Shown in pieces: positions 1 through 64,000 of a stretch of 64,000 nucleotides of DNA. Made by a program: the position numbers and the translations under genes. Within the stretch, counting starts at the first letter, position 1. Each line of letters opens with the position of its first letter. Origin of the DNA: Lobosporangium transversale (taxonomy: Eukaryota > Mortierellomycota > Mortierellomycetes > Mortierellales > Mortierellaceae); NCBI RefSeq assembly GCF_002105155.1, contig NW_019028999.1:496001-560000 (forward strand), read 5' to 3'. The notes below the pieces were generated by a model, which was not told where the DNA came from, did no database searches, and saw only the letters and a list, made by a program, of their open reading frames with translations.

Positions 1-194
1 CCAAAACATAACAAAGAGCCCCATTCTTGAATCCATTTATTTCTCTATTAGAGCCGTTTATATATTTAATAGGCAGGTTGGAGACTCTGAATGATCAAGC
101 CACTATTTTTTTGCACTTCACCTTCGTAACAGCCATGTTTTTTGCATCTTTTAATACAATGGATGTAAAATATAGCTGGAAGATAGGTTTTTTT
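1..194. other. 3' flank of SQOR, no gene seen
   Basis: AT-rich sequence downstream of the minus-strand SQOR stop codon. A 61-codon plus-strand frame here has no recognisable features. I see nothing else that can be supported. Confidence 0.5.
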
Positions 195-2415
195 TTAAGC
201 AGAGCGGAATAGCTTGCGGAACTTGGCCGGACCGTCCCAAGTTCCTTTGACCATTGACTTCCAGTAAATCTCTGGGAGAACCTTTACATGTTAAAAAAAA
301 AAAAAAAAAAAAAGAGTTTGGTCATCTCAATTTCTATAATTTAAGGCCAATATTGCAGCTTTGAATTAAAATGCCATGAGTCCCCTACCTCTTTAGTCAA
401 CAAATAAGTGGAGAAGCGTTCCTTCGATTGATCAAAAGGGAATGTTTCCTGAGGCTGACCAGTGTAGCCGCTAAATTCTGCTAAAATCAGCTTGTCAGAT
501 CCGGTGATGAGCTAACATGGAAAACGGTTGAAGAGATCATATATCAGCATGTTAATATAAATTTGTTATATAGTCGTAACAGAATATCAAATAATACCAG
601 CTTGGCTTCTACACATTCCAAGTGATTTTCTAGCACATACCGGACAGCTAGTGTATCCATCGTATTTTGCAATCTGTTTGTCTCCGAAAATATCGCCTAG
701 CAAGTTATTCTTCAACACAGCGCTCTGCGCAGTAATGGCGGCAGCGGTTTTTGAAGTAGGAAGGCTTGAGCAATCGCCCAATGCATAGATGTTTGCGAAC
801 TTGTTGTGGCGAAGAGTCTCCTTATCAACATCCACCCATCCATCTGCGTTTGCCAATAAAGAACTTTTGATGAAATCGGGTGCGCCCATAGGAGGCGTAA
901 CATGCAAAAAATCGTAAGGCAAGGTCAACTTGGTACCCTTAGCTTCGCCACCTAGCACATTAAACACTGCCTCCTTGGACTCGGGGTTGATTTCGGTGAG
1001 ATCCGTGAAATAGTTGACATTCAAATCGCGAGCTTTACAGATTTTGAGCAGCTCGTTAGCATATTTATCTATCGCAAAGATTTTCCCTAGCCCTGTGAAA
1101 TATTTGATATCAGTCTTGGAGCGAATACCAGCTTTGCGCCATTGTTCTTCAGCCAAATACATGATCTTTTGGGGTGCTCCTGCGCACTTGATTGGAGTCG
1201 AGGGCATTGTAAAGAGCGCATTGCCGCCTCTAAAGGTCTTGATGAATTCATCTGTCTTCACTACAGAATCGGCGGAGTAGTTGGAGGTTACACCGTCCTT
1301 TCCGAGAGCCTGAGACAGGTTCTTAATCTTTCCCCAATTCATTTGAATCTAATTGATTAAGGAAGGGAATTCAAGTTTCATTTACTCGGCAATAGTTAGT
1401 CAAACCCAAACTATATCCGTCTAATGCCTGTGCTGTCCATAAAAACCCAGTAAATGCAATAAGATAGCGCACTTACTCCAGCAGCAACGACAAGGTAGTC
1501 GTACGAAATCTAACAAAGATTTACAGGCCAACATAAAACATTAAAATGGCGGCATCATGATTTTTTTTCTTTTCTTTCACTGTCCGATCCAAAATTGGTG
1601 GTGTCTACTCATTTGCTCATCCCTGATCTTTCCGTGATAATACTCGTTACTCCATATAACTCAATAACATATACTCTATGTTGCTTCATTTTTTCTTCTT
1701 CATGCAAAAAAAATAAAATAAAATAAAAAAACAAAATAAAGGCCATTACCGATTCCCCGTTTGAAAGCTTGACAATATTCTTGTTAGGCTCAAATGAGGC
1801 AACTGAATCCTTAATCCATTGAGCCTTCTCTGGCATGACTTCACTCATTGCCATCCTGGACTCATCAAACGTCTTGAGTCCAGCGCCAACAAACGTCCAC
1901 AAAGGTTGATACTGCGCAGACAATTTTTTTTCCACAGACATGCAAAAGAAACATTAGTTTTTTTTTTCTTTTTTTTGGAAAATAAAATTAAGATCTTCGG
2001 AAGTTCCAGTAGAGAATGAACACATACATAGTGGACATCAGATGGCTCGACAACTGCAACTGCTTTATTGCCGAGGTTTTCGGCCAAAGTAGAGGCAACG
2101 GAGAGCCCAGCAGACCCGCCACCTATGATAGATAGATATGGCTGTATTAGACCAATGAATCTTTAGAGTATACCGCGATGGATCAGAGCGTCATGCTATG
2201 CGGCGTTGGTTGTAGTATGGCTCCAATGACTTTGATTAGCTTAAAATAGGCTGCCTACCAACGACGACGACCTTGTAGCTTGATGACTTGGTTTGATCCT
2301 GAACTTTAGGAACAGCATTGACAGTCTGAGCCAAGAAGCGTCTAGACTGGAAGGTGGATGATCTGCTACTCATGCGAGCAACAGCACCCAAGTGTGTAAG
2401 AGAAGCAAAAGTCAT
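195..2415 (-). CDS. SQOR: Sulfide:quinone oxidoreductase, mitochondrial
   Basis: This flavoprotein of the inner mitochondrial membrane oxidises sulfide and passes electrons to ubiquinone. Seven exons on the minus strand join in frame to 454 codons: 2415-2259, 2122-2028, 1911-1750, 1509-1477, 1348-641, 511-389 and 281-195. All six introns are GT-AG. The N-terminus (MTFASLTHLGAVARM) is basic and Ser/Arg-rich like a mitochondrial presequence, and this Met was chosen over an upstream one for that reason. A dinucleotide-binding motif KVVVVGGGSAGLS spans exons 1 and 2. YQPLWTFVGAG and ISYDYLVVAAG follow. Redox cysteines are visible in IKCAGAPQK and YTSCP, and the C-terminus WDGPAKFR is typical of eukaryotic SQORs. 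Length fits the family (about 450 residues). The family call is firm; exon edges rest on frame and splice consensus. Confidence 0.93.
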
Positions 2416-2917
2416 GGCGCTAACGTTAATTTTTGGCAGCGAGACTTGGCAAATACGAGAAAGGATGGAAGGTATAGAGATGCAGAGAGGAAGAGAAGAG
2501 GAGCGTGGGGAAGTTGTTCGAGGCTTCAAAGAAATTACTAATGCCCGATCACGTTTCTAAGAAATCAGATGAAATTGCGTGCTCGTCACAGTCAACATTT
2601 TCCCGATATGGTAGATCTCCATCCAGGAGGTACACCCCCTGCCTTCAATGCAAATGATACAGTTTGGACTCTAAATTCTCAAGGATACAAGTCCTTCATG
2701 TTTCAGAAGAAAATACTTTAATTCCTATCTGCATACTTCAATCAAGATAAAGAGGGGAGAAAAAAAATGCTAGTTCTAAAATATGGATGATCGTACAAAA
2801 TAAAAGGCTATAATACAAGAAATGATTATACAGGATGGAGTAATGGGATATAGTAGTGGTAGTAGCAATGATAACAGAGGGATAAATGCAAAAAGCATAA
2901 AATTAGAATAAAGAAAC
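2416..2917. promoter_or_regulatory. Intergenic: SQOR 5' region and kinase 3' region
   Basis: About 500 bp between the SQOR start and the kinase stop, both on the minus strand. It must carry the SQOR promoter and 5' leader and the kinase 3' UTR. I could not place a TATA element or a polyadenylation site with confidence. Poly(A/T) patches occur near 2761. Confidence 0.4.
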
Positions 2918-4491
2918 CTAACGGTAACGATAGATTTCGCATCCTCTCTGTTCTTGAAGCAAAAACTTTTGGTATTTGATCTCTTGGATACGGCAGAGCC
3001 AGTCACACAGCAACAACGTCACATTTGAAGTATTAGAGCAGGTAAAAAATGGATGTGTGTCTAGCAGTTCTTGGGCAGACTTGCGATCCCTGGGATTTTC
3101 CTCAAGCATGCATCGCAACAGGTCGGCAGCCTGCACAAGCACACTTGGGTAATGTGCCCCTTGAGCGATGAACTCCTTGAGGTAGGCCACTGTTTGGTTC
3201 GTGTTTTCAACAGCAAGATATTTGGATCCAAAGTAATGCAGGTCACAATCAGGAATGTATGGCTCGAGCATTTGGCCAAGAACGATACCGAAGGAGTAAA
3301 GATCAGCCAAAGCTGGGTCATGGCTTTCATAAAACTGAGGATGCAATATCTCTGGAGCAATATACCCAGTGGTGCCGCAGACGGGAATCTGAGCCTTAGA
3401 ATCCTTCCAGGAACTTTTGACTGTCATTGAGAGGCCAAAGTCGATAATAACAGCATCCTTCTTTGCATGAGTGAGCATAAGGTTGGAAGGATTGATGTCC
3501 AAATGGACAATATTCTTGGCGTGAATTGCTGCAAGTCCAGTAAGGATCTGCTTAGTCACCTTACGGATAGAGCACAAACTCTTGTTGACAACATGGCAGT
3601 CAAATTTTTTAAGCATTGGCAGAACTAGGACGGTATCACCATTGTCATTGACGAACGAGTCCTGGAGCTGAATCACATTGGGCAGATTACCGAGCTCGCG
3701 CAAGAGCTGAAGCTCTTTCTCTGCCAAGCCAGCGATTGAAACAGTCTTAAAAGCTAGGGGCATGAAATCGGCAATTCGAATTCCAAACTCAATGGTCGAC
3801 AAATCATGCTAGAAACGATAATAAACAAGATCAGAAGTTGTTAGTAAGGTGAAAAGGGAGGTGAATAATGCTCCGTATCTACACACGTGTCTGAGTATTT
3901 CAGAGCTTAGATAAACACGCGTCAACCAGTGTTTACTTCCCCCGCAAATTAACACATGCCTCTTAGGGAAAGCGCATGAATTATGTTTTATGTTCAAAGT
4001 GAAACAAAAAAAGAGTAATCACTTACTGTGAGTTTAGGGAACATGTCGTTGACGAGGTAGTCCGTCTGGCCTTTGGAAGGGTGGTGCTCGCAGGGTGCCG
4101 TGTAGACGTAAGACTGACATGCTGTCGCGGTTGTCTTAGCTGTATCAGCTGTCTTTTTCAATGGTTCTATCAAAGTTGGGTTGGACATGATATCCTTCAG
4201 CGTACCGGCAAGCTGACTTGAGTGTGTCTTTTTATGTGAATTGCCTTGGATTTGGTGAAGAAGAGAGTATTGATCCAGATGAGAGTTTGTAAGAGGGAGA
4301 CGGTGGTGTGAAGGACTCATATGGAGACGCTGATGAATAATTGCTTTTAAGAGCAAGCTGTTGTTGACCGCGGTTGACTTTGGCTTTATAAAAGGGAATT
4401 GGAGTGAAGAGGCGGGAATTAGATCGTATTTAAAGGCGGCTTCGGCCGGGCTATATATGCTGGTGGAAGTGGATATCGACATTGCAGACAT
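2918..4491 (-). CDS. Protein kinase-like protein with altered HRD motif
   Basis: Two exons (4491-4027 and 3808-2918) join through a GT-AG intron to 451 codons. The first ~150 residues are low-complexity and His/Ser/Thr-rich with no recognised domain. The kinase fold follows. A candidate ATP lysine lies in LAFKTV and the partner Glu in EKELQLL, but there is no glycine-rich loop in front of the lysine. The catalytic loop reads HLDINPSN instead of HRDxKxxN. The metal-binding motif (IIDFGLS), the APE motif (APEIL) and the ADLYSFGIVLGQML helix are present. It is probably a Ser/Thr kinase or a regulated atypical kinase. The subfamily is not recognised; a weak Cdc7-like flavour in the catalytic loop is only an impression. 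The Met at 4491 is the first long-frame start, and an upstream GA-rich leader runs from 4500 to 4900. Confidence 0.75.
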
Positions 4492-6386
4492 TTGCTAAAA
4501 TAAGTGATGAATAAAATAAAAAGGAGCACAAGACAAATGGGAAAAGAAAGTCGTTGATGCAAAGGACTTGTCTAAAAGAAACAGGTGTTTGTGTTCGAGA
4601 GATGTTGAGGATATACGGATCTAGAGTAGGCAAACGGATGCATATGACCACACTGCTGTTTACAAGCAAGTGTTTAGAAGAGAGAAGAGTGGGGAGTTGA
4701 GGGTAAAGAGGAATGTGCTAATGCGGTGGAAACAGAGAGGGATAGTCTCATCCAAATGTATTAGCAGCTCTTGAGCGAAGGGAGAGACAAACACACAACA
4801 GACAAAAAAAGGAAGAGAAGAGGATGGAGGTAAAGAGAGAATTGGGAAAGGTCGTAGTTTTTATAGAGGCATCTCAACGAGTCGGAATCGGAGGCGGAAA
4901 CAGAAAATAGAGTTTCCTATGACTACAAGCAATTTTATTTTTTATTTTTTTTTGGTTGGAATTCATTCTGTGGGGGAGAATGCAAGTGCTGCATGTCTAT
5001 CATTGTGCCTTTTCATGGTCTGGATCTATTCTAGCCGTTCATTTCTTCCGTAAGCTATCTAATTCACTGGGTTAAGGACGATGCTTTAGGCATCTCTATC
5101 TTACTCAGTTCCCTACTTGGTCAGTTTCCATAATATGGACTAGGCTATATCTGATGTTGCATAGAGTCTGGATTACATACCACGAATGAAATAATTTTAA
5201 GCAATTATGCTTTTGCCATCATTATCGATCTCAAATCACGATTTGCTCTTTCCCTACTGTATACATGGAGGATGGACAATATAATACAAACCACGGCGCA
5301 GTTGAACATTGAAAAGTTTATGAATGTATATCTATTTCCTGTTCATTCCGCAAGCTCTTGTGATATCAGCCAAGCAAGGATGCCTATAGAATGCCGCAAT
5401 CTAGAAAAACGCGTCCAGTCTTTGCTTTTGCGCTTTTTAATGTCGCATGGAGCGTGCACTCTAAAATATACACTGGATTCTTTTCCCCCCTATACCAGGC
5501 ATAATCCTTCGATTTCATATGAACTTGTTATTCATGGAGTACCTCTTCAACCACATCCTGTCAATCAATCAACATCGATTATTTACATATAAATAAATAG
5601 TTTCACGCAGATTGTTTGCCTTTAATTGAATCGCATGCGAAGATTTCCTATCTTCACATATTTTCTTTGAATAGAAATCAATTGAATGAACCTTCTTTTT
5701 ATTTGTCGTGTGCATGAGCATGTGCATGCAAAGATGTGTGACGGCACTTTTAGATGTGGCAGAGTCGTGTGCCATCAAAGTGTATGCTGAAATCAAACCC
5801 CTTACTAACCCCTAACACCATGACAATAGGCGACTGCTCGGTGCCTGCTGTATTTCCATATGCCTGGACTTAGCAGTAATTAACAGAATTGTTTGGTTTC
5901 TCTTGAATGACCGCCATCCAGAGGAACTACTTAGAGACACTGGAGTTCACTGTATTGCTTATACGGCTTCATATTGAGCCCGGGCAGTCGCCATATCCTT
6001 CACCATAAAGTATGAGCTTTCCGCACGCTTTAAGGAGAGTTACAAAAAAATAATCTAGTCTTGAAAACCGACTTGATAGTACACCCCTTGTAGAAGCAAT
6101 AAAAAGAATGGAAGTAACAGCGTCAATTTAAAGACGTGGATATATTATGTTTGGACATGAAGAGGCTATTACAGTAAAAAAAATGCTTCGCAATATCTAA
6201 TGGAAGAACTAAAGGGCGTACTATGTAGTTTTGCCTCGCCACGCCATGCGACTTCCTTTGGAGCCCATCAATGAGATTATATGCAGGTCCGATGTCAGCC
6301 GCAAGAGTAATAAAAAATCTCTAGCCTACTTATCCCGAACTCGCCACATGCCCTTCCGAAAGTAACTTTAATCTTATGAAACATTA
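4492..6386. other. Intergenic, kinase leader and CDC27 3' flank
   Basis: A 1.9-kb gap. The first 450 bp upstream of the kinase are purine-rich on the plus strand (GAGAGA-type tracts), as is common in fungal 5' leaders. The rest is AT-rich. A plus-strand frame of 106 codons at 5272-5592 has no recognisable motif and no partner exons, so I do not call it a gene. Confidence 0.4.
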
Positions 6387-9300
6387 TTAAAGATCTACAT
6401 CAACCTTGACATCGTAGCCCACTTCATCGTTGTCTGCGTCCTGCTCCAACTTTTCGATCATATCACGAATAGTATGGGATAATTTGCTATTAAGATTCAA
6501 GGCATATGTCAGGTACTTTAGCGCCTGCGCCTTGTCACCTTTCTTCTGTAGAACTTTTCCTAGTAGCATAAATGCATTGGGTTCATCAGGCGATAGCTTC
6601 ATGACTATCTCTAATTCCTCATAGGCTTCATCGTAATAGCCCATGTCTGCTTGAACCTTGGCTTTGCTAAAGCGAGCAGCAACATTAGTAGAATCAAGCT
6701 CGATGGCTTCCTGATATGAACGCAAAGCCTCTGTGATCCTACTCAACTTTTCTTGGCTCTGTGTAGTGGAAGATGAAGATAACCATCGTAAGATTTTCAG
6801 TTTTCCTGTCGCATGATATCTGATCTTACACAAAAGCGATCACGAAAGCAATAAAAAAAAACTCTAGCTTACGGCACCAACTCGATATAATACCACGCTG
6901 CTTGATGGGTTAAGTTTATGCGCCTCTTTGAAGGAAACGAGCGCAAGATCGTTTTTGCCCATCTTGTCGTAGATGAGACCAACGCCAAACCTAAATTATG
7001 CAGAGAAGTACACGTTTAGCTCTTTACGGGCCCTTCACATGGTACTTTAAATTAGGAGCAGCTACGCCGAAAAGTTTGCGCCTACCATGCATAATAATGA
7101 CGAGGATCGATTGCCATGGCTTTCAAAAATGCTGTCTGTGCTTTATCATACTCTTCCATATATGTATACTCGTGCCCAGACAATGTATGGGCATATGCAA
7201 ACCGGTCATTTAGTTGGATCGCTCGTTGGAAGCATTTTAGGGCCTGCTCGCTGTCATGCTTTAAACTAAATGCATTACCAAGAGCTACCCAGGCTTGAGG
7301 GGAATGAAGATTTGAGTCTTTGAGCTCTTTGGCGAGTGTAGAAAGCATTGTCTCTTTGTTTAAGTGCCAAAGACAGGTTGAGTAAATTTCCATGTCTTTG
7401 TGCAAACTTGGATCCAATTCTCGAGCACGTTCAAAGTATCTCATTGCCTTTATAACAGTATATATGGCATGAACATGTTATTTTTTTGTGAGCATACTTG
7501 GTCGCACCATTTAAAAATAAAAAATAAAATAAAAAAAAAGCGTCCCTAATGATTTAAATCTTACCGATGCATAGTCTACCATCCCAAATTTGCACTTGCC
7601 CAGCTGGCACTGCACCCACCCGCTCTGCAAATGATCGTGCGGCAGAGTCTCAAATTCGGTTATAGCTTCAATGAATTGGTTGAGTGATAATAAACCATAG
7701 GACCTTGCTAAAATCCGAAAAATATCAATCATGACCCGCAGACTCTCATCATCCCCCAATTGATCCGCTTCTACTGGCGTCATAGGTATAGTTAACTCTC
7801 TATATGTCTCGTATTCCTAAGCATTATTTAAAGTGAAGATGTCCAAGTGAGATTGTTTCAAGTCAATAAAACTCCATCATCATTTGTATTTGAAGTTCTT
7901 TTAAGCTGGATCGTACCTCATTGCTATCTGTATCCTTTTTCGTGTTTCTATTAGACATGTGCCTGCGTTGAGCTCCCGTCTTTATTCCAGACATTGAAAA
8001 ATTAGCGATCGTATTACTTCTTCCAGGCTCTCGCTTAGATACCCCTCCAGACGCGGCCGAAATTCGTAACATAGTCGACGACTATTAGACAAAATACAAG
8101 ATCATAATGTTCAAGCGAGAGTAGCACCACTATATCAAATTCAAGCTGCTTCAAGACACCACGGCACGATCAATTCTCATCACATCTTCCTACCTTACTC
8201 CTTTCAAACTTTGACTTGCTCGTCCCCCTTCTCAAGGTTACTCTCTCCGTCGATTCCCCGGGTGCGTTTGCTATGGTATCTCGACTAGTAGACATAGCTC
8301 TACAAGCGTTATAAGCGAAGTGGGCGCGTAAGAGTAATGAATCATAAAGAATAAAAATAGAACATGATCAAAGTAAGCTTGAGTGGCAATTACTAACTTC
8401 ATAGGTGGCGAGTCATCAGTATGCATTGATGCCATAATGGTCCCAGGCGATAAAGACGATGACTGAGGTATTGTCATTTTTGAAAAATCTTTCGCATCAT
8501 GTCGAGCTGAAGTATGTATGTTAAAAGGGTTTGTCTGAGCGGCGCTGACACCTTCATATTGCTTTGTTTCTGTTTGAGATGCAGAGAATGGTGAACCATC
8601 GAAAGTATTGATCCTCGATGGTTGTATAGTCGTAAGTGGCTTTAATGATACAATGGAAGTCTTTGTGTCAAACTGTTGAAATAGGGCGTTGGGATCCAAA
8701 GGCGCCCCTAAATAAATACATAGAAAATACATCCTAATAAGTCATCCATTCGTTAGAATATTTCATAACTTTTTATCATCATCCATGGCCAGTCTTAATC
8801 AAGCCAAAGGCTGTCTTACCGAGTTCACAAAGTCCCTCAAATGCTTCCCATAGCAGCGGATTAAAGGATAATGCTTCCTTGAAATATTTGATTGCCAATT
8901 TGTGTCTTTGCTGAGCTCTGGCAGGACCATTACAAGAAAAAAAAAAAAAAGAAAAGAAAAGAGAAAAAAGAAAAGAGAAAAAGAAAAGAGAACCAAGAAT
9001 GAGATCAGGACTAAAAGGAGCAAATACATTACAATGGATTGGTACACCTTACAAATATTTGAACGGTACCTGGCAGTGTGTCCAAGAAGGTTTAGCACTG
9101 AGGCTCGATCTGGCTCTCCTATACTCAACAGAACATGGTCCGAAACGATGTCTATAATGAAGAAAGGATTTTATCATAAGCATTTAGAGGCTCCATGGGG
9201 AATTTCATAAGCAACGGTTGTGCATTCTGGCAAGGAAGACGATGTACCTGAAACGGGGCAGATTGGCAAAGTACCGTTTTCAAGGAGCCACTCCAAGACA

Positions 9301-9653
9301 CCAGCGGCCTCAACATAGCGCTTTAGGTCGAGACAACACTGTGCAAAAAGATAGCGGCTTTTTAATGAGGCGCACCTCTCCAAAACTGTCCATGCGACCT
9401 CTGGTTTGCCTTGTCTATAATGACATGTTGCCAGCAGATACTGCGCGTGTTCTCGCTCAATCTCTGAATGCTCATGACCGCGCACCTGCGACTGCAATCG
9501 CTCTGCAAGGAAGGTTGCATTCCGGAACTGGAATCTATCAAGTGAATATTTAATGACAGACTCAAGACGGATGATAACAGGGTCCATATGGCTTCGGTTT
9601 GCTCTCTTGGTAGTGCTGGAGGTTTCTATTATCATGCCACCTGACGTAGCCAT
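6387..9653 (-). CDS. CDC27: Anaphase-promoting complex subunit CDC27/APC3 (TPR protein)
   Basis: This is a TPR scaffold subunit of the APC/C ubiquitin ligase, which controls mitotic exit. At least ten minus-strand exons are recognisable. The start is at 9653 (MATSGGMIIE), and the first exon, ending near 9248, holds the N-terminal TPRs. Short exons near 9150-9068 and 8915-8820 continue them (HKLAIKYFKEALSFNPLLWEAFEGL). A Ser/Thr-rich disordered linker lies at 8706-7863. The C-terminal TPR array starts near 7783 (QLGKCKF), continues at 7444 (YFERARELDPSLHKDMEIYSTCLW) and ends at 6387. AQAWVALGN-type, SGHEY and YYAWFGVG signatures are diagnostic of APC3. The donor after YYAW and the acceptor before FGVGLIYDKM were checked in frame. 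The acidic tail (EQDADNDEVGYDVKVDVDL) is typical. The linker exons are the least certain. Confidence 0.9.
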
Positions 9654-9925
9654 GAGCTCTTTCCTGTCTTCTGGCTAGGCGCAAATCCTTCAGTAGTGAG
9701 GATGGCTATGGTGGATAGGATTGCAGTTGTCTCCTACAGTAAATGTTGACAGCAATAAAACGAAAAAGCGTAGTCATTTCAGCATGGTAACCATGGTGCA
9801 ACCTTTTTTTCTCGTCGGGGATAGACATTAAGGTATAACTTTTAAGCCACCTCACAACAGTCATTAAGCACCTTTTCTTCGCAAACTGAATTCAAACCTA
9901 TCCTCCGTACTCTTCTCCATTCAAC
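9654..9925. promoter_or_regulatory. Divergent promoter region, CDC27 and AIM24
   Basis: These 272 bp separate the divergent starts of CDC27 (minus) and the AIM24-like gene (plus), so they should hold both promoters. No specific factor site is claimed. Confidence 0.45.
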
Positions 9926-11125
9926 ATGAACGTCTGGCCAATTGTCGTCCAAGTGGGCCAGAGGTCCAGTCGTACGATAAACATGTCAGCGCTCAATCGC
10001 GCCTATGCCAACCTAGCGTACAACACGACCTCACAGCCAACCAATGGAGAAGTCCCAACCCTAGATAGAAAGCTTGGCTCTCTCGAGGAGCGTATTCAGG
10101 CACGTCGGGATGCACTTGGTACACACATACGCTCAGAGGAACAACAAAAATATGCTCAGTCTTCGATAGAAGCCGGCAGTACCGTAGATGGATCTAAATC
10201 TGCAAAGAAGGGCATAATGTCTATCCTACCTGGTAATTCCTCATATCGACACTACGAACAATTCTTAAGTCTCTTGTAAGATCACATACTAAATCATTGC
10301 CTGATCAACGCTGCTGCAATAAATCCTTGCGTACCATATACCATATTGCTCAATAAGGAATTAATAACGCTTCAAAATGGATCAAGCAGCCTTCAGTCGC
10401 CGATCCTGAGTTTGAGGTTGTTAGTGCCGGGCTAGGATCAATGCTTCATGTTAGACTTCCTTCGCGCTCTGAACTTTATGCTGCCCCTGGCGCTGCTGTC
10501 GGAAGTTCAGCGGAGGTACATGTTTATTATTGCCTCTCATAATCTATAAGTATATGCATATACATGAAGCATCGTCCTTATCCTTTCTTCTTTAATGATA
10601 AACTATCAGGTTGAATCTGAACTATCGACCGCTTCCAACCCATTAAAAGCCTTAGGAAGACGCTTAGCGGGAGGCTCTTTATATTTTCAAAAGGTAAGCC
10701 TTTGGGAAGCCTTTGGTAACGCAAAGATAGTAATTAAGAATCATACCTGGAATGATCTTGGAGGCTGGATGTGATAACATGGCATCATCATAATCTTTTT
10801 ATAAATAGTTCAGTACATCCATGGTGGCTGGAGATGTCCTATTAGCACCTCAGTACATGTCTGATATTGCAGCTATTCGCATGGATGGCACATCAGAGTA
10901 CTATATTAGACGAGATTCTTTCTTAGCAAGGAGTCCACGAGTGATTCTTCAATTGGGATTAGCCAAGGCTGGATTAGGCGTTACTAATTTTTTTGCACAT
11001 CGTGTCACGGGTCGTGGCACACTTGCCATTGCCAGCTACGGAGGAATCTACCGTCTGGTATTGGCGCCAAATGAGGAGTATCTTGTCAATCCAAGGTTAG
11101 AATCTTGTCTTTTTTTTTTGAAAAT

Positions 11126-11157
<32 letters not shown>

Positions 11158-11736
11158 TAGTCCTATACTCTATCTAATATGCATTGCTCCGACGATCCCT
11201 TTAGACATTTGATTGCATGGGAAGCTGGCTCATCTCCCACTGCGTCACGTCTTGCGATTGATCCAACTCATCAAGTCGAACCAGAAACTCGTACATCCAA
11301 AATCCTTTCCAATCCCTATGTCGCATCTACATTGAATATTGCTTCACGTGCAGCCGAGCGCATTGGAAATGTGTTTTTTGGGAGACAGGAATTTGTTCGC
11401 TTGCAAGGTCCAGGAGATTTTTATCTTTGTAGTCGAGTTCGCCCTAGCACTGAGGTCCTGAAGCAGTTGACTTCGTCTGTGTCTAAGCTTCCAGTCGTTT
11501 TTCCTGCCCCCGTTGCCCCTGCTCCACCCAAGCCTACAACGCCACCTAACACCTTTGCAACGGTTACACGAGATGGTCATGTCACTATCAGTAAGAGTAA
11601 TGTATCTTCCACTAGCTCATCGGCATCTGCATCTCCATCTACTCCTCTCTCAGGATCCATCCCACAGATCAAACATCATGTGCTTGAACGCTCCGAAGGG
11701 ACAACTATCTCCAAACGTGAGACTAGCAGCTCGTAG
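9926..11736 (+). CDS. AIM24: AIM24-like mitochondrial protein
   Basis: AIM24 is a fungal inner-membrane protein linked to cristae organisation, with a TRAP-like beta-sandwich fold. Five exons (9926-10232, 10358-10515, 10610-10693, 10809-11095, 11205-11736) join in frame to 455 codons. The first 40 residues (QVGQRSSRTINMSALNRAY) look like a mitochondrial targeting region, and a helical segment follows (LEERIQARRDAL). The AIM24 core is visible in FEVVSAGLGSMLHVRLPSRSELYAAPGAAVG, in VAGDVLLAPQYMSDI and in RGTLAIASYGGIYRLVLAPNEEYLVNP. FVRLQGPGDFYLCSRV is a late core strand. The C-terminus is Ser/Pro/Thr-rich. Intron 4 (11096-11204) carries a 28-bp A tract. The call is confident at family level. 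Confidence 0.88.
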
Positions 11737-12890
11737 GTTATGTGTTCTTTTGGTCGGTGCAACTACTACAGCACTAGAATAATCAGTAAAAAATAAAATA
11801 AAATAAAATAAAATAAAAGCAAAGCAAAGCAAAGTAAAGCAATAGCTTTAGCGTACGGTGAACAGAGTTTGAGAATTTTTTTTATTATTTTCAACAAAGG
11901 TAAGCGAGGTATAGAAGTGTATAATTCGGCACAACAGATCTAACAGTATATCTGTAGTCCTTGAATCGAGTCAACTACATCTGGCTATATTTTCAAGTCG
12001 GAATACTCCTAGTTAGTGATTCCAACCTAAACATATTCCTTTCGCTCGTTATGAATGATATATACAATTGTTTATTTAAAAGCGTTATGTGAGCATACAT
12101 TATATTTAATAGCTCTTATCAACAAGGCTATAAATGCATGAATGCTCCTGAGCCTGACATGTCACTTTTCCAGTATATACATTTATTATTTTTCTTGGGC
12201 ATATTGGTCATCTATTCACCTACTAACATATAAATGCAAAATAACTTGACTTCTTTACTTTTTTCCACGAGTATATTCCGTACCTTAGCACGTTGGCTGC
12301 TTCACTGGATGAACTTGACATATAAACAATGTCATATCATTAAACATTCCAAAAAGCTGCTCCATTTAACCTCATGAATTATTATCACAAGCTCCCGTAT
12401 TAATATTTTCAGATATTACAAAATGATTTTATGCTGCTACTGATGCAATATCGGTGCAGTAATAGTCGTTGAAAAAAAGATCACATATATATCGTCCGTA
12501 TCTGAACCAATATAACCTAGCGGACGAAATGCTTGCTTTCACTCTCACAAAATTTCACTATTTTCTAAAAGGCTGCATATATGTAAATTTTACAGATTGC
12601 ACTCTAGGAAAGATATCACATATGTAGAGAATCCTTGACATTACAACAACACTTTTCATCCTCAATAGGCCATCAGTATCCATAACGAGCGGAATAGAGG
12701 ACGCGCTGAAATTTAAACCGTTTGCAGAAGAGACTCAACTGGTGGGCAATATGATATTTCAATAATATAATACCAGTAGTATTTACTTAGCAAAAAAAAA
12801 AAAAAAAAAAAATTGCCATAGACTATATCGAGATAATCGTAGATGGCTCCCGTGGAATGGCCAATAAACTTTCCTGGCATTATCAAAGGA
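11737..12890. other. AT-rich intergenic
   Basis: Between the AIM24 stop and the first palindromic repeat. It begins with short tandem AAAAT and AAAGC units (about 11789-11845). The remainder is AT-rich without coding signal. A 20-bp A tract lies at about 12791-12811. Confidence 0.4.
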
Positions 12891-12892
12891 AA

Positions 12893-13085
12893 AAGATATT
12901 TGCACGGCCCCGTACACACCTTATTTGCACGAGGGTCTTTATTTCAGTCTTAGGTACCATTACCAGGAAGCCTTCCACGACACAAGCTCGGATCCAGAGC
13001 CGATACCCAAGGATCAAATACTGACCAGAATATTTATCTTATCAAGCCATACGTAGCTCAGAGTAGATGTTTATACTCTTCATGC
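12893..13085 (+). repeat. Left arm of a long inverted repeat with GTGCAAATA end
   Basis: The arm begins with the motif TTTGCACGG...CGTACACACC and continues with about 165 bp of ordinary sequence (CAGGAAGCCTTCCACGACAC, ATCAAATACTGACCAGAATA). This matches the reverse complement of roughly 16600-16790 at about 80 percent identity, estimated by eye. With the right arm it may bound a 4-kb element or be one of two inverted copies of a smaller one. Confidence 0.6.
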
Positions 13086-13116
13086 GACTCTGAGACCAAA
13101 TAAAGAATGAAAAACA

Positions 13117-13170
13117 CATTTGCACGCCCCTCGTACACACTAATGATTTTTTTTATTCGCACGAGGAGTT
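13117..13170. repeat. TTATTTGCACGGG palindromic mini-element (degenerate)
   Basis: The unit reads CATTTGCACGCCCCTCGTACACAC, then a T-rich spacer, then TTATTCGCACGAGG. It matches the repeat units at 12896, 15215 and 16770. Confidence 0.6.
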
Positions 13171-13670
13171 GTTATTTCAGCCTTTCAAGTAAAAATATGC
13201 CTTTAATTGGTGGCTTTCTCTCAATGAAAACGTCAATAGGCAGGAAGCATTAGAATCACATAAATACATCAATGCGCTTTTAATTGTAAATGTCACTGGA
13301 TTATAGCTGGATGTCATGATCAAAAAGGTACATTGATCTACAGTAGTAAGCCTTTTTTTGTTGGGTGTCAACAAGTTCAACAGGAGCTCCTGTGCTCCTC
13401 ATCAACACAGGATTATCCTCAGTGAAGGTCTCAATGGACGGCACGTTGTAAACCGTTATTATTCCTTCGAGCACCAAGTACTTTCTATATGCTGCAATAT
13501 ACAATATACAACAGAGGACACTAAATACAGTATAATAGTCTGTTCAGTGTTAATCAAGATTGCACCAAAAAATCGTGACAATATTGACTTTAAGCACGAA
13601 TGGCTCCTGTTAGAGTGAGCGACAAATGGAACTTGTTATCTTCGATTTAAAATAATTCTTAAAGAATCTA

Positions 13671-14018
13671 CGGCGTTTATAATTGTTTTATCTGCTTTAA
13701 AATAAGCTTTATCTGTTTATTTTTATTACATTGTTCCAATGAATAAAAAAATTGTCCAAAAGTAAGTTAAAAGTTAACTGAAAAGGGTGGAGAAATTTAT
13801 CTAAACGTTTGCAAATTTTGCCCAATTGGCCATGCGGATTTAACCATGGGATTTTGTGGGACATGTAATGGACATGGTGTTTGGATATTTGCGATAGTCG
13901 ATTTGGTTATCACGTTTGGAAAAATGGACAATACTTCAGGCACATCACATAACTTTTAGAATAATTATGTTAGCTTAAATCGGAGACAGTTTATTCCCCA
14001 TTGGAACAATGCAAATTG
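13671..14018 (+). mobile_element. MITE copy A (one end lost)
   Basis: The left end (after TA at 13669-13670) begins CGGCGTTTATAATTGTTTTA and matches the terminal inverted repeat of copy B. The body matches copies B and C in opposite orientation (GGACATGGTGTTTGGATATT, AATTATGTTAGCTTAAATCGG). Similarity fades after GCAAATTG near 14018, so the right terminal repeat is missing or diverged. Non-coding. Confidence 0.7.
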
Positions 14019-14566
14019 TAATAGGTTTGAAAAGCAGAGCTTAACTAAAGGAGGGATCACTTGCCTAGACTATTGCTACGATGTGGGCGATATGAACCTC
14101 ATTTTTCAATACTTTATGCAGTGCTTCTTGAGAAAATGAGTTTAGAACATCCGATAATTGCTATTTTTCGCGACCTAGCCGAGTTTCCCTAAGGAAACCT
14201 TTTTTTCCTGTTATGTAACTGGCACATATTTGCCACGAGTAGTTTCAAATTTGAAAAATACATATTTTCTGAAGATTCAATGGACTTTGAGTATGTCCAT
14301 ACTGCGTTCCACTGTTTTATCAAGTTTTTCAAAACTAATTTTGGAATGATTGTCTAGATTGGTCGCATATTATGCCTTGTTGTACTCATCACATAACTAC
14401 AGGTATTAGCATTTGTCAGAAAGCTTAAAACTCACCTGGATAAGTTGCGCTTCAGCGCCTGCTAACGGCTCCAAACGCAGCGAGCGCAATTGGGTTTGAA
14501 ATGAGGACTTTACCTATAAGTACTAAGGGTATCGACATGACCATGAAGAACACCCCCATGCAAATA

Positions 14567-14606
14567 AATAAAAAAATTATTTGCACGGGGGCTATATACG
14601 GGGGAT
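14567..14606. repeat. GTGCAAATA/TTTGCACGG repeat remnant
   Basis: CCCCATGCAAATAAATAAAAAAATTATTTGCACGGGGGC forms a short hairpin of the same family as the mini-elements at 15215 and 16750. Confidence 0.5.
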
Positions 14607-14611
14607 TAATC

Positions 14612-14721
14612 TATTTGGCAGCCCATACCAAATATAGTAATTTTTGCCTCTATTTGGCAGCCTACTTCTGGGGGCTGCCACTTAACTTCGCACTCTTGGG
14701 TGGCAGCTGGGCTGCCAAATA
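14612..14721. mobile_element. 110-bp palindromic element with 13-bp terminal inverted repeats
   Basis: Both ends carry a perfect 13-bp inverted repeat (TATTTGGCAGCCC at 14612-14624, GGGCTGCCAAATA at 14709-14721). Internal copies of TTGGCAGCC and GGGCTGCCA make the whole unit fold back. A further GGCTGCCAAGTA lies at about 15190. It looks like a very small foldback/MITE-type element. Family unknown. Confidence 0.55.
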
Positions 14722-14728
14722 CATTACT

Positions 14729-15000
14729 TTTTTTTTTTTTTTTTTTTTTTTTGATAAACAGGGTCATAACATCAGTGGTAAAACAAGCAGCGTTCTGTGG
14801 ATACATTGCCTTGCACAGCTAATGCCGCCGGAGGTACTAAGGGCAGCGGCGATGACATCTTCACAAAACAGCCTTCAATGTACACGGTTAGGGAATGATT
14901 TATTGAAGACGTCTAGGTAGTAGGTGAGATGCATTTGCTCCGAGCGAAAACCTCTCATAGGCATTGATCTCCAAATGGCACCTCCAAAACTGTATGAGCG
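14729..15000 (-). mobile_element. Retroposon 3' fragment, minus orientation
   Basis: A 23-bp T tract is followed by GATAAACAGGGTC. Its reverse complement, GACCCTGTTTATC(A)n, is a variant of the GGGTCCTTGTTATC(A)n tail shared by the retroposons at 18-23 kb. The upstream limit of the fragment is not clear. Confidence 0.45.
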
Positions 15001-15212
15001 ACCTACTTGAAAAAAAAAAGTCATTAGTTTTCTAAATGAGACAAGACAATGTCACTACACATAACTATGACGTAGAAGACGGGAGCTTTATTAATTTGAA
15101 GTATGAGCGTTATAAACATATACGGTTCCTAGGAATGAAAAAAAAAAAAAAAAAAAAAAAAATAGTTAGAGGCCAAATAACGCTGGGTAGGCTGCCAAGT
15201 AAACAATGAAGG

Positions 15213-15400
15213 ATGAAGTTATTTGCACGGGCCCGTACACCCCTTATTTGTACGGCCCCCGTGCAAATAAATTTTTACTTATAAAAAAAATTATTTGCAC
15301 TGAAACGTACACACTCTATTTACACTGCTCCCCCCGTACAAATAAAAAAAAGTTATTTGCACGGGGGGTCTTTTTTTATTTGCACGGGGTCTCTTTTTCA
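15213..15400. repeat. Cluster of TTATTTGCACGGG palindromic mini-elements
   Basis: TTATTTGCACGGG at about 15219 pairs with CCCGTGCAAATAA at about 15258. Further units follow: TTATTTGCACTGAAACGTACACAC, CCCCCGTACAAATAA, TTATTTGCACGGGGGG and TTTATTTGCACGGGG. Each pair can form a hairpin of 50 bp or less. No coding capacity. Confidence 0.65.
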
Positions 15401-15944
15401 TCTACAAGCAGCAACGTGTATCCTACAGACTACATGATTCTGGCTTTATATAAATAAGTGGAGGTGAGTCTAGAGTAGAGAGGGGTCTGGAATTATTACT
15501 GGTGGAAGTTGCAGCGCCGTGGGAGCTGCCAAACAGCTCATTTGTGACATACAAAAATACTACCATTAGACCCATATAGCGTATACGATGATTTAAATTA
15601 CCACTCACGTGGTGCAATGTTTTAACCTAATTGATATAACTTACTATGTATGTAATATGGAGCTAAAGTTCAATAAATTTACCCTTTTATTAATGAGGCA
15701 ATGTGGATAATCACTGAAGTTTTTGGGCAGTACAGGCTGAGGGAAAACGGCAAGAAATAAGATTGAAGACAGTGCTTCTCTTCATTACCATTTCAAGTGA
15801 TTGTACAATATGAAGCTGGTCCTTTAGACGCAGTGAGCATCTACATGTGCTGCTGAGTATGCAATACTGCGTGCTAAAGACGAACCAAGGTAAGTTGGCT
15901 ATGATAATAAACTTGGAATGTAATGAGACAAAACTAAGGATTAT

Positions 15945-16022
15945 TGCGATTAGCAGTCATTTATATGGGTTTTTACTATAGCTAAGGTTTTTACCCTTTT
16001 TATTTAACGAAGATCGTACACT
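15945..16022 (-). repeat. Dispersed repeat, copy 1
   Basis: The reverse complement (CTTAGCTATAGTAAAAACCC, ATATAAATGACTGCTAATCG) matches 20245-20320. A second piece of the same repeat is at 16395-16450. Confidence 0.6.
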
Positions 16023-16394
16023 ATTAAGCACACAACGATGAATTCAGTTATTAGGAATCTCTAACGTGTAGTTTGTGTCGGTAGATGTACAAACAATCAT
16101 ACAATCATACTCATTTCTACGATGTATAGCGTGCCGTGTTACTACCTACTCTCTTTCTTTTCCCTTTCTGTTTATCAAATTCATCAAAATACAATGGGTA
16201 GACCTCAGCTTATTTTGTGGAATATCTATCTTCTTACCCGATATTACTTGTCTTTTGATAGTTGGTGACAGTTCGCACTCAAAGCCGAACGTGCACAATC
16301 ACCTATATCTCTATATCTTAGTGGCTAAAATACTTTAATAGCATAACCGTGACTAATAGTGATAGAAAAGAGACATAAATATTCTTTTCTGTTA

Positions 16395-16455
16395 TTGAAA
16401 TATGCCAGGGTCATAATAAGTAGCGAGAACGAAAGAAAGGTGTCTTTATTATGAA
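16395..16455 (+). repeat. Dispersed repeat, copy 2 (partial)
   Basis: GAAATATGCCAGGGTCATAATAAGT and GTGTCTTTAT match 20206-20240, where the two halves of this repeat sit side by side. Confidence 0.55.
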
Positions 16456-16594
16456 ATACCTAAGATGTATGCACGCGTTAAATGAAAGAAAGCATCGGGG
16501 AACCATCCACAATCTATAACAATGCAACCAACAAAAGTGCAAAGTAAAGCTGCATAGTATATTTCAACTATAGATAAATCATTTGTAATTCTGT

Positions 16595-16868
16595 ATTTAG
16601 TCCCAGTCGCATAAAGAATGCCAACATCTACTCTGAGCTACATACGAACTTGATAAGATATTCTGGTCAGTATTTGATGCTTAGGCAGCGGCTCTAGATC
16701 TAAGCCTGTGTCATGGAAGGCTTCCTGGTTATGGTGTTTAGGGCTAAAATAAAGACCCCGTACAAATAAAAAAAAAGACCCCCCGTGCAAATAACTTTTT
16801 TTTATTTGCACGGGGGGAGCGGTGTAAATAAGGTGTGTACGGGGCAGTGCAAATAGATTTTTTAAATA
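16595..16868 (-). repeat. Right arm of the long inverted repeat plus mini-elements
   Basis: Read on the minus strand, the stretch at about 16760-16600 matches 12930-13085 (AACCAGGAAGCCTTCCATGA, GCATCAAATACTGACCAGAA). Palindromic units follow at 16760-16860 (CCCCGTACAAATAA, CCCCCCGTGCAAATAA, TTATTTGCACGGGGGG, GGTGTGTACGGGGC). MITE copy B interrupts this array at 16869. Confidence 0.6.
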
Positions 16869-17265
16869 CAGCGTTTTTAATTGTTTTATCCATTTTAAAA
16901 AAACATTTATCCATTTTCAATTTGCATTGCTCCGATGGGAAATAAGCTTTATCCATTTAAGCTAATAAAATTATCCTATAAGTTATCCGAATGTGTCTGA
17001 AATATTATCCATTTTTTCAAACATAATAACCGAACCGACTGTAACAAATATCCAAACACCATGTCCTTTTCCATGTCCCACAAAAGTCATGGTTAATTCC
17101 GCATGACCACTTGGACAAAATTTGCAAACACTTGGATAAATTTCTCAGCCCTTTTCGGCCAACTTTTTAACTTACCTTTGGATAAATTTTTTTATTCATT
17201 GGAACAATTTTAAAAAAAAACCGATAAAGTTTATTTTAAAATGGATAAAACAATTAAAAACGCTG
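16869..17265 (-). mobile_element. MITE copy B, intact, TA-flanked
   Basis: A 397-bp non-coding element starts CAGCGTTTTTAATTGTTTTA and ends with the exact reverse complement. The terminal inverted repeats match without a mismatch for more than 30 bp. It is flanked by TA on both sides (16867-16868, 17266-17267), the target duplication expected of Tc1/mariner-type transposition. It sits inside a GTGCAAATA palindrome array, so it inserted after that array formed. No transposase frame is present, so it is non-autonomous. Confidence 0.82.
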
Positions 17266-17267
17266 TA

Positions 17268-17300
17268 TTTGTACGGCCCCCGTGCAAATATCTTTTTTCA
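17268..17300. repeat. TTATTTGCACGGG array, continuation past the MITE
   Basis: TTTGTACGGCCCCCGTGCAAATA continues the array interrupted by MITE copy B. Confidence 0.55.
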
Positions 17301-17348
17301 TAGATTAATCCATCCCCACATCAAAAATAATCGAAGTTGTCAAAAGAG

Positions 17349-17421
17349 TGCCTCAACCCGGATTTGAACCAGGGACCTCTTGTTTACAAGACAAGTGCGC
17401 TAACCACTGTGCCATTGAGGC
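17349..17421 (-). tRNA. tRNA-Thr (UGU)
   Basis: The minus strand folds into a 73-nt cloverleaf. The acceptor stem GCCTCAA pairs fully with TTGAGGC. The D arm is GCAC...GCGC with one A-C mismatch. The anticodon stem CTTGT/ACAAG has loop CTTGTAA and anticodon TGT (17388-17386). The T stem CCTGG/CCGGG has loop TTCAAAT. The internal A box (TGGCACAGTGG) and B box (GGTTCAAATCC) are good. The discriminator A is followed by CTCTTTT, a Pol III terminator. No intron. CCA is not encoded, as expected in eukaryotes. MITE copy B ends 84 bp beyond the tRNA 3' end. The SINE lies about 125 bp on its 5' side. Confidence 0.92.
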
Positions 17422-17527
17422 TGCAATGTTGTTATTTTGTCGTAAATCTGCTATTTACCTATCCTCTTCTTCATTATTTCCATCATCATTCAGTACTTTT
17501 ATCATTATTTCCTTTATCAATCCTAGT

Positions 17528-17546
17528 ATTTAAATCACTTTGGCTT
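17528..17546. repeat. Target-site duplication of SINE, left copy
   Basis: ATTTAAATCACTTTGGCTT is repeated exactly at 18221-18239, on either side of the SINE. Confidence 0.9.
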
Positions 17547-18220
17547 TGCCCAATGGCTGAGTAGTATACTCGTCAGGGCACCCTCCTGTCTAGCCCAGGG
17601 GCCGGGTTCGAGTCCTGGTTAAGGCACATAAAGTGAAGCAAACATGTGCCAGGTCAGGGATTTGCTTGAGTTTTTATACTTTCTCTCCGAGACAGCCTAG
17701 TGTTCTCCGCTAAGGCTAAGATCGTGGGTGCACTACCCTAAGTCGCCTGGCTGGCCACATGTCTTAGGTATATATTCCACCCCCCAGCCGAACCAGCGGT
17801 ACATCTGGCAGCACATCCTCCATCCACCCACTTGACTAGGACAGCGATGATCACAAAGTTTGACGGAGTCCAAAGTAGAAATTTCAGACCAATCCCGCAA
17901 GATTTGGGTCCACATGCCAGTGGATTTGATCGAATAGAAAAAATTAAAAGTCGTCCTTAGCTAGAGTCGGCACGCCAGCCTCCGCGGCTTTTCACGGGCG
18001 CAACAGGCCACATCGGAAGGATGGACTTCGAGTACCGATCACGGTGTACATTGGTAGAGAAAAACATGGATACGAATTGGCTCTTCACAGCCATCCCGTG
18101 CGAACTTTGAGAGTTTCGCTTGTTTCATAGTTGAGGGCGATATCATTACTTTAGAGCGAGATTATGAAATAAAATTCCTCACCTCTGTGGGTTCTTGTTA
18201 ACAGGAAAAAAAAAAAAAAA
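17547..18220 (+). mobile_element. tRNA-headed SINE with LINE-derived 3' end
   Basis: A complete 674-bp retroposon is bounded by a perfect 19-bp target-site duplication and ends in a 16-bp A tail. The 5' head is tRNA-like: TGCC start, A box TGGCTGAGTAG (17554-17564), B box GGTTCGAGTCC (17605-17615), closing GGCA. The body has no long reading frame. The last ~250 bp resemble the 3' UTR of the neighbouring LINE copies: CAGGCCACATCGGAAGG and GGACTTCGAGTACC correspond to CGGGCCACGCCGGAAAGG and GGACTTTGAGTACC near 19997-20030. The terminal GTGGGTTCTTGTTAAC matches GTGGGTCCTTGTTATC. This is the design of a SINE that borrows a partner LINE's reverse transcriptase. Confidence 0.88.
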
Positions 18221-18253
18221 ATTTAAATCACTTTGGCTTCTTTGCAAAACAGC

Positions 18254-18387
18254 ATCCCTCTTTTCACTTTTGATGCTATTTTGCAGGTGAGCGACTTTTA
18301 TTATTATTTGTAGTTTTACTAAGTCAAGCTCGTTCTTATCAGTATTTATTAAAGATCCCTCTTTTCACTTTTGATGCTATTTTGCAG
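18254..18387. repeat. Direct repeat of 33 bp around a 68-bp spacer
   Basis: The same 33 bp, starting ATCCCTCTTTTCACTTTTGA and ending TTTTGCAG, occur at 18254-18286 and 18355-18387. The spacer begins GTGAG, so 18287-18387 has intron-like GT...AG ends. Origin unknown. Confidence 0.6.
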
Positions 18388-18680
18388 CATTCTCCAGGAC
18401 TATCATTGTTGATTTATGATCCTTTAGTGATCTATTTGTCAGATTATCCTCCTTTGGCACTTTGTCCATTTATGAATTTATCTTTTGGCACTTCGTCCAA
18501 TTTTTTATTATCATTTTGTTCATTTTCTGTCAATCTTTGGGATCATTGACAGATCTTTCCACGTCAATTTGTCGTAATACTTCTACTACTGATTTCTAGA
18601 AACGAGTAGGTAAGTGATAAAATGAAAGATTAGGCGAAATCCTCGATTTTGGATACGAATAGTGATCCTAATAAGTAGGC

Positions 18681-18701
18681 AAAACTCTTCTCCGTACACC
18701 A
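18681..18701. repeat. Target-site duplication of LINE copy a, left
   Basis: A 19-21-bp sequence (core AACTCTTCTCCGTACACCA) is repeated after the A tail at 19221-19239. Confidence 0.82.
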
Positions 18702-19220
18702 CTGAGAAAGAGACAATGGTATCACCTCTGTGAGCAAACGCGCCAGGGGACGCAACTGTGTTGGGAGGCACAGACGTAGCAGAGGTGAATTCTTTGGCTC
18801 TCACCAGGGACAACGACGAACAGCAGATGTGAAGGCGATCAGAACTGAGGCAGACCGGCGAGTGGCGGCAAGCTACCGGCAGCAGGTGGAATTGGCGATT
18901 ATGGAGCGCCTGGAAAGCTGTAAATTTTTGATGATTGAGGACAGCGGCTAAAGGATGACCTTCGCGCACAACAGGCCAAGTAGGGAGTAGAGCCGTGCCA
19001 CAGGTCCTCTGGGACCAAGGAAGTCTACTCAATGCTGACGTGGTTTATGAACAGGATGTAGTACTGTGGCAGTATGACGATGCGGCTTCGGTCGATTATT
19101 GGATACCGCTTTATTTGCGACCCCGGTAATGGGGCAACCCATTTATAGAGCTAACATCTAAATAAATCCTACATGACCTCGTGGGTCCTTGTTATCAAAA
19201 AAAAAAAAAAAAAAAAAAAA
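18702..19220 (+). mobile_element. LINE copy a, 5'-truncated
   Basis: Insertion bounded by a 19-21-bp target-site duplication and ending GGGTCCTTGTTATC(A)n. Its frame at 18730-18951 encodes the last 73 residues of the LINE protein (SKRARGRNCVGRHRRS ... KFLMIEDSG, then stop). This is clearly homologous to the end of the copy b frame. The 3' UTR includes TTTATAGAGCTAACATCTAA, shared with the copy ending at 22355. The copy is nested in older sequence that continues at 19240. Confidence 0.82.
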
Positions 19221-19239
19221 AACTCTTCTCCGTACACCA

Positions 19240-20160
19240 TCGGATTCGCACATCTGGAGATGTCCAAGGACGATGGAGACTCAGGCCGATAAGTGGAAGG
19301 AGATAATCCAAAATGTGAATGTGATAGGGGAGGGGACATGGAGGAAAGAGTTGAAAGCAGCGCAGGAGCAAGCACAAAGGGCCAGAGAGAGAGGTGTAGA
19401 CCCACCAAGGACAAAAGAGCCAACTTTTACTGCGGCAGAGGAGGACTACATTTGGGGAACTCTGGAGATGCATATCGATGGCGTGCGAGAAGTACGACGC
19501 AGTGGTGATGGGAACGGCGATGATGAGGATGTGGAAGAGATAGAGCACACACCAGATTGGTCTGTGCAGGACATTTACCATGGACTTACGCCCAAGTCCA
19601 TTGCTCAGAGTTGGAAAGTTGGCTTCAAGACAACAACAAGGATAGCTACATATATGGCAGGGCGCTTCGTCAAGGCCATAGAAGAATTCGGTCGTACAGA
19701 AATCTGGAACAAACGGTGTAAAGTCACTGTTGAATGGGAAAAGGCTCGTGGAATCACTGCTATGAGCAAACGCGCTAGAGGACGCAACTGTGTTGGGGAG
19801 CACAGACGTAGTAGCAATGATTTCCTTGCCCCTTCCCTCAGACAAAGACAGAAGCTGAATGTAAAAGAGATCTACAAAATCGCGGATAACCGAGTCCGGG
19901 ACATTTACCTTGGGAAAGCCAAACTGGACGTGATGGAGCGGCTAGGTGGAATGAAGTTTTTGATGACTATGGATAGCGGATAATTTGTCGCGTTACGCAA
20001 CGGGCCACGCCGGAAAGGTGGACTTTGAGTACCAACCACGGCGGTCAGGGTTTATGAAATCATGGATGCAGCGGCTCTCGCCGTTTGTGCAGTAATAACT
20101 GTTTATTGACCATAGTTTCTGGAGCATTCTGTTCATAGAGCGTTGAGGGTCCTTGTTATC

Positions 20161-20189
<29 letters not shown>
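19240..20189 (+). mobile_element. LINE copy b with C-terminal coding remnant
   Basis: An open frame from about 19242 to 19983 gives some 245 residues of the C-terminal part of a non-LTR retrotransposon protein. It opens at a zinc-knuckle-like SHIWRCPRT, typical of the region after LINE reverse transcriptases. It then runs through helical, charged sequence (KWKEIIQNV, WRKELKAAQEQAQRARERG, DIYHGLTPKSIAQSWKVG) to KFLMTMDSG and a stop. The 3' UTR (about 175 bp) ends GAGGGTCCTTGTTATC and a ~29-bp A tail. The reverse transcriptase and endonuclease are absent. The 5' limit is uncertain because copy a inserted into the adjoining sequence. Confidence 0.75.
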
Positions 20190-20193
<4 letters not shown>

Positions 20194-20204
20194 GGCGGGG
20201 AGTG

Positions 20205-20330
20205 AAATATGCCAGGATCATAATAAGTAACGATGTCTTTATCATCTTCGTTAAATAAAAAGGGGTAAAATCTTAGCTATAGTAAGAACCCATATAAATG
20301 ACTGCTAACCGCAACAGAGAGCAAGTTTAC
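20205..20330 (+). repeat. Dispersed repeat, copy 3
   Basis: GAAATATGCCAGGATCATAATAAGT...GTGTCTTTAT-like sequence is followed by TTCGTTAAATAAAAAGGGGT, CTTAGCTATAGTAAGAACCC and ATATAAATGACTGCTAACCG. The two halves match 16395-16450 and the reverse complement of 15945-16022. Confidence 0.6.
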
Positions 20331-20597
20331 TACACTAAAAAATTGAGCCAATATCTCGAGAGAGGAAGTCGAGCAATAGGACCTGCTCCATAGTCTAGAG
20401 ATGATGAGCCTCTCGGAATGTCTGAAGCAATGGCCGAACGCTAGACAAAACAGACATTAATCCTCACCATCTACGCTAGTATTATAGTTCAAACACAATA
20501 TTGTCCCTGCTCAGAAATGCGCGATAGAGAAGGATCCTAAATGGCTAAAAATCTCAGAGGCATTAGTAGAATTAAAAAAAAAAAAAAAAAAAAAAAA

Positions 20598-21680
20598 GTT
20601 GCGCCCCTCATCTGTTCTGCACACATAATATGTAGGAAAACCATCTGTTGTGCACGATGTGGAGTGGCGGCCAAGGCTAGACCATATCCATAATAAACGC
20701 CCTGTGCACTCTTACTACAGCAATGCCAAGGATACTGCGGCTAGATGCCACCACATCAAGAAGCTGCATAGCATACTACCTACCCTCAATGTCTTGCAAG
20801 CTAGGCAACCTGTCCTTTATCCAGATTGAGTCTACTATGCCTGTGGGTTGAAGACGAAGGCAACAGCCATGTATGGGCCAGGTCAGGCCCACAGTAACTT
20901 TTGGGGGGAAGCTCTGTCACGCATAGATCGCTGGGGTCGTGCAGCCACTACCAAATACAATCAAGTCCACAAGAGCACGAACCTGAGATGGGTCAGCCCT
21001 GATCGAGATGTACGCTTGCAAGGGCTCTCATGCATTAGTAGAGTACGTGCGATTTTAAGCGCAGGCAACAAAACCGATCGTCCTCCTGATCTCAAATGGA
21101 GCCTCAGCGGCCTCTACCGAGGTATTACACCACTTAATTTGGTAAGCAAATGGGACCCTCTGTTCTGCACAGCGCGATCTATCGCTCGTAAAGTGATTCA
21201 CAGGCTTACCTTGAGCCACGCTGTAAGAAAAGCATCGCCGAGGCAGAAGTGTGCGCCACACACCGGACTAAGAGGTGACTGGAGCAACGGATATGGTCTT
21301 ATGACAGGAGAAGGCTTTTGCCCTTGTGGTGCGGTAATGGATGTGCATCGTGGCAGGCGCTGTCCAGGACCTACGTTGTACCCACCCGCCACAGACAAGG
21401 TTCTGTTGCAGAGTTTGTTAGGACAGCGGGTTGACAACCATGGAAAGGATGGGGGCAATTCCTTTCCTGAATCAGTATGTTTTCGATGTAAAGCACGGTG
21501 GTGAGCCGTGCAATAGTCGCGCGACGCCCGAAGGGCTTACTGAGGGAACGTGGCTAGGCTTATAGCGGCTGTGAAGCGATCCTCTCCGGAGGATGGGACA
21601 TCAAGTACATTCTGAGCTAGATAGTTCTTCAGTTTTATAGCGTTGTTCGTTTAGAGGGCAAATTGTTATAAAAAAAAAGC
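20598..21680 (+). mobile_element. LINE copy c, decayed, divergent subfamily
   Basis: The copy follows an A tail (20575-20597) left by an earlier insertion. Its frame 20848-21504 continues upstream through one in-frame TGA (near 20828): HIKKLHSILPTLNVLQARQPVLYPD, stop, VYYACGLKTKATAMYGPGQA. This has the layout of the region after a LINE reverse transcriptase, with the zinc-knuckle area damaged. GLYRGITPLNLVSKWDP aligns with DIYHGLTPKSIAQSWKV of copy b. The tail reads GAGGGCAAATTGTTATAAAA. 5'-truncated and not functional. Confidence 0.65.
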
Positions 21681-21988
21681 TGCATGCCCCAAAAGAGGGT
21701 GGGTGAGTCCTTGATGTAGCCGTAAGCACGCATGCAGAACCCGCTACGGAGGGTGAGGACCCTTGTTTCAGAAAAAAAAACACGTTACGGAGGGCCTGAA
21801 GTATCGCCACTCTGGTTCAACCAACTTCAAAACTTTTGCTCCGACAGTGGTTATGTGGGTAGGCAGGCAAGGGGGTGGAACAGGAGGAAACTGGAGCTCT
21901 TAGACGTCCTAAGGATCCTTCGCATGACCTTCGGGGGTTCCTGTTCTGAGGGCCCTTGTTATCAAAAAAAAAAAAAAAAAAAAAAAAA
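21681..21988 (+). mobile_element. Two short retroposon 3' fragments
   Basis: A first tail (GAGGGTGAGGACCCTTGTTTC plus A9) ends at about 21780. A second (GAGGGCCCTTGTTATC plus a 24-bp A tail) ends at 21988. The ~165 bp before the second tail have no coding signal. Confidence 0.55.
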
Positions 21989-22356
21989 GACAGCTCGGTA
22001 GACAGGGCACTAAAGACGGAGATCAAGATCCAATTCGTGCGCCCAACCAATTCATAAAGAATGCGACAGCGAACGGAATCTTGACAGTATCACCGGCCAA
22101 CCAAGCTGCTGAACCAACAAATGGAATGGAATGGATTCTGGCTCAGCAAAAGGAGTGGAAGAAGGGACGAGAAGCTGTCATGAAAGAGGTACGCAGAGCA
22201 GCCATGGGAACGTAATCTGAGGGGACAGTGAGCAAAGTTATTTGCCATAATCAGAAGACCAAAACGCCACTAGGACCGAGGGCGAAGGCTTTATAGAGCT
22301 CACATCTAAAAAAATCCTACATGATCTTGTGGGTCCTTGTTATAAAAAAAAAAAGT
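21989..22356 (+). mobile_element. LINE copy e, 3' fragment
   Basis: The last ~80 bp (TTTATAGAGCTCACATCTAA, TCCTACATGATCTTGTGGGT, CCTTGTTAT plus A) match the end of copy a almost base for base. The upstream ~280 bp carry a short frame (WILAQQKEWKKGREAVMKEV) before a stop near 22215. It could be another LINE C-terminus or an unrelated SINE-like unit. Confidence 0.6.
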
Positions 22357-22597
22357 AAACCTTCCCCTCCTGAAGTGTCCCTTACTTTATCCTTGGTATA
22401 AAACTTCAGGAATTTAGCGGCACCATTCACTTCAGCAGTAGTTGCTTGCACAGCATCGCTTCGTAGAGACTAATAAAGCCTTATCCTTGGCATAGCACTT
22501 CAGTATAACACTTTAGTGTGGTCAGTATATTTGTGCCTTGTTGCGGTCGTTACTAACATTCCTCAGTTCTTAAGCAGCATTTTGTTTATCATTGCTA

Positions 22598-22925
22598 CAG
22601 TGCTTTTAATTGTTATATCCATTTTCAATTTGCATTGTTCCGATGAGAAATATGCTATCTCCGATTTAAGCTAACATAATTATCCTAAAAGTTATATGAT
22701 GTGCCTGAAAAATTGTTCAAACGTGATAACCAAATCGACTATCACAAATATCCAAACATCATGTCATTACATGTCCCACTAAATCCCATGGCCACCTGGA
22801 TAAAATTTGCAAACGTTCGAATAAATTTCTCATTTTTACCTTTGGACAATTTTTTATTCGTTGGAGCAACATAAAAGAAGACAGATAAAACTTATTTTAA
22901 GCTGATAAAATAATTAAAAGCGCCG
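22598..22925 (-). mobile_element. MITE copy C, TA-flanked
   Basis: A 328-bp copy in the same orientation as copy B. It starts CAGTGCTTTTAATTGTTATA and ends AATTAAAAGCGCCG, flanked by TA at 22596-22597 and 22926-22927. It shares CATTTTCAATTTGCATTG and ATCCAAACATCATGTC with copy B. Compared with B it lacks parts of the subterminal repeats. Confidence 0.75.
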
Positions 22926-22927
22926 TA

Positions 22928-23938
22928 TTCTTAAATTCAACTCTACAATACTAATTCCCATGAGTGCAAAAATGTTTACGTGCAAGATTTATTAAAATTC
23001 TAATGCAAAGGATCTAAATCACCCTTACATGTATACATATATATCTATATTCACTAATTTTTGGCCCCAGCTGGGAAAAAGTAGATCTGAAATAATAGCC
23101 TCTGGGTCCTTGTTATAAAAAAAGGGTATGTAGTGATTGCGCATCACTGTTCAAGGCCTTCACTACACTCGCCCACCATGCACTTTGTTGCAGTGGGGAA
23201 GAGAGAGGAAGAGCGATCTAGAAGTAATAAATATGAGCGAGCGAGCTGAGGATCAAACGTCCATCGTGCCTTCGCGTAGCCACTAGTAGGTTCCCTCCTG
23301 AATCATTGACTCGCCTAATCGCCAATCATTCCAACTTAAAGTATTTCAAAGCGCGATAGAATGCCATTGTATACTGTTCTATGATATGAAGTTACCTGTA
23401 TCCATGATAGATTTTTGGATATGGGTTTATCAAAGAAGAATGGGTGTAGTTTAGTCTTGAGAGTAGAACAGAAATCGTGTGATGCGAACCGTCTTTCCAA
23501 TCCAAGGAATAAAGAGAAAAGCCTAAGATAATTTACATTGGTACGAGAGATAAAAGGTGTTGAGTAATTATTTTTCATTTGCTTCTATACCTCAGGAAAA
23601 CCACTTACTGCCATTCAAGCCTAAAATTGCAAGCAACGCCTCAAATAAGGTTATTCGTTGCTTCAGGTGAATGCGCAAAAGTATATTTGTATACGTTTAT
23701 TTATCAGACGATTCTGAATGTGACACCTGAGCAATAGGGTAATATTCATGAGCGCGTGGAAGGTGGATTGCATAAGAGCAAATGCATCTTTAAATATCCC
23801 CTTTCTCTTCTTTTCTTCCATTGATTTGCTCTTCCTCCCTTCCCCTTCTCTACTCCTAGCTTCCACTCCACTCCACCCCTCTTCTCTTGTCTTCTATCTC
23901 TTTCCTAGTAGGGTTAGCATAACGTCTCACACACCACT
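22928..23938. other. Retroposon tail and GDE1 upstream region
   Basis: A retroposon tail (CTGGGTCCTTGTTATAAAAAAA) ends at about 23127. After it there is AT-rich sequence. CT-rich pyrimidine tracts (23790-23900) lie just before the GDE1 start and probably mark its promoter and 5' leader. Confidence 0.5.
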
Positions 23939-26462
23939 ATGAAATTTGGCAAGATCCTAATAAGAAACCAGGTACATCCTTCGTTCTTCACCGTTACACT
24001 TTATTCTTTCATTGAAATAAATAGTTATAAATAGGCTTGTTCGAATTAAAGAAAACTCCCTCTCATTCCCCTCTCACACCCCCTCCCACACCCTCTCCCT
24101 CACCCTCTGAAAATTTGAATGGTTCTGAATGAAGCATTCACAGCGACAAATGATCTCCTGCTGAATCCTCATTTGGCTCATTTTGCCATGGAATGCGTAT
24201 GTACTTAGATCCCAGAATGGAGCCGCCATTATGTCTCTTATAAGGGTCTTAAAAAGGAGATCAAAAATGGGCAAGAGGCTCTGGAGAGTGAACAATCCTC
24301 CATGGACGACGTTATCACCGGTAACTTTTCTTTTAAACATATTGTCATGTGTCATGGCAATTTCATGAGATGCGTCATGCATGGATCAGAGCAAAAGAAG
24401 TCGCTGTTGTTCCCATGATTATTCATTTATCTCTTCATTTTTTTATGCTTCTAGCCTTCATTTTTCATTTGGACAGAGAAGTTGAGAAGGTCAATAACTT
24501 CTTCGTTTACAAACGATCAGAGTTAGAACGACGTCTCCGCATCCTGTCTGAAAAGGCTAGACGTCTTTATCCCAACAATAGCATATTAGGCAATGGAGCT
24601 ATCAACTCACCTGTCACTACAAATTCACCGACCAGTTCACGGAAGACATCCAAAGCCGGTGTTAGTCCACGTTTGGACTTATCCATTGTGACGGCACCTG
24701 CGCCGTCTTCTCCAATACCACCCACAACCGTATCCACCAATGCATCTTTAGTTCCGCCATCGCCCTTCATCAATGATCCCGAGGCTGACAGAGAGTGTTT
24801 GCAGGCCATGGTTGAAACTAAGGAGATGCTGTCCAAGCTCTCTTGGTTCGCAGAGATGAATCGCAGGGCCGTTGAAAAGATTCTCAAAAAGTAAGTAGTT
24901 TAGCGTAATATGTCGCGCTTACACTTGCATGTGCTTCTTTTCTCTTAAAATGAAATGAGAGGAAGAATAGGTCGAACAAAGTCCTTTTCTCTTTCTCAAG
25001 TAGTATTGATAATGCTTATTCATCAAAGGCATTACTATACGCAGGACAATTGGACATTTCATTCAGTCATCATCATCATTGGAGAGGATCTAATTTGACT
25101 CGATTTTTTCCGATAAGTGCGGGGATGATTGTTTGTATAATGTGCATGTTGATGTGGTTTCTTAGGATGAGAAGAAGGTCCTATTATCTGGCATAGGTAT
25201 TCACACATGTGTACTGCGCGTGTGTATCTTCGTTCACGCGGTTGCTTACGATAATTATCCTTCTTTCATTTCATCCTAAAATGGTGACATGATTTAAAAT
25301 TTTTCACACTATTGGCTTGAATGGCTGGACGAGCCTTTTAAACTTTGAAAATCTGCTCTCCTCTAGAAGTGTTCAGCACTGAACCACGAAGAAATAGCCA
25401 CTGGCTGACACGGACGCTAAATTTACTTCTCGTCATACTAGATTTGATAAGCGCATGGCTCTTTTCAGTCGTGAAGACTACATGGCGACAAAAGTTAGCC
25501 TGTTACCTTTTGTCATTGATGGGCAACTCTTGGAGATGACCATTACTATTGACGTCCTCATCCGGGATATGAATGCAGTCGTGGCGGAGTATCCCCCTTT
25601 CCACAGAGGAATATCGCCAACTCGCACTAGTACTGAAGCCCGATTTGGTCTGAGTGAACAGCAGCTAAAAGATGCAATCAATGCCATTGAACATGATGAT
25701 GCTATTGCACTCAAGGCCATAATTGACACCAAGTTGAATGAAATGCCTGAACTGGAAGACAAGCTTTTTTCAGCCGCTCAATCTAGCCGGCTTGGACAGG
25801 TAGAAACAAAACTTGTTCCTGTAAGATAGCATGTTCAGGTGATACATCCATCTAACTTACACGGTATCCGGTACCTCACTATTACTATACTATAGCTTCC
25901 AAGATCTCTATTCAAGAAAGCATGCGAAGAGAAGGCATTTCAATGTATCGCTTTAATAATGTCGTTTGGGGCAGGATCTTTAATGGTCAATGTTAACGAA
26001 CAGACTGTCTTGCATAGACTGACAATTGAAGGAGGGACCTTCACTAAGGCTTCTGACATAGAAGACGATCAGTCTATGTCGAAGCAACATGAGCATAAAG
26101 AAATATCTGTAGTTCGAGATGATCCAACGACGATCACGTTTATCCTTCAACAGCTTTCCTCATGCGCTCAACAGAATTCTTTATGTACTTTAAAATCGAC
26201 GGCGGATATCTTCGGTCGCCGGCCATTGCATTACGCAGCCATGCATGGCTTCCCTAACATTGCAAGAGCACTCCTTCAGGATCTCAAAGGCTCTGGCGAA
26301 TTTGTAGACTTTTCAGATCCTTACTGGTTTGATACAGATGGGTTCACGCCACTCATTTACGCCGTATCGCGGGGCCAGGCTGAGGTTCTGAAAGTCTTAA
26401 TAGAGGAGGGTGACATCCGCGATGTTGATGCTGTCACAAATGGTAAAAGTCTCTCGATATGT

Positions 26463-26498
<36 letters not shown>

Positions 26499-29314
26499 CA
26501 ATTGACAGTACATTTGGATCCGTTGTTTTTAGCTTATGTGTCACATCCTTCGATACCAAAGATTCTTCCCTCAACCGTCAAGACTGTATTAAACCCGTTT
26601 GTTGGATCAGAGGTCAACTTGCATGCGGTTTTTACCTATACACCGTTATCGATTGCTTGTCGTTTGGGACATGTTGAGGTAGCTAAATTGCTTATCCACA
26701 ATGGTGCTAACCTGGATGCTCAGGACGAGGATGGGGAGTCATGCTTGATCATTGCTGCAAAGAATGGTCATGTTGAATGCGTGAAGCTACTAATTACTGG
26801 GAACGGGTATGCGAAAGGCGCTAATCTTGAGCTCAGGGAACGTTATTACGGATGGACAGCTCTTCACCTCGCAGGTTCGTAATGCATTTTCAAACAGGAA
26901 AGCAGAAAATGCTTTCTTTTTTTTTTTTTTTTTTTCGTGCCTATTGTTATAAGGAAACTAGCTTTGATACTGAAGTTTGATAATTGAAACTTGTAGCAAT
27001 CGAGAATCATCCTGAGGTTATTAAGGTTTTGCTTGCAGCTGGAGCCAATCCCAATGTTTACGATTTTTCATCATGGAGCCCACATGAGTATGCTGTCTTT
27101 GCTGCCAATAATGCTTGTGCTGCTCTTCTTCGTCCTGTGACTCTCAGTCTGGACGAGCGTCTACGCCTGCAAAAGCAGAACGCCGGAAGTGACGCAGCGC
27201 ATGCAAGCCCCATCTCGGTTTCGCAGCCCATGCTCTCTAGTCCTTCTGCAGGGACCTCTGGATCAAGCTCACCAAACTCACAGAAACTCGAAAAAGGCGA
27301 GTCACCGCCAACGTCAGCTGGAAAGAGCAGCAGCAAATCATTGAAGACAGCTCAGCGCGTATACGGACATAAGTATCTAGAAGATGAATCACTAATTGTT
27401 GTTACGCTGGGCTCTAATGACGCTCGCAGTACCGTGGAGCCTGTTGAGCTCTATATAAGCGGTGACAGTCATTCGTTTTTGACAGCCAGTACAGCATTTT
27501 CATTGGAAATTACGGCGGAGAATGCTACAGCAGGCGAGAAAGCCATCATTGACTTGCCTCTTAAGGATTCAAGTTATCACGATCAGATCGTTTTTTATGC
27601 ACCAAAGCCTGAAGACACTATCCTTAACTTTTCAGTTTACCCCACCTTTGGACCTTCAAGCAACAAGCTGGTCGGACGCGGCACAGCAATTCTCTCCAGC
27701 TTGGATAATCTTCGCAAAGACGTCAGGAACCAGCATCCAGAGATGACTTCCCTCCAAGGGATGAATATGACAGTACCTATCTTTGGTGTGGAAAAGATGA
27801 ATATTATTGGACGTGTTAGAGTTGAATTTACAGTTGTGCGTCCTTTCAAACATGAGAACCTCAAAGTCGGAAGCAAGCACACATATTGGAAGAGCTTGAC
27901 TACAACAGTAAGTGATACTCGAATGTATTACAGAATATAAAGCTTTTTATTTTTTTTTATTTTTTTATTTTTTATTTTTTATGTATATTGTTGACATCTA
28001 ATCCGACAAAAATACCCAATCCCGAATAGGTCATTGGTCATCGCGGCCTTGGAATGAACCGTAAGGTATCAAATCTTCAGCTCGGCGAGAATACCCTGCT
28101 TTCTTTTGTTACAGCCGCTTCTCTTGGGGCAGAATATGTGGAGTTTGGTATGTCCCCGCTCGTCGTGGTATTGTATGTGTGTCATTCGCCAGTCGATGAG
28201 GGCTATGGAATTGCTGACCTGAAAAGGTTTATTCCTTGTAATAGATGTTCAGATGACGAAGGATATGGTGCCTGTTTTATACCATGACTGGACAGTAACC
28301 GAGACTGGATTGGATATTCCTGTTAGCTCCATAACGGTAGAACAGTTCCAGAATCTCTCCAAATCAAAATCACGTAGTCATGGTAACAGTTCTCAGCCAG
28401 TCTCACCCAGACCTGGTGCCCCGAAACAAGCTACTCCTGCTTCACCATCTTCAGTTAGTCTAACTGTAGTGAAACCTGAGCTTGTGAGGAGGTCCACTCA
28501 TGATTCTGAATCAGACCCCCATAAGGAAAACCAACCGCGACTTGTTCGATCTAACAGTTTGGGCGCAATGGCCAAGATGAGGGCTCAGACAGCAGTATCT
28601 GAGCCTGCTAAGCCCGGAGCCAAGATGAAGGGCAATGGTCTGGGAACAATTCAGGCGCCATTCGCTACATTGAAAGATACGTTTGAGGTAGGATATCTAT
28701 TAACATTGACGATGACAAATGCAGGATTTATTCATAATTTGATATGTACAGTTCGAGCTCATGACTTTACACATTTTCATGTTTAGACTGTTCCAACGAA
28801 TATTGGATTCAATATCGAAGTCAAGTATCCCATGCTGGACGAAGCAGAGGATGCCAACATCCCTTTATATGCTTTTGAGATTAACCGATTTGTGGATCGG
28901 ATTTTAAAAGAGGTCTACGACCACGACCAAACACATCCCAACCGCAACATCATCTTTTCATCCTTTCACCCTGATATTTGTCTTTTGCTCAATATGAAAC
29001 AGCCAAATTATCCAGTGTTCTTTCTGACGGATGGAGGTACAAGCGTAGTAGCCGATCGTAGATGCAATTCTATTCAAGGAGCTGTCCGTTTCGCAACATC
29101 AATTGACCTGTTGGGAATTGTTACCAACAGTGCACCAATCATTGAAGCACCCAACCTGGTCAAGGCTATTAAAGAAACAGGTTTGCTGGTGTTCACTTAT
29201 GGAATAGATAACAATGATGTGGAGAACGCTAAACTTCAACGACGACATGGAGTTGATGCTGTAATTGTCGACTGCGTCTTGGCCGTGCGAAAGGGCCTTC
29301 AGCAAACAGAATAG
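23939..29314 (+). CDS. GDE1: SPX-ankyrin glycerophosphodiester phosphodiesterase
   Basis: GDE1 cleaves glycerophosphocholine and similar diesters in the cytosol to recover choline and phosphate. Ten exons join in frame to 1249 codons: 23939-23971, 24209-24320, 24455-24890, 25442-25799, 25896-26442, 26611-26874, 26997-27907, 28030-28147, 28245-28687 and 28787-29314. The SPX domain opens with MKFGK...IPEWSRHYVSYKGLKK and includes FHLDREVEKVNNFF. Ankyrin repeats follow (RRPLHYAAMHG, TPLIYAVSRGQAEVL, TPLSIACRLGHVEVAKLLI). The C-terminal catalytic domain has VIGHRGLGMN, GENT and EYVEFDVQMTKDMVPVLYHD. The SPX domain suggests inositol-pyrophosphate (phosphate-status) control. Length matches yeast GDE1 (about 1220 residues). 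Intron 5 (26443-26610) contains a T tract and stays open in frame. Confidence 0.94.
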
Positions 29315-29380
29315 TCATTTTAGAGTGAGTTGCTAGAAGGCAAGTCGTGTAGCTACCTAAATTGGCAAATCACTTTATAT

Positions 29381-29416
<36 letters not shown>

Positions 29417-30445
29417 CGGCAGCTGTCTTAATAATGAACGTTAGATTTAGAGTATAACAATAAAGCAGTAAAACTAGAGATGGGAAGAATTTTGTCTGAA
29501 TTTGCCTCTTCCTTTATTAGTACTAGAAAGAGAAGCGCCAGGCCTATGAAGGAGGAAAGCAAGTTCTTAACGAAATAGGCTACATTTGTCTGAAGAAGGG
29601 CTGATCTTTACCTCATTACAAGAGAGGTGTATCTGTCCTAATTCAGAAGTAACAAACTGGTGCCGTGTTTCATCCAGGTGTATTCCTCGTCAATGACCTT
29701 TTAGATTAAAATTGTATAATAGTATTATGTTACATACATCCAAGTAAGAAAAGACAAGCTTATGACGACACGCAGTTAAGCCCTGGTCTTGATGGCATTA
29801 ATGGAATGAATGACTCATGAATAAGCGAAAGTAGGTAATTTCTAACTCGTTATATTTATTATTCATTTTTGTGCACACAACCATTGCAGTGATGCATTAG
29901 TTTCCCTAAATTCTTAAGCAAGACTTTGTATTTGGTACAGCTTGCCATACAATTATCGTAATGTTGCAAGATAAAGAGGTATCCTAAACTTACATAATCT
30001 ATTAAATAGGCTCACGCTTGAAAGCTTGAAGCCTATGAATCTTTCTACAACCATGCCTATCATTAAAGAGCTCACAAGAGAAGGGAGAACGACCACTTAA
30101 CCATGTGGTGATAGATGAATGATAGTAGTGATCTTTTCCTGTACAGCTCGGCAAGACTTGATTTGTCACATCATTTACTTGCTCGTCTTCTTGCGTTCCC
30201 TTGATGTATCTGGGTTGGTAAACACTGCTAGTAGAGTTTGTTGGGCCTGTTGAAACCAGAGGGAGCCACAGCAACATATCATACCCAAGGTGATACAAAT
30301 ATCTCTGTTGGAGTGAGTGGTGAACTGTGTGTGGTTCAGATGTAGTGGACATAAACGGCGAAAGAATGCATCGAAAGGATGTGAGCGGTTATGAGAGCAA
30401 GGAAGAAGGGGTTGCTATGCCTGTTCAAGTCTTTGGCAAGAGAGT
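29315..30445. other. Intergenic before the Fanzor/PIN locus
   Basis: About 1.1 kb. A 29-bp A tract at about 29383-29411 may be a retroposon tail, but the diagnostic CCTTGTTATC motif is absent. A 116-codon minus-strand frame (30002-30352) has no recognisable features. Nothing else is supported. Confidence 0.4.
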
Positions 30446-30806
30446 ATGAATAGCAGTTGTGATCACGAGTTGATTTCGGTGAGTCCGCATAACAATGGTA
30501 TAGTTTCTAGACCCTATCTTCCACGTACAGCATGGCATTATTGTTGTTTTCAGACCTGGCACCAATCATGCGAGGTATTTCTCTTTCTGAGGGTTCCTTG
30601 TGTTAAACAGCCAGACAGAAAGCTTAGAAGAGATACAGACACAACGGTGAAAAAAATGTATGTGAGCAAACAGTTGCTGTGTTTATTTGTTGTCTGCACA
30701 TGCCTTCTTTCATCGCGGGCTTTTTTTTTATTGTTTCGCAAATCTTGTTTCCTTTTTTGTTCGTCAATCACTGTGTGCAGCTGAAGCATCTCTTTAGTTT
30801 CTGTAC

Positions 30807-32462
30807 ATGTATAAACACATTTTACATCGTGGCGTCTTTTTTTGTTCAAAACACAAGCGTTTTCCATTGGTGCTTCCAAACAAACTTTATTTTGGCGGCC
30901 ACTCCACAATCCAGGACAAGGATCAGCTGGCAACAGGCCTTAACTCTGTCTTCGATGTCTGTCTGTGTGCATATGAAGCGGACCCATGTATAGGGTGCCA
31001 TAATGAGGAGAATGATAGGATCGTGATGTCCCAAGACTCTGATTTTTTTGCGTACGAATGAGTCTGCTTCCTAGTGGGACCCCTTCCGCGCCGTAGACGG
31101 AAGTTTGGGGTTTACGATGTAGACAACGTTATCCAAGCACTAAGACTGCCATCACACGCGCATCTGGTGTTATTCTGTGCCATCGCAGGCAATGACTACT
31201 CAAGGAACCTCGAGACGTTAGGCCCGGTTAATAATCTTCGATTAATTCGAAACGTTGCGTGGAACGAGAACTACAATAAAATGCTTCGGGACTACCTAAG
31301 GGAAGCTAGTAAGGTGTTGGGAAGGAACGCAGCCTCTGAAGAAGGCCGTTTCAGAGTAGCTCTCCGCATTTTTACTTCCGACCATCAAACGTCGGCCCAA
31401 GCGCTACCATTGAACAATGAGTTCGATAACTTCAAGCAGCGTCTACTCAATGGAAAGGATCTTCGTCATAGAATGACTCAGCAAAGGCGAGCGCAGCGTC
31501 GCAGAACGTAAGGAAGCTCAAGCTATAGTTTTGACCTTGAAACCAAACGTCCCCAATACTAATCGTTAGTCCTTTTCTTGGATAATGTAGAGACACACCA
31601 TCATTCTATATAGTGAAAGGGTCACATAGGAACCAGTTCCGGCCCATCTTTTCTGACAAGGCGAGCATATTGAATGGGCGCACAGTTGATATCAGTAACT
31701 GCCATCAGCACGATAGGCCGGGCCTTAAGCATCCACCACGTCGGAAAAAGGCAAAAAAGAAGCAACAGAAAAAACAAAAGCGGAAGCACAAAGGCAAGAA
31801 GCCCCACAGGGCTAAAAAAGAAGGTGCACCAATTAGGGACTTGAAGGATGCTACGAAGGTTGATCACAGCTACAGCAGTAAGCACCTTATCAAGGCCTTA
31901 ACAATTGGGTCCCTTAAGGCCTCCATGGCAAGGAAAGGCGGACTGGACGCAGATGAAAGGGATAGTATTGCAAGCCAGATCCGAGGGGCTGTTGTTGCCC
32001 TCAACCGACTACGCCGCTATGCACACTGAGCGATTGCCTTGGACATTGAGAGGATCATGCGGTTACCAGGGGCAGCAAGGTCGAGGAAAAGGCACTGGAC
32101 GAGGTCTTTGATAGCAATGATTATTCCTTCCGTCTCGCCACCCTTCTTTTAAGTGGTCAAGGTGGCCCCAATTCAGCTTACGCGAGGGCAAAAAAACAAG
32201 GAAAGGCGGTAGAAACGCCCCATTATCTCCTCGCTTATGAACATTTCAAGGCCACCACTGAACTTTCCCCAATAAAGGAAATAGACATCACATTGGGGGA
32301 CGCGCAAGGCTTTGATCCCAAAAAGATCTCATTTCCAAGAGCGTCAGAGCTACTAATGGGCCAAGTACAGACATCATTAAGGCAGCACTACAGGAACGCA
32401 ATGGTGTAGCTTGTGTAAGGTATTTTCATGCATATTCTGCAATCAGATGCTCTTTATTCAGA

Positions 32463-32494
<32 letters not shown>

Positions 32495-33982
32495 CTAGTT
32501 TGATGTCGAGAAGACAAACGAAGATATGAGCGACATTGAGTTTTTTTTTGCGGGAGAACAAAAAAGTGAAAAAATACTCAGACTTTCCTACGCTCTCCTG
32601 GTCACCCGGGTATGTGTATCTGTCTGAACACGCCCTAGTTGACATCCTCTGGGCGAACGAAGATATCAAGCAGCTACTGGAGCGTATTCTGCCTCTCGAC
32701 AATCCTTCCAAGACTGCAATGTTTGAGTGTGTACAGGGAACAAAAGGGTTTTGATTCAGGCTCTCTTTTGTGACATTGGAGGCGATCGCATGGTTCTTGG
32801 ATATCAAGACAAAGTATCCCTGCAGTCACAGGACAAAGATCTAACTCGGTTCAAACTCAAAGGAACGATTTCTACCAACGGTCTAGTTCTGAATCTACTT
32901 GCCTATGACACAACCCAGACGAAGAGACAGCAGCAGTCTGACATAGATGAAGAAGACCCCAGCCAAGAACTGGAGCTTTCTCATGGATTTTTCAACACGA
33001 CGTGTTCAAAGGCAGCCGGTGAAGACCTGACAGATGAAGACTACGCAAACATAAACTGGAAGAGGAGCTCCAAACTGCTTGAAAACGTTGAGCTCACATT
33101 CAACAAACCAGGGCGGTGCCCATCCGCAAACACCACAACTATCGTCGGATGCGATCCTGGTATTGTTAATGCCCTTATGTTCTCCTCCCTGGATCCTCAC
33201 AACCCTAACTTGCGGCAAACGGTAAAGGTGAGAAGCAGGTTCTTGTACTTCCCCGCCCTCCGCTTCAATCACCTGTTGAACAAAAGGAAGCGTGAAAAAG
33301 GAATGATTGAGGTTGAGAACGTCATCCCTGTGTTTGGAAGGGATACGTACAATGAGTACTTTCAATGGATGAACGAGGAGTCTTAGACACAGATAGGATC
33401 AAAGAATTTGGATGTGCTTCAAGAATTCTACGAGTCCAGATGGCACCTGAAAAAAAAATGGGACCTACGAAAGGCTCAACGAGCTACGTTCGACTACGCG
33501 GTACAGCGAGTGTTGAAGATGCTCGGGGAAAAAAGGAGTGCTTGTCGTCGGCCTAGGGTCCTTTGAAAGTAGTAAAGGAGTTCCCAGCAAGCACACTGCT
33601 ATAACGAGACACCTTGTAACACAGGTATGGCTTTTTTTAAAAAAGTAAGAAAAGCTGGAAAGCCAAAGAACCCTTGCTAATAAACGACTGCCATTTGAAA
33701 CGCTTAGGTCAAAGCACGAGGACACTTCGCTGTAGGAGCGCACGAATTTTACACCAGCGCCCGCTGTCCCCGACCCCGACCCCTCTGCGATAGCTTTTTA
33801 GAGACGGTGTACCTCGCTCTAAATATTGCCGGGCATGTAAGGTATTCTTCGACCGTGACGCAGTAGGGGCGGAAAACATCGCAAGAATCGGCCTTGCTCA
33901 AATTGAGAGGCAAGAGAGGCTTGCAAAGTACAAGCCCACGGAAGAGTCGCCTGCTCCGGCTGTAAAGCGCGCACGACGCTAG
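30807..33982 (+). pseudogene. Decayed PIN/XPG-like nuclease plus Fanzor (TnpB-like) gene
   Basis: The first part (to 31511) resembles the XPG/FEN family: FDVCLCAYEADPCIG, NDRIVMSQDSDFFAYE, HLVLFCAIAGNDYSRNL. A lysine-rich linker follows (31740-31830). The region from 32755 looks like Fanzor, the eukaryotic RNA-guided relative of TnpB. It has RuvC-I with catalytic Asp in IVGCDPGIVNAL (Asp at 33153), a RuvC-II-like VLVVGLGSF (33535), the zinc-ribbon halves EFYTSARCPR and YCRACKVF, and RuvC-III FDRDAVGAENIA (33838). A clean GT-AG intron (33625-33707) lies between the RuvC-II-like and zinc segments. The frame is broken by TGA at 31058, a shift near 32750, TAG at 33384, a shift in the A run near 33530 and a shift near 33800. 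It ends at TAG 33982. The 5' end is not defined. One fused gene or two neighbours cannot be settled here; collinear frames favour fusion. Confidence 0.68.
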
Positions 33983-34567
33983 ACACAAGTATTTGGGTGC
34001 CGGCACACCCACAAAAAATTTGTAAGTTCTGTTTATTTTCGTCTCCTGTATCCTCTCTAATCTTTTGCCCCTGAATTTCTGGACTAACTTTAAAAACCGT
34101 ACAGATCAACAGATACCGGAACAACAATCTAGTCGATCATAATGGCATGTACCTTGACGGTGCTCAGTGCCTTGGGGGAACTTGAAAAATAAAATTACTT
34201 TTTTGACAGTTCTGTTGCCATGGTGCACTTTGTCCAATAATAAATGAAAATGGAGCCCATTATTTTATTTGCCACTGGAATGTTGTATGGAACAGTGGCG
34301 ATGCACTCAATGCTTGGGACGATGTGCCGCAGCCGAAGCATTGAGGGTCTAGCCTCGATTTTAATATTCCATCAATGGTTAGATTTATCAGGACGACAGA
34401 TCTTAATTGTAATTCTCAAGGAGGGCTCTTGCCAATGTTGTGAATATAAAAGAGTACTTTCCCTAACTTGGGTAAAAAAGAAAAGTTTGAAAGTGAACTT
34501 CATCCTTTTCAAGAAGAACTCCAGCCCAAGAAGTCCAATATTTTGAAATCACTGAAGATTTGAAAGA
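33983..34567. other. Intergenic between Fanzor relic and orphan gene
   Basis: AT-rich. A plus-strand frame (34244-34546) has no supporting motif. This stretch should hold the promoter of the gene starting at 34568. Confidence 0.4.
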
Positions 34568-46561: not shown

Positions 46562-49500
46562 CCTATCGACAATAGATTCATTGAAAGCGAGCCCACCAGT
46601 GATTACAAGTCGATGTTGAACTTGAATGAAGAGATCCATATGGTCGCGACTGATTTTCTGCATTTCATCATTTCCAAAGTTGATCATATTGAGCCTCCTC
46701 TTCTTGCAATGATCCATAAAACAGTCATCAATAAGATGCTTTATTGCATCAATCACAGCCGTCTTGATCTTCAGAGCCGTCTACTTCACCTCCTTCACGC
46801 CACTATCTTAATGGGCACCACATCCGTTAAGAAAGCCAATAACATCGCGGGAATATCTTCTTCACAAGCTGTCCCTATACCTCGGGACAGCTCCATGTCA
46901 ACATTCGAAGGCACATCAATCAGCTCGAACCCAGCTAGCAACGATGCCAACGAAAGCCTATTCCGTGTTGTTGGATCTTCACCACTTTTCGTCAAGACCA
47001 TCTTTGATGCACTCTCAGTTCCTTCGAATCGACCAATTTTGCAGCATTGGATGGATTTCCTAATGTTAGCGCTTCCATTCTTGACGAATTATTTTAGAAA
47101 AGTTTTACTACCTGTGATTCAATGCTTGTGCGATCAGATCCTGAGGAGTAGGGCGTGCCTGCAGGAAGCCTACTTGAGCCAAGCTAAAAATCCTTCAACA
47201 GCCTCACCAATGCTGACGGACCAGGACCTTATGATATTTTTGACTGGATTGGAGAGACTATTGACATTCAGTTTGGCTGAAGCCCGGCTGGGCGAGGACG
47301 TGGACCTGGTTCATAAGCAAGAATGGGAAGACGGACTACGAGGCACACCAGGCCTTGTCGCAAATGTTTTGAGTATCGAGGTGCACCCCAGTGATGCATA
47401 CCAGGAGACTAGAGCTCGAGACACTGTTCTGCACAACATTGTGGGCATTATACAGATATTTATTGAGCTCTGGGCTGTTTTTGACAGCAAAATTTCTACG
47501 GCTACTTCTGAAGCAGAGGATGTATCACTTCAGTTTGTAGGCGAACGTGTACGAGCTAGGCTAAAGCGCATCTTGGCGGGTCTGTACAAGTCTTATCCAT
47601 CTGAAGTCACAGAAGCGTTCGTGGAGTTATTCTTGGCAGAGAATCCGGTTGCCCTGGATTTGGAAAACCAAAAACTTGATCCAGATTACAGAACGCTGGA
47701 GATTCTGAGCGTAGTTCCTGGGGCGTCTCCTTTGGCAATTTTTTTGACTCTGATTGAAAGTATCCGAGCGAGGACTCCTGGTATGGCAACAACACGGTCC
47801 AAGCGTCCTAATCTTAGGATAAGCAAAGCGTAAGTTGTTATTATTATTACTACTACTACTACTACTATTATTCTTATTATTATTTCTCTGCACCCTTCAG
47901 AACAGATGCTAATAGCCCAAGAACGAAACCATTTTATTCTAGATCGGATATCGTCCTTCTGCGCTTTGTGGAGATTTACTGCAACTATCTCCCACAAGTT
48001 GATTCCCTTGTGGATCTATGGCCACTTTGTCTAAATTTTGTCCGCGATTATTTTCCACAGGCAACGACGTATAAATATGCTTTTCCATCCTTGCTTCGTG
48101 TTATGACTGTACTCTGCGATCGCCTCTCTAATACAACCTACTTTGAAGACAAAAAGATTCGCCGTGATGCCTCAGACCTGTATGGACGTGTTGTAGAACA
48201 GTGTGTTCTCATCGCCGGTCGTTCGTTTGATCATGGCATCTGGCTTCGAAACAGGAATCCACAAGATCTAGAGATCCTTGAAGAAAGCGATACAGATTCA
48301 ACTCGTGAATCTATTAAGCCTCTCTCGTCTGGTTCCTCCGAAGCAGAGCAGGCGAAACGGACCGGCAAGACTAAAGAGGATGTGCTGATTCAACAAATCC
48401 TTACGAGTCTTGTTCAGATGGTTATTCCGAATTTGAGAAAAATTTTGCAGGAACAGGATCGAATTACGCAAGCAATCAGCAATCTGATGTACTATGTGAT
48501 AGCGCCATCGTTAAAGTCGCGAGTCGGCATTAATGACTCGTCTGTGGATCTACTGTGCGAGATCTCAAAAATCCCGTTCGTATATCGAACTTGGCGTAAG
48601 GAAGTTTGGGAGGTCTTTTTGGACAACAAGTTCTTTGTGATGGGCCCTGCTGTGGCTAGAAAATACCGCATACTGATACAGACCGCTATGACATCCGAAA
48701 AAGAACGATTGGTTGAGTTATTGGGTCGGATATCGACGTCGCCGTCAAGTGCGTTATTCACCAGCCGTGACCAAGAATCACTTAATAGAGCGCTGATGCT
48801 GCGTCGACTGACATTTGTAATATGGTGCGGTGCAGTGGACCAATATCTCCCCCAATTACCCAACATTCAAGAAAAACTCGTGGAATTACTCAAGCTCAGC
48901 TCTACGGAGCAAGTGCATCCAGAGGTAAAAACAAGCACCAATGAAAGAAATCGTGTCGTCTTGGTTCTTATCTTGTGTTCACTCACTATTTTTTTGTCTC
49001 TATTGTTAAAAGATCTATTTGTGTCTCCGTGTGTTGCTCTGCCGAATTTCGAATCAGCACTTGAACAACTTTTGGCCAGTACTTCTGACTGAACTGGTGA
49101 GTGGCGCCATTCTTGTTCCGGTTGCTGTACTGTAATCTGGGCAGCTAGATTTTAAATAAGAAAGCTTATTATCCTCTTCTTTGCCTTACTAGATCCAAAT
49201 TTTTAACGTTTTCTTGATGGATGAAAACGATCGACCAGAACAAGTCAGTCTTTTATTGTCTGCGTGCAAATTCTTGGATTTATTGTTCGTTCTGGAAGAT
49301 GGCCAATATTTCATGTAGGTGCTCAAAACGCTTCCGTTTAGCCACTACCATCTTTGTTTTTGTATATACTAATTGATTTTTTTTGGTCTGTTTCAGTCAT
49401 CAATGGATATTTATTTCAGATGCTATTCGCAACACGGTGATGGCTTCACCTATGGGCGAAGCCATGCCCCATGCCCTCATGGATCGACTAGGCAAAAAAC

Positions 49501-50036
49501 TCTTTGAGGAAGGCCCAGTTGACGGGTATGCCAGTTCCAATTCCACAGTCATCGCGCCTGATAGCTCTGGGGTCTCTATAAACACTGTTGCAGCTGTGAA
49601 TGATCAAAATCGTACGCAACAGGCAACCGCACTTTCTGAAGAAGATCGTTGGCTGTCAGACAACGATGTCCTAGAGAAAATGTCATTCGGTTCATTGAAT
49701 CCTCTTACAGATTCAACAGGGGCTGTACTCCCATTATCCCTTTCCAACCCCTATGCAACAGCATCACTGACATTTCAAGGATCAGAGCAACAGCAGCAAT
49801 CTGCTAAAGGCTTGTTGATACCGTCTTCATTGTCAACATCTACATCTGCGCGAGCACTCAAGCGCCCGATGCTGACAATGCGATCGATTCAGAACGTGCG
49901 CGAACTTGAATTCTTCTTAACCCATGTAGCCCAGTATGTGTACCATACGACGTATTTGTTGGCAAAGCCAGACATGCAGTTTATAGAAGCTCTGATAGAG
50001 CGTGACATACTAAGTGGCAGTGGTCTGGAAGAATAG
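42177..50036 (+). CDS. DOP1: DOP1/Dopey family protein
   Basis: Dopey proteins are very large leucine-rich endosome/Golgi proteins that work with MON2 and a flippase in endosome-Golgi traffic. The gene has about 15-17 exons and encodes roughly 1,800 residues. The start (MTEPGMSSSPRPPSP) is followed by a disordered Pro/Ser segment. The Dopey N-terminal domain opens with DPRYKKYVQLVERNLQSFDSVNEWADV and includes [33 protein letters not shown] and [36 protein letters not shown]. The C-terminal conserved part includes LVDLWPLCLNFVRDYFPQATTYKYAFPSLLRVM, SLNRALMLRRLTFVIWCGAVDQYLP and IFNVFLMDENDRPEQ. The first intron appears to use a GC donor (GAG|GCAAGT at about 42360; acceptor near 42476). Introns near 43995 and 46529 carry long T tracts. 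The family call is firm; middle exon edges are not all resolved. Confidence 0.92.
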
Positions 50037-50134
50037 ATTTATTATGACAATAATTATAGTGCAAATAATAATAGAAAAAAAAAGGCAGGAATAATATACA
50101 CTTTTAATGCAGGGCATATAGCCTGGCCCTCGGT

Positions 50135-51804
50135 TTAATCAGTAAATCCAGGCTGAACCATTAGAGGATCATACCCATCATTGTTCTTGTCATCACGCTC
50201 GGTTGACAGCATCTCAGTCTTTAATGAGTCAACTGGAGATGAATTGCTCCCAAGAGGACCAGAGGATGCATCAGTTGCCGTAGTTAAAGCGGTCATTGTC
50301 GGTATACTACAACTTGAAGGCAAGCCTGCTGATGATCCTTTTCGCGAACTAGACTTTCCTGTACTTTCAGTCTCGCCAGTCATGTTGGTTCGGACTCCGC
50401 TTCCTGATCGACTAAGTTTCGTGGCTGGGAAATATCCTAAACTAGAGCGTCCTTCATCCTGGTCACCACTGTTGTAGTCACTATTGTAGCCACTATTGTA
50501 GCCGCTGTTGTAGCCGCTATTATAGCCATTGTTGTAGCCACCAACATCGCCACTCCCAAGCTCAGCATTATGCGGCAACCGTTCGGGTGCTCTGCTCTTA
50601 TCAGACTCAGTCGCGAAAAGATTCGGACTTGCTCCAGCATTATCGCTCTGCCGAACCTTTGCCTGATCCTCTTGGATTAGATCAGGCGCAAATGGTGATC
50701 CAAGTCCTGAAGGCCAATATGACCTCGAACGACCACTTGGCAGTAGTCCATATCCTCGACCGCTGTCACCTCCAGTTGAGTTCAAGGTACTTCCAGCGTT
50801 GCTCATAAGATCCTGGATGGAACTCCAGGCCGTTTCGAGGGCCTGTAATTTCTCTTGTTCATAATGAATTTGCTGTCGAGCATAATCTTGAACTGCCATC
50901 TGCCATTCTTTCGCTTTATCTTTTTCATATCGCAGCAACTCACGTGTAACCACCTCTTGACTCTGCTTAAATTCATTACGAGCCTCATTCAAGGTCACAT
51001 TAGCGCCCTCCAAACTCAATTTTGCTTTATCAACGAGATCAGCTGAGGGAGCAGCTGAAGTTTTCTGAATAGCCTGTTCAACTTGAGCTTGTCTTTTTGC
51101 AACTTTTTTTGACGCTGATACATATTCCGACAATCGATCTGTCCTTGCATTCATCACGTCCTAATAGGGAAACTAAATCTTCAGCGTTGGGAAAAAACTA
51201 CATTATGCTATACTTTACATGAGAGGAAGCTTGGTAGTCAACAAAAAAAAGTCCAAGTAACATAGAACCTTTACCTTCAAGCCTTGCAACATGCTTTTAT
51301 ATTCTTGTACTAGGTCCATAAAATGGAAAGTCTCGGCCTTCACTTGGCGTCGTGTGCTCAAGCGGAGCTCATCTGTAAGCACGCCAAAAATCTGCATTTC
51401 TTCATCCAATACTTGATGCCGCTCTCGATTATCAATTCGCTGACCGTCTCCAAGGCGATGTTTACTACTAAGTACTTCCATGGTAGCATCACCGAGTTGT
51501 GAACATGTGTCGCCAAGCTCTGAAATGATTATTAAGGCAGAAAGAGGCCGAGTTAGAAATTCATTCATGACCAATTATAGTAGTTTTGGCGTGAAATGAA
51601 TAAACAAATAGAAGGCTTCTATTTACTCTCTCTTTCTTTGGTGAGACGTAGCCCAGCATCTAAAAGACCCGTAAATGACTGCTCCATTGCAAGGATGTAT
51701 ACCTGTCTTCTCTGAAATTCGCCTTGGTCATTCTACATCGTAAATGAAATCAAATAGCGATTAAAGCGAAATCAAGTTAGTCCGCAGTATAAGTTACTTG
51801 TTCA

Positions 51805-51887
<83 letters not shown>

Positions 51888-52611
51888 CTCACCCACCTCT
51901 TCTACATTTTCCGCTGGTCTATATATTCTCAGTCCACGGTCATAGCTAGGTTTGATGATATTATCGAGCCGTAAAAATCCTAGCGTGGTTCTCCTTGAGT
52001 CTACAGAGTCTAAATGGGTCTTTTTTTTTTTTTTTTTTTTTTTAATAAAACATGCCGACCCCATATTAAAAATAAGTTGAACGATCAATAGATTGTAATA
52101 TGCTAAGACTAAACAGTAATTGTTCGCGATACCATACCATTTCTGTTCCAACAAACCACAGCAAGGCTTCGCTTGTAGCAAATTCTGTCCGGTGGCAAAC
52201 CCGCTGTAGAAATCTTTCGATCTGAACTCTCTTTTGCTCCACCTGATCCACATCTTCAGACAGCCTTTCGCTCAGTGGTTCGGGTAGAGGTGGAATTACG
52301 CAGTCGACAAAAGTACTCTGCAGTTTATGATGTAGCCAGCGGACCTGAGGAAATGTTCGAAAAATTGGATATGTCTGTTGGGTAGAACCATAAAATTAAT
52401 ATTATACGTAAAAATAGTAAAACAGGAATAGGTATCTCAAGGAAATTTGCATTTTTCTTAATGCACTTTTACATAAGGTCATGTATTCATAATACCATGG
52501 TACTGACATTGCCATTACCGAATCATGAGTTGCCGTGGTAACAAGAATCTTAAATGTTATAGTTCCACCACTGGAAGCGGCTTCGGGAACCGATACTTTT
52601 AATTGCTTCAT
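50135..52611 (-). CDS. PX-BAR sorting nexin
   Basis: Sorting nexins bind phosphoinositides through the PX domain and bend endosomal membranes through the BAR domain. The gene starts at 52611 (MKQLKVSVPEAASSGGTITFKILVTTATHDSV) and runs through about seven exons. The PX domain continues as TYPIFRTFPQVRWLHHKLQSTFVDCVIPPLPEPL and RVQIERFLQRVCHRTEF. The usual basic RRYSDF motif is reduced to FPQVRW. The helical BAR part includes FTGLLDAGLRLTKERE, ELGDTCSQLGDATMEVL and MNARTDRLSEYVSASKKVAKRQAQVEQ. The tail is disordered and has a Tyr-Asn-Ser-Gly tandem repeat (about 50466-50545). It is nearest to SNX41/ATG20, SNX4 or SNX8-type proteins, but I cannot choose. One intron has the palindromic T/A tract at 51820-51882. 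Confidence 0.82.
51820..51882. repeat. T36-A27 palindromic homopolymer in an intron
   Basis: About 36 T followed directly by about 27 A inside a minus-strand intron of the sorting nexin gene. The transcript could fold into a near-perfect hairpin. Exact length may suffer from sequencing or assembly error. Confidence 0.8.
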
Positions 52612-54760
52612 GACTAGTGAACGCGCAAGATGCTAAATGGGAAGGTTAGTACTTTAATTGATGGTAAAATAATGAAAGAATAAAGTGTGGGGAGAACTGT
52701 TGGGTAATTGTTCCTTCACAAATGATCCGAATATCAGTGGAAAACACGTCACACGGCCAAGATTGTGCTGTACTCCATGCTTAAAGAGTGAGTGTGGACT
52801 TCATTCCTCGGCTCTGCCACTGGGGCTTGCATATAACATCCTTCCGTTACTCCAGAACAACTACGCCTCAAAAACAATGACCGGCTCCACATCTTAAACA
52901 ATTTTCCTACTCTTTTTTATAGGTCTGCAATTATAATTTAGTCCATAGACATTGTATATATCACGGTATTTTTTTACCATCTATGTATTTTTCGTCAGAT
53001 TCTCTGGAAAATAATTCTGATACTTATGATGCAGCCATGGATAGCCTTGAAGAAGCTATTATTGAAGGGAAAGGCAATCCCTACATCAGGAGTCTCGCAG
53101 AACATAACTAAAAGGGTAGATCACGAATTAAGCTACTCAAAATAGCAGAACTTTATTCTGCTCTCTATCTGACTCTACAGTAAAGGAACAGTAGCTATTT
53201 CTAAGCCATGGACTCTACCTTTCTAAATCAATCTAGCCAGCTGTGGATTGACCACGGGATTTAACTTCTTTCTCCTAGACTCGTCAATCTCCCCTACCAT
53301 TGCTGTCTCGGGCGCTTTGCAGACACTACTAAGAAACCCCTTTGTAACCCTGTTACTGCCGCGACGGATTCAGACCCTTTGAGTTGCTTTTAAGGCGACA
53401 TATGAAGACATATCTTACTAGTGTTACCCTTCGGATATCTTCCCTTTATATACTTTCTCCTTGTCTCCGATGGACCTTCTTGTTAGCGCGTTTTCTTTTC
53501 GGTACGCGCTTTGGTGGGGATGATGGCGATGATACGATGATACGACGATGCAGCGGTGGCATCGTGTAGCATTAAGCTACCTTGTGACTGCAAACTAGTC
53601 TAAATTTGCTTTTACTCCTGTGGCCTATAGCGAACGGTTCCACTCTCTCTGTTTAAATATTAAAGATGATTGTTCGGTTGTCATTGTGTATGTAACCGTA
53701 GTTGTGATCGCTCACCAAAGGAATATAGGCTTGCTGGTTCCCACGATTCTGGCGCTTACGCTGCGACGATAGGCTTTCGTATGATAAATAGCTCAAAGAT
53801 GGAGTTTGGGATGGGTGTCTCTTCCGTAGGTTCCTCATCACGCGCATAGCCCTACTGCTACATATTACCGAAGCTTAAGAGAGCACCTTAAGGCCACGTC
53901 CATTTTTATTCATGGGTCAGGACATTATATGGTGGGGCCTTAATAAGAGTCTTTCGCCTGGCAACAATAATAAAAATAATCTATAATCTCCTTGTCATCC
54001 ATAGTTACAAAACATTACAGGGTTGTATATATTTATGGCATCATTTTTTTTGTTTTGTGTCGTGTTTGTAGTCAGTCAAATATTTTTGTGAAAGCAAATC
54101 TCTTAATTTCAATGATGTGGTTCATTACCGGCGAATATGTCTTCTGTCGATCAGTTGTTTGAGGAACTAAAAAGGAATTGAGGGCTCAGTTCACACATTC
54201 ATCTTTTCATTCGACAAAGGGAAACACACCAGAAAAAGACAAGTCGCATGATAGTTTAGCATACATGGAAGATAGGGCCCCGTATGGACTCTCCGAAACC
54301 AATCTGTGATCACAAGTGCTTCCTGGACGCATAGACTCTAACAATATATTCAGATGAATTTATCGGTCATGCTGTGTTACCAAGGACTTGATTTTTTCTC
54401 ATCACCACGTTACATCCCCTCAACACATTCTCACACAAGAGAATTAATTTAAACCACACTCCAATAATTTCAACAGACCCAGCACCCAGCAAAGCGAAAC
54501 CTACTCCCACAATTTTTAAGCAGCAATTACCAATCCGGATACATACATCAAGAGAAGGCAACAAGATATAGGAGCAACAGAACTCACAAACCAAGGGTGG
54601 CATAAGCATATACACCAATACTATTTCGCAGCCTCAATTACAGTGGTGATGATAATCATTTTATTTGTGCAGCTTCAGTGTTTGCTGATCTATTCTCCTA
54701 TTCTTTTCAACATCTAAGATTGCTTTCTCTGGCTGGATCGATCTTTCTTTGGAGGCGTTT
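52612..54760. other. Gene-poor stretch with coding fragments
   Basis: This contains isolated protein-like pieces. A frame at 52685-52897 (LLGNCSFTNDP...RPRLCCTPCLKSECG) and one at about 52985-53110 (SSDSLENNSDTYDAAMDSLEEAIIEGKGNPYIRSLAEHN, then stop) are not part of any gene I can build. The segment at 52700-52780 is echoed at 55195-55235. I see nothing else that can be supported. Confidence 0.4.
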
Positions 54761-54789
54761 ATTTGACTATATGGATGGCGGTCAAGGAG

Positions 54790-55027
54790 TTTATACGCCC
54801 AAGAAATCATCCATCCTGTGAAGACTTTGTTGGACAAGTTGCTTGTATTGTGTCAAACATATTTTCATCGCAATGTAATGGCGGCGCATAATGTATATAA
54901 TACTATTCGTGGTCACTCAGACAAGAACGGCTGCATCACTTTCAGCCTGTGGATGCGGAGGAACAGTCTCCTTGGATACATCAAAGAGCAATATCAGCGA
55001 CAGACACAAGCACAAGACCAGACATAG
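54790..55027 (+). pseudogene. Fanzor/TnpB-like C-terminal relic
   Basis: The frame reads KTLLDKLLVLCQTYFHRNVMAAHNVYNTIRGHSDKNG. It matches the end of Fanzor/TnpB zinc-ribbon and RuvC-III segments, which read CxxCxxxFHRDxxAxxNI. Here the RuvC-III Asp would be Asn (HRN) and one zinc pair is damaged. No RuvC-I or RuvC-II frame sits upstream. It is an inactive fragment, more like canonical Fanzors than the 31-34-kb copy. Confidence 0.5.
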
Positions 55028-55189
55028 ACACAAGTATTAGGACAGGCACAGGGTCGAGTCTTAATCAGAATACAGCGTCGACCCGTGGCCAGAGCAACAA
55101 GAAGCCAGTAGTATAGGGAGGGCGCAAGAAAATTTAATAGTTAGAATAGTTAGACTAGAGTTTACATAGATATATATGTATTCCCAAGC

Positions 55190-55240
55190 ACCAGATTGCT
55201 CCTTCGGTGATGATTGGGCCAAGATTGTGCTGTTTTCGAT
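55190..55240 (+). repeat. Partial copy of the 52700-52780 segment
   Basis: GGGCCAAGATTGTGCTGTTTTCGATGCTTCTAAA matches CGGCCAAGATTGTGCTGTACTCCATGCTTAAA at about 52752-52786. TGCTCCTTC and ATGAT upstream also match, with about 28 bp missing between them. This overlaps the region just downstream of the arrestin gene. Confidence 0.5.
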
Positions 55241-55286
55241 GCTTCTAAAATCAAGGGTCATCTACGTTGTTATCCTATAAAAAACT

Positions 55287-56810
55287 TTAAAGGCCAGAAG
55301 GATCCTTGATATCTGCGCTAAAATCTTTGAATGATCGAGAGTCACTTGACGAAGATGAGGAGCGACGGAAAGGAGGTGGCTTCGAATCACTCTGAACATC
55401 ATCGTCACTATCCAGATCCTGATAAGGTGGTGGGGCTATAAATGTCGAGTCGTCATGCTGTCTTGTATCTTGGAGATGCTCTGGTCGAGGCGAGGTAACC
55501 TTAACATCCACTAAACGAAGATGATTAAGACGGAAAAACAAATCTCAGTTGCCTTATACATAGTATATTATTAAAAGCATCATTGACTGGTGGTGTCCAT
55601 CAACTTACTTTCTATCCGGAGCTCCTTAGCATCCCTTTCCGCTATTGTATTCGTCCGTACCATCATGATCAACTTTAGGCAATGTCTCTTGATTAGGGGA
55701 TCACTTTCGATCGAAGCTGCAAGTTGCCTTGCACCGGGTAGCTTTACTGTGATAGTCTTTGTGAATCCTTGGCTTGTCTGTGGCCATTCTGTAGTTGGGA
55801 TTGAAAGACTGAATATGTCCTTTTTTTCCTTTCTCTTTTTTGTGAACAGCTTATGCCTCTCCATCAAAGTCGTATATTGTTTCAGCTTTACACAAGCGCT
55901 CATCACTATCAGCTTCTGATCTTTGAAAATGCTATTGTCTCGGAAAGGCTCAAACTGAATTGTCAAGGGAACATATTGCTCTTGGTATAAAACATTGGAT
56001 GGTAGAGTACAGCTAAATGGCATCACATCATTAAAGACCTCCCTATAGAGTCTAGGTTGGGGTTGCTCATCAGCTCTAATTGAACTACTATAGACCCAGG
56101 CCAGCTGTTTTACCGCCATGTCCCGCCGAGGAAAGTCGCGTTTAATGTGTGCTTTGAAGCGATAATGGAACCAACCCCGTTGACCATGAATGGAAGGCGG
56201 TAATCCTGGGTCGAGTTGTACTTCAAAGTCATAGCGTGTTACGCCAGGGGCAATAGTCTTTGGATTGGTTCGGTTCAATGGAGCGTTCCAAGTCTTTTCT
56301 TGGAAGCGTGAAATCTGATGGAAGCTCGCGGATGATTGACCATAGTGCTCTTTATGTGACAATGAGATATGTTATGTCCAGAATGAGTATCAGTTTTTGT
56401 ATTACGCATGATACACGAGCGAGAATATAACACAAAGTCAAGGTCCATACTGCTTTTTAACCATGCACACACCTGTCCATTTTGACTCTGCTCTTGCTTC
56501 GAATGATATGGTGATGTCGCTTCCATTAGTTGGCTTGACAGAACGAAACTCAACATGACCAGTGATAACTACGAATATGATGTTATAATTATTTTTGTAA
56601 TATAAGCAAATTTGATGATAGACGGCAATATCACAAATTAGACATTAAGAAAGGAGCCGATGGAAATTCAGAGTATAAGATTTTCACCTTACCTGCAGGC
56701 TGTTCTGGTGTGGAATAATAAAGAGGTTGGTTCTCAGGCCCCATTTCCGGTGAGTGGAAATGAAACGAGATGGACTTATCGTTGTCCTTGTCGAAATCTA
56801 AGATAGCCAT
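55287..56810 (-). CDS. Arrestin-domain (alpha-arrestin) protein with PY motif
   Basis: Alpha-arrestins act as adaptors that bring a NEDD4/Rsp5-type ubiquitin ligase to membrane transporters. Four exons (56810-56693, 56568-56473, 56349-55609, 55510-55287) join to 392 codons. The arrestin N-lobe is visible in VITGHVEFRSVKPTNGSDITISFEARAESKWT and TIAPGVTRYDFEVQLDPGLPPSIHGQRGWFHYRFKAHI. The C-lobe is visible in LPSNVLYQEQYVPLTIQFEPF. The tail holds a PPPY motif (IAPPPYQDLDSD), the expected ligase-binding site, followed by a Ser cluster. The start Met (MAILDFDKDND) was preferred over one 22 codons upstream because the upstream segment would be an unlikely hydrophobic leader. Confidence 0.85.
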
Positions 56811-57111
56811 AATGTGGTAGAATATCAAGCTTGTTTCGTGTGAAGTGAAGAGGATCGCAAAAAAAAAAGAAAGCAAAATAGCTTATTTATATTTGTTGGT
56901 GTGACAACTTAAATGTAATTACCGCCGCTTCGAAAAGTCGACGGCGAAATAACATTGCCATATGACATGTATATGTGCACTTAATTGAGTTTGACGCATT
57001 TATTCATTTTTTTAACTTTAACGTCACTATCTTTGCAAATAAAGTTCATGTAAAACGCAGTCCAAAGTCGAAAGCCATCCAATGTTAAGATACTGTTAAG
57101 ATCAGCGCACT
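56811..57111. other. Intergenic, arrestin upstream and DAHPS downstream
   Basis: About 300 bp between two minus-strand genes. It holds the arrestin promoter and the 3' end of the DAHP synthase transcript. No individual site is recognised. Confidence 0.4.
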
Positions 57112-59167
<2,056 letters not shown>

Positions 59168-59843
59168 TGATTGTTTGAATGTGTGAATGGAGACGAATGA
59201 AAGACTTGGAGAAAGAGAAAGAGAGAAAGGAAGAGAGAGCCTTAATACGAAAAACAAAGGGTTAAAAAACGGTCCACAAACTCTAAAAGGGAAATTTAAC
59301 AACCAGAATTATTGGGCTGTGGAATCCAAGGTTTAGGCAGAATTATTGGGCTGAGGACCTACATCCCGACAGAATAAATGCAGTATAAATGAAGAAAGAG
59401 AGAGAGGGCTAAGATGGATCCCAACAGAATATATGCAGTAAATATGAAGAGAGAGAGGGCTGAGTCAGAACCCGTGTATTCATGCCACCGGATCAAAAAT
59501 ACAGCGCCCATTTCATTTTGGTCACAGCCCCATATATTTTTAATCCAAAAACGATAATTGAATTGGTTTGGTGGTATCTCACTACGTGATGTTTGCAACA
59601 AGCGAGTCAATTGGCTGTCAATACAATTGGGAGAGTATTCAAAAAATATAAGAGTTCGCGACCAACTTATAAATGTCTGTGCGTTTGTTGAATAATAAAT
59701 AATGTGGCTTAACATTGATTTTCCACACCGGGCATCTACGGACTGCATTTAGAGAAAGTATGAGAAAGAGGATCATAATTAGTTCAATAATCCCATCACA
59801 TTACATTCGCCTCTTCTCCACTCTTCAAATCAATTCCTACATC
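59168..59843. promoter_or_regulatory. Divergent region between DAHPS and ATP synthase delta
   Basis: About 680 bp with the promoters of two divergent genes. Two copies of a short repeat (GAAGAGAGAGAGGGCT near 59391-59411 and 59445-59462, each preceded by CAACAGAATA- or GACAGAATA-like sequence) occur in the middle. The function of the repeat is unknown. Confidence 0.45.
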
Positions 59844-61081
59844 ATGAACTTCCTTGCCCGCACTGCTCGTGCTGTCCGCCCTGTGCGTATGGGTATGCTT
59901 TAGCTTGATAATCCCTTTTCTATTTCTTCTTCCTGCCTGTGATCACTCCTCAATCACTCCTCCTCACTGTTATTCTTCAAAAAAAGAAAAAAGCTTTTCG
60001 ACAAACGCCACACATTCAAACATTGTATTCTTGACATTATGACGCCAAGCGATTTCTTAGACCATTCTATTCTTCAAATCTACATTAGCTTCATTTTTTG
60101 CATTATTTCTTTTTTTACGTGCACTAATCACTAACAAGTTCTCGCGTGGACAATATTCTTTCATTTAAATCTAACATACTGCATTCATGCTTGTATTTTT
60201 TTTGCAGTTCGTTCCTATGCCACTGAGGCTGCCGCTACTGGCCTCCGTTTGACCTTTGCTGTCCCTCACCAGGTAATTAAATCGGGATGAATTCTAGACA
60301 TTTAGAATATTCATTTATTCATCTGGTTTAGATCAATCTGGAGAATGTTCCTTTCATTCAACTAAATTAACCAGAAACACTGCGAAATGTACATCACAGA
60401 CCATTTACAAGGATGTCTCGGTTACTCAAGTCAACATTGCTGCTGTCTCCGGCGACATGGGTATCCTTGCTAGCCACGTGCCATCCATTGAGCAGCTTCG
60501 CCCAGGTCTTGTTGAAGTTCTCGAGGCTACTGGCTCTAAGAAATTCTTTGGTAATTCAATTTTACTACACCTAGATAGCATTCGGATAAACAGACAATCT
60601 TGATTCCGCCGGGTAGTCACAGAGCCTATATGACCATACTTAAACAATTGGATGCTGCTTCATGGAACCCACTCGACCAGACAATCTATAACGTCAGAAA
60701 GGATCTAAGGATGCAAACATATTTGGAGTTCTGCGCTGATTTTTTTTTTCTGCTATTGTAATGTTTTCATTCCATTAGTCTCTGGGGGCTTTGCTACCAT
60801 GAACCCTGACTCCAGCCTTAACATCAACGCCATTGAGGCTTTTCCCGTTGAGGACTTCAGTTCCGAGGTACGTTACATATGATTTCGATAAACCTTTTAT
60901 TTTCATTGCCTGCTCGTTGTACCAACCCCCCCTTCCCAATGTTGCGTGATAGGCCGTCCGCCATAATCTTGCCGAGGCCCAGCGCCTTTCCAACTCTGGA
61001 GCCACTGAAGAAGAGAGGATTGCTGCCAAGATTGAGGTCGAAGTCCTTGAATCTCTCCAGGCTACTCTCAATGCCAAGTAA
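59844..61081 (+). CDS. ATP16: ATP synthase subunit delta, mitochondrial
   Basis: The mitochondrial delta subunit (bacterial epsilon equivalent) is part of the central rotor stalk of F1. Five exons (59844-59892, 60208-60272, 60400-60550, 60779-60867, 60953-61081) join in frame to 160 codons. The presequence MNFLARTARAVRPVRMVRSYATEAA has the Arg-rich, acid-free pattern of a mitochondrial signal with a typical RSYA cleavage region. The beta-sandwich follows (GLRLTFAVPHQTIYKDVSVTQVNIAAVSGDMGILASHVPSIEQLRPG, FFVSGGFATMNPDSSLNINAIEAF). The two C-terminal helices (AVRHNLAEAQRLS, EERIAAKIEVEVLESLQATL) complete it. All introns are GT-AG. Confidence 0.95.
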
Positions 61082-61526
61082 ACTGGGGGACACCTGTTGG
61101 ATAAAGAAATGAAAGTGATAGGATTAGGAATACAGATAGAGCGCTTCTAAAAACTATTTAAAGCAAAATCAAATATTTTGGAGTTTGTTCGCCAGGGGAA
61201 AGAATCACGATTTAATGTCAGCAAACCAGACCTTTATTTGCAATTACACTATGGTTTAGAGAGTGAGACGGTATCTCTTATCCTACTGTCAGGTCGAGTA
61301 TTTTTTCTTTTAGTCAAATTCAACAAGCAACATTGCCCAGTGGAAGTTGTAGATGTAAACTTCGCAGCGGAATTACCAAAGTTTGGCTCAGTGATCAGCT
61401 TAGCGAAGATTCTTGGATGAAGAGAGCATGTATGGTTCAAATGAGGGCTTTATTATGACATGAGAGGAGAGCGTGAAAACAATTCTGGATAAGTTTTAGG
61501 AGTGTAATAAATGAATAGCAAATGTT
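61082..61526. other. Convergent intergenic region
   Basis: About 445 bp between the convergent ATP16 and IDH1 stops. An 80-codon plus-strand frame (61178-61420, VEVVDVNFAAELPKFGSVIS) has no recognised motif. I do not call it. Confidence 0.4.
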
Positions 61527-63032
61527 TTACAAGTTAGAGATGATAGCGAAGGTAAAATCGGTGGTAGTGTTGGAACCACCCATATCAGGAGTCTTGACAG
61601 CGCCGCTCAAAATAGTCTTGGAAACGGCGTTAGCAATCTTGTTAGCATAATCATCGAGACCGAGGTGACGAAGCATCATGACCGATGAGAGAACCATGGC
61701 TGAGGGGTTAGCAGTATTGCGTCCCTGGATGTCCTTTCCGACGTGACGGCAGCCCTAGACATCACAAAAGAGTGTTGTTAAGCAATGTTAGATGAGGAGA
61801 AAAAAAAAAAAAAAAAAAAAAAAGGATATTGATTATTCAGCAACGCCTGTATAAAACTTACAGGCTCAAACATGGCATACTCGCGGCCGATGTTGCAGCC
61901 GGGAACAATACCCGGACCGCCAACAAGACCGGCACCAACATTAGAGACGATATTTCCATACAGGTTAGGCATAACCATGACATCAAATTGTTGAGGTTTA
62001 GAGACCAACTGCATAGAAGCATTGTCGACAATCATATCCTCAAACTTGATTCCGGAGCTGGCATACTCCTTGGAGACTTCACGACAGGTCTTGAGGAAGA
62101 GACCATCAGCCAACTTCATGATATTGGCCTTGTGAATGCAGGTAACCTTCTTGCGGCCATTGCGGAGGGCAAAATCGAAGGCAAAGCGAGCAATGCGCTC
62201 TGATTTCGTGCGAGTGATAACCTTGAGGGACTCGACAACTCCAGGGTACGACTGGTGTTCGAGACCAGAGTATTCGCCCTCAGTATTCTCACGAATGATG
62301 GCGAAGTCAACTCCTTCGTGGCGGGTGGGATAGCCAGGAATGTTCTTGCAGAGAACCAGAGAAGCATACATATCCAGATCTTTGCGGATCGTGACGTTGA
62401 AGGAGGAGTGGCCCAAGGAGGAGACAGGCGTATAGAGGATTCCCTTAAGACCGACCTTATTGCGTCTAAGGGATTCGACCGACTGCTTAAAAGTGGTATC
62501 ATCAGCAGAAGTATACCCAGAGACATCAAATTGCTCCCAGTCAACAGGCACATTGGCAGCCTTGAAGATGGTCTTGACAGCCGAGGCAGTTTCCTGACCG
62601 ATACCATCACCAGGGATCAGAGTGACAGTGTAGCGGCCTCCAAGCTTCGAGTTTGGAATCTGATGTATTCGTGAAAAATCAGCACTAGTCAGCCTTCCAA
62701 TATCTCAAAATTCCGTTATGTAGCTGCGACAGTATTTACAAGGTCTGAAATTAGATCTGATCTAAGATCCCATATGCAACGTATTATACACTTACGTCCT
62801 GACCCTGAGGCACAATGGTGGAGGCAGAAGTGCTCATGGCACGAGGGCCCATCTATTGTGACAAATGTTGTGATCTCAATGTTAGTCGACACTGAATGTT
62901 GTTCTTTTTTTTGAAACATCAAGAAGAGATGGAAAAGCGTAATGTTTGTGATCAAGATGAATCGTGTAGAATGAGGCTCACCTTGCTTAGGGTGGCGGCC
63001 AAAGGCTTGGAAAGAGTAAGGGTGCGCAACAT
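61527..63032 (-). CDS. IDH1: Isocitrate dehydrogenase [NAD] subunit 1, mitochondrial
   Basis: This is the regulatory-type subunit of the NAD-dependent isocitrate dehydrogenase of the TCA cycle. Four exons (63032-62982, 62852-62796, 62659-61862, 61754-61527) join to 377 codons. The presequence [17 protein letters not shown]...RAMSTSAS fits mitochondrial import. [19 protein letters not shown] opens the fold. [33 protein letters not shown] and [29 protein letters not shown] are family signatures. [35 protein letters not shown] replaces the catalytic subunit's typical RSxNxxLRKxxxLyANxRPC (here GHSSFN and LVLCKN). This points to subunit 1 rather than the catalytic subunit 2. Length fits (yeast IDH1 about 360). 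Confidence 0.93.
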
Positions 63033-63464
63033 GGTGACAAAGTCGCAGGAAAGGACAGGAGTGGAAGAGAAGAATAAAAAAGTGGGGAGAGAAAAGGATA
63101 GGAGGACGAAAGAGAGGCAAGAAAGAGATGTAATTTTTTTTGTTTATTTGTTTACATATACTCTTTGTTACATTCAGTGTATTAAACTCAGCCAAAATGT
63201 GGTCGACTCAATTGAACGGCAAAATAGATTTTTAGGAGATACCATATCTTCATATCTTTCCATGACGTTAGGAGTAATGGCTCTCAAAAAAATATATTAT
63301 CAACTTGCATCTGTAAAAGCTTTTCAGAAAACGGCAACCCCGTTTTGGATATACACCATCGCAGATTAAAATTGAGTCACGTGAACATATTGTAGTAGCA
63401 GTCACTGAACAACAAAAAAAAAAAAAAACGGGCTAACTTCTCATTCTCATTCAATAGTACAGGA
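63033..63464. promoter_or_regulatory. Divergent promoter region, IDH1 and URB1-like gene
   Basis: About 430 bp. Plus-strand purine-rich sequence near 63050-63130 is the IDH1 leader side. An A tract (about 63413-63428) lies just upstream of the URB1-like start. No factor sites claimed. Confidence 0.45.
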
Positions 63465-64000
63465 ATGGAGGCCAAGATACAGTACAAAGACAAGAATGAA
63501 CTTTTCAAAGCTCTTGCTGACTTGAAGGAGGAGCTGATATATATAGGCATGTCGACATAATTGTTCAATATTCAGCTATCCAAGTATTTGAGGTATGCAA
63601 CTTAATAAATTTTAAGTATTTGACAACGGATAATATTTAGGGTTGAAGCGTCTTCGACAGCAGCTGAACGTTCGGCCCAACTCAAGTGACCCTATTGAAA
63701 GTTTACAGGCCACAAAATCGCTTGCTGTTGTGTATGCATATGTTGAGGAGTTTTCAGAGTGTACTCAGCTTTTCAAGATCTGGGAATGGCAACAGCAACA
63801 CGATGTGCGCAAGATTGAGGCTTCAATTGTTGAAGTTTTCTCTAAACTTATCCATCAGTGTAACACAGCCCTCTATCGTACATACGCTATTAAGATAACA
63901 AGATCGATCCTACAAAATCAGAGCCGTATGACTGCAATCTACAAAAATCTCTCATCGGGACGCCAAAACACTGTCCAAGCTACCCTACGACTATTGACAG
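63465..64000 (+). CDS. URB1: URB1/Npa1-like ribosome biogenesis protein, 5' part
   Basis: URB1 (Npa1) is a very large nucleolar protein of early 60S ribosome assembly. Only its start is in the window. Exon 1 (63465-63546) gives MEAKIQYKDKNELFKALADLKEELIYI. The frame then continues after an acceptor near 63640 as GLKRLRQQLNVRPNSSDPIESLQATKSLAVVYAYVEEFSECTQLFKIWEWQQQHDVRKIEASIVEVFSKLIHQC. ITRSILQNQSRMTAIYKNLSSGRQNTVQATLRLLT ends at the window edge. The LSSGRxNxVQATLRLL pattern is typical of the URB1 N-terminal domain. The only donor that keeps this frame is GC (ATAG|GCATGT). The gene is cut by the window edge. Confidence 0.75.

Follow-up and report, generated by a model that had tools for sequence, protein, structure and literature searches.

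Fanzor1 proteins are defined by the pattern D-X(125,275)-[TS][TS]-X-X-C4 zinc finger-X(5,50)-RD in PMC3627910, and Fanzor, TnpB and Cas12a are described as making both strand cuts with a single RuvC core (PMC11423790, excerpt). Purified XPG cuts the 3' flank of R-loops, as recounted in PMC7286691, where R-loop asymmetry is also related to Cas12a cutting. The expression 'candidate Fanzor flap endonuclease homologs' has been applied to large DNA viruses, in a wording that, in the excerpted text of PMC11071296, does not describe an XPG-Fanzor fusion. No description of a natural Fanzor1-FEN/XPG fusion was found in the open-licence papers searched.

The window, a stretch of 64,000 nucleotides of Lobosporangium transversale DNA, carries a decayed copy of a dispersed repeat of about 5.7 kb, here designated family A. 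An earlier note, made from the letters alone, had delimited a nuclease-Fanzor region at 30807-33982. This region is real, but blastn comparison with other copies gave a larger unit, about 30146-34115 on the forward strand. We put at about 95% the probability that this unit is the dead remnant of a mobile element of a fungus, with one gene that codes for a protein combining two nucleases. We are equally confident of the protein plan, an N-terminal FEN/EXO1/XPG-type nuclease of about 315 residues followed by a low-confidence Lys/Arg-rich linker and a Fanzor1 RuvC endonuclease. The window copy consists of the following parts:

30146-34115 (+): remnant of the family A element, delimited by blastn against other copies, with its 3' terminus ...GATCAACAGATA at 34115
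30146-30910 (+): 5' non-coding part of the element, abutting the middle of exon 1 at a deletion junction
30911-31507 (+): remnant of exon 1, the C-terminal about 200 codons of the XPG/FEN-like nuclease, with EADPCIG, SQDSDFFAY and AIAGNDYS and a stop at 31059
31508-31590 (+): predicted intron 1, GTAAGG..TAG, phase 2, between the XPG and Fanzor modules
31591-32403 (+): exon 2, with the FYIA-GS-RNQFRP block, the Lys/Arg-rich linker and the helical N-terminal part of the Fanzor half
32404-32498 (+): predicted intron 2, containing a long poly-T run
32499-33624 (+): exon 3, with a WED-like part (TNG motif), RuvC-I (GCDPG, 33147-33161), the IES-IP block and the GLGSF strand
33625-33707 (+): predicted intron 3
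33708-33982 (+): exon 4, with the alternative catalytic Glu (E-x6-C), the TS-x2-C zinc ribbon and RuvC-III (DRD)
33983-34115 (+): non-coding 3' end, the place where, to judge from known Fanzors, a guide RNA should lie; its fold is not significant

Left-hand matches to the family A copies L016, L020 and L021 begin at 30129, and the left end of the window copy is truncated, about 150 bp including the 5' terminus being absent. An internal deletion of about 1.46 kb at 30910/30911, common to the window copy and L010, left the gene without about 147 N-terminal codons at this junction. Lesions were counted against L012, which itself carries one frameshift. Instead of the two stops and about three frame shifts claimed earlier, three stops (31059, 32027 and 33384) and more than three frameshifts were found. 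Apart from the stop in exon 1, exon 2 has its stop at 32027 followed by a frameshift near 32087, exon 3 the stop at 33384 plus several frameshifts, and exon 4 a frameshift together with a 6-nt insertion. The copy is indeed broken by stops and frameshifts, as had been stated, but the breaks at 31.5-31.6, 32.4-32.5 and 33.6-33.7 kb resemble GT..AG introns rather than damage. Among 834 comparable window codons, 777 translate as in L012. The window copy is certainly dead and internally deleted. Its upstream neighbour is a GDPD (glycerophosphodiester phosphodiesterase) gene at 28223-29314 (+), in at least two open frames; a 701-codon open frame at 36073-38178 (+) gave no Pfam match at E<=0.01.

In the same genome, of 42.7 Mb, the 219-aa RuvC-I piece was matched at least 153 times at E<=1e-3. 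Of the places listed, 26, counting the window copy, align over 200 or more of the 219 residues with at least 87% identity, and end-specific searches found each element end at no fewer than 40 places in the genome. The 153 same-genome RuvC-I matches, together with the profile matches to FEN1/EXO1/Rad2 and SpuFz1/L79 described below, show that the motifs are not due to chance. As judged from 20 compared genome stretches, full family A copies run from ACTATCCCTTAAACCG to GATCAACAGATA over about 5.7 kb and consist of about 2 kb without a recognised gene, followed by one gene. The predicted gene model has four exons of 1037, 814, 1125 and 270 nt joined by GT..AG introns, giving 1081 codons plus a stop: exon 1 holds the XPG/FEN-type nuclease, exon 2 the Lys/Arg-rich linker and a helical part, and exons 3-4 the Fanzor1 RuvC nuclease and the zinc ribbon. 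Spliced exons 1-3 of L009 and L012 are open for 955 and 984 codons, until the first stop after a frameshift. None of the 16 aligned family A copies (window included) was fully open, nor was any of the four family B copies read (L027, L034, L035 and L036).

Both ends of family A carry AAACCGT in the same orientation. An inverted repeat was absent from L013, and visual inspection of 11 copies that retain both ends showed no target-site duplication. No transposase was recognised by eye among frames of at least 70 codons on both strands of L009, L012, L013 and L022, and three open frames in the 5' parts of L012 and L013 had no Pfam match above cut-off, in a type of search that remote transposases may escape. 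Short copies that have both ends and are too short for the gene also exist (C39:64134-64709). Two family A copies form an inverted pair in L028 at 2784-7932 (C44, about 228.8-233.9 kb). L012 and L017, whose right flanks are the same, have a duplicated stretch of 3.2 kb in common and gave no help in defining insertion sites.

The XPG/FEN-like motifs named in the earlier note were present, with EADPCIG at 30975-30995, SQDSDFFAY from 31029 and AIAGNDYS at about 31179. A profile of relatives covering the XPG part matched FEN-1, Rad2, FEN1 and EXO1 in the PDB (E 2.4e-5 for 1a76), and residues 2-315 have the fold of the FEN/EXO1/XPG superfamily, with identities of only 12-20% in the structural alignments. 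The acidic motifs that include the metal-binding acids align to 1a76 and are complete in five of seven sequences; the exceptions are P0001 and copy L012, where Asn takes the place of one of the two Asp residues in the D-x-D pair of the XPG site. The window XPG piece remained below the gathering score of Pfam XPG_I_2 (E 0.056, 13.4 bits, cut-off 24.2), P0005 reached 13.0 bits against the XPG_I cut-off of 24.9, and six other scanned proteins were without a listed XPG match. Since the copies scanned fall below Pfam thresholds, the domain is easy to miss. By profile and predicted fold, the XPG half is assigned to the FEN/EXO1/XPG superfamily and not to Pfam XPG_I or XPG_I_2.

The Fanzor motifs were recovered as well, GCDPG at 33147-33161, and YCRAC and FDRDAVGAENIA in the frame 33794-33982. 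Alone, the window pieces gave only sub-threshold matches to Pfam and NCBIfam, among them that of the zinc-ribbon piece to PF07282 (E 0.063, 13.9 bits, cut-off 26.3), and the single-sequence PDB search with the RuvC exon returned chance matches only. PF07282 was detected in relatives. A RuvC/zinc-ribbon profile of relatives placed the Fanzor SpuFz1 (E 1.8e-4) and the TnpB-like L79 (E 2.3e-3) as the top two among 177,635 PDB sequences, and the fold is that of a Fanzor effector. The result that the earlier note had set against its own reading, no RuvC/zinc-ribbon match at 33.1-33.9 kb, was not seen.

The RuvC-I motif G[CIM]D[PS]G occurs in 14 of 20 proteins, as DPG in 13 and as DSG in P0008, with no match in the other six; the window carries DPG as GCDPG. 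The alternative catalytic Glu of Fanzor1, which precedes the zinc finger by six residues (E-x6-C), was found in B_L034, P0003, P0005, P0006, P0010, P0012 and P0017 and had no match in 13 of the 20 proteins, those read being truncated or altered at the site. The D-to-E gaps of 128 (P0017, a shortened model), 171, 172, 172, 184 and 204 residues fall within the Fanzor1 D-X(125,275) pattern, and TS-x2-C and DRD are present, with C-x4-C as the first knuckle of the zinc finger. The WED motif TDG is present in P0003, P0011, P0013, P0014 and P0015; its position is occupied by TNG in the window family, P0001, P0004, P0006, P0008, P0010, P0012, P0016 and P0017, and by CNG in P0005. The conserved 3' RNA that the earlier note proposed to look for was not found by folding 3' ends, those of families A and B folding on both strands no better than shuffles (z 0.55, -0.93, -0.58 and 0.20; 0.55 and -0.93 for the window, folded as 33983-34117).

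The L012 product, used as query, retrieved three proteins, headed by a 998-aa protein of Mortierella sp. GBA43 with 47% identity over 99% of the query. The profile search gave six proteins, namely fusions of 1160 aa in Benniella and 1260 aa in Podila verticillata and shorter proteins in L. transversale and Benniella. The search with the Fanzor half returned 12, including a complete 1186-aa fusion of Mortierella alpina (P0010), together with P0001, P0003 and a number of shortened or incomplete pieces. These protein searches worked by shared short words and scored fewer than 8,000 candidates each, so wider relatives may exist. Within this reach, the named homologues come from Lobosporangium, Mortierella, Benniella, Podila and Modicella, which fits the suggested fungal Fanzor lineage; Benniella, Podila, Modicella and Lobosporangium are Mortierellaceae according to a taxonomy look-up.

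Homologues with both halves were found as fused predicted proteins (P0001, P0004, P0005 and P0010, with P0001 and P0004 ending before the zinc ribbon), and halves that are always separate genes were not. This bears out the proposal that a structure-specific nuclease and a Fanzor domain are joined in one gene, as do exons 1-3 of L009 and L012 in one open frame and the same order and same-phase intron in family B. The six full-length proteins are 28-41% identical in the XPG half and 31-52% in the Fanzor half, with active sites mostly retained. Half-by-half trees of these six agree on a pairing of B with Benniella and on the split of A+GBA43, and differ over where P0010 and P0005 belong (supports 71 and 95); the two halves appear to have been largely inherited together. 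A viral carrier was considered and rejected, as tblastn found no relatives among 74 pattern matches in viral contigs.

In the same genome, family B is 30% identical to family A in the XPG and 40% in the Fanzor module and keeps the module order, and the intron between the modules is phase 2 in both families. At 15 places its XPG exon is matched without a stop, with 98% identity or more across at least 322 of 341 residues. The ends of family B are imperfect inverted repeats of about 14 bp, read by eye as TAG[CT]CCGT[TC]CCATT, with no clear target-site duplication beside them. Its 5' end was found at 41 or more places in the genome; identity at some of these is no more than about 92%, which points to non-autonomous relatives. 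Two further decayed lineages keep the module order, L037 through the zinc ribbon and L038 to the linker, where the compared stretch ends. Upstream of the family B gene lies an antisense piece of about 550 bp (L027 7788-8334, L024 4862-5409, and aligned parts of L034-L036). It shares 86-87% identity with the RuvC-I region of family A (window 32692-33239) and could give rise to an antisense RNA against family A.

An XPG match lies upstream on the same strand and within 5.5 kb at 40 of 69 PF07282 zinc-ribbon places, compared to one downstream and one opposite-strand match as controls. The remaining 29 lack an upstream XPG match; in L039, the one place read among them, the beginning of the Fanzor half is missing as well. 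This place (C117:743900-747900) derives from family B by deletion: the XPG exon, the linker and the initial part of the Fanzor half have given way to other sequence, whose frames resemble the antisense of family A 5' non-coding sequence. Conversely, PF07282 is matched downstream of 22 among 31 XPG matches of nearly full length. For seven of the nine others, RuvC-I is matched downstream, again on the same strand (C14, C66, C51 twice, C55, C72 and C101), and C44:263594 and C56 have none among the matches listed. The zinc-ribbon places C106:394247, C62:36027, C44:236578 and C45:412207 match PF07282 more strongly than families A and B do and have no upstream XPG match; these four places are possibly unfused Fanzors.

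When L009 was compared with L020 and L021, w was 0.45 and 0.48 for XPG (p 0.013 and 0.023) and 0.36 and 0.49 for Fanzor (p 2.4e-4 and 0.011). Against L025, the Fanzor half was constrained (w 0.35, p 3.4e-11) and constraint on XPG was not significant over 109 codons (w 0.59, p 0.085). A first dN/dS run, in which the L010 and L025 alignments cross deleted or unrelated sequence, had given ratios near or above 1 for L012 (0.88 and 0.80), L011 Fanzor (1.14), L010 XPG (1.09) and also L025 XPG; the repeat omitting such stretches covered L025, L021 and L020. We attribute the ratios near or above 1 in the other pairs to very similar or damaged copies. The data suggest some purifying selection on both halves. 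The block after intron 1 is conserved in family A, P0001, P0005 and P0010 and holds no Met, implying that it is probably translated from exon 1. Separate neighbouring genes were rejected on the basis of intron phase, the conserved Met-free junction and the fused relatives. In the predicted structure, the relative placing of the two domains is unreliable (pTM 0.51) and the linker has pLDDT values mostly below 50.

The two halves have stayed together across deep divergence and so probably share one substrate. In the proposed scheme, a guide RNA that presumably originates at the 3' end of the element would direct the Fanzor half to DNA matching the element flank, and the Fanzor R-loop would expose single-strand/double-strand junctions that XPG-family nucleases recognise. 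The tethered flap nuclease might then incise the R-loop flank or trim the flap that results, leaving a break that is either complete or resected. Repair of this break from an element-bearing copy would keep or copy the element, though no transposase was recognised in it. This mechanism, inferred from the halves being kept together, is tentative, with the odds leaning somewhat against it; as a compromise between identity and mechanism, the explanation as a whole stands slightly better than even. With similar reserve, at the lower end of the odds for the mechanism, we propose a lineage of RNA-guided effectors with two unrelated nuclease sites per chain, in which a guide RNA would programme a structure-specific cut as well as the RuvC cut at the R-loop junction.

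Alternatively, the flap nuclease might be the mobility enzyme, acting at the element ends in excision or replication, with a Fanzor half that only protects or restores the element and a fusion serving co-expression rather than work on one R-loop. An element without a recognised transposase, family A ends that share AAACCGT yet show neither inverted repeat (L013) nor target duplication (11 copies), and the at least 40 places of each end would suit this explanation. It is nonetheless unlikely: the inverted repeats of about 14 bp in family B would suit a transposase in trans, short copies with both ends are too small for the gene (C39:64134-64709), and no FEN/XPG nuclease is known to choose element ends. 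Just as unlikely, in our estimate, is a FEN/XPG domain that acts on RNA or binds, trimming the guide RNA or holding single-stranded DNA or RNA while the target remains uncut.

Production of two proteins would require retention of intron 1, the stop in the donor site releasing a free XPG protein, and a start of the Fanzor half downstream. The family A stop does sit directly in the retained intron (window donor 31508-31510), and the predicted starts of P0003 and P0007 lie near or after the junction; alternative splicing might thus yield the free XPG protein. Against this stand the conserved Met-free block after intron 1 in A, P0001, P0005 and P0010, the fusion of the exons in predicted proteins of four other species and the same intron phase in families A and B, and we consider two proteins very improbable. 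The fusion might also be an old accident, passively carried with no working protein today, as lesions in every copy read and the certainly dead window copy could be taken to mean. Against this stand the 15 near-identical family B copies with an open XPG exon, dN/dS below 1 in both halves against L020 and L021, and six full-length proteins that retain most active-site residues at 28-41% (XPG) and 31-52% (Fanzor) identity; it is only marginally less improbable than the production of two proteins.

In the two-nuclease element that we favour, the fusion is conserved in several genera and involves a class of nuclease that is reported to cut the edges of R-loops. It makes two-nuclease RNA-guided cutting a testable proposition and bears on the persistence of Fanzor elements without a transposase of their own. 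Like the Fanzor1 elements of Rhizopus, Phycomyces and Mucor, it belongs to early-diverging fungi and lies in elements without a recognised transposase of the MuDr superfamily (Bao and Jurka 2013, PMC3627910, excerpt). The Rhizopus, Phycomyces and Mucor elements have MuDr-like inverted repeats and 9-bp target-site duplications, neither of which was seen in family A, and in the same excerpt of PMC3627910 a flap-nuclease domain is unmentioned for them. With EXO1, FEN1 and XPG (Rad2) the fusion has in common the fold over residues 2-315 and the active-site acids, whereas it differs in being part of a mobile-element protein, at 12-20% identity. Compared to the Fanzor1 proteins of Parasitella parasitica, Spizellomyces punctatus and Guillardia theta (PpFz, SpuFz and GtFz), it adds a FEN/XPG nuclease of about 315 residues and a basic linker in front. 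It also differs from these three in its first zinc knuckle, C-x4-C, in carrying TNG instead of TDG in many members, and in a guide RNA that is only expected by analogy. Both modules come from known superfamilies, and their architecture appears to be new and undescribed.
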